Positions 1 to 35,216 of a DNA stretch of 35,216 nt are shown here, in pieces. The stretch is from an uncultured Thiocystis sp. Its GTDB lineage: Bacteria; Pseudomonadota; Gammaproteobacteria; Chromatiales; Chromatiaceae. Location: the NCBI RefSeq assembly GCF_903866365.1, contig NZ_CAIPNF010000002.1, positions 1 through 35,216 on the forward strand. Reading direction: 5' to 3'. Position numbers and translations under genes: made by a program. Position 1 is the stretch's first letter; the number at the start of each line of letters is the position of its first letter. The notes under the pieces are model-generated. The model searched no databases. It was given only the letters and a program-made list of their open reading frames with translations, and was not told the DNA's origin.

Positions 1-500
1 ACGAGATCTGGCGCGAGATTCCGGGCGAACGCGACGAAACCATCTTCACCGCGACCTGGTATGAAGGACTGTTCGCACTGGAAGACGGCGACCCCATGGA
101 TCGCGGATTCTGGGACCGGATCATCGCCACCCGCATGGCGACCGGACCTGCGCTGGAGACCGCCCGCAAGGCCGGCCAGATCGGCTCCTCGCTCGACGCC
201 GAGCTGGATCTCTATTGTTCGGACGCACTGCGCGAGGCGCTCGAACGGCTCGGAGACGAATTGCGTTTCGCCCTGATCGTCTCCGAGGTTCGGCTGCATG
301 CAGTCGCCGAACGCCCCGAGGATGCCAGCGCAACCGACCTGGACGGACTTGCCGTGCGGGTCAGCGCGTCCGGTCATCCCAAGTGCGTGCGCTGCTGGCA
401 TCATCGCGCGGATGTCGGCAGCCATGCCGAGCATCCGGAACTGTGCGGGCGCTGTGTCGAGAATGTTGCCGGGGCGGGCGAGACACGGCACTTCGCGTAG
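1..500 (+). CDS. ileS: Isoleucyl-tRNA synthetase, C-terminal part (5' end outside window)
   Basis: Cytoplasmic class I aminoacyl-tRNA synthetase that charges tRNA-Ile. Only about the last 165 codons are present; the reading frame is open from base 3 and ends with TAG at 498-500. The visible part begins with the family pattern EIWREIPGER and ends with the C-terminal zinc-binding module of bacterial IleS: a CVRCW pair followed about 20 residues later by LCGRC. These four cysteines hold the structural zinc. In most gammaproteobacteria lspA follows ileS directly. Here about 1 kb, containing a toxin-antitoxin pair on the other strand, separates them. Identification is secure from the cysteine module and the family pattern. 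Confidence 0.95.
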   Translation, partial: EIWREIPGERDETIFTATWYEGLFALEDGDPMDRGFWDRIIATRMATGPALETARKAGQIGSSLDAELDLYCSDALREALERLGDELRFALIVSEVRLHAVAERPEDASATDLDGLAVRVSASGHPKCVRCWHHRADVGSHAEHPELCGRCVENVAGAGETRHFA

Positions 501-646
501 ATGGGTAGAGCGGCCATGGCACGACGTTGACGATTGGCACGGACACCGATTGGCAGTGAAACCCATCGAACCCCGCTGGACCGTGAGACGCATGACCGAT
601 AAAACCACCCTTCGTTGACGATGACACGGCGAATGGGTGGCAACCG

Positions 647-1051
647 TCAGGTCAATCCTAACGTGCGCGCGGCCGCGTTTAACGCTTCGTCGTTCGTGAT
701 CAGACGCGCGCCCTGTCGTTCGGCCAAGGCCAGATACAGCGCATCGTAGGCTGTCAAGCCATGCGCCTCCGCCAAGGCGCAGGTCGATAAAATCAAGTTT
801 TCATGCTCGCAATAACGGATCGGTAGCGACATCATCGCTTGCAGAAGCTCGACCAATTCCAGTGCCGACAGTTCGCCCCGTTGCCGCTTGCGCAACATGA
901 CGTTCGCCGCCTCCGCCAATAACAACTGGGGTGCCAACACCAGATCCCCGCCGCTGGCCGCGCGATTGAATGCAGTCTCGACCTCGGGATGCAGCGGACC
1001 ATCGGGCACAAACAAACGGATCAGGGCCGAGGTATCGACCACCCAGATCAT
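647..1051 (-). CDS. vapC: VapC-type PIN-domain ribonuclease toxin
   Basis: A 134-residue PIN-domain protein. The acidic residues expected of the metal-dependent RNase site are visible: Asp6 in VVDTSAL, Glu48 in LLAEAAN, Asp104 in TAYDALYLALA and Asp122 in ITNDEAL. VapC toxins cleave tRNA or rRNA when freed from their antitoxin. The open frame extends further upstream, but the start at 1051 is preferred because the protein then begins MIWVVDTSAL, as the family does. The ATG also overlaps the stop of the upstream antitoxin gene by four bases (ATGA, 1048-1051), which implies translational coupling. The target RNA cannot be read from the sequence. The pair sits antiparallel between ileS and lspA. 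Confidence 0.9.
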   Translation of the reverse strand: MIWVVDTSALIRLFVPDGPLHPEVETAFNRAASGGDLVLAPQLLLAEAANVMLRKRQRGELSALELVELLQAMMSLPIRYCEHENLILSTCALAEAHGLTAYDALYLALAERQGARLITNDEALNAAARTLGLT

Positions 1052-1278
1052 CTTGCACGATCCTGTCGCACGTCTTCTACCGTGTCGCCCAGAGTGCGTC
1101 CCTCCAGGCGCGCCCGCCAATCACGGGCTGTCGCCAAGCCGGAGCCGCCGATCAGTCGGATTTCCCGTTCGATCAAGCAGCGCACCTGTTCCTGCATGCT
1201 GCGGTGGTTCGCCGCGGCCATTGCCTTCAGGGATTCATAGACATCATCCGGGAGATGACGAATACTCAATGCTTTCAT
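1048..1278 (-). CDS. vapB: FitA/VapB-type ribbon-helix-helix antitoxin
   Basis: A 76-residue antitoxin for the PIN toxin that follows it. The N-terminus (MKALSIRHLPDDVYESLK) is a ribbon-helix-helix DNA-binding fold of the FitA type. The C-terminal tail (RLEGRTLGDTVEDVRQDR) is the usual toxin-binding segment. The frame is open further upstream, but the start at 1278 fits the domain boundary and has an AGGA ribosome site about 7 bases before it. Such antitoxins normally repress their own promoter together with the toxin, so the AT-rich stretch just upstream (1279-1330) is the likely operator region; I see no clear palindrome there. Confidence 0.88.
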   Translation of the reverse strand: MKALSIRHLPDDVYESLKAMAAANHRSMQEQVRCLIEREIRLIGGSGLATARDWRARLEGRTLGDTVEDVRQDRAR

Positions 1279-1548
1279 TAATTTTCCTGCTATCAAATTG
1301 CATTCATCATGATACCAGCATATCGCTGCGCCGGGCGAGACTGAGCATGATGCGTTTCGCGGCCAGCCACGATCAAGACATGTTGCTGCCCTTCGGCCCG
1401 AGAAGGGCGGGATCAAGGATTTAGTTGGGGTTCGATCCTCATTTAATTTCATTTTGGATTGAGCAAGGGAATCAGGATATATTGAAAATAAAGACTTAAA
1501 CCGCGTCAGCGCCGGCGTTTGCTGGTCGAGGTGCAAACAACGCCTGCC
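1279..1548. other. AT-richer intergenic region between vapB and lspA
   Basis: About 270 bases with no convincing gene. Composition is visibly lower in GC than the flanking genes, especially 1430-1500. It must hold the vapBC promoter (reading left) and a promoter for lspA (reading right), because lspA can no longer be read through from ileS without crossing the antiparallel toxin-antitoxin pair. Confidence 0.6.
1454..1483 (+). promoter_or_regulatory. Candidate sigma-70 promoter for lspA
   Basis: A TTGGAT hexamer (1454-1459) and a TATATT hexamer (1478-1483, five of six to consensus) are 18 bases apart in the AT-rich stretch 65 bases before the lspA start. The -35 match is weak. It is proposed mainly because the inserted vapBC pair would otherwise leave lspA without its usual read-through from ileS. 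Confidence 0.3.
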
Positions 1549-2094
1549 ATGCCGGACGCGGCTTCACAACTCAATGGTGCCAATTTGAAACGCTGGCTCT
1601 TACTCTCCCTGCTCGTCCTGCTCCTGGATCAGGCGACCAAATGGTTGATCCTCTCCACCCTGCAACCCTTCGAGCCGGTCATCCTGTCGCCGAACCTCAA
1701 CCTGACTCTGATGTTCAACGAGGGCGCGGCCTTCAGCTTTCTCTCGAACGCCGGCGGCTGGCAGCGCTGGCTGTTCACCGGGCTCGCGCTGGTCGTCAGC
1801 GTTGTGCTCACGGTCTGGCTACTGCGGCTTAAGCGCGGCGAGGGCTGGCTGGCGGCCGGTCTGGCGCTGCTGATCGGCGGCGCCCTCGGCAATCTGATCG
1901 ACCGGATCCTGCTTGGTCATGTGGTGGACTTCATCCAGGTCTCTCTGCCTTTCGTTCCACTGGATCTGTTCAATCCCTGGCCCGCCTTCAACATCGCCGA
2001 CAGCGCTATCACCCTGGGTGTCATCATCCTGCTGATCGCGACTCTGATCGCGGACGGAACACCCAGCCGTTCACCGTCTAAAGACGGCATCTGA
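1549..2094 (+). CDS. lspA: Lipoprotein signal peptidase (signal peptidase II)
   Basis: Inner-membrane aspartyl protease of 181 residues that removes the signal peptide from diacylglyceryl-prolipoproteins. Four hydrophobic segments are visible. The family motifs are present: FNEGAAFSFL near residue 57, GGALGNLIDR near 110, and the catalytic aspartates Asp127 (HVVDF) and Asp151 (NIADSAI). The frame also contains a TTG at 1519, but the ATG at 1549 gives the usual short N-terminus before the first membrane helix. Neighbours differ from the common ileS-lspA-fkpB-ispH order: vapBC precedes it and rimK follows. Window lipoproteins such as TssJ and the Sel1 protein would be its substrates. Confidence 0.95.
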   Translation: MPDAASQLNGANLKRWLLLSLLVLLLDQATKWLILSTLQPFEPVILSPNLNLTLMFNEGAAFSFLSNAGGWQRWLFTGLALVVSVVLTVWLLRLKRGEGWLAAGLALLIGGALGNLIDRILLGHVVDFIQVSLPFVPLDLFNPWPAFNIADSAITLGVIILLIATLIADGTPSRSPSKDGI

Positions 2095-2189
2095 AACCAG
2101 AACCAACCGGAAGCGCGCGAGCGATTCCGGTATCATGCGCTCCGATCACAGGCCATTGAGGTTCACGGCGCGACTGTCGCCGACCCTGC

Positions 2190-3095
2190 ATGAGAATCGC
2201 CATCCTCTCGCGCAATCCATCGCTTTACTCGACCCGCCGGCTGGTGGAGGTCGCGCGCGCGCGCGGTCATGAGACCAAGGTCATCGATGTCCTGCGCTGT
2301 TACATGAACATCACCTCGCTTGCCCCCTCGATGCACTACAAAGGCGAGGAACTCAATGACTTCGATGCCGTGATCCCGCGTATCGGCGCCTCGGTGACCT
2401 TTTATGGCACGGCGGTACTGCGCCAGTTCGAGATGCTGGGGGTTTATCCGCTGAACGAATCGGTTGCCATCACCCGCGCCCGCGATAAGCTGCGTTCGCT
2501 GCAACTGCTGTCGCGCAAGGGGATCGGGCTGCCGATCACCGGCTTTGCCCACGCCCCGGACGACGTGGAAGACCTGATCAAGATGGTCGGCGGCGCCCCG
2601 CTGGTCATCAAGCTGCTGGAAGGCACCCAGGGCATTGGCGTCGTCCTGGCCGAGACTCAGAAGGCCGCCGAGAGCGTCATCGAGGCGTTCATGGGACTCA
2701 AGGTCAACATCCTGGTGCAGGAATACATCAAGGAGGCCAATGGCTCGGACATCCGCTGTTTCGTCATCGGCGACAAGGTGGTCGCGACCATGAAGCGTCA
2801 GGCCAAGGAGGGCGAGTTCCGGTCCAATCTGCACCGCGGCGGCAGCGCCTCGCTGATCCGCATCACCCCGGAGGAACGCTCGACCGCGACCCGCGCGGCG
2901 CGGATCATGGGGCTCAACGTGGCTGGCGTGGACATCTTGCGCTCCAATCATGGCCCAGTGGTGATGGAGGTCAATTCGTCGCCGGGGCTCGAAGGGATCG
3001 AGGGCGCGACCGGCAAGGATGTCGCGGGCATGATCGTCGGTTTCATCGAAAAGAATGCCGCGATCGGCAAGACCCGCACGCGCGGTCAGGGCTAG
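2190..3095 (+). CDS. rimK: RimK-family ATP-grasp ligase (ribosomal protein S6 glutamate ligase)
   Basis: A 301-residue ATP-grasp enzyme, the length of E. coli RimK (300). RimK adds glutamate residues to the C-terminus of ribosomal protein S6. Visible features are the N-terminal [20 protein letters not shown], the ATP-binding stretch [16 protein letters not shown] near residues 134-149, the RSNLHRGG motif and the metal-binding [14 protein letters not shown] near 250-263. It is followed after about 100 bases by an aspartoacylase/desuccinylase-like zinc enzyme on the same strand. Substrate specificity within the RimK family (S6, or small glutamyl peptides) cannot be read from sequence alone. Confidence 0.93.
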
Positions 3096-3195
3096 CGCCC
3101 CTGGGATGAGGTTGACGCGCTGGCACTCCGCGACGGTTTCATGACAAGATCGGGACGATGTCTTTCCGGTCGCTTCATGTTCTGGACATCTCACG

Positions 3196-4239
3196 ATGAC
3201 CCCTGCCCCGCTTGTCATCGCCGGACGCCGCGTGCAACCCGGCGAGCGCGCCCGCGTCGATATCCCGCTACCCAGCCTTTACACCCAGACGCCGGTCCTG
3301 ATGCCGGTGCATGTCCTGCAGGGGCGACGCCCTGGAGCGCGGCTGTTCGTCACCGCCTCGATCCATGGCGACGAAATCAACGGGGTCGAAATCATCCGGC
3401 GTCTGCTGCTGCAAAAGTCCTTGCAGCGACTGTCCGGCACCCTGCTGGCGGTGCCTGTGGTCAACGTCTATGGCTATGTGCGCCAATCCCGCTACCTGCC
3501 GGATCGGCGCGATCTGAACCGAAGCTTCCCCGGTTCCGACAAGGGATCCCTGGCCGCGCGTCTGGCGGCGACCCTGATCGGCGAGGTCGTGGCAGGCTCG
3601 ACCCATGGGATCGATCTGCACACCGGCGCGCTGCATCGCGAGAACCTGCCGCAGATCCGGGTGACGCTCGACGCCGACGAGCGCATGCCGGCGCTCGCCA
3701 ACGCCTTCGGTACGCCGGTGATCCTGGACGCCGAGGCGCGTCCCGGCTCGCTGCGCGCGGCGGCGATCGAGCGCGCCATCCCGCTGCTGTTGTACGAGGG
3801 CGGCGAGGCGCTGCGTTTCGACGAGTTCGCGGTCCGCGCCGGGTTGCGCGGCATTCTGGGGGTGATGCGCCATCTGGGGATGATTCGCGGCCATGCGGGC
3901 CGCAAAACGCTCGAACAAAAATCGGTGGTGGCCCGTTCCAGTCTCTGGGTTCGCGCCGATCGCAGCGGCGTGCTGCTCTCACTGACACCGCTCGGCGCCT
4001 GCGTCAAAAAAGGCGAGACGCTGGGGATCGTCACGGATCCCTTCCGCCACGCGGACGAGCCTGTGCTCGCGCCCGCCAGCGGCATCGTCATCGGACGCAC
4101 CAATCTGCCCCTGGTCACCGAGGGCGAGGGCATCTACCACATCGCCCGTTACGGCGAGCTGGAGGCGACGGTCGAACGGCTGGAACAATATCGCGACTCG
4201 CTGGATCCGGATGACGAAGAGAACGAAGAGATTCTCTGA
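3196..4239 (+). CDS. Succinylglutamate desuccinylase/aspartoacylase family zinc hydrolase
   Basis: A 347-residue M14-like zinc-dependent amidohydrolase. The zinc ligands are visible as His and Glu in ASIHGDEINGVEI (residues about 54-66) and a second His in GIDLHTGALH (about 138-147); RRDLNRSFPG is the substrate-binding arginine region. The C-terminal 100 residues form a lipoyl/barrel-sandwich-like half (ACVKKGETLGIVTDP...PLVTEGEGIYHIA). Members cleave N-acyl amino acids such as N-succinylglutamate or N-acetylaspartate, but no astABCD genes lie nearby, so arginine catabolism is not implied. Position just after rimK suggests a role in making or removing glutamyl/acyl modifications; that is inference. 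The true substrate is unknown. Confidence 0.88.
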   Translation: MTPAPLVIAGRRVQPGERARVDIPLPSLYTQTPVLMPVHVLQGRRPGARLFVTASIHGDEINGVEIIRRLLLQKSLQRLSGTLLAVPVVNVYGYVRQSRYLPDRRDLNRSFPGSDKGSLAARLAATLIGEVVAGSTHGIDLHTGALHRENLPQIRVTLDADERMPALANAFGTPVILDAEARPGSLRAAAIERAIPLLLYEGGEALRFDEFAVRAGLRGILGVMRHLGMIRGHAGRKTLEQKSVVARSSLWVRADRSGVLLSLTPLGACVKKGETLGIVTDPFRHADEPVLAPASGIVIGRTNLPLVTEGEGIYHIARYGELEATVERLEQYRDSLDPDDEENEEIL

Positions 4240-4320
4240 ATCTGGCGTTCCGAACAACGTATTATAGCGGTCTTCGCACTGAAGCTGCCCTCACTTCCGC
4301 CGTCGCCCCTGGAGCGCACC

Positions 4321-4608
4321 ATGTCCACCGGCTTTGTTCTTATCTTGCTGAGGGAAATTCGCGAGAGCATTCTGAAACTGCGCGAGGAATTCAACGCGCG
4401 CCTGGACCAGACCAACGAGCGACTAGACCAGACCGCGGCCAGCCTGGGTCGCGTCGAGAGCGATCTCCATGAACTGCGGAAATACATGCGCCAGATGGCG
4501 CTCAACCAAGCCAAGCATGAACAGACGCATGCGCAAGGGATCGGGCGTCTCGATCACGATGTCAATGCGCTTCAGGAACATCTGAAGCGGCTTAAACAAG
4601 GCTCGTAG
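4321..4608 (+). CDS. Small coiled-coil protein of unknown function
   Basis: A 95-residue protein, almost entirely helical and charged, with a near-perfect local repeat (ARLDQTNERLDQTAASL) in the first half and heptad spacing of hydrophobics to the end. There is no signal peptide; a short hydrophobic N-terminus (GFVLILL) may pack or loosely contact the membrane. I do not recognise a family. A second coiled-coil protein of similar size lies at 9222-9518 but shows no clear sequence similarity. It starts 81 bases after the desuccinylase-like gene and converges on the protease at 4661. Confidence 0.7.
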   Translation: MSTGFVLILLREIRESILKLREEFNARLDQTNERLDQTAASLGRVESDLHELRKYMRQMALNQAKHEQTHAQGIGRLDHDVNALQEHLKRLKQGS

Positions 4609-4610
4609 CT

Positions 4611-4661
4611 AGCGTCGCCCCATCCCGACGGCCAAGGACTGGCCGAACAGGAGCCGACGCT
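4611..4661. terminator. Nested inverted repeat between convergent genes
   Basis: An outer 7-bp pair (AGCGTCG at 4611-4617, CGACGCT at 4655-4661) encloses a 6-bp hairpin (CGGCCA at 4629-4634, loop AGGAC, TGGCCG at 4640-4645). It lies exactly between the coiled-coil gene and the convergent protease gene, where a bidirectional terminator is expected. No T-run follows on either strand, so it is not a textbook intrinsic terminator. Confidence 0.35.
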
Positions 4662-5425
4662 CATTTCGACGCCAGGGTCACCTGGTTCTTGACATCGTCG
4701 ATCGTGATTCGGAAACGCCCCAGCACATTCATTCCAAGCAATGCGTGACCGCCGAGCCGCTGATCATCGATGAACGCGGCCGACACATCCGGAACGCGCG
4801 TGTCGCCGAGCCAGATCGCGGGCAGTGTCCCAACGCGCGCATCGACCGAACCATTCGCCGTTTGCACCTGCTGATCGCGCAGAGTGCTTACATCCAGTCC
4901 CAGGGACGCAACCAGCGACGCCGGCAGCACCACCTGATCGGCACCGGTATCGATCAGCAGAATCTGCTTGACTTGCTGCTCGTTCGGTCCTTCAAGGGTC
5001 AGGGTCAACAAATGCGACGGGCCCTTGCGCTGTGTCGGCAGGACGATTTCTTCATCATCGCTTGACTCGGCCGAGTCGGGATCCGGCGCATCGCTTTCGA
5101 CCACGAGAGGCGGTGGTACATAGGCGACCTTTTCGCCCAGGATGAGTACCCGTTCGATCCCGCCATCCGGCGTCTGAACAAGCACATAATCGAAGTTTTC
5201 CAAGAGCATGTGCAGACGCGCGAGCAATCCATCGCCCTCGGCACGCGCCATTGCGTCGACGGTCTGCTCGATGCCGCGCACCTCGAACCCATGCTCGGAC
5301 ATCAGCTTCTCCAGTTCGGTCGCGACCGGGACCGATGACACCGTCGCGGGCTCTTCCGCGGCAAAGGCGATACTCCAGACGATCAGTGAAGACGCGATCA
5401 GGATCCGGCGGAGATCAGACGGCAT
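4661..5425 (-). CDS. Exported retropepsin-like aspartic protease
   Basis: A 254-residue protein with an N-terminal signal peptide (MPSDLRRILIASSLIVWSIAFAAEE) and a C-terminal single-lobe aspartic protease domain. The catalytic motif is LLIDTGADQVVLP with the aspartate at residue 159, and the second family signature is GHALLGMNVLGRFRITID near the end. Proteins of this fold act as dimers. Between residues 30 and 140 is a linker rich in acidic residues (SDAPDPDSAESSDDEE). The start at 5425 is chosen over a TTG 15 bases upstream because a GGAG ribosome site lies nine bases before it. Substrate is unknown; it should act in the periplasm, which argues against it processing cytoplasmic S6. Confidence 0.85.
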   Translation of the reverse strand: MPSDLRRILIASSLIVWSIAFAAEEPATVSSVPVATELEKLMSEHGFEVRGIEQTVDAMARAEGDGLLARLHMLLENFDYVLVQTPDGGIERVLILGEKVAYVPPPLVVESDAPDPDSAESSDDEEIVLPTQRKGPSHLLTLTLEGPNEQQVKQILLIDTGADQVVLPASLVASLGLDVSTLRDQQVQTANGSVDARVGTLPAIWLGDTRVPDVSAAFIDDQRLGGHALLGMNVLGRFRITIDDVKNQVTLASK

Positions 5426-5628
5426 GGGTTCAAGCTCCAAGCGGGTGAACGGAAGCGAGCAACACCGGAGAGACTAACAGCGAGCTGGATCGCCCGCCAC
5501 CGCCAGGCAGGCCCGGCCGCGAACTGACGCCTCATCCTGACGGAAAAAGACAGGAATCCGGGAAACCCTTTACGTATCATGTGCGATAGACGCACGGTCA
5601 TCAACCAGCTCGCAAGAGGGAAACCAGT

Positions 5629-7587
5629 ATGCCCAACATCATCCGCGCCTTGTCCAGACAAGACCTCGCGGCCGCCTTTTTCGCCATCGTCGGCATCTAT
5701 CTTGCCAGCGTGGTTCCCTCCACCGAGATCGCCTGGGTCAGCGCCTTCCTGCTGCTCACGATCTTTCTGTTCGCCTTCGAGGTCGTCAGCGTCGACGTGG
5801 CGGCGATCACAGTGATGGTGTTGCTCGGACTGACGAGCTTCCTGGCGCCCTGGATGGGGCTGGAACAGGGGCTGGTTCCGGTCGAGCGACTGTTCGACGG
5901 CTTCTCCAGTAATGCCGTCATCTCCATCATCGCGGTCATGATCGTCGGCGCCGGATTGGACAAGACCGGTATCATGTCGCAGGTCGCGGGGTTCATCATG
6001 CGTATCGGCGGCTCCACCGAGACGCGCATCATCCCGCTGATCTCGGGCACGGTCGGCGCCATTTCCAGCTTCATGCAGAATGTCGGCGCCGCCGCGCTCT
6101 TTCTGCCGGTCGTCAGCCGCATCTCGGCGCGCACCGGACTGCCGCTCTCGCGTCTGCTGATGCCCATGGGTTTCTGCGCCATCCTCGGCGGCACCATCAC
6201 CATGGTCGGCTCCAGTCCGCTGATTCTGCTCAACGATCTGATTCTGACCTCGAATCAGGCGCTGCCGGATGGCGTGGCGTCGATGAAGACCTTTGAACTG
6301 TTCGATGTCACCCCGATCGGCCTTGCGCTGCTCGCCACCGGCATTGTCTATTTCGTGCTGGCCGGACGCTTCGTGCTTCCCGCGATTCGCAGCGACAAGC
6401 TCGAAGGCAGCGACACCAGCCAGTATTTCGCCGAAACCTATGGACTCAGCGATTTCGAGCTTGGGGAGTTCCGCGTCCCTGGAAAAAGTCATCTGATCGG
6501 GATGAGCGTCGACGAGCTGGAGCGCACCTGGAAGGTGCGGATTGTCGGGGTCGAAAAGGGCGACGGCCTGCGCTTCGGGGCCGACGGGATCGACCGTACC
6601 CTGGGCATTACGGCAGGCACCACGCTCGGCATGCTGGGCAACGCCGACTCGCTGCTGGATTTCAGCAACGCCAATCAGCTCATCCGCAAACGCGAACTGG
6701 AGCTGTTCGCCGAGGCCATGGCCCATACCAAGGCCGGTATCGCCGAGATCGTCATTCCGCCTGGCTCCAGTCTGATCGGCAAGACCGCGCGCGATGTCTG
6801 GCTGCGCAAGACCTATGGACTCTCGCTGCTCGCCATCAACCGCGGCGGCAACCAGATCACCTACAAGACCGGCGGCGTGCGCAACCTGCCTTTCGCCGCC
6901 GGCGACGCACTGGTCGTCCACACCACCTGGGCCGATCTCGCCCGGCTGGAGCAGGATCGCAACTTCGTGATCGTCACCACCGAGTATCCGCACGAGGAAC
7001 TGCGTCCGCATAAGGTTCCGGCCGCACTCTTCCTGTTCGTGCTGACGCTCGGGCTGATCCTCTTGACCGATCTCCGGCTCTCGATCGCGCTGCTCACCGG
7101 TGCCGTGGGCATGGTGCTGACCAGAGTGTTGTCGATCGAGGAAGCCTATAACGCCGTGAGCTGGAAAACCGTCTTCCTGCTGGCATCGCTCATCCCGCTC
7201 GGGCTCGCGGTCGAGTCTAGCGGAACCGCCGCCTGGATCGCCCAAGAGACGCTGACGGCCCTGGGCGACGTGCCCATCTGGGTAGTCCAGGCTGCATTGG
7301 CCGTGCTTGCCACCGCGTTCACGCTGGTGATGTCGAACGTGGGCGCCACCGTGCTGCTGGTGCCACTGGCCGTCAACATGGCCCTGGGGGTCGGCGCCAA
7401 CCCGGCGGTCTTCGCGCTGACCGTCGCGATCGCCACGTCCAACTCGTTTTTCATCCCCACGCATCAGGTGAATGCGCTGATCATGGGGCCGGGCGGTTAC
7501 CGCGTGACGGATTTCATGCGCGCCGGTGGCATCATGTCCATCCTCTTCCTCGTGGTCTCGCTGTTCATGTTGAACCTGGTGTTCTGA
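5629..7587 (+). CDS. SLC13/DASS-type anion permease with TrkA-C domains
   Basis: A 652-residue inner-membrane transporter. Two blocks of hydrophobic helices (about residues 15-245 and 455-652) flank a cytoplasmic region with two TrkA-C-like regulatory domains (about 280-360 and 375-450, the second starting PPGSSLIGKTARDVW). The signature SSFMQNVGAAALFLPV of the first half and VMSNVGATVLLVPLAVNMALG of the second half are the paired NTG/NVGA-type substrate and sodium loops of the divalent anion symporter family. Members move sulfate, thiosulfate-like anions or dicarboxylates with sodium. In a purple sulfur bacterium sulfate is a plausible substrate, but that is inference. An AGAGGG ribosome site lies before the ATG. 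Confidence 0.9.
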   Translation: MPNIIRALSRQDLAAAFFAIVGIYLASVVPSTEIAWVSAFLLLTIFLFAFEVVSVDVAAITVMVLLGLTSFLAPWMGLEQGLVPVERLFDGFSSNAVISIIAVMIVGAGLDKTGIMSQVAGFIMRIGGSTETRIIPLISGTVGAISSFMQNVGAAALFLPVVSRISARTGLPLSRLLMPMGFCAILGGTITMVGSSPLILLNDLILTSNQALPDGVASMKTFELFDVTPIGLALLATGIVYFVLAGRFVLPAIRSDKLEGSDTSQYFAETYGLSDFELGEFRVPGKSHLIGMSVDELERTWKVRIVGVEKGDGLRFGADGIDRTLGITAGTTLGMLGNADSLLDFSNANQLIRKRELELFAEAMAHTKAGIAEIVIPPGSSLIGKTARDVWLRKTYGLSLLAINRGGNQITYKTGGVRNLPFAAGDALVVHTTWADLARLEQDRNFVIVTTEYPHEELRPHKVPAALFLFVLTLGLILLTDLRLSIALLTGAVGMVLTRVLSIEEAYNAVSWKTVFLLASLIPLGLAVESSGTAAWIAQETLTALGDVPIWVVQAALAVLATAFTLVMSNVGATVLLVPLAVNMALGVGANPAVFALTVAIATSNSFFIPTHQVNALIMGPGGYRVTDFMRAGGIMSILFLVVSLFMLNLVF

Positions 7588-7611
7588 TCGAGGGGTAAGG
7601 GAGATGCTACT

Positions 7612-7636
7612 CGTGACACCGCTCCGCGGTGTCACG
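7612..7636. terminator. Strong 11-bp hairpin after the SLC13 permease gene
   Basis: CGTGACACCGC (7612-7622), loop TCC, and GCGGTGTCACG (7626-7636) form a perfect 11-bp stem 25 bases after the stop codon. It is the likely 3' end structure of the permease mRNA, though no T-run follows, so termination would be inefficient or Rho-assisted. It could also be an RNA-stabilising hairpin. Confidence 0.5.
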
Positions 7637-7778
7637 CATCCCGCTGCGCCGCGCGCCGCGAGCGGATTCGCAACCACTGACCATTGACTCATCATTCGAG
7701 ATCATGACGGGTGGCCGAACCTCCATCACCGCACCCCCATCAGTTTCTCCAAACCTGCCTGAACCATTGACTTAAACC

Positions 7779-7834
7779 TGCGTAGTCAGGCCATCCTGGC
7801 CTGATTTTCCAGGGCTGGAAGCCCTGGCTACGCA
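7779..7834. repeat. REPIN-like element: two inverted GTAG-hairpin (REP) units
   Basis: On the plus strand TGCGTAG (7779-7785) is followed at once by a perfect 8-bp hairpin TCAGGCCA-TCC-TGGCCTGA (7786-7804). After a TTTT spacer, a second perfect 8-bp hairpin CCAGGGCT-GGA-AGCCCTGG (7809-7827) is followed by CTACGCA (7828-7834), the exact reverse complement of TGCGTAG. Each strand therefore reads GTAG followed by a palindrome, which is the defining layout of REP units mobilised by REP-associated tyrosine transposases (RAYTs). The two units face each other as in a REPIN/BIME. No RAYT gene is in the window. The element ends 29 bases before the AAA ATPase start. Confidence 0.8.
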
Positions 7835-7862
7835 TCACCGATCGATGGTGAGCCTCCATCAC

Positions 7863-9095
7863 ATGCTGTCATTACTTAAAAAAAAGCCCACCTGCCCGAT
7901 TCACGGGTGCGAACTGACCCTGTCCCATCATGGCAAGAAATCCAATGTGGGCCATTATTTCATCGAGGCGGTCGGCGCGCCGCTGCTCTATTGTCCGCTG
8001 TGCTTTGAGAAGGGGCAGGACACCTCGGTCGAGGTCGAGCCAGCGGCATCGACCGCGTTTCTGAAAAAACTCGCCCGGCTGCTGGATGCGTCCGAGTTTC
8101 CCGGACTCCTCTCCAAACCCCGGATTCGCGTCGACTTCAATCCGTCCAAGACCCATCTGGAAACTCCGTCCGCGGAGCGGATCGGCCCACTCTACGACCT
8201 CAACGCTCGCAGCGACGCGGGGCCACGGACGGCAGAGGACGAGGAACCGCGTCTGGTTGGACTCGAACCGCTCGAACCACGCTATTCGCTAGAGCATCTC
8301 ATCCTCGACCCGGACAGCCTGGAGCGCATCCGCGAGGCCACCAACGTCCTCGTCTCGCAGGATCTGCTCTACGAGACCTGGAATCTGGGTTCGATCGCGC
8401 GCACCGGGCGGCGAGTGGCGCTGAATTTCTATGGCCCGCCCGGCACCGGCAAGACCCTGGCGGCGGACGCCATCGCCGATCTGCTCGGCAAGCGCATCCT
8501 GCGGATCAGCTATGCCGAACTGGAATCGAAATATGTCGGCGAGACGCCCAAGAACATCCAGGCGGCCTTCGCCAAGGCCACCGACACCGACGCCCTGCTG
8601 TTTTTCGACGAGGCCGATTCGATCCTGGGCAAGCGCCTGCTCAATGTCTCCCAGTCCGCCGACAACAGCATCAATGTCGCCCGGAGCACCACCCTGATCG
8701 AGCTTGATAACTTCAATGGCGCCGTGATCTTCGCCTCGAATCTGGTCCGCAACTACGACACCGCCTTTCTGCGCCGGATGCTGGCGCATGTGGAGTTTCG
8801 GCTCCCCGCCACCGAGCAACGTGAGATGATCTGGCGCGGCCACATTCCCCGGCAACTGCCGCTGGCGGACGATGTGGATTTCGCGACTCTGGCCCAGTCT
8901 TCGGAGGGCGCGGCGGGCGGCGATATTCAAAACGCGGTGCTGCTCGCGGCCTCCTATGCCTCGCTGCGCCTGGGGAATGCGCGAGTCGTCTCGCTCGCCG
9001 ATTTCAACCGCGCCATCCGTTTCATTCTGGAGGGGAAACGCCGGATTCTCGAAGGGAGCATGGGGGCAAACGAAGACCCTTTTGGATGGGCCTAA
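7863..9095 (+). CDS. AAA-family ATPase with N-terminal Cys-rich segment
   Basis: A protein of about 410 residues. The N-terminal 50 residues contain a CPIHGCEL pair and a CPLC pair, suggesting a small zinc ribbon. The AAA domain spans roughly residues 135-390: Walker A GPPGTGKT, pore-side AELESKYVGETPKNIQ, Walker B LLFFDEADS, the NYDTAFLRRM sensor/arginine region and the sensor-2 GGDIQNAVLLA. The closest general type is the single-ring classical AAA group (Vps4/FtsH-like core), with no protease domain. The start at 7863 is preferred because GGTGAG lies ten bases before it; an ATG at 7845 would add six residues. Client and partner are unknown. It stands alone behind a REPIN-like element. Confidence 0.88.
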   Translation: MLSLLKKKPTCPIHGCELTLSHHGKKSNVGHYFIEAVGAPLLYCPLCFEKGQDTSVEVEPAASTAFLKKLARLLDASEFPGLLSKPRIRVDFNPSKTHLETPSAERIGPLYDLNARSDAGPRTAEDEEPRLVGLEPLEPRYSLEHLILDPDSLERIREATNVLVSQDLLYETWNLGSIARTGRRVALNFYGPPGTGKTLAADAIADLLGKRILRISYAELESKYVGETPKNIQAAFAKATDTDALLFFDEADSILGKRLLNVSQSADNSINVARSTTLIELDNFNGAVIFASNLVRNYDTAFLRRMLAHVEFRLPATEQREMIWRGHIPRQLPLADDVDFATLAQSSEGAAGGDIQNAVLLAASYASLRLGNARVVSLADFNRAIRFILEGKRRILEGSMGANEDPFGWA

Positions 9096-9148
9096 GTGTT
9101 TTCACGGATACCCATCGACAATGAGAAGACTAGGATTCAAGCCTATCG

Positions 9149-9189
9149 TCTAAACCGTGTCCGGCGTGCGGCTCAGGATGCGGTTTAGA
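9149..9189. repeat. 9-bp perfect inverted repeat with 23-base loop
   Basis: TCTAAACCG (9149-9157) and CGGTTTAGA (9181-9189) are exact reverse complements. The loop contains a weak internal CCG/CGG pair. It lies after the AAA ATPase stop and 33 bases before the start of the coiled-coil gene at 9222. It could be a terminator stem, an operator, or a stem in the leader of the small gene. No T-run follows. Confidence 0.5.
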
Positions 9190-9221
9190 TCCTTATGACG
9201 GACTCAATGGAGAGACCCAGA

Positions 9222-9518
9222 ATGGATCCCGACCCGATCAACTGCCAGATTACCAACCTGGACGAGCAACGGCTGAAACGCCTCGAAAAAACGATCGAAC
9301 GCACCAGAATCCAGCTCGATGTGGTGGGCATCCGACTCGACTGGCTGGGACGAAAGCTCCTGAAAGTCGAACTGGAGAAGGCGGCACTGCGTCGTCTGCT
9401 CGCCGAACGGACGTGGGAGCTCAACCTGCTGCGCCATCGGCTGAAACAGGGGCAGCCGATCCGTCAGACCGAGGCCTTCCGGGGAGCGAGCGCGTGCGCG
9501 TCAACCATGATCGAGTGA
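9222..9518 (+). CDS. Small coiled-coil protein of unknown function
   Basis: A 98-residue, highly charged helical protein with heptad-spaced hydrophobics from about residue 10 to 80 (DEQRLKRLEKTIERTRIQLD onward). There is no signal peptide, membrane segment or recognised domain. The start at 9222 is selected over an in-frame ATG at 9195 because GGAGAG lies seven bases upstream. The last 55 bases overlap, on the opposite strand, the end of the CobT-like frame. The ribosome site and heptad pattern argue that it is expressed; its role is unknown. Confidence 0.65.
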   Translation: MDPDPINCQITNLDEQRLKRLEKTIERTRIQLDVVGIRLDWLGRKLLKVELEKAALRRLLAERTWELNLLRHRLKQGQPIRQTEAFRGASACASTMIE

Positions 9519-10336
9519 ACCGCCGAACCGGGTAAGCAGGATGTATCGGACGGCGCCCAGGTCGCAAAAAACCTGGACATGCCGTCGGCGATGCTCAGCC
9601 ACTCGCCCAACCGCGGGTGCAGACAGCAGGCGACCCGTCTCGCCGCGGCCGCGTATCTACCCTGCAAGAGGACCGGCAGACCGATCTGCGCGCCCGCGAT
9701 CAGCGCCCCAACGCAGACGGCGGTCTCGCGGCTTCCTAAACGACGCAGCGCTTCATAGGGAGCATCCGCCAGGCTGGCGCGCCAGGCGGGATCGGCTCGC
9801 AGCGCATCCGACGTCCGTCCGCGCCAGTCCTGTCCCAAGCCAACCAGAAGCTCGCGCCCGGCCAGTTTGGCGCGCTCCGCGGCATGCCGGCCAAGGCTCA
9901 GGGCGACATCTAACCGATGTTTATCCAGCGGCCTGCGGTGGCACGGAGCGCGCTTCGGACTAGACGCGCATGGCCCGAACCGCACGGGAGTTCCCAAGCC
10001 GAGGATTTCGATATCGTGCTCCAGACTGTCAAGGAGCGTGCTAAGAACCCCGCCATCGCGTGGCCGTGCTCCGAGCGCGGCGGCACGTGTCCCATTGCGC
10101 GACATGGAGACCGGAGCCCGCTCGGCCACCAGGAGGACGACACGAATCCGGCAAACGCTTTTCCAGTCCCGTCCGGCGCCCTCCGGCGCGACATCGCCTG
10201 GGCGGTTCGCGGTCAAGGAATACGAGCCGACGGGCCGCAGCAGTGACGCGACGCGCACCTCGTCCTGCCACGACAGGCGCCATGCCGGACATGCCGCCGG
10301 ATCCGCAGCGGGCACCGCAAGCCAGTCCGGTTTCAC
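9464..10336 (-). CDS. Divergent, C-terminally altered CobT-like protein (probable remnant)
   Basis: A 290-codon frame resembling nicotinate-nucleotide:dimethylbenzimidazole phosphoribosyltransferase (CobT), which activates the lower ligand of cobalamin. Matching segments, in order, are SLLRPVGSY, VVLLVAER, ILGLGTPV, RELLVGLGQDWRGRTSDAL and, most clearly, YEALRRLGSRETAVCVGALI followed by LPVLLQGRYAAAARRVA. The ADHG motif is replaced by AERAP, and the C-terminal GEGSG segment with the catalytic glutamate is missing; the frame instead runs into unrelated sequence. A GTG start at 10336 overlaps the stop of the upstream decarboxylase gene (GTGA), so it is coupled to it. Either a decaying cobT or a paralogue with another role; the first seems more likely. 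Confidence 0.55.
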   Translation of the reverse strand: MKPDWLAVPAADPAACPAWRLSWQDEVRVASLLRPVGSYSLTANRPGDVAPEGAGRDWKSVCRIRVVLLVAERAPVSMSRNGTRAAALGARPRDGGVLSTLLDSLEHDIEILGLGTPVRFGPCASSPKRAPCHRRPLDKHRLDVALSLGRHAAERAKLAGRELLVGLGQDWRGRTSDALRADPAWRASLADAPYEALRRLGSRETAVCVGALIAGAQIGLPVLLQGRYAAAARRVACCLHPRLGEWLSIADGMSRFFATWAPSDTSCLPGSAVHSIMVDAHALAPRKASV

Positions 10337-11346
10337 GAATGGACGGCGGACGCCAGGGCCACGCTCAACCGTTGCCAATCCTGTTCCTCGCCGGGCAGGC
10401 CGAAACGCAGACTGGCGGGGCGGTCGAAGCGACGCGCCAAAACTCCCTGTTGCGCCAACGCGGCATCAATGCGCTCCGCGTCCGCGCTCAGAACCCACTG
10501 GAAGAGCGCCGTGCCGCCCGTCGGCGCAAGCCCGTGGTCTCGCAGCAGCGCGGCGAGTCGCGCGGCGTCCAGCGCCAGCGACGCCCGCGCGCATCGCTGC
10601 CAGGCGGTGTCGGCGAAGGCCTGCCGGGCCATCAGGCGCGAAGGACCGGTCAGAGTCCAGGGTCCGAGCCACGCGTTCAGGGTCGCCCGCAACGCCGGCT
10701 CGGCGAACAAAAAGCCGACCCGCGCCCCAGCCAGACCGAAAAACTTGCCGAGCGAGCGGAGCAGGATCAATCCGGGCCGACCGGCGTATGGGGTCAGACT
10801 CCCCGCGGGCGTGACATCCATGAAAGCCTCGTCGACGATCAGCCAGCCGCCGCGCGCGGCAAGTCGCGCGTGCCAATCGAGCAGGGTCGCGACCGGCCAG
10901 CAGTGGCCGGTCGGATTGTTGGGATTGATCACGACCAGACAATCGAGCCGCCCGGGGCCTTCGTCCAGCCATTGACCCGGATCGCTGTCGGCCAGTTCGA
11001 TCACATGATGCCCGGCCCGGCGCCAGGCATACGCATGCTCCCGATAGCCCACCTGCGGCACGCCCACGCGACAGGGTGCGCGCATGGCGGGAAGCGCCTG
11101 AATCGCGGCCTGGGATCCAGCCAGGGGCAACGGATCGGGCGCCCCATAGTAGCGTGCCGCCTCCGACTCCAGACCATCCTCCGCCTCGGGCAAACGGCCC
11201 CAGGCGGACGCCGGCAATGTCGGAACCGGCCACGCCCGCGGGTTAATCCCGGTGGACAGATCGAGCCAGCGCGCCAATGGAATGCCGAAACGCGCGGCGG
11301 CCTGACGCAGCCGCCCACCATGCTCGGGCGGTTCATGTTCTTTCAG
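10333..11346 (-). CDS. cobD: L-threonine-O-3-phosphate decarboxylase (cobalamin side chain), unusual start
   Basis: PLP-dependent class I/II aminotransferase-fold enzyme (called CobD in Salmonella, CobC in Pseudomonas) that makes (R)-1-amino-2-propanol phosphate for cobalamin. Seen are the N-terminal HGGRLRQAAARFGIP...LDLSTGINPRAW, the VVINPNNPTGH cofactor motif, VDEAFMDVTP, and the PLP lysine in LRSLGKFFGLAGARVGF. The conserved HGG segment lies upstream of the first standard start codon (TTG, 11277), and no ATG, GTG or TTG exists between the preceding in-frame stop and that segment. A CTG at 11346 with GGAG eight bases before it gives a complete 337-residue protein. The downstream CobT-like frame overlaps it by four bases. 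Confidence 0.85.
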   Translation of the reverse strand: MKEHEPPEHGGRLRQAAARFGIPLARWLDLSTGINPRAWPVPTLPASAWGRLPEAEDGLESEAARYYGAPDPLPLAGSQAAIQALPAMRAPCRVGVPQVGYREHAYAWRRAGHHVIELADSDPGQWLDEGPGRLDCLVVINPNNPTGHCWPVATLLDWHARLAARGGWLIVDEAFMDVTPAGSLTPYAGRPGLILLRSLGKFFGLAGARVGFLFAEPALRATLNAWLGPWTLTGPSRLMARQAFADTAWQRCARASLALDAARLAALLRDHGLAPTGGTALFQWVLSADAERIDAALAQQGVLARRFDRPASLRFGLPGEEQDWQRLSVALASAVHS

Positions 11347-11538
11347 AAGAGGAGCTCCCGCAGATACGGAGTGGAAACAGCGCTGAACGTAATCGGCAAA
11401 TCATACCGCAGCGGATCCGCCGGCGTCAGGCATGAAATGCCATAATGACGGCCGCGCCCAAGCGGTGTCCAACCATGAACCTGTGTCCTTCACGTCGCCA
11501 GGCAATTCTTTCCAATCGTCACAGCAAGGTTTTCCCGT

Positions 11539-13242
11539 ATGACTGCGCAACCCATCAAGATCGTTGTCATTGGCGGCTCCGCCGCCGGCCCCAAGGCGGC
11601 GGCCAAGGCCCGTCGCATGGACGAGCATGCGTCCATCACCATCATCCAGAAGGAGGCCGATCTCTCCATGGCCTCCTGCGGCTACCCCTACTATGTCGGC
11701 GGGGTCTTCGATGACCGCAATCAACTCATCTGCACGGCGGCCGGTATCGTGCGCGACCCCAATTTCTTCGAAAAAGCCAAGGGCATCGACGCCAAGGTGC
11801 TGACCGAGGCGGTCGCCATCGACCGCGCGTCCCGGACTGTGACCTGCAAACACCTGCCGACCGGCGCAATCTCCACCCTTGCCTATGACAAACTGGTGAT
11901 CGCGACCGGCGCGACGCCGCTGTATCCGCCGGTTCCGGGTGCCGACCTGGAGGGGATTCACACCCTGCATTCGCTCGGCGACGCCGATTCGCTGCGCGCG
12001 ATCCGGGACGAAAAAAATGTGCAGCGCGCCGTCATCGTCGGCGGCGGACTGATCGGTTTCGAGGTCTGCGAGGCGCTGCATCTCGCCGGCATCCAGACCA
12101 CGATTATCGAGAAGACCCATTCGATTCTGCCCTTCCTGGATCCCGAACTGGCCAAACTGGTCGCCAACCATGTGCGCGGCTTCACGACCGACATCATCAC
12201 GGGCAATGGCGTCGCCGCCTTCCTCGGAGAGTCCGGAACGCTGACCGGCGTCAAGCTCGATAACGGGACCGAACTCCCCTGCCAACTCGCGGTGGTCGCG
12301 GTCGGCGTGCGCCCCAACGTGGCGCTTGCCAAGTCCGCCGGACTCGACATCGGCACGCAGGGCGGCATCGCGGTCAATGAATTCATGCAGACATCCGACC
12401 CGGACATCTACGCGGCGGGCGATTGCGTGGAATGCACCTCGCTGATCACCGGGGACAAAGTGCGCGCGCCCTATGGCGATATCGCCAATCTGCAGGGGCG
12501 GGTGGTCGGACAGAACCTGATCCAGGAGGGGAGTGCGACGTTTCCGGGAATCACCCACACCGGCATCTGCAAGATCTTCGATTACACGGTCGGCTTCACC
12601 GGACTCAGCGCCGGGCGCGCGCGCGAACTGGGCCTGACCGACATCGAGACGGCGACGATTGCGGGTCTCGACATCCCGCCCTACATGCAGGGCAAGCTGC
12701 TCGTCAGCAAACTGGTCGCCGACCGCAAGAGCGGGCGGGTGCTGGGCTTTCAATGCCTCGGTCCCGGCGACGCGAGCAAGCGGGTCGCCACGGTTGCCAT
12801 GGCCATCCGGGGCAAACTCACGGTCGAGGATCTGGTCAACGCGGATCTGCCCTACGCGCCACCCTATTCGCTGGCGCTCGACCACGTCATCACCGCCGCC
12901 CAGGTGCTCGAAAACAAGCTGCTCGGACGCATGCGGGGCATCTCGGTCGCCGAGGTCAAGCAGCGGGTCGATTCCGGCGCGGACGGTTTCATCCTCGACA
13001 CCCGCACCCCCCTGGAGTTCGAGGAGATCCGGCTCGGCATCGGCGAGACCCTGATCCCGCTGGGCGCGCTGCGCGGGCGTTTGGCGGAATTGCCGCAGGA
13101 TAAAGACAAGGAAATCATCCTCTATTGCCGGGTTTCGCTACGGGGCTATGAAGCGGCGGCGATCCTGCAGGGGCATGGCTGGCGCAACGTCAAGGTCATG
13201 GAAGGCGGCATCATGGCCTGGCCGTATCCGCGCGAGAAATGA
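11539..13242 (+). CDS. FAD-dependent CoA-disulfide/persulfide reductase with C-terminal rhodanese domain
   Basis: A 567-residue pyridine-nucleotide-disulfide oxidoreductase fused to a rhodanese domain (CoADR-RHD/Npsr type). These enzymes use NAD(P)H to reduce CoA-disulfide, CoA-persulfide or polysulfide in the cytoplasm. Visible features are the FAD motif VVIGGSAAGPKAA, the single active cysteine Cys47 in SMASCGYPYYVGG, the NAD-binding AVIVGGGLIGFEVCEAL near residue 170, the second FAD motif DIYAAGDCVE, a dimerisation domain (about 330-450) and a rhodanese module (about 470-560) with its catalytic Cys530 in ILYCRVSLRG. AAGG about nine bases before the ATG is a fair ribosome site. It is divergent from the cobalamin pair and suits a sulfur-oxidising lifestyle. 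Confidence 0.93.
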   Translation: MTAQPIKIVVIGGSAAGPKAAAKARRMDEHASITIIQKEADLSMASCGYPYYVGGVFDDRNQLICTAAGIVRDPNFFEKAKGIDAKVLTEAVAIDRASRTVTCKHLPTGAISTLAYDKLVIATGATPLYPPVPGADLEGIHTLHSLGDADSLRAIRDEKNVQRAVIVGGGLIGFEVCEALHLAGIQTTIIEKTHSILPFLDPELAKLVANHVRGFTTDIITGNGVAAFLGESGTLTGVKLDNGTELPCQLAVVAVGVRPNVALAKSAGLDIGTQGGIAVNEFMQTSDPDIYAAGDCVECTSLITGDKVRAPYGDIANLQGRVVGQNLIQEGSATFPGITHTGICKIFDYTVGFTGLSAGRARELGLTDIETATIAGLDIPPYMQGKLLVSKLVADRKSGRVLGFQCLGPGDASKRVATVAMAIRGKLTVEDLVNADLPYAPPYSLALDHVITAAQVLENKLLGRMRGISVAEVKQRVDSGADGFILDTRTPLEFEEIRLGIGETLIPLGALRGRLAELPQDKDKEIILYCRVSLRGYEAAAILQGHGWRNVKVMEGGIMAWPYPREK

Positions 13243-13467
13243 GCGAAGCGATCGCCGTTCCATGGAGACGAACGGCCGTCGCGTTGTCGCGAGCCGCATC
13301 CGCCGCCATGGCTCGATAACCGTCATCCGACCGGTATCCAGCACACGCGGTCGCACCAAGCACCGAAGCCGACGGCCGCGCCCGTCGGGGTCGCACTCCC
13401 CAAGGGTCGGGTGAAAACCACGCTGGCGGTCCTGCTGCCGGATCTGCGGCTGAGGGAAACCGTTCGA

Positions 13468-14487
13468 CTACTCTCGCGGCGCGCGCACCGGCGCGATGAA
13501 CAACATCACGACGAGCCCCAGAAGCGCGGCAAGGCAGAGCGCGCGCGACAGCCGATAAACCAGCCGCCAACCGGTATGCGCTTTGCGGACGATCCGAAAC
13601 GCGTCGACGTAGATGGTTTCACAGGCGCCGTTGCCGGTATCGGTGCGGGTGACGCTGGTTCCCCGTTGGAATCCGCCGGCATGCGAGTAGCGGGCCAATT
13701 TGCCTTCCAGACGGATCTGATCGCCGATCTCGGCGGATTTGATCTTCGCGGCGAGGGTGGCGTCGTGCGCGAGCAGATGATTGTTCGAGAGTTGGTCCCA
13801 GGCAAAGCGTTGGGCCGTCCCGGCGTCCTGGGTGGAAATCCAGCAGGTCCAGGTGCTGTTGCGGTACTGCATCTCGCGAAAGACGCCCGAGGCGACGTTC
13901 TCGCCCCAGACGACGCAGAGGTCGCGGAGGTTGATGAAGTCTTTCCAGTCCTTGGCATGGTAGATGTCCCAGAACACATCGCTGTCATGCAGGCTCACCA
14001 CCACACCGTCGAGCTGATACTCGAACAGGGGCTCGATGGTATAGCGGATGCCCTGCGCCTCGATCTGGAAGGAGGACGACTCGGTTGGGGTCTGAAGCGG
14101 GGCTTCCAGTCGCGCGGCATCATAAAAGGAAGGCGGGGGAAACTGGTCCTTTTTCCAATGACTCCAGAGCGCCAGCCCCAGACTCGCAAGAAACACGAGT
14201 TGTAGAAGCTGAGTGACGAGGCGGTAGGGGAAGCGATCGCGACGGGAAAATGTCGTGACCGGACGCCTCGCCCGCGGTGCCTGTCGCCGTGCCTGCTCAT
14301 ATTTGGCGAAGACGATCCCGCACGCGACGCAGACCTCGCCGGGCGGCTGTTCCGCATCGCACTTTGGACAGCGCAGATGGACCGGGGCGAGGCCCAACGT
14401 GCTCGGACGGCTGAAGATCGAGGCCATGTGGACTCTGTTGGGTTGGGTCTCGACCGTCATGTCGATGGCGCGATCCGTGACTTCCAT
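13468..14487 (-). CDS. Zinc-ribbon membrane protein of unknown function
   Basis: A protein of up to 339 residues. Near residues 39-65 is a zinc ribbon (RCPKCDAEQPPGEVCVACGIVFAKY), followed by a basic stretch, one membrane helix (LVTQLLQLVFLASLGLALWS), a soluble region of about 190 residues and a second membrane helix near the C-terminus (ALCLAALLGLVVMLFIAPV). The central region has Trp- and Asp-rich segments (SLHDSDVFWDIYHAKDWKDF) but no motif I can assign. In-frame ATGs at 14460 and 14427 are alternative starts; the latter would begin MASIFSRPS just before the ribbon. No ribosome site separates the options. It may form a pair with the autotransporter gene behind it on the same strand, 134 bases away. 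Confidence 0.8.
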   Translation of the reverse strand: MEVTDRAIDMTVETQPNRVHMASIFSRPSTLGLAPVHLRCPKCDAEQPPGEVCVACGIVFAKYEQARRQAPRARRPVTTFSRRDRFPYRLVTQLLQLVFLASLGLALWSHWKKDQFPPPSFYDAARLEAPLQTPTESSSFQIEAQGIRYTIEPLFEYQLDGVVVSLHDSDVFWDIYHAKDWKDFINLRDLCVVWGENVASGVFREMQYRNSTWTCWISTQDAGTAQRFAWDQLSNNHLLAHDATLAAKIKSAEIGDQIRLEGKLARYSHAGGFQRGTSVTRTDTGNGACETIYVDAFRIVRKAHTGWRLVYRLSRALCLAALLGLVVMLFIAPVRAPRE

Positions 14488-14621
14488 TGGCGGTGAGAAT
14501 CGACGCCGCGAAGTACTCGCCTGTCACGCGCGCCGAGCATCGGGCCGGCGCTGGCGGCGGATCCCAACCGGCCGCCAGAGTCGCAAGAGGGCATCGATCT
14601 ACGGATGCGCCAGACGCTGCC

Positions 14622-17231
14622 TCAGTAAAACTCCCAACGCACCCCCGCATCGATCATGTGATCGCTCCAGTCCCGCTTGTCGAGCAGAGTGTCATAGTTC
14701 ACAAAGGTCGAGAGACCATGCGGGAAGACCGCCGAGAGCCCGAGACCGAGCCGGAAATAGTCCCGGTCAGGCTCGTCGGTCAGGATGCGGAAGCTGGTGC
14801 CCGTCGGGTCGGCGGCAAAGCGGGCCGTCAGGATGTCCCCGTCATTGTCGTATTCATGCTCCCATTCGAAGCGCGCCTGGGGCACCAGGACCGCCGTGGA
14901 AGTATTGAATACCCGCGAGAGACGCGCGCCCAGCACGCTCGTCAACGAGGTGGCATCGAAACCGTCCATGGCAAGATTGAGTCCGCCCGCGCCCTGTTCG
15001 AGAAAATCGTCGACCTCCACCTGAAGGTAAGCGACCCGGCCATAGACGCCATAGGCGAATGGTCCCTCGTTCAGATCGTACCCGGCACCCAGGCTGGCTC
15101 CGAGTTGATTGCCGCTATAATCGGCATTGGCCTGGCGACTGACGGGGTCGAGTCCTGGCGTGATCTGATAGCTGAGGTTGCGTTTGGATTCGTAGTCGTT
15201 CCAGCCGTATTCGACGATGGCGTCGAGATAAAGACGATCGGTCAATGAATGGGTGGCGTAGGCCGCGAGATGCCAGGTTTCGGTATCCAGACCACCGTCA
15301 TTCGAATCGAAGTTGACATCGTTCTTCGCATAACCGAAAGCACCGCCTGCAACGAAACGATCGCTGAACCGGTAGTCGGCGCCAACCGTGACGCCAATCA
15401 TGTTGTAATCGAAACCGGTTTCATTGTTGGTCGTGTCGCGATCGCCGAGATTGACGGCGCCGTTCAGGAAGAAGCCCCAGTTGCCGAAGGTGCTGTCCGC
15501 GCTGGCGCCGCCTCCCGACAGCCCCATGGCGGCCAGGGTGGCGAGTTGATTGCCCGACAGGCTTTCGCCGCCAAGATTCACCGCGAGTGCGCCGATATCG
15601 ATCCCCTTGGATCCGGATCGCAGGGCGGCGAGACGGGAGCCGATATTCGCCAATTGCTGGGTGCCGGTTTCGATGCCCGCGCTCTTTGCCGCGTTGGCCT
15701 TCTCGCTGGTGATTTGATCCAGGGTATTCGGGATGCCTTCCGCGCGCGGATTGGCCAGCATGTTGGAGCATTGGTCGAAAAGGTCTTGCTGCTCGGCGGA
15801 GCGCTGAGACAGGGTCGCCAGCTTTGGACAGACGGTTTCGATCGCTTGAGCGACACTGCGCTGATTCGGGGTGAGGCCGGACAGGCTCGACAACGTATTC
15901 GATGCATTCACGTTCGCCTGGACCGAGACACTGACCGAGGCGCCGGTGGAGTCCGTGATCTGAATCCGATTTTCGAAGGACAGATCGGATTGAGCGTTGG
16001 CAGGGATGTCCACGGCATAGGCAACGCGGCCGGGGGCCGCGAGCTGGGACGGCTCGACCCGTCCGACGATGCCGCCGCTGATCCCCGCGACACTGAGCAG
16101 GTAGGGCGGCACGCCGCCGCTCACCTCGAACGTTTCGCCGACCTCATTGTCGAGATCGACCAGCGAAATCGCGCTGAGCGAGATGTCCGTCGGATTCGCG
16201 CTCAACGTCGACCCCGCCGCCGCGGCGACCGTGAAGCTGACCGTGGCTGTGGCGCTCTGCTGGGCCGCGCTTTCCCCGCTGTCGAGTACCCTGATCGTGA
16301 AATTATTGACTCCTGCCGGCGCATCCAAGGGGACGCTGTAGCTGAAGGTCAGCGCTCCGTCGCTCGCGGATGGGCCGCTCAGCCTTGCGCCCGCAGGCCC
16401 AGAAACGACCTCGGCGGTATAGGCCGGGATCCCGCCAGAGACCGCGAACCGGGCTTCGACCGTGGCGCCGGGTTGAACCTCGCCGCGATTCGCCGACGAC
16501 GGGCTGATGAGCAGGGTTTCCGAGGCGACAGAAATATTGATGGTCAGGCTGACGGAATTGGCGCCGCACTCGTCGCCCGCGCTGGCGCCATTGATGGTGA
16601 CGGTATCGGTATAGTCTCCCGTGGCGTCCGCGGGAATCCTGTACGTCAAGGTTCCATTCGAGAAGCTGACATCCGCATTGTTCGCGCTGGTTGGCGCCTG
16701 ATAGGGCGTGCGTCCGCCAGAGAGCGAGAGACTCAGGCTCTGGACGCTTCCAGGCGCGCCTCGTATGGTTCCACTGGCTGGATTCGCGATGAGAGGGTCG
16801 ATCACCGTGACACTGATGTCGGTGCTGACCGGGTTGCCATCGACGCAACGCTCGCCGCAGGTCTGCCAATCCACCGCGAGCGCATCGGAAAGCCTGGTGC
16901 AATGCGGAATGCCGGCGGGCACCCGATAGTCGACGGTATCGCCAGTGGCGATCAGCTCCTTGGAGCGATCGACGGTTCCGCCGCCCTCGGTCCACTCCGC
17001 GCCAACGAGTCTCTCGGTGAACCCTGTCGTGGGCGACGAGGATCCTGGAGAAATGCGAATCGGCAGGCTGGCGCCGGGTGCCAATTCAACCTCTGGCGCG
17101 TTCGGATCGAACGTCGGGGCGGCCTGCGCGGACGCCATGAACAGACCGGCGACAAGGATGAAAACGGAAATGAGCAATCTTCGAGCGGGAAGGCGGGTGT
17201 CGATTTCGTCACCCTTTGCGACTGCAATCAT
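14622..17231 (-). CDS. Autotransporter (type V secretion) with Ig-like passenger repeats
   Basis: An 869-residue outer-membrane protein. A signal peptide is visible (RRLLISVFILVAGLFMASAQAAP). The passenger (about 45-480) consists of successive Ig/cadherin-like units, recognised by recurring patterns such as VSGGIPAYTAEV and VSGGVPPYLLSV. A linker with cysteines (ETVCPKLA...FDQCSNML) precedes a C-terminal beta-barrel of about 270 residues beginning near STFGNWGFFLNG and ending WEFY; VTVGADYRF, HLAAYATHS and EYGWNDYES are typical alternating barrel strands. The start at 17231 gives a normal signal peptide; the open frame extends a further 52 codons upstream without purpose. Likely an adhesin or surface-structure protein. 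Confidence 0.9.
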   Translation of the reverse strand: MIAVAKGDEIDTRLPARRLLISVFILVAGLFMASAQAAPTFDPNAPEVELAPGASLPIRISPGSSSPTTGFTERLVGAEWTEGGGTVDRSKELIATGDTVDYRVPAGIPHCTRLSDALAVDWQTCGERCVDGNPVSTDISVTVIDPLIANPASGTIRGAPGSVQSLSLSLSGGRTPYQAPTSANNADVSFSNGTLTYRIPADATGDYTDTVTINGASAGDECGANSVSLTINISVASETLLISPSSANRGEVQPGATVEARFAVSGGIPAYTAEVVSGPAGARLSGPSASDGALTFSYSVPLDAPAGVNNFTIRVLDSGESAAQQSATATVSFTVAAAAGSTLSANPTDISLSAISLVDLDNEVGETFEVSGGVPPYLLSVAGISGGIVGRVEPSQLAAPGRVAYAVDIPANAQSDLSFENRIQITDSTGASVSVSVQANVNASNTLSSLSGLTPNQRSVAQAIETVCPKLATLSQRSAEQQDLFDQCSNMLANPRAEGIPNTLDQITSEKANAAKSAGIETGTQQLANIGSRLAALRSGSKGIDIGALAVNLGGESLSGNQLATLAAMGLSGGGASADSTFGNWGFFLNGAVNLGDRDTTNNETGFDYNMIGVTVGADYRFSDRFVAGGAFGYAKNDVNFDSNDGGLDTETWHLAAYATHSLTDRLYLDAIVEYGWNDYESKRNLSYQITPGLDPVSRQANADYSGNQLGASLGAGYDLNEGPFAYGVYGRVAYLQVEVDDFLEQGAGGLNLAMDGFDATSLTSVLGARLSRVFNTSTAVLVPQARFEWEHEYDNDGDILTARFAADPTGTSFRILTDEPDRDYFRLGLGLSAVFPHGLSTFVNYDTLLDKRDWSDHMIDAGVRWEFY

Positions 17232-17629
17232 GTGAGCCCCCAGGTAAGTCAGACCAATGCCATGACCCGAATTGGAATGTATTTTTTTAGCACCATGGCA
17301 CTCCATGCTCCACGTTGCGTGGAGAGAAATCCACCGAATCTTAACGATCTCGAAAATTGAAATATCTCTGCTTTCGAGTCTCTTCATGCGCGACGCTGGA
17401 GCGCATGAGGCATGAATGGCACGTCGCCTTTTCAGGACAATTCCACATGGGGGCGGGCGTTGTCAACCTCTGTTCGAGCGGGATTCCGCACGGTCCTTCG
17501 AAGAGACTTTTTGGCGTTCGCCTCGCCAATCGTTGTCGATCGCCGACGCACCGGCACGACGCAAAAACGGCGCGCTTCTTTCAGTACGTGGTTTAGACTC
17601 TATCTTGGGAATCTTCAAGGGCGTTGGTC
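17232..17629. other. Divergent intergenic region between autotransporter and Sel1 lipoprotein
   Basis: About 400 bases with no convincing gene; the short frames here lack start context and family resemblance. The part nearest the autotransporter is AT-richer (17275-17380), including a seven-T run at 17282-17288. A perfect 7-bp hairpin lies at 17308-17324. Promoters for both flanking genes must lie here, but I cannot place them with confidence. Confidence 0.6.
17308..17324. repeat. 7-bp hairpin in autotransporter upstream region
   Basis: CTCCACG (17308-17314), loop TTG, CGTGGAG (17318-17324). It lies 77 bases upstream of the autotransporter start, followed on the minus strand by an A-run. It may be an operator or a leader hairpin. 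Confidence 0.4.
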
Positions 17630-18595
17630 ATGACACAAGACAAGTCAATGCGATCGGTTCTGACCGTCATCGTCATCCCGCTCCTCCTGAGCATGCTGGG
17701 ATGCGCCAGCGCGCCCGGGAGCGGCGACCTGGGAACCGGACAAGCTGCCGTCACCCCCATCGCGCCCGGCAAGGGAATCGATGACTTCGTCCTCGTCGAT
17801 TGTCTCCTGCCCGGTCAGATCCGCCAGCTTGGGACGCGGATGACCTATCTGGCGCCGCGTCGGTCGGTCAAGTCGACCAAGTCCGATTGCGCGATCCGCG
17901 GCGGCGAATTCGTGCTGTTCGATCGCTCCGATTACAGCCGTGCGCATCAGACCCTGCTCCCCAAGGCCCAGGGCGGGGATCCGATCGCCCAGACCTACTT
18001 GGGCGAGATTTACGAAAAAGGTCTGGGGCTGGCCGCTCCCGATTATGCAAGCGCCGCCAATTGGTATCGTAAGGCGGCCGAGCAGAACCACGCGCCGGCG
18101 CAGACGAATCTGGGATCGCTGTATGAGCGCGGGCTGGGCGTGCCGCAGGACAAGACGCAGTCGCTGGATTGGTACCGACGGGCGGCGGGTTTGACGTCTG
18201 ATCGGCTCATTTTCGAATCGACGCTCAAGGCCCAGCAGGCGGCATTCAAGCGTGAGCTCGCACTGCGGAATCAGGTCGCCGCGTCGCTACGTCAGCAATT
18301 ACGGAAAGCCTCGGCCAGCCAGCCGAGCCGCCCCGCAACCGCCCCGGCCGCCTCCGGCCCGGATCAGGCCGCCCTGCAACGCCAGGCCGAGAGTCAGCGC
18401 CGCGATGCCGAAAGCGAGGCCGAGCGGGTCCGCCGGGAACTGCATGCGGTCCAACAGCTCAAGCAGAGCGAGTCTGCCAGCGGCAAATCCAGCGACCCGG
18501 GCAAAACCGCGCAGCTGGGCAAGCTGGAACTGACCAGGAACGAGCAATACCGCGCCTTGCTGGATACCTCGCGCCAACTGACCCTGGCCCAGTAG
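17630..18595 (+). CDS. Sel1-repeat lipoprotein with C-terminal coiled coil
   Basis: A 321-residue putative lipoprotein. The signal peptide ends in the lipobox LSMLGC with the acylated cysteine at residue 25. Two Sel1-type (TPR-like) repeats follow at about residues 105-185 (AQTYLGEIYEKGLGLAAPDY and APAQTNLGSLYERGLGVPQD), and the last 130 residues are a low-complexity, Gln/Ala/Arg-rich coiled coil. The ATG at 17630 is chosen; a TTG at 17624 and an ATG at 17648 are in frame. It converges on the kinase gene with only 17 bases between stops, and together they border the type VI genes. A role in that system's envelope signalling is inferred from position only. Confidence 0.82.
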   Translation: MTQDKSMRSVLTVIVIPLLLSMLGCASAPGSGDLGTGQAAVTPIAPGKGIDDFVLVDCLLPGQIRQLGTRMTYLAPRRSVKSTKSDCAIRGGEFVLFDRSDYSRAHQTLLPKAQGGDPIAQTYLGEIYEKGLGLAAPDYASAANWYRKAAEQNHAPAQTNLGSLYERGLGVPQDKTQSLDWYRRAAGLTSDRLIFESTLKAQQAAFKRELALRNQVAASLRQQLRKASASQPSRPATAPAASGPDQAALQRQAESQRRDAESEAERVRRELHAVQQLKQSESASGKSSDPGKTAQLGKLELTRNEQYRALLDTSRQLTLAQ

Positions 18596-18612
18596 CGGGC
18601 CAAGCGACGCCC

Positions 18613-21600
18613 TCAGCGCGCCGTGGGCGCGGCGGGGGCGTCATAGGCAAGCCGGAAGCCAACGAAATTATAGCGCGACTCGGGAAAGTTCCGGTTGCGA
18701 TAGGCGGAGCGCACCGGCCCTGGCCCGCTGTTCCAGGCGCCGCCGCGCAGAATGCGGGCAGCATCCGACGCGCTGGGCGCACAGACCAGTTCGGTCCCGT
18801 TGTAGGCGGCGTCATATTCCGAACAGGTCCACTCCCAGAGATTGCCGAGCAGATCGTTCAGGCCCCAGGCATTGGGTTCAAAACTCCCGATCGGGGCGAC
18901 CCATTCCTGCTGATCGTTGCAGGGGAAGCCGTCCGCCCAGCCATGTCCGGCGTCGGCGGTATTCGCATAGCGGCAGGCGCTCGCGTCGATTGCGTCGCCC
19001 CAAAAACGCGATGTCGCCGAGCCCGCGCGCGCCGCGTACTCCCATTCCGCCTCGGTCGGCAAACGAAAGGCGCCGCCGGTCTCCTGATTCAGCCATCGCA
19101 GATAGGCTTGAGCATCGTTCCAACTGACGCAACTGATTGGATCCTGATCCCGTACCGTTTGATATTTGTTTGGCTTCAGCCAACTCGCCCAGGGCTGATA
19201 GCCCCAGGCAGTGGTCTGATCCTGATCCAGCGCCCAGCAGCCATCCCAACCGCCGACGTCCCGCTCCGCGTCGGTCTGATAGCCGCTCGCCTTGGTAAAC
19301 CGTTTGAATTCAGCAACCGAGAGCTCGAATTGACCGAGCCGAAAAGCCTTGACGCAGACCTGGTGCTGGCGCTCGTCGTCCTCGCGTCCCGCTTCCGTGG
19401 GAGGACTGCCCATTTCGAAACAACCGCCCGCGATGTCGATCATGGCCGGGGATAAGTCCCGGCGTCTCTTCAAGTCCTCCCGGAGCGCGGCGAGGGTCGG
19501 GTGCGCTGGAACGATCGATTGCAATTGTTCCAGGGCGCGCCCTGCATCGTCGAGCCGATAGGACTGCAATAAAGATTCGGCTTGCTCCGCAATCGGATCC
19601 GCGATCTTCTGGAGACGCTCCCGAGCCCGCGCATTGGTTGGATCCAGCGTCAGGATCTGAAGGTAACATTTCGCCGCGAGCGCGCCGGTCTCCGCCGAGC
19701 GTTCGGCGAGCGGGAATTGCCGCTCGCAGTCTTGCAGGAATTGAGCGACGCGGTTCTCGGCCTGATGCACCGCGGCGATCCGCGCGCGCAGTTCAGCTAG
19801 ACCCGCATGCTCCGGCGCGAGACTCAGGCCCTCGCCAATGAGATCGAGCGCGGCGTCAAACGCTTGCTGCTCAAACAGGCGTTGCGCCTTGCTCAAGAGT
19901 TCGTCCGCCTGCCGCTGAAGCCGCCGCGCCTGCGCGGCGCTGACCTCATCGCGCAGGGTCTGCAATTGGAGATGGTCGGGGTCGATCCGCAAACCTTCCT
20001 CGATGAGCGAGCGCGAGCGCTGAAAATCCCCCTCCGACATCAATCCCCGCGCCTGTTCGAACAGCTCGGCCACGGTCTTCTCGCGTTGTCTTTGCAGCTG
20101 TTTCTCCGCCGTCGCGCGCAGATCCAGCAGTTGCGTCTCATGGGGAGCCGATTCCAGCGCGCGGTCGATGAACGCAATGCTCTCGGCCAAGGTTCCCGAT
20201 GCCAGCAGACTGGTCGCCTGACGAATCGATTCCTGAATGGCCTCGCGCCGTTCCACGGCGCGTTGCGCCAGCGTTTGCAGTTGCAGCAGTCCGGGGTGAT
20301 CCGGCACCAGCCCGAGCCCTTCGCGCACCCGAGCCAGGGCGTCGTCGAACTGTCCGGCCTCGACGTTGGAGCGGGCGCGCGCGAGCAGGGCGTCGGCCTG
20401 ACTGCGCACGCGCCGAGCGAGACGGTCCTGAAGCTCGATGCGCAGCGCGCTCAGACCAGGATGGTCAGGAACGCGCTGCAAACCGGATTCGATCAGTGAC
20501 AGGCTCTCGTCGAGCAGATTTTCACGCAACAATTCCCGCGCCGTTCCGAGTTGTTTCTCAACCTCGATCCGATCCTGAATCAGCGATTTCAAGGCGCCCA
20601 GCCGGGTATCGTCCGGCGTCATCGAGAGTCCCAGCCTGACGAGTTCCATGCCTTGTTCGTATTGCGCCTTCTGGACATGCTCGATGGCGAGTTTTTCATA
20701 TTGAGTGGCGGTCTCCGCGCGGGCCGCGCGGGCCGCGGGCAGACGCTCGGCGATGCTGGGCTCGGCGGGCAGATCGTCCTGCGTCCGCAGCGCGAGATAG
20801 AGGCCGACTCCCGCGAGCGACATCAGCACCAGGACAGCTCCCAGGAGTCGCAAACCCGTCCGATCGGCATGACTTCGGCCCTGGCTCGCGGTCTTTGTCC
20901 GCTCCTCGGCGCCCCGGACGACCAGTCGGGTGGCCTCGTCATTCGCGCCAGTGGCGCGGGTTTCGCTCTCGGAAACCTCCAGCGCGCGAATGAGCTGACC
21001 GGCACTGGCGAAGCGGTCCTGCGGTTTCTTAGCGATCAGTTTGTCGAGGATGGGCTGGTAGACTGCCAGGTGATCGGGCAGGCGGGGAATCGGATCGGAG
21101 CAATGCTTCATGGCGAGACTCACGACATCGTCCGCCTGATACGGCAGTTGATTCGTCAGCATCTCGTAGAACACCACGCCCAGGCTGTACAGATCCGAAC
21201 GCGCATCGAGCGGCTGGCCGGTACTCTGCTCCGGACTCATGTAGCGGGGACTGCCGATGACCATCCCATAACTGGTCAACTGCATCGAATCGGCATTGCT
21301 TTTCACTGCCCTCGCGATGCCGAAATCGGTCAGGACCGGGGTGCCATCGGCGCGGAACAGGATATTCTGCGGTTTGACATCCCGATGGATGACGCCCCGC
21401 GCATGGGCGACCGCGAGCGCCTCGGCGATTTTTTTCGTGATCGCGATCGCGCGCGGGGTCGGCAGCCCTTTCCCGATCTCGTCCGCCAGCGTCCCCCCCG
21501 GGAGATACTCCATGGAGAAATAATGGCAGCCGTCGGTCGAGTCGAAATCGAAGATGGTGACGATCTGGGGGTGCTGGAGCTGGGCGATGATCTGCCCTTC

Positions 21601-21816
21601 CTTGATGAAGCGGGAGGTGAAATCGTCGCCCGCGATGGCCAGCGGTTTCATCACCTTTAAGGCGACATCGCGCGTCAGACGATCCTGGCGCGCCAGATAG
21701 ACGGTCGCCATCCCGCCACTGCCAAGCTCGCGAATAATCGTATAGCCAGGGATCTTCACTGAGTCGCTGATTTCCGCGGGATGAAGGCATGAAAGGTCGG
21801 GGCTGACCCGCTGCAT
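18613..21816 (-). CDS. Transmembrane Ser/Thr kinase with TPR-like repeats and FGE/SUMF1 domain (T6SS-linked)
   Basis: A 1067-residue protein. The kinase domain (about 20-285) has the Gly loop GSGGMATV, ATP lysine near 54, catalytic HRDVKPQN near 144 and DFG near 164. A membrane helix follows (about 323-343). The periplasmic part holds eight repeats of about 65-75 residues marked by patterns like GLxxxPDHPGLxxLR (about 370-780), then a formylglycine-generating-enzyme-like domain (about 792-1060) with LPTEAEWEYAAR, LGNLWEWTCS and ILRGGAWN. It takes the place of PpkA in the threonine-phosphorylation pathway of type VI secretion, with the FHA reader divergently next to it and the phosphatase at the operon end. 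The start could also be the TTG at 21843 or GTG at 21825. Confidence 0.9.
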   Translation of the reverse strand: MQRVSPDLSCLHPAEISDSVKIPGYTIIRELGSGGMATVYLARQDRLTRDVALKVMKPLAIAGDDFTSRFIKEGQIIAQLQHPQIVTIFDFDSTDGCHYFSMEYLPGGTLADEIGKGLPTPRAIAITKKIAEALAVAHARGVIHRDVKPQNILFRADGTPVLTDFGIARAVKSNADSMQLTSYGMVIGSPRYMSPEQSTGQPLDARSDLYSLGVVFYEMLTNQLPYQADDVVSLAMKHCSDPIPRLPDHLAVYQPILDKLIAKKPQDRFASAGQLIRALEVSESETRATGANDEATRLVVRGAEERTKTASQGRSHADRTGLRLLGAVLVLMSLAGVGLYLALRTQDDLPAEPSIAERLPAARAARAETATQYEKLAIEHVQKAQYEQGMELVRLGLSMTPDDTRLGALKSLIQDRIEVEKQLGTARELLRENLLDESLSLIESGLQRVPDHPGLSALRIELQDRLARRVRSQADALLARARSNVEAGQFDDALARVREGLGLVPDHPGLLQLQTLAQRAVERREAIQESIRQATSLLASGTLAESIAFIDRALESAPHETQLLDLRATAEKQLQRQREKTVAELFEQARGLMSEGDFQRSRSLIEEGLRIDPDHLQLQTLRDEVSAAQARRLQRQADELLSKAQRLFEQQAFDAALDLIGEGLSLAPEHAGLAELRARIAAVHQAENRVAQFLQDCERQFPLAERSAETGALAAKCYLQILTLDPTNARARERLQKIADPIAEQAESLLQSYRLDDAGRALEQLQSIVPAHPTLAALREDLKRRRDLSPAMIDIAGGCFEMGSPPTEAGREDDERQHQVCVKAFRLGQFELSVAEFKRFTKASGYQTDAERDVGGWDGCWALDQDQTTAWGYQPWASWLKPNKYQTVRDQDPISCVSWNDAQAYLRWLNQETGGAFRLPTEAEWEYAARAGSATSRFWGDAIDASACRYANTADAGHGWADGFPCNDQQEWVAPIGSFEPNAWGLNDLLGNLWEWTCSEYDAAYNGTELVCAPSASDAARILRGGAWNSGPGPVRSAYRNRNFPESRYNFVGFRLAYDAPAAPTAR

Positions 21817-21852
21817 CCTAGCCACGCCGTCACTGGGGAGCAACCGCGATTC

Positions 21853-21880
21853 TTGGGTTGGAGGCCGGCTCGGTTATACT
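21853..21880 (+). promoter_or_regulatory. Candidate sigma-70 promoter for the type VI operon
   Basis: TATACT (21875-21880, five of six to consensus) is preceded by TTGGGT (21853-21858) at 16 bases, 97 bases before the fha start in the kinase-fha divergent gap. The -35 match is poor, so this is tentative. Confidence 0.33.
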
Positions 21881-21976
21881 TTCCCATCATGCCGCCTTCA
21901 AGCACGGTCGCATCCAGTCGCGGATCTCTCGTATGATGCGCTCGATCAGAGCGGTTTTGGTTCGGGGAGCCAATGC

Positions 21977-23458
21977 ATGGAGATCGACCTTCATCTCGTC
22001 AACCGCCAGGCCCAGCCGCCCGAGTGGGACGTTCATCGGAATCTGGCCGAGGGCGGCGTCACCATCGGACGCAGCCCCACCAACGAGCTGTGCCTCGAAG
22101 ACCCGGAGCGGGTGATCTCGGGTCAGCACGCGCGCATCGACGTGCGCGATGGCGGTGTCTGGATCACCGATACCAGCCGCAACGGAACCTATCTGAACCA
22201 CGCCGTCGAGCCATTGCCATCGCATCAATCCATGGCGCTGTATGACGGCGACCGACTGACCATCGGCCCCTTCGAGATCATCGTCACGTTCGGCTCAAGC
22301 GCCGCCCCGCCCGCGAGGCTCGACGCCGATCCTTTCGCAAGCCTGAACTCGGCAGACCTGCCGGAACTGGCCCAGGTCGGCGCCACGACCGATATCCTGG
22401 ACCTGCTCGCTCCCGACGGACGCAGCGATAACAACCCGGCCGGATCGACGCCAAAAGAGCCGCGGCAACCGGTCGAACGCCATCTGACCGATAACCTGTT
22501 CGCCGATGCCTCGCCGCTCGATGACGATCTGGCCGGTCCCGCGCCGGAGGCGTCGGCTCCCGAGGCCCCGCATCGACAGACACCGGTCGAGCATGTGTTT
22601 TATCGTCCGGCCGATCGCCTGCCCGTGCCTGACGATTACGATCTGCTGAACGATGCCTGGGTCAGTCCGGGCGACGCGGCGGAGCCGGCGCGCCCCGAGG
22701 CCGCTCCAGCGAGTCCCGAGCCGCCGCGCCCAGCAGTCCTCGACGGCCCGGAGCGGCCCTCGTCCGCTCCCGAGGACACGCCATTGGATGCCGCTCCGCC
22801 ACGCCGGCCCGCGCCCCCGCGTCCCAAGCCATTGCTCCACCAACAGGCGCCGGCGACCGGGGAGTTGGATGCCTTTCTGGCCGGCCTCGGCGTGGGCAAG
22901 CCCGCCGATGTCGAAGACCCGGAGAAGTTGTTCCGTCAGGCCGGCGAATTGCTGCGCGTCCTCGCCACCGGACTCACCCAGACCATGATCGCGCGCGCCC
23001 AATTCAAGAGCGAATTGCGCCTGGGCGTCACGACGATTCGTGCTGCGGAAAACAACCCGTTCAAATTTTCCGTCGATACGACCGATTTGCTGGAACGCCT
23101 CCTGCTTCGCCCTAGCCCGGGTTATCTGCCGGCGCTGACGGCGGCGCGGGAGGCCTTCGACGATATCCAAGCGCACGAAATGGCGATGACGGCGGGTTTG
23201 CAGGCCGCCCTGCGCGCACTCTTTGCTCGCTTCGAGCCAAACCAGCTCGAACGCCGTCTCAGCCGTCGCTCCGGGCTCGATCAGGTGCTGCCGATGGCGC
23301 GTAAAGCCAGATACTGGGATCTCTTCACCGAGACCTACGAACAGGTTGCCGCCGATGCCGCCGAGGATTTCATGCAGCTTTTCGACGACGCCTTCGCGCG
23401 CGCCTACCGGGAGCAGATCCGGCACCTCGCCGAACTGCGTGGCTCCCGTCAGGTTTAA
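21977..23458 (+). CDS. tagH: Type VI secretion FHA-domain protein (TagH/Fha1)
   Basis: A 493-residue cytoplasmic scaffold that reads threonine phosphorylation in type VI secretion. The N-terminal FHA domain (about 1-100) shows the phosphothreonine-binding pattern VTIGRSPTNEL, ISGQHARI and NGTYLN. A proline- and acid-rich disordered linker (about 110-290) leads to the conserved T6SS C-terminal domain (about 295-490), with NPFKFSVDTTDLLERLL, EAFDDIQAHEMAMTAGLQAA and LFTETYEQVAADAAEDFMQLF. A GGGGAG ribosome site precedes the ATG. It is first in the plus-strand operon and divergent from the kinase expected to phosphorylate it. Confidence 0.93.
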   Translation: MEIDLHLVNRQAQPPEWDVHRNLAEGGVTIGRSPTNELCLEDPERVISGQHARIDVRDGGVWITDTSRNGTYLNHAVEPLPSHQSMALYDGDRLTIGPFEIIVTFGSSAAPPARLDADPFASLNSADLPELAQVGATTDILDLLAPDGRSDNNPAGSTPKEPRQPVERHLTDNLFADASPLDDDLAGPAPEASAPEAPHRQTPVEHVFYRPADRLPVPDDYDLLNDAWVSPGDAAEPARPEAAPASPEPPRPAVLDGPERPSSAPEDTPLDAAPPRRPAPPRPKPLLHQQAPATGELDAFLAGLGVGKPADVEDPEKLFRQAGELLRVLATGLTQTMIARAQFKSELRLGVTTIRAAENNPFKFSVDTTDLLERLLLRPSPGYLPALTAAREAFDDIQAHEMAMTAGLQAALRALFARFEPNQLERRLSRRSGLDQVLPMARKARYWDLFTETYEQVAADAAEDFMQLFDDAFARAYREQIRHLAELRGSRQV

Positions 23459-23522
23459 CCGAATCCGGCCGGCGATTTTGAGCCATACTCAGCCAGTGGT
23501 CCGGACACGAGAGGATTTTGCA

Positions 23523-24044
23523 TTGGACAACCGTTTCAGCGACAAACGCGGGTCGATCATGAGTGCGCTTCTCGGCCTGACGATCTTCGTCTTCGCCATC
23601 GCCGCCCTTCCGGGCTGCGGGAGCAAACCCCAGGCACCGGAGCCGAAGGACGCGAAACCGCCGCCGCGGCTGAGTCTCCAGATCGCCGCGTCAGCCGACG
23701 CCAATCGAGGTCCGGGCGGCAAGGCATTGGCCGTGGTGGTCCGCCTCTACGAACTCAAAAGCCACGGCGTCTTTTCCAAGGCGGATTTTTTCAGTCTCTA
23801 CGATCGCGAGCAAGAAGTGCTGGGAGGCGACCTGATTGCACGCGACGAGGTCACCCTGGCCCCCGGTCAGTTTCTGCCGATCGCTCGCCCGCTCAATCCG
23901 GAAGCCACCTACATTGGCGTCATCGCGGCCTTCCGCGATCTCGACCGCACGCGCTGGCGCGATCTGATGCGTCTGAATCCCGCGGTGGACAACACACTTC
24001 TCGTCGAGGTCGGCGCCAACGCCGTCTCGATCCGTCACCAATAA
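23523..24044 (+). CDS. tssJ: Type VI secretion outer-membrane lipoprotein TssJ
   Basis: A 173-residue lipoprotein that anchors the TssLM membrane complex to the outer membrane. The lipobox LPGC puts the acylated cysteine at residue 32. The mature part has the transthyretin-like pattern of TssJ (SLQIAASADANRG, VVVRLYELKS, FSKADFFSLYD, LNPEATYIGVIAAFRDLD). The TTG at 23523 is preferred because AGAGGA lies seven bases upstream; the first ATG (23559) has no clear ribosome site and would shorten the n-region by 12 residues. It ends ten bases before the tssK start. Confidence 0.92.
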   Translation: MDNRFSDKRGSIMSALLGLTIFVFAIAALPGCGSKPQAPEPKDAKPPPRLSLQIAASADANRGPGGKALAVVVRLYELKSHGVFSKADFFSLYDREQEVLGGDLIARDEVTLAPGQFLPIARPLNPEATYIGVIAAFRDLDRTRWRDLMRLNPAVDNTLLVEVGANAVSIRHQ

Positions 24045-24054
24045 GGAGCGCGCC

Positions 24055-25389
24055 GTGGCTTGGGACAACAAGGTGCTGTGGTCCGAGGGTCTCTTCCTTC
24101 AGCCACAACATTTCCAGCAGCACGACCGTTACATCGAGCGTCTGGTCGGGGCCAGATCGGGTCTCGGCGTGCCTTCCGCCTGGGGTTTGCGGCGTCTGCG
24201 CATCGACGGGGAACTGCTCGCCTTCGGGAAGTTCGCGCTCAGCGAGGTCGCGGGCACGCTACCCGACGGCACGCCCTTCGACGCCCCGGCGAGCGACCCG
24301 CTGCCGCCGCCGCTGGAGTTCGACGAGAACATCGTCCCCCAAATCCTCTATCTCGCCCTGCCGCTGCGCCGCCCCGGGGCCGCCGAGAGCGGCGGTCCCG
24401 GCGAGACCGAGACCATCCTGCGCTATCGCTCCAGCGAATTGACGGTGCGCGACAATACGCTGGGCTCGGACACCGAGACCCCGCTCGCGATCGGGCGGCT
24501 CGATCTGCGTCTCCTGCTGGAGCGTCAGTCCCGCGAAGGCTATGCCTGCTGCGGCGTCGGCCGGGTGCTCGAATGCCGGGCGGATCGGCAGGTTTCGCTC
24601 GACGCCTCCTATATTCCGCCGTGCGTGGATCTCCAGGTGTCGCGACGGCTGGCCGATTTTATCGAGGAGCTGGCCGGCCTGCTCCATCGTCAGGCCGAAG
24701 CGCGCGCCGGGCGGGTGCGTGGCGTCGGTCATGGCGGGGTGGCCGACTGGTCCGATTTCCTGCTACTCCAGCTCATGAACCGGGCCGAACCCGTCGTCCT
24801 GCATCTGATCCAGGTCAGCGGCCTGCATCCGGAGGCCGTCTATCGCATCCTGCTCGGCCTGGCCGGCGAGCTCGCCACCTTCGCCAGCGAGACTAAACGC
24901 CCCCCGGAGTTTCCGCCCTATCGTCACGAGGATCTGGATGCCAGTTACACGCCGCTGATCGGCCGACTGCGCGAATACCTCAATCGCGAATATGTCGAGC
25001 GCGCCATCGCGATCCCGATCCAGGAGCGTCAATTCGGCTTCCGCATCGCGCTGGTGGAGGATCGATCGCTACTTGCCGGTTCGCGATTTGTGCTCGCCGC
25101 CAGGGCCAATCTGGACTCGCAGACGCTGCGCAATCGCCTCCCCGCGCAGACCAAGGTCGGGCCGGTGGAAAAGATCCAGGAGCTGGTCAAGCTGGCCTTG
25201 CCCGGGATCGCGCTGCGGCCGATGCCGACCGCCCCGCTGGAGATTCCCTTTCATGCGGGTTGCGATTATTTCGAACTGGACCGCAACAGCGAGTATTGGA
25301 AACAATTGATGACGGGGGGCGGTTTTGGCCTGCACATCGGCGGAGAATTCCCCGCGCTCGAACTGGAACTCTGGGCGATTCGCGAGTAA
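24055..25389 (+). CDS. tssK: Type VI secretion baseplate subunit TssK
   Basis: A 444-residue baseplate-to-membrane-complex adaptor, which binds TssL and TssM and docks the TssFG baseplate. The family opening is clear (WDNKVLWSEGLFLQPQHFQQ), as are FDENIVPQILYLALPLRR and the C-terminal LPGIALRPMPTAPLEIPFHA. Start is GTG at 24055, with AAGGAG six bases upstream; length is normal. No other baseplate gene is in the window. Confidence 0.95.
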   Translation: MAWDNKVLWSEGLFLQPQHFQQHDRYIERLVGARSGLGVPSAWGLRRLRIDGELLAFGKFALSEVAGTLPDGTPFDAPASDPLPPPLEFDENIVPQILYLALPLRRPGAAESGGPGETETILRYRSSELTVRDNTLGSDTETPLAIGRLDLRLLLERQSREGYACCGVGRVLECRADRQVSLDASYIPPCVDLQVSRRLADFIEELAGLLHRQAEARAGRVRGVGHGGVADWSDFLLLQLMNRAEPVVLHLIQVSGLHPEAVYRILLGLAGELATFASETKRPPEFPPYRHEDLDASYTPLIGRLREYLNREYVERAIAIPIQERQFGFRIALVEDRSLLAGSRFVLAARANLDSQTLRNRLPAQTKVGPVEKIQELVKLALPGIALRPMPTAPLEIPFHAGCDYFELDRNSEYWKQLMTGGGFGLHIGGEFPALELELWAIRE

Positions 25390-25392
25390 GTC

Positions 25393-26778
25393 ATGACCGA
25401 CGAGGATCCCTTTCTGATGCCCGGCGACGCCGGTCCCACGGTCATCCGCCCCATCCCCGGCGGCCGTCGCGGCCCCGGTCAGGCGCCGCCGCCTCCGGTC
25501 TCTCCAGCGTTGTCCAGCATCCCGGCGAGCGGGCGCCTCGACGCGCTGCCGGTGTGCATGAACAACCCCCTCGCGGGATGCGCGACCGGACTCCTGACCG
25601 TCGCGGCCCAAGTGCGCGGCGCTCCCGCCCATCCGGATCCCGAGGGTCTGCGCGATGGGCTGATCCGCCAGGTGCGCGAGTTCGAGTCCTGCGCGCGCGC
25701 GAAAGGTCTGGCGGATGCCGTGGTACTGCCCGCGCGTTATGTGTTGTGTTCGTTGATCGACGAATCCGTGCTGGACACCCCCTGGGGCAGTCAGAGCGTC
25801 TGGAGCAATCGCGGGCTGTTGATCAGCTTCCACAACGAGGCCTGGGGCGGGGAAAAATTCTTCACCGCGCTGGACCGCCTGCTGGCGTATCCCAGCGGCA
25901 ATCTTGATCTCCTGGAGCTCATGTATCTTTGTCTCGCGCTGGGCTTCGAGGGGCGCTACCGGGTGCGCGAGGACGGCCGGAGCCAGCTCGATCGGGTGCG
26001 CGAACAACTCTTTCAGACCATCCGCGCACAGCGCGGAGATCCGGAGCCGGAACTTTCGCCCCACTGGCAGGGCGTCGCCGAACCGCGCGATCCGCTGGTC
26101 CATCGGCTCCCGCTTTGGGTGTTTTCGGCCGTTTGCGCGCTGCTTCTGCTGGGGCTCTTCACCTCTTTTACCTTCGCGCTCAACCGCGACTCGGATCCCG
26201 TCTATCTCTCGCTGGGCAGCCTCGACACGGGTCTGGCCGCGGTGACCGAACGGCCCCGCATTCCCCTGGCCGAGGCACCAACGCCACCGGATCGGCCACC
26301 GGCGACTGCGTCGCTGACGCTGCGCATCCTGCTCGCCGATGACATCGCGGCACAGCGTCTGGAGGTTCTCGACCGGCCCCAGGGGCAGACCGTCATCGTC
26401 CGTGGCGATGACCTGTTCGCCTCCGGGAGCAGCCTGGTCAGAACCGATTACGTGCCCCTGCTCCGGCGGATCGCCGAAGCCCTGGCGCAACTGCCTGGCG
26501 CGGTGCTGGTGACCGGGCACACCGACAGCGTTCCCATCAAGACGTTGCGTTTTCCCTCGAACTGGCACCTTTCGCAGGAACGCGCGGTCCATGTCCGCGA
26601 CCTGCTGGCCGAAGTGGCGGGCAACCCGGCGCGGTTCACGGCCGAGGGGCGCGCCGATACCGAGCCGCTGGTTCCCGAAAACTCCAGGGACGCCCGCAAC
26701 CGCCGGGTGGAGGTCATGCTGATGACACCGGCGCACCGTCAGGGCGGGGTCGGCGCGATCGCGGGGATTGGCCGATGA
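25393..26778 (+). CDS. tssL: Type VI secretion TssL (IcmH/DotU) with C-terminal OmpA domain
   Basis: A 461-residue inner-membrane protein. After a Pro-rich N-terminal tail, the DotU/IcmH domain occupies about 55-230 (RLDALPVCMNNPLAGCATGL, LPARYVLCSLIDESVLDTPWG). A single membrane helix follows (LPLWVFSAVCALLLLGLF, about 237-260). The periplasmic end carries an OmpA/MotB peptidoglycan-binding domain (about 330-445) with VTGHTDSVPI and RNRRVEVML. This is the extended TssL form, so a separate TagL anchor is not needed. The stop overlaps the tssM start by four bases. Confidence 0.94.
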   Translation: MTDEDPFLMPGDAGPTVIRPIPGGRRGPGQAPPPPVSPALSSIPASGRLDALPVCMNNPLAGCATGLLTVAAQVRGAPAHPDPEGLRDGLIRQVREFESCARAKGLADAVVLPARYVLCSLIDESVLDTPWGSQSVWSNRGLLISFHNEAWGGEKFFTALDRLLAYPSGNLDLLELMYLCLALGFEGRYRVREDGRSQLDRVREQLFQTIRAQRGDPEPELSPHWQGVAEPRDPLVHRLPLWVFSAVCALLLLGLFTSFTFALNRDSDPVYLSLGSLDTGLAAVTERPRIPLAEAPTPPDRPPATASLTLRILLADDIAAQRLEVLDRPQGQTVIVRGDDLFASGSSLVRTDYVPLLRRIAEALAQLPGAVLVTGHTDSVPIKTLRFPSNWHLSQERAVHVRDLLAEVAGNPARFTAEGRADTEPLVPENSRDARNRRVEVMLMTPAHRQGGVGAIAGIGR

Positions 26779-29700
26779 AGTCGTTCCTGAGATTTTTTAT
26801 TTCACGCCGCTTCCTGACCTTGGTCGGAATCGTCGCGCTGGCGCTGCTGATCTGGTTCGTCGGCCCCCTCATCGGCTTTGCCGGCACCGAGCCGCTGGCC
26901 CCTCCTGTGCGCCGCTGGATGGTCATCGGAACGCTGTTCGGCATCTGGGGTCTGGTCCAGATTGGCTCGGCGGTGCGGGCGCGTATCCGCAACCGCCAGC
27001 TGATGGAGCAGCTTGCCGCCGGTCCCGAGCCAGCGCCCGATCCGGCCAAAACAGCCTCCGAGGAAGAATTGCTCGCGCTCCGCGAACGCTTCGATCAGGC
27101 CCTGGCCGCGCTCAAACAATCCGAGGGCAGGAACAAGCTGGGCGGCCGCTGGGTCTACCAGCTTCCCTGGTATCTCATCATCGGGCCGCCCGGTTGCGGC
27201 AAGACGACCGCGCTGATCCATTCGGGACTTCGCTTCCCGCTCGCCGAACGCCTGGGTCAGAACGCCATCCAGGGAATTGGCGGCACCCGCAACTGCGACT
27301 GGTGGTTCACCGACGAGGCGGTGCTGATCGATACCGCCGGGCGCTACACCACTCAGGACAGCTATGAGCAGGTGGATAAGGCCGCCTGGCGGAATTTTCT
27401 CGATCTGCTGAAAAAGCATCGTCCGCGCCGTCCCATCAATGGCGTGCTGGTGGCCGTGAGCCTGTCCGATCTGATGCAGCAAACGCCGACGGAGCGCGGC
27501 GACCATGCGCGGGCGATCCGTCAGCGCGTCCAGGAGCTGTGCCAGTCATTCCAGATCGCCGTGCCCGTCTATGTTCTGTTCATGAAGGCGGATCTGGTCG
27601 CCGGATTCAGCGAGTTTTTTGCCGATCTGAGCCAGGAGGGACGCGAGCAGGTCTGGGGGATGACCTTCGAATTCGCGCCAAGCGAGGGCGGGCCGGCCCC
27701 GATCGCGGCCTTCCCGGACGAGCTGCATCGTTTGTCCGAACGACTCGATCAACGCTTGCTGGCGCGGATGGAGCAGGAACGCGAACCGCGCAAACGCACG
27801 CTCCTGTTCAGCTTTCCACGCCAGTTCGGCGCGCTCGGAGAGGTGCTCGAAGGCTTCCTGAACGATGCCTTCGCGCCCTCCCGTTTCGAGATCCGCCCGC
27901 TGGTGCGCGGCGTCTATTTTACAAGCGGAACCCAGACCGGAACCCCGATCGACCGCATTCTGAGCGCTTTCGCGGCCAACTTCGGTCTCGGCCGGCAGGG
28001 CCCACTGCCCTTCAAGGGGACGGGCAAGAGTTTTTTCATCACGCGCCTGCTGCGCGAGGTGATCTTTCGCGAGGCCGGGCTTGCCGGGCTCAACCCCCGG
28101 CTGGAACGTCGCCGCCTCTGGCTGCGGCGCGGTGCCTATGCCAGCGCGGCGGCGGTCTTTCTGCTAATCGCCGCCGCCTGGGCCACCAGCTATTCGCGCA
28201 ACCGCGCCTATATCGATGCGGTGGCGGAGCGCGTGGCCGGCATCGAAACCCGGATCGATGCGCTCGCGCCCGAGGAGCGCAATCCGCTCGGCGTACTGCC
28301 GCTGCTGGATGCCGCCCGGACGCTTCCACGCGGCTTCGCCGAACGCTCCGATCCTGTCCCGCTCACCCTGGGATTCGGACTTTATCAGGGCGAAAAGCTG
28401 GGCTCCCAGGCCACGCGCGCCTATCGCCGCATCCTCAATAAAGCACTGCTGCCGCGCGTCATCCTGCGACTCGAGGAACAGATCCGCCAATCCGTCGGCG
28501 ATCCGGATTATCTCTATGACGCACTGCGCGTCTATCTGATGCTGGGTAGCGACGAACGCTATGATCCGGCCGCAGTCCAGCTCTGGGTCGGGCGCGATTG
28601 GCAGAGCAGACTGCCGCGCGAAACCACGACCGAGCAACAGGAAGCGCTGCGCGAACATCTGGCGGCGCTGCTCGACCGGCGACCGGTCCCGCTGCCGATC
28701 GAACTCGATCGCGCTTTGATTCAGGATGCCCGTGAGATTCTGAATCGCGCGCCACTGGCCGCACGCGTCTACGAGCGTCTCAAGCGCGAAGGCGTGGGAG
28801 ATGCCAGCGCCGAGTTCACCATCAGCGCCGCCGGCGGGGAATACGCGAAGCTGGTCTTCGTCCGTCGCAGCGGCCGTCCGCTCAACCAGGGCATCCCGGC
28901 GCTCTATACGTTTGACGGCTACCATCGCGGCTTTGCGAGCGCGAGCAACCGTCTGATCGAGGCCGCCGCCGCGGAGAGCTGGATCCTTGGGCCGGCGGCG
29001 CGATTGCAGCCAGGATCCAAGGAAGCCCGCCAGTTGTTCGAAGAGGTGCGCGAGCGCTATCTGCGCGACTATGTGAGCGAGTGGCAGGGTCTGCTTGAGG
29101 ATATCGAACTGGTTGCGGCGCGCGACCTGCAGCAGGCCGCCCTGCTGGCGAATACGCTGGCCGATCCGGTCAAGTCACCGCTCCGCCGTTTGCTGACCGG
29201 TGCCGCCCGGCAAACCGAACTTGATCGCAAACCGGCGCCGGATGACGCGGCAGCCGGTCAGACGGACACGAAGCAGGACGGCTTTCGTCAGCGCGTCGAG
29301 CATTATTTTGGCGACAAGCCCCAGGATGTTCCCGTCGACGAGGCGCCAGAGGCCTATGTCACGCAGCGCTTTACCTGGCTGCATGATCTGGTACGGACCA
29401 ACGAGCAGGGACAGGCGCCCATCGATCAGGTGCTGGCGTCGTTGAGCAAGCTGGAACTCCATCTGTCCTCCGTGGCCGCCGCCGTGGTGTCGGGGCGAGA
29501 TCTACTGATCGCCGGAGAAGCGCCCGAGACCCAGGAAATCAAGGCGCTCGCACGCAAGCTTCCCGCGCCGCTCAGCGGATGGGTCGACACGCTGGCGCAG
29601 GATAGCGCCAATCTCGCGGCCGGTGGCATGCGCGCGCAACTCAACAGCCTCTGGACCGCCGAGGTTCTGCCCTTCTGCCGCGAGGCGATCAACGACCGCT

Positions 29701-30326
29701 ACCCCTTCACGCAGGGTAGCGCGCGCGAGACGACCCTCTTCGATTTTGGGCGTCTGTTTGGCCCGGAGGGCATGATCGATGCCTTTTTCAAGAAGAATCT
29801 GGCCCCGATCGCCAATACCTCGCGCCCGCAATGGCGTTGGATCGACGCCAATATCGGGATCCCGGACGCGGCGCTGGCGCAATTCCAGCGCGCGGCCGTG
29901 ATCCGCGAGGCATTTTTCACGGGTGGCGGCAAGACGCCGGCGGTCGAATTCGAGCTCCAGCCCCAGATCATGGATGCGCGAGTGACTCAGTTCATACTGG
30001 ATCTCGGCGGACAGATCCTCGATTACCGCCAGGGTCCACCGCGCAGTCAGCGCTTGCAGTGGCCGGCCCCGGACGGTCCGGCGCGCGTCCGTCTGGTCTT
30101 CGCCGACGAGACCGGAAGCGGACCCAGCCTGACCGAGGAAGGTCCCTGGGCTTGGTTCCGGGTGCTGGATCGGTCATCGTTGAAGTCGACCAGTCAACCG
30201 GAGAAATTCCAGGTCACCTTCTCGCTTGCCGGGCTATCCGCGCGTTTCGAACTGCGCGCGGTCAGCGTCCGCAATCCTTTCAAGCTCGGCGAATTGCGCG
30301 CGTTTCGCTGTCCGGAGCGGCTGTGA
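26775..30326 (+). CDS. tssM: Type VI secretion inner-membrane protein TssM (IcmF)
   Basis: An 1183-residue core component of the trans-envelope complex. Two N-terminal membrane helices (about 12-30 and 48-66) precede a cytoplasmic NTPase-like domain with an intact Walker A motif GPPGCGKT at residues 137-144. A third helix (ASAAAVFLLIAAAWATSY, about 455-475) leads to the large periplasmic region, which ends in the beta-sandwich that binds TssJ. The ATG lies in an ATGA overlap with tssL, and tagF begins in a GTGA overlap at the other end, giving strong translational coupling. Confidence 0.95.
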   Translation: MKSFLRFFISRRFLTLVGIVALALLIWFVGPLIGFAGTEPLAPPVRRWMVIGTLFGIWGLVQIGSAVRARIRNRQLMEQLAAGPEPAPDPAKTASEEELLALRERFDQALAALKQSEGRNKLGGRWVYQLPWYLIIGPPGCGKTTALIHSGLRFPLAERLGQNAIQGIGGTRNCDWWFTDEAVLIDTAGRYTTQDSYEQVDKAAWRNFLDLLKKHRPRRPINGVLVAVSLSDLMQQTPTERGDHARAIRQRVQELCQSFQIAVPVYVLFMKADLVAGFSEFFADLSQEGREQVWGMTFEFAPSEGGPAPIAAFPDELHRLSERLDQRLLARMEQEREPRKRTLLFSFPRQFGALGEVLEGFLNDAFAPSRFEIRPLVRGVYFTSGTQTGTPIDRILSAFAANFGLGRQGPLPFKGTGKSFFITRLLREVIFREAGLAGLNPRLERRRLWLRRGAYASAAAVFLLIAAAWATSYSRNRAYIDAVAERVAGIETRIDALAPEERNPLGVLPLLDAARTLPRGFAERSDPVPLTLGFGLYQGEKLGSQATRAYRRILNKALLPRVILRLEEQIRQSVGDPDYLYDALRVYLMLGSDERYDPAAVQLWVGRDWQSRLPRETTTEQQEALREHLAALLDRRPVPLPIELDRALIQDAREILNRAPLAARVYERLKREGVGDASAEFTISAAGGEYAKLVFVRRSGRPLNQGIPALYTFDGYHRGFASASNRLIEAAAAESWILGPAARLQPGSKEARQLFEEVRERYLRDYVSEWQGLLEDIELVAARDLQQAALLANTLADPVKSPLRRLLTGAARQTELDRKPAPDDAAAGQTDTKQDGFRQRVEHYFGDKPQDVPVDEAPEAYVTQRFTWLHDLVRTNEQGQAPIDQVLASLSKLELHLSSVAAAVVSGRDLLIAGEAPETQEIKALARKLPAPLSGWVDTLAQDSANLAAGGMRAQLNSLWTAEVLPFCREAINDRYPFTQGSARETTLFDFGRLFGPEGMIDAFFKKNLAPIANTSRPQWRWIDANIGIPDAALAQFQRAAVIREAFFTGGGKTPAVEFELQPQIMDARVTQFILDLGGQILDYRQGPPRSQRLQWPAPDGPARVRLVFADETGSGPSLTEEGPWAWFRVLDRSSLKSTSQPEKFQVTFSLAGLSARFELRAVSVRNPFKLGELRAFRCPERL

Positions 30327-31129
30327 ACGACAAGGCCCAAGGCACTCCAGGTTTTTACGGCAAGCTGCCGGAGCACGGCGATTTCCTGACCCGTCGTCTG
30401 CCGGCCGAATTCGTTCAACCCTGGGATCTTTGGCTGCGCGAATCCCTGGCAAACAGTCAGGCCCAACTCGGCGATGACTGGCTGGATATCTACCTGACCA
30501 GTCCGTTGTGGCGTTTCGTCCTCACCTCTGGAATCGTCGGGCAGCATGCCTGGGCCGGCGTGCTGATGCCGAGCGTCGATCGCGTCGGGCGCTATTTTCC
30601 GCTCACCCTCGCCTGCCCGCTGAGCGCCGGTACCGACCTTCTCGGCCTCCTCTGCGAACCATCCTGGTTCGATCGCGCGGAGATGCTCGCGCTGACCGGA
30701 CTCGAAGGCGACTGCACCGTCGAGACCTTCGATGCCGAGGCCATGGCGCTGGGGGCGCCGGACTGCGCGGTCCTCGCGACCGGTGAGCAGACATCAGTCG
30801 CCGCGTCCCGCTCCAACGCCTGGCGGCTGCCCGCCGCCTCGCCCGCGGAGGTCCGTCTTGCCTGCCCGAACCTGCTTGCGCGAGCACTCGACCAGATGTT
30901 CTGCGCTTACAGCCTCTGGTGGTCGAGTGGCTCGGATCGAGTCGCGCCGTCCTTTCTGACCTGCCAGGGTTTGCCGCCGCCGGATGGCTTCGGCGCACTG
31001 CTCGGGGGCGACTGGACCCATGGGGGTTGGTGGGAATTTGCGCGTTCCGACGTCGGCCCCACTCGGCACGGCGAGCAACGCCAAAAGCGTGACGTTCAGT
31101 CCAACCCTGTCGATCAGGAGGCGCCATGA
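30323..31129 (+). CDS. tagF: Type VI secretion-associated protein TagF (ImpM family)
   Basis: A 268-residue member of the TagF/ImpM family, known in Pseudomonas and Agrobacterium to restrain type VI assembly post-translationally. The family start is clear (TPGFYGKLPEHGDFLTRRLP), with the conserved WRFVLTSGIVGQHAWAGVLMPSVDRVGRYFPLT segment from about residue 62 read here in part. The GTG at 30323 overlaps the tssM stop and has GGAG five bases upstream; the frame remains open far upstream within tssM but that part is a shadow. It overlaps the phosphatase gene start by four bases, so the two antagonists are co-translated. Confidence 0.92.
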   Translation: MNDKAQGTPGFYGKLPEHGDFLTRRLPAEFVQPWDLWLRESLANSQAQLGDDWLDIYLTSPLWRFVLTSGIVGQHAWAGVLMPSVDRVGRYFPLTLACPLSAGTDLLGLLCEPSWFDRAEMLALTGLEGDCTVETFDAEAMALGAPDCAVLATGEQTSVAASRSNAWRLPAASPAEVRLACPNLLARALDQMFCAYSLWWSSGSDRVAPSFLTCQGLPPPDGFGALLGGDWTHGGWWEFARSDVGPTRHGEQRQKRDVQSNPVDQEAP

Positions 31130-31863
31130 AGTTGCGAGTCCCCAGGTGTCACTGGGCCTCGGGCGGAGCGACCGATACCGGTAGAATCCGCAAGGTCAAC
31201 CAGGATGCCTATCTGGAGCGACCGGATCTGGGGCTGTGGGCCGTCGCCGACGGCATGGGCGGTCACCGCGACGGCGCTCTGGCAAGCCGTCTGCTCGTCG
31301 AGCGGCTCGGCCGGCTCGCTTATCCGCAACTGCTTGGCACCGCCGTCGAGACCGTCTGCAAGATCATCGAGGACGCCAACCGCCACCTGGTCGATGAAGC
31401 GGCCAGGCAAGGCGACGAGATCATCGGCAGCACCATCGTCGCCGTGCTTGCGGTCGGCGATCACTGCGCCATCCTCTGGGCCGGCGACAGCCGTGCCTAT
31501 CGGCTGCGCAAAGGTGAACTCCTCCAGCTCACGCTCGACCACACTCAGGTCCAGGAAATGGTCGAACAGGGCTTGCTGACACGCGCGCAGGCGGATCTGC
31601 ACCCGCTCTCCAATGTCCTGGTGCGCGCGGTCGGCGGCGATCTCGAACTGGAACTGGATCGGCGTATCGAGGCGCTGCTGGACGGTGATCGTTTCCTGCT
31701 CTGTAGCGACGGGCTGCTCAAGGAACTGTCAGAGGACCGGATCGCCCGGATGCTCGACCAACCCGATCCTCGGGAAGCGGCCCAGTCTCTGGTCCAGGCG
31801 GCCTGCGAGGCGGGTGGGCGCGATAATGTCACGGCAGTGGTGATGGATTATCGCTGTGCGTGA
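31126..31863 (+). CDS. pppA: PP2C-family Ser/Thr phosphatase (PppA/Stp1 type)
   Basis: A 245-residue metal-dependent phosphatase expected to reverse kinase action on the FHA protein. Metal-binding aspartates are seen in RKVNQDAYLE, AVADGMGGHRDG, LLCSDGLLKE and GGRDNVTAVV; WAGDSRAYRLR is the other family signature. It has no membrane segment, so it acts in the cytoplasm. It is last in the operon, coupled to tagF through an ATGA overlap, and followed by a heptamer repeat array. Confidence 0.94.
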   Translation: MKLRVPRCHWASGGATDTGRIRKVNQDAYLERPDLGLWAVADGMGGHRDGALASRLLVERLGRLAYPQLLGTAVETVCKIIEDANRHLVDEAARQGDEIIGSTIVAVLAVGDHCAILWAGDSRAYRLRKGELLQLTLDHTQVQEMVEQGLLTRAQADLHPLSNVLVRAVGGDLELELDRRIEALLDGDRFLLCSDGLLKELSEDRIARMLDQPDPREAAQSLVQAACEAGGRDNVTAVVMDYRCA

Positions 31864-31871
31864 GAGCCGGT

Positions 31872-31918
31872 CAGTTGGCAGTTGGCAGTTGGCAGTTGGC
31901 AGTTGGCAGTTGGCAGTT
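31872..31918. repeat. Tandem heptamer array (CAGTTGG), six full copies plus a partial
   Basis: Six exact copies of CAGTTGG run head to tail from 31872 to 31913, followed by a CAGTT remnant at 31914-31918. They fill nearly the whole gap between the convergent pppA and MFS genes. Each unit contains no palindrome. Similar heptamers are known as short tandem repeats in cyanobacteria and some other bacteria. Copy number is likely unstable through slippage. Confidence 0.9.
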
Positions 31919-33112
31919 TCATTTTGGACTTCGCTTGGCCAGTCGCAACATCAGCAGGCCGACCAGCAGCCAGCCGGTTATGGGTGCCCAGGTCAGGATC
32001 GGGACCAGCGCCGCCTGCTTGGGCCAGCCCGCCAGATTGACGCTGATGCGCAGGAAGGCCGCGGCGGCTAGCGTCGCAAAGAGGATGCCGGTGTAGGTCG
32101 CTACCCGGCCCGGTCGTCCGCAGTCCGCAGCCAGACCGAAGGCGCTCGCGAGGACCGCCCCCCAACCCAATCCGGCGATCGCATAACCGGCGATGGCCGC
32201 CTCGATCCCCGGCAGGCCGCTCACGCCCAGCCCGGCTCCGCCGACCAGACAGCCGATCGCGAAGACTCGCGCCACGCCCCAGCGTTGGCTGAGCGCGCCC
32301 GCGTTAAAGACCGCGAGACTGAAGCCGATCCAGAACACGGGCAACAGCCAGGGCAGCCACGCCGAATCGGTCTCCCGAAGAAAACGCGGACCGGCATTGA
32401 GAAACACCGCGATCTGAAAGGCGCTGGCGGCCAGCAGGAGCAGAGGCAGGAATCCCCACGCGGAAACCGTCGGCGGCGCGCTCTCGCGTGGGACGGCGGG
32501 GATCGGCCCCACCCTCCGTTCGGCGACCACCAGGGCGGCGGCGACCAACAGGAGCGTTAGGCTCGATACCGTAAAGGGCAGACGCGGATCGAGGCCGGTC
32601 ATCAGGGTGCCGAGATAAGGCGATACCGCCGCCGCGAGGCCCAGGCCGACCAGGGCGAGTCCGGCCAGTCGCGGTACCGCCGGTTTGGCGGCATGGCGGG
32701 CGAGCAGCCCGAAGAGCGGCGATCGCAGCGCGGACGAACTCACCACCCACAATGCCGTGATGCTCAGGAATACTCCAGGCCCGGCACCGAGCCCAGGCAG
32801 CCAGGGCAACGACAGAAAGGCAAGGCAGGAGAATGCACTGACCGCGATGACGACAGAACCGATCCGCGCATAGAGCCGGAAGGCGCGATCCGCCGCGAAG
32901 CCCGCCGCGATATCGAAACCCGCAAAGAGCACCTGATCGGCCAGCAGCACCCAGCCCGCCCAGCGTTTCTCGACACCGACGGACTCCAGCAATCCCGGCA
33001 GAAAAATGGCATAGAGGGTCCAGGTCGCCAGCAGGAAAAACTGCACGAACCCAAGATAGATCGCCAGACCGCTCAATGCGCTGGCGGGTTGACGGATTCC
33101 GGTCTCGTTCAT
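31919..33112 (-). CDS. Major facilitator superfamily transporter
   Basis: A 397-residue inner-membrane protein with about twelve hydrophobic segments in two halves joined by a polar loop near residues 190-215. The N-terminal half includes FVQFFLLATWTLYAIFLPGL and a charged loop after helix 2 (FAADRAFRLYARIG) in the position of the MFS motif A. Substrate is not predictable. Its ATG overlaps the stop of the transglutaminase-like gene by four bases, so both come from one minus-strand message. Confidence 0.88.
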   Translation of the reverse strand: MNETGIRQPASALSGLAIYLGFVQFFLLATWTLYAIFLPGLLESVGVEKRWAGWVLLADQVLFAGFDIAAGFAADRAFRLYARIGSVVIAVSAFSCLAFLSLPWLPGLGAGPGVFLSITALWVVSSSALRSPLFGLLARHAAKPAVPRLAGLALVGLGLAAAVSPYLGTLMTGLDPRLPFTVSSLTLLLVAAALVVAERRVGPIPAVPRESAPPTVSAWGFLPLLLLAASAFQIAVFLNAGPRFLRETDSAWLPWLLPVFWIGFSLAVFNAGALSQRWGVARVFAIGCLVGGAGLGVSGLPGIEAAIAGYAIAGLGWGAVLASAFGLAADCGRPGRVATYTGILFATLAAAAFLRISVNLAGWPKQAALVPILTWAPITGWLLVGLLMLRLAKRSPK

Positions 33113-33951
33113 CGCGGCACTCCGTCCCCGGCGCTCGGGGCCGACGCTGGCGCCTCGTCGGTCCAGACCTTGAATTGCTTCAAGGTCGTGGGACCGAAGA
33201 CATTGCTGAGCGGCACGTCGGCGGCATCGCGGCCCTGGGCAATCAGCACCCGTCCGATACGGGGCACCCGGTTGCGTGGATCGAAGATATGCCAGCGCCC
33301 GCCCAGATAGGCCTCGAACCAGGCGGAGAAGTCCATGGGCGCCGCGGACGGCGGCACGCCAATATCGCCCAGGTAGCCGGTACAGTAGCGTGCGGGAATG
33401 TTCATGCAGCGACAGAAGGCGATGGCGAGATGCGTGTAGTCGCGACAGACTCCCTGCTTCTCGTTGAAGGCTTCGAGCGCGGTCTTGGTGGCGCGGGCAT
33501 ATTGATAACCGAAGGTGAGATGACCATGCACAAAGTCGCTGATCGCCTGCACCCGGCGCCAGCCCGGAGGCGTTTTCTCGAACAGCGACCAGGCAATCTC
33601 GGAGAGACGGTCGGTCTCGCAGTAGCGGCTCCCTTGCAGGTACACCAGGGTCTCGCTGGGCAGCGCCTCTACCGCGAACTGCGCGGCGTCGGGATCCGTC
33701 GCATCGGGTTGACCCGTGTCATTGATCACCGCGTCGGTGGAGAGGCGGATCTCGCCCGGCGGGGCGACCAGACGGCTGCACCAGTTGCCGAAGCCATCGC
33801 GATAGGCGGTGATCGGCACCGCCGGCTGGGTGACGATGTGATCGGGAACGACCAGGTCCGAGACCCGGCTGTAGTGTACGTTCAGAGTCAGGATCATGGG
33901 CGTGCGTTGCGGGCACGCATAGACCAACTCGTAGCCAAAGCGAATCTGCAT
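33109..33951 (-). CDS. Transglutaminase-like protein with altered catalytic His position
   Basis: A 280-residue protein with the bacterial N-terminal beta-region and a transglutaminase-like papain fold. The catalytic cysteine is Cys169 in KQGVCRDYTHLAIAFCR. Where most members have DFHAW, this has DFSAW (Ser209), and the later DARH is DPRN (Asp224 kept, His lost). The fold is therefore clear, but the usual Cys-His-Asp triad is not complete at the standard positions. Members act as peptidases or amidases; some are probably not active enzymes. AGGAG lies seven bases before the start. It is translationally coupled to the MFS gene after it. Confidence 0.88.
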   Translation of the reverse strand: MQIRFGYELVYACPQRTPMILTLNVHYSRVSDLVVPDHIVTQPAVPITAYRDGFGNWCSRLVAPPGEIRLSTDAVINDTGQPDATDPDAAQFAVEALPSETLVYLQGSRYCETDRLSEIAWSLFEKTPPGWRRVQAISDFVHGHLTFGYQYARATKTALEAFNEKQGVCRDYTHLAIAFCRCMNIPARYCTGYLGDIGVPPSAAPMDFSAWFEAYLGGRWHIFDPRNRVPRIGRVLIAQGRDAADVPLSNVFGPTTLKQFKVWTDEAPASAPSAGDGVPR

Positions 33952-34009
33952 TGGTCAACTCCTGGTGTTGAACGACGAACCTGAAAGGTGCCTTTGAGTC
34001 GGAACGGCA

Positions 34010-35065
34010 TCAAATGTCCGGCCACAGCCCCCGGATCGCGGCGATTCCCTGTGCGCCGTGCGCGATGGCGTCCGGGAGATCCGTCGGCCCCAAACCGCCC
34101 AATGCATAGATCGGCAAGGGGATCGGTTCCACGCGGTCGGCGAAGCCCTGCCAGCCCAGCGGAAGGGCATCCGGATGGGTCGCGGTCGGCTGTACTGGAG
34201 AGAGTAGAGCATAATCGAAGCCAAGTCGCGCGGCCTGTTCCAGTTGCGCGGCATCGTGGCAGGAAGCGCCAACCAGCTCATGCGGCTGACCGGGTCGCTC
34301 GGTCAGGTTCATAAGTGTCCAGGCCGTCAGATGCAGTCCGTGACGGGGGACACCGGCGACCTGTCGCGGTTCCCGATTGAGCAGCAGACGCGCCCGGCGC
34401 GTGTCGCAGACCGCATAAACCGCGCTGGCAAGGCGATGATAGGCATGATCGTCCAGGTCATGAGCGCGCAGTTGGACCAGCCGGATGCCCTGATCGAGTG
34501 CATGTTCGACACGTTCCAGGAATTCTTCCGTCCGCCGGGGATCGTCCCCGGTAATCATGAAGAGGGACGGCAGTCGCAGTGCATTGATGATGGGTCGGTC
34601 GGCCGCCGGAAAGACGCTGGGATCCATGGCATCCGGTTCCAGCCAGTCGAGCGGCTGACCCTCGCGTCCCTCGGGGGTTCCTGAGTAAGCTTCCACCCGG
34701 CGCACATCGAGCAGGACATGACGACCTGAAGCGAGCGGCGTCGGGACAGGGCTTGCACTTGCTTCGACTGCGCTCGGCATGAGGAGCGGAGTCGGGGGGT
34801 CGGCATAATGATGGTGTACCCGGATCAGGGGTCGACTGGTCCGCACCTGAATGCCCAGTTCCTCTTCCAGCTCGCGGGCCAGACCCTGCTCGGGCGACTC
34901 GGCGGGCTCCAGCTTACCGCCCGGAAATTCCCAAAGTCCGCCCTGATGGACGTGATCGGGACGCCTGGACACCAGGATGCGGCCAGCATCGTCCGCGATG
35001 ACGCCCACCATCACATGGACCCTGTCTCGGCTTGGCTCTGTCCGTCGTGGATTTCCGCGTTTCAT
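34010..35065 (-). CDS. Nudix hydrolase (MutT type) fused to ThiE-like domain
   Basis: A 351-residue two-domain protein. The N-terminal Nudix domain (about 15-150) has the full Nudix box GGKLEPAESPEQGLARELEEELG at about 49-71 (shown by its residues G49, E68, E69) and LWEFPGG before it; MutT proteins clear 8-oxo-dGTP. The C-terminal part (about 165-351) is a TMP-synthase/TenI-like barrel (LFMITGDD, GIRLVQLRAHD, LGFDYALLSPVQPTATHP, YALGGLGPTDL). This fusion is known in gammaproteobacteria, with the ThiE part of uncertain function. Between HHYAD and RHVLLDV lie about 25 residues (90-114) that look like an in-frame repeat insertion. Only three bases separate its start from the upstream gene's stop. 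Confidence 0.9.
   Translation of the reverse strand: MKRGNPRRTEPSRDRVHVMVGVIADDAGRILVSRRPDHVHQGGLWEFPGGKLEPAESPEQGLARELEEELGIQVRTSRPLIRVHHHYADPPTPLLMPSAVEASASPVPTPLASGRHVLLDVRRVEAYSGTPEGREGQPLDWLEPDAMDPSVFPAADRPIINALRLPSLFMITGDDPRRTEEFLERVEHALDQGIRLVQLRAHDLDDHAYHRLASAVYAVCDTRRARLLLNREPRQVAGVPRHGLHLTAWTLMNLTERPGQPHELVGASCHDAAQLEQAARLGFDYALLSPVQPTATHPDALPLGWQGFADRVEPIPLPIYALGGLGPTDLPDAIAHGAQGIAAIRGLWPDI
34724..34798. repeat. In-frame repeat-like insertion inside the Nudix domain
   Basis: About 75 bases encoding residues 90-114, absent from the expected Nudix strand order. It contains a near-perfect 13-base direct repeat (GAGCGGCGTCGGG at 34733-34745, GAGCGGAGTCGGG at 34784-34796) and a CTTCGACTGCGCTCGGCATGA core (34762-34782) that resembles widespread intergenic palindromic repeats of many bacteria. 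The length is a multiple of three, so the reading frame is kept. Confidence 0.5.
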
Positions 35066-35068
35066 CGC

Positions 35069-35216
35069 CTACGCGGCTCGCCGCAACCGCAGATCGACAT
35101 GGATGTCCTCGAACGGACACCACACCCCGCCGCGCTCCGAGCGTTCGACCAAGCCCAATTCGGCGAGGACGCTCGTGTCCTCATGCACCCGTTTCACGTC
35201 GCGTCCGACCCGCCGC
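35069..35216 (-). CDS. Winged-helix DNA-binding protein, C-terminal part (TumA-like antitoxin?)
   Basis: The last 49 or so codons of a gene reading in from the right edge, ending with TAG at 35069-35071. The visible residues form a recognition helix and wing (RRVGRDVKRVHEDTSVLAELG, then VERSERGGVWCPFEDIHVDL, ending RLRRAA). This pattern is typical of the HVO_A0114-type putative DNA-binding family, members of which act as TumA antitoxins beside TumE-type (DUF6516) toxins. Whether a toxin gene lies upstream is outside the window. The frame is certain; the antitoxin role is inference. Confidence 0.75.
   Translation of the reverse strand, partial: RRVGRDVKRVHEDTSVLAELGLVERSERGGVWCPFEDIHVDLRLRRAA

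Follow-up and report, generated by a model that had tools for sequence, protein, structure and literature searches.

A GTAG REP doublet carried within a 123-bp MITE of an uncultured Thiocystis sp.

REP doublets are usually taken to be spread by RAYT transposases. Members of the IS200/IS605 family reportedly lack both TIRs and target duplications, according to the relevant section of PMC2817692. A MITE containing REP sequences is described, in the text of PMC5896051 devoted to it, from Coxiella burnetii. This element, QMITE2, is ∼190 bp long and is characterized by TIRs and direct repeats of 7-9 bp, and its short forms are presented as REP elements that were catalogued earlier as GTAG REPs. For Pseudomonas, the portion of PMC3733652 that deals with such units records the observation by Di Nocera and colleagues of degenerate GTAG units joined to unrelated stem-loops, together with TIRtrons, in which TIRs unrelated to REPs flank tyrosine transposase genes.

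Described here is a 56-base double hairpin located in a window of 35,216 nucleotides, by which is meant the whole stretch of DNA that was analysed. An earlier note, made from the letters alone, had taken it for a doublet of the REPIN form, moved by a RAYT. In our analysis the double hairpin is, with a probability of roughly 0.9, the interior of a non-autonomous MITE that spans positions 7730-7852, with the REP doublet riding inside and an IS4-like element as the presumed mover.

The hairpin module and its copies

The sequence of the module is TGCGTAG-[ TCAGGCCA-TCC-TGGCCTGA ]-TTTT-[ CCAGGGCT-GGA-AGCCCTGG ]-CTACGCA, such that two hairpins of 8 bp each are separated by TTTT. As single-stranded DNA it adopts a closed two-hairpin fold of -23.2 kcal/mol (z -7.94), and none of 200 shuffles folded equally well. 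The closed double hairpin with a 7-bp outer stem that had been proposed for these 56 bases was thus borne out. Likewise, sequence matching confirmed that GCGTAG lies outside each hairpin on its own strand. Taken alone, GCGTAG shows no enrichment across the window (7 matches versus 9.5 expected), and a search of the window against the Rfam RNA families gave no matches at the gathering score.

Read on their own strands, the two units are A, GCGTAG-T-CAGGCCA-TCC-TGGCCTG-A, and B, GCGTAG-C-CAGGGCT-TCC-AGCCCTG-G. They are built on one scaffold, differ by three compensatory pair changes, and have the TCC loop and the stem base in common. From the difference between the stems the earlier note had concluded that the element is a mosaic of two REP types, a conclusion that does not survive the paired changes, the common loop, and the pairing of A with B. 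Indeed, two unrelated REP types were rejected on the basis of the unit alignment and of the make-up of the doublets listed (68 of 269), every one of which, by reading, combines an A with a B. When the units were scored separately, a single B+B pair was encountered, namely a decayed copy (L116) that lies beyond safe placement by the 3-4-mismatch rule, along with eight units without a partner. Judged by their sequences, A and B are one REP family in two versions. Across 172 distinct copies the hairpin is closed at its outer end by T-A or C-G, and rarely by A-T, whereas the other pairs are nearly invariant. This low variation is not read as structural constraint because many of the loci were collected with the exact core pattern. 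The module displays the architecture of a GTAG REP doublet: a GTAG tag with a short palindrome, an inverted pair, and few copies in its own genome.

That genome comprises 5.5 Mb in 503 contigs. A search of it for the stems, which the earlier note had proposed as a check, demonstrated that the sequence occurs more than once. Contig C62 carries another perfect closed copy and C245 a decayed one, and there are weaker partial matches as well; the reversed control gave one match. The C62 copy has no recognisable TIR, and that on C245 has no clear duplication. With a pattern in which the three inner stem pairs were left free, the doublet was observed 269 times in 18 of 194 genomes of the family, the highest numbers per genome being 110, 71, and 44. 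The reversed control pattern was absent from all 194. No matches were obtained in 365 genomes from other families of the class or in viral contigs. At least 118 loci with the pattern were found in GTDB contigs, all of them from purple sulfur bacteria among the matches listed, where the hosts are Lamprocystis, Thiorhodococcus mannitoliphagus, Thiocystis violacea, Thiocapsa, Thiohalocapsa, Thiodictyon, and entries named Chromatiaceae bacterium or MAG. Membership in the Chromatiaceae was confirmed by look-up for Thiorhodococcus and Thiocystis; Lamprocystis, Thiocapsa, Thiohalocapsa, and Thiodictyon we take to belong there as well. In one genome (G127) the A/B doublet occurs in a third context, with a longer spacer and the common flanks TTACCGTGAAAGTCCCC (L104 and L105), of which there are five more copies (L280-L284).

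The longer unit and the copy in the window

When 55 distinct copies were inspected together with their flanks, most could be assigned to one of two longer kinds of element. The window copy is of type II, a class that starts with CTCAMCACCTATCRGTTT, ends with its inverse, and is 123-126 bp in length. Type I starts with GGCCTYGATCA..TTCCGGCCA, also ends with its inverse, and measures 124 bp in 77 of 102 copies. TIRs were recognised by a rule that allows up to six mismatches per end and 9 or 10 per pair. Under this rule 105 of the 172 distinct doublet copies have a full type I pair around them and 36 a full type II pair; among the remaining copies 19 have one TIR-like end, four are at contig edges, and eight have none. 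At 5,000 random places away from the core in the same loci, the rule returned four type I pairs, one type II pair, and 185 single ends. The full pairs thus greatly exceed what chance would give, although a portion of the 19 one-ended calls may be fortuitous.

The flanks of these elements are duplicated at fixed lengths. A perfect 8-bp duplication surrounds 47 of 102 type I copies, as compared to a mean of 0.54 and a maximum of 3 with permuted flanks, and perfect duplications at any other length from 4 to 12 are limited to 0-3 of the 102. For type II, perfect duplications of 9 bp are observed in 11 of 36 copies and of 10 bp in another 12, the corresponding values for permuted flanks being 0.36 (maximum 3) and 0.34 (maximum 4). 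Perfect duplications are absent from 55 of the 102 type I and 13 of the 36 type II copies. TIRs combined with duplications of fixed length are the marks of DDE-type transposition. The 105 type I and 36 type II copies have unrelated ends, and they contain one and the same A/B doublet, including its TGC/GCA extension.

The features of the window copy are listed in Table 1.

Table 1. Coordinates assigned to the element and its surroundings (position 1 is the first base of the window)
Feature	Position	Strand	Basis
Upstream neighbour: CitMHS-type transporter with TrkA_C domains	5629..7587	+	Pfam; same direction as ATPase
Left target-site duplication CCTCCATCAC	7720..7729		identical to 7853-7862; boundaries from alignment with relatives
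Whole element: 123-bp MITE, type II ends	7730..7852		alignment with 123-126-bp type II copies of relatives
Left TIR CGCACCCCCATCAGTTTC, diverged from consensus CTCAMCACCTATCRGTTT	7730..7747	+	related ends bound IS4-like transposase element
Left arm, TIR to hairpin module	7748..7778		partly conserved among type II copies
Hairpin module (GTAG REP doublet), 7-bp outer stem TGCGTAG/CTACGCA	7779..7834		fold z -7.9; doublet in 18 of 194 family genomes, 269 in total
REP unit A: GCGTAG + hairpin TCAGGCCA-TCC-TGGCCTGA	7780..7804	+	sequence, fold
REP unit B: GCGTAG + hairpin CCAGGGCT-TCC-AGCCCTGG	7809..7833	-	sequence, fold
Right TIR, reads CTCACCATCGATCGGTGA on the - strand	7835..7852	-	alignment with type II copies
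Right target-site duplication CCTCCATCAC	7853..7862		identical to 7720-7729
AAA ATPase gene, ATG 7863 the likely true start, immediately past right duplication	7863..9095	+	homolog N-termini; Pfam AAA

Several of the attributes of a MITE can be recognised in it. The target duplication has a fixed length, 10 bp in the window and, in 23 of the 36 type II copies, 9 or 10 bp without mismatch. TIRs are present, and those of the window copy are diverged. The unit is small, at 123 bp, and without coding capacity, the mechanical ORF of the ATPase beginning in its right end. Note that the position of the left tip may be off by one base, and a 124-bp element with a 9-bp duplication is equally possible. 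The two copies of CCTCCATCAC are the sole identical 10-mers at that spacing in the window; at a spacing one base longer there are three such pairs. The window copy passes the TIR recognition rule just at its limit, and it may be dead, given the divergence of its TIRs. No empty site for it was found among the ATPase homologs of the family genomes, and the DNA preceding those that reach the N-terminus does not lend itself to comparison.

The distance of 29 bases from the hairpins to the ATPase start, as given in the earlier note, holds for ATG 7863. The mechanical start at position 7845 falls inside the element, within the TIR, and the first six residues of that reading frame correspond to TIR and duplication sequence. 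Ten homologs were located in 95 other genomes of the family, eight of which reach the N-terminal part and are 64-78% identical. In seven of these eight the alignment begins at query residue 7 or 8, and in the remaining one at residue 3; ATG 7863 encodes residue 7. The gene has consequently been separated from its former leader by the insertion. The TIR end GGTGAG, positioned 10 bases before ATG 7863, could serve as a weak ribosome site. As RNA the element region folds well (z -2.98, with one of 200 shuffles as good), and promoter prediction called no promoter in the element. In read-through transcripts from the transporter gene a strong hairpin would be expected, with its end a short way ahead of the ATPase start, and an effect of the element on expression of the ATPase is possible.

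Two other repeats in the window were noted. Just past the transporter gene, at 7613-7635, lies a perfect 10-bp palindrome, GTGACACCGC-TCC-GCGGTGTCAC, also with a TCC loop, which may be a terminator or another repeat. At 31872-31920, between two ORFs, there are seven head-to-tail copies of CAGTTGG, the last of which is imperfect.

The candidate mover, the cargo, and alternative explanations

The type II end, at one mismatch or less, occurs in 7 of the 194 family genomes; its reversed control occurs in two other genomes, once each. In genome G101 (L346, 326-1518), TIRs related to those of type II bound an element of 1,193 bp with a perfect 10-bp duplication, GTGCTCCGGC, and an ORF of 369 amino acids. 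This ORF scores 34 bits against Pfam DDE_Tnp_1, for which the cut-off is 23, and 147.6 bits against the NCBIfam IS4 model, just under the cut-off of 152. The type II ends are accordingly held in common with an autonomous transposase element, as is characteristic of MITEs. A TIR pair was found around a transposase match in 13 distinct places, 10 of which show perfect 9- or 10-bp duplications. Eight of the 10 duplicated copies, in G132 and G031, represent a more distant subgroup with ends CTCATCACCTATCA and a transposase that is 56-58% identical. Transposase matches were obtained in 7 of 10 genomes searched, the exceptions being G142 and G167, which are type I genomes, and G122. G070, which has 44 doublets, contains one IS copy with a stop and with a MITE inside it (L371). 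In G147, which has a type II copy, the matches are weak and partial.

The genome of the window contains seven transposase matches, none of them intact in this 503-contig assembly. That on C41 has a stop and 57% identity, that on C389 is in three pieces of 78-90%, and those on C139 and C216 are partial. Pieces of the IS in this genome retain the ends CTTGCCACCTATCAGTTT and CTCACCACCGATCAGTTT. On the basis of the related ends, the 9-10-bp duplications, and these pieces with their ends, the most suitable reading of the window element is that of a MITE belonging to the IS4-like group. It would have been moved in trans by an IS4-like transposase of the type that survives here as broken or partial copies.

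For the type I TIR no autonomous element was found among the loci read. In G178 (L055, 989-2241) type I ends with a perfect 8-bp duplication surround a 120-amino acid frame of the IS200 type. This gene was rejected as the type I mover because it is nested in the interior and nothing like it is present in the other type I elements inspected. In the same genome (L311, 1322-2520) a gene for a PD-(D/E)XK (Rpn-type) nuclease is enclosed by type I ends that lie 1,199 bp from each other and have an 8-bp duplication with one mismatch. In this single case the gene may be either a passenger or the type I mover. The type I interiors at L134, L153, L157, L160, and L304 are other long palindromes (CACAGATGT, GACAGGATTAACAAGATT, and CACGGAGACACAAAGACACGG), repeats that occur in many environmental genomes.

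A second MITE family, one with unrelated ends and 8-bp duplications, also contains the doublet of the window element. With the same doublet inside two unrelated MITE families, it behaves as a transferable module. Its passage between chassis might have occurred by insertion of a REP into a MITE or by recombination at GTAG. The A/B doublet is present in 76 of 95 distinct type I insertions shorter than 330 bp with no more than one duplication mismatch. Of the 19 that lack it, 14 have an interior with an exact inverted repeat of 11 to 29 bp, which exceeds in length those of all 50 shuffles. Some cargo is common to several of the 14, and about six kinds can be distinguished by eye, including a GTAG palindrome, GTAGGGTCCGCTGTGCGGACC, and a pair of the GTAGGGTGG type. 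With respect to type II, genome G052, which is devoid of the A/B doublet, has two elements with type II ends and perfect 9-bp duplications (L340, 1501-1612, and L372, 3192-3316). Their interior is a different GTAG-tagged pair, GTAGGATGGG / ATAGGATGCG; the inverted repeats are no longer than those of shuffles, and the folds have z values of -4.2 and -3.5, with two hairpins in one of them.

GTAG also lies at positions 22-25 from the tip, at one end, in the five copies inspected of the closest IS subgroup, and at the same place in three of the four MITE right ends inspected; past this point the IS and MITE sequences part. No GTAG is found there at the other IS end or in the other subgroups. The location of GTAG at the point of divergence is suggestive of joining there, either by a RAYT-like step or by recombination. 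Tentatively, and with odds somewhat below even, REP doublets and other palindromes may represent swappable cargo of DDE mini-transposons, such that a given TIR chassis would accommodate many palindromes and a given palindrome several unrelated chassis, with much of the REP load of such genomes spread by DDE enzymes rather than by RAYTs and with exchange at or near GTAG.

The description in the earlier note of a REPIN form moved by a RAYT is correct in that the module is a repeated, inverted doublet of GTAG palindromes, but the mobile unit is longer and bears TIRs and duplications of 8 or 9-10 bp. Since such features are reportedly absent from the IS200/IS605 family, movement of the doublet as a REPIN by a RAYT is not supported. 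The 56-mer could still be a true REPIN, mobilised now or formerly by a RAYT (Y1 HUH), with its placement in MITEs secondary. Apart from the tags outside the hairpins, the inverted arrangement, and the conserved loop, this would be in keeping with an independently mobile module in two unrelated chassis, with GTAG where one IS end and the MITE diverge, and with the tandem B units described below. Y1_Tnp genes are, moreover, present in the genome of the window (10 matches) and in all 10 copy-bearing relatives searched. A Y1 gene flanked by the same palindromes, for which the earlier note had suggested a search, was not encountered in the loci read, however. None of 40 Y1 loci read, among them a minority of the relatives' matches, carries an A or B unit at three or fewer mismatches within ∼1.5 kb; the 40 are 10 plus 30 loci, drawn from the matches in this genome and in the relatives, and are not all distinct genes. 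A REPIN would be expected to end at its REPs, without TIRs or larger duplications, whereas 141 of the 172 copies lie in a full TIR pair and only eight are without any TIR-like end, such that the spreading unit is the one bounded by TIRs and duplications. Taken together, these observations make a true REPIN unlikely. In G139 (L029) a doublet does adjoin a Y1 gene, but this is because the gene is disrupted by the element, with one frame continuing into the TIR and the C-terminal portion located beyond the element. That copy has no clear duplication. In G070 (L056) a 132-bp type I end pair with a perfect 8-bp duplication, without the doublet, is situated between the two parts of a further Y1 gene. 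In G127 (L143, 1525-1620) B units form a direct tandem at a distance of 31 bp from one another, adjoining a type I end, and they read as growth of REP units inside a MITE.

Two further explanations do not invoke a RAYT. A role for the hairpins in terminating transcription or in RNA processing of the transporter/ATPase pair, for which they would have been retained, is improbable. One terminator-like site is called at 7785-7800 on the + strand, where 0.2 is expected, and the hairpins lie between two co-oriented genes in a region with the RNA fold mentioned above. Only four T residues follow the stem before the second hairpin, however, and the same module occurs at unrelated loci, including the inside of a Y1 gene, with the flanking duplication indicating insertion. 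An ordinary GTAG REP doublet whose flanks are similar through duplication of the locus or shared descent, rather than transposition, is hardly credible. The window and C245 copies do have flanks in common, but these stop at the TIR tips and differ beyond them, and the flanking bases are duplicated at fixed lengths. The MITE with a REP doublet inside remains the preferred reading.

Relation to known systems

The present locus provides a concrete test case for how REPs reach high copy number in genomes in which no cognate RAYT was seen. It also illustrates that the unit which actually moves can be overlooked when a REPIN is called from its core sequence only. A candidate transposase can now be named, and one of the two chassis carries other palindromes as well. 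A search of the open-access literature returned no title or abstract on one REP doublet in two unrelated TIR families. A MITE with a GTAG REP core has precedent; what is new is the occurrence of one REP doublet in two unrelated chassis, together with a likely transposase.

Like the MITEs of IS4-family insertion sequences, the window element has TIRs related to those of an IS4-like DDE element, duplications of 9-10 bp, a length of ∼120 bp, and no gene. It differs from them in its REP-doublet interior and in that, past the TIR, one end alone resembles the IS, up to GTAG. With the REPINs or BIMEs moved by RAYTs, as portrayed in the pertinent sections of PMC3116915, PMC2817692, and PMC6006769, it shares the inverted GTAG-tagged palindromes and the closed fold, and the presence of two unit versions in one genome is matched by the E. 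coli entry in the RAYT table. Unlike those elements as they are portrayed there, it is bounded by TIRs and target duplications, and no RAYT is associated with it in the loci read. TIRtrons, as outlined in PMC3733652, flank tyrosine transposase genes, whereas the ends observed here are those of a DDE element for type II or of a mover that was not found for type I. The account of QMITE2 in PMC5896051 is similar in that it, too, is of a MITE with a GTAG REP core, TIRs, and direct repeats. Relative to that account, the bacterium and the sequence are different, and the elements described here contain an A/B pair, which is housed in two unrelated TIR chassis, and have an IS4-like element with related ends.
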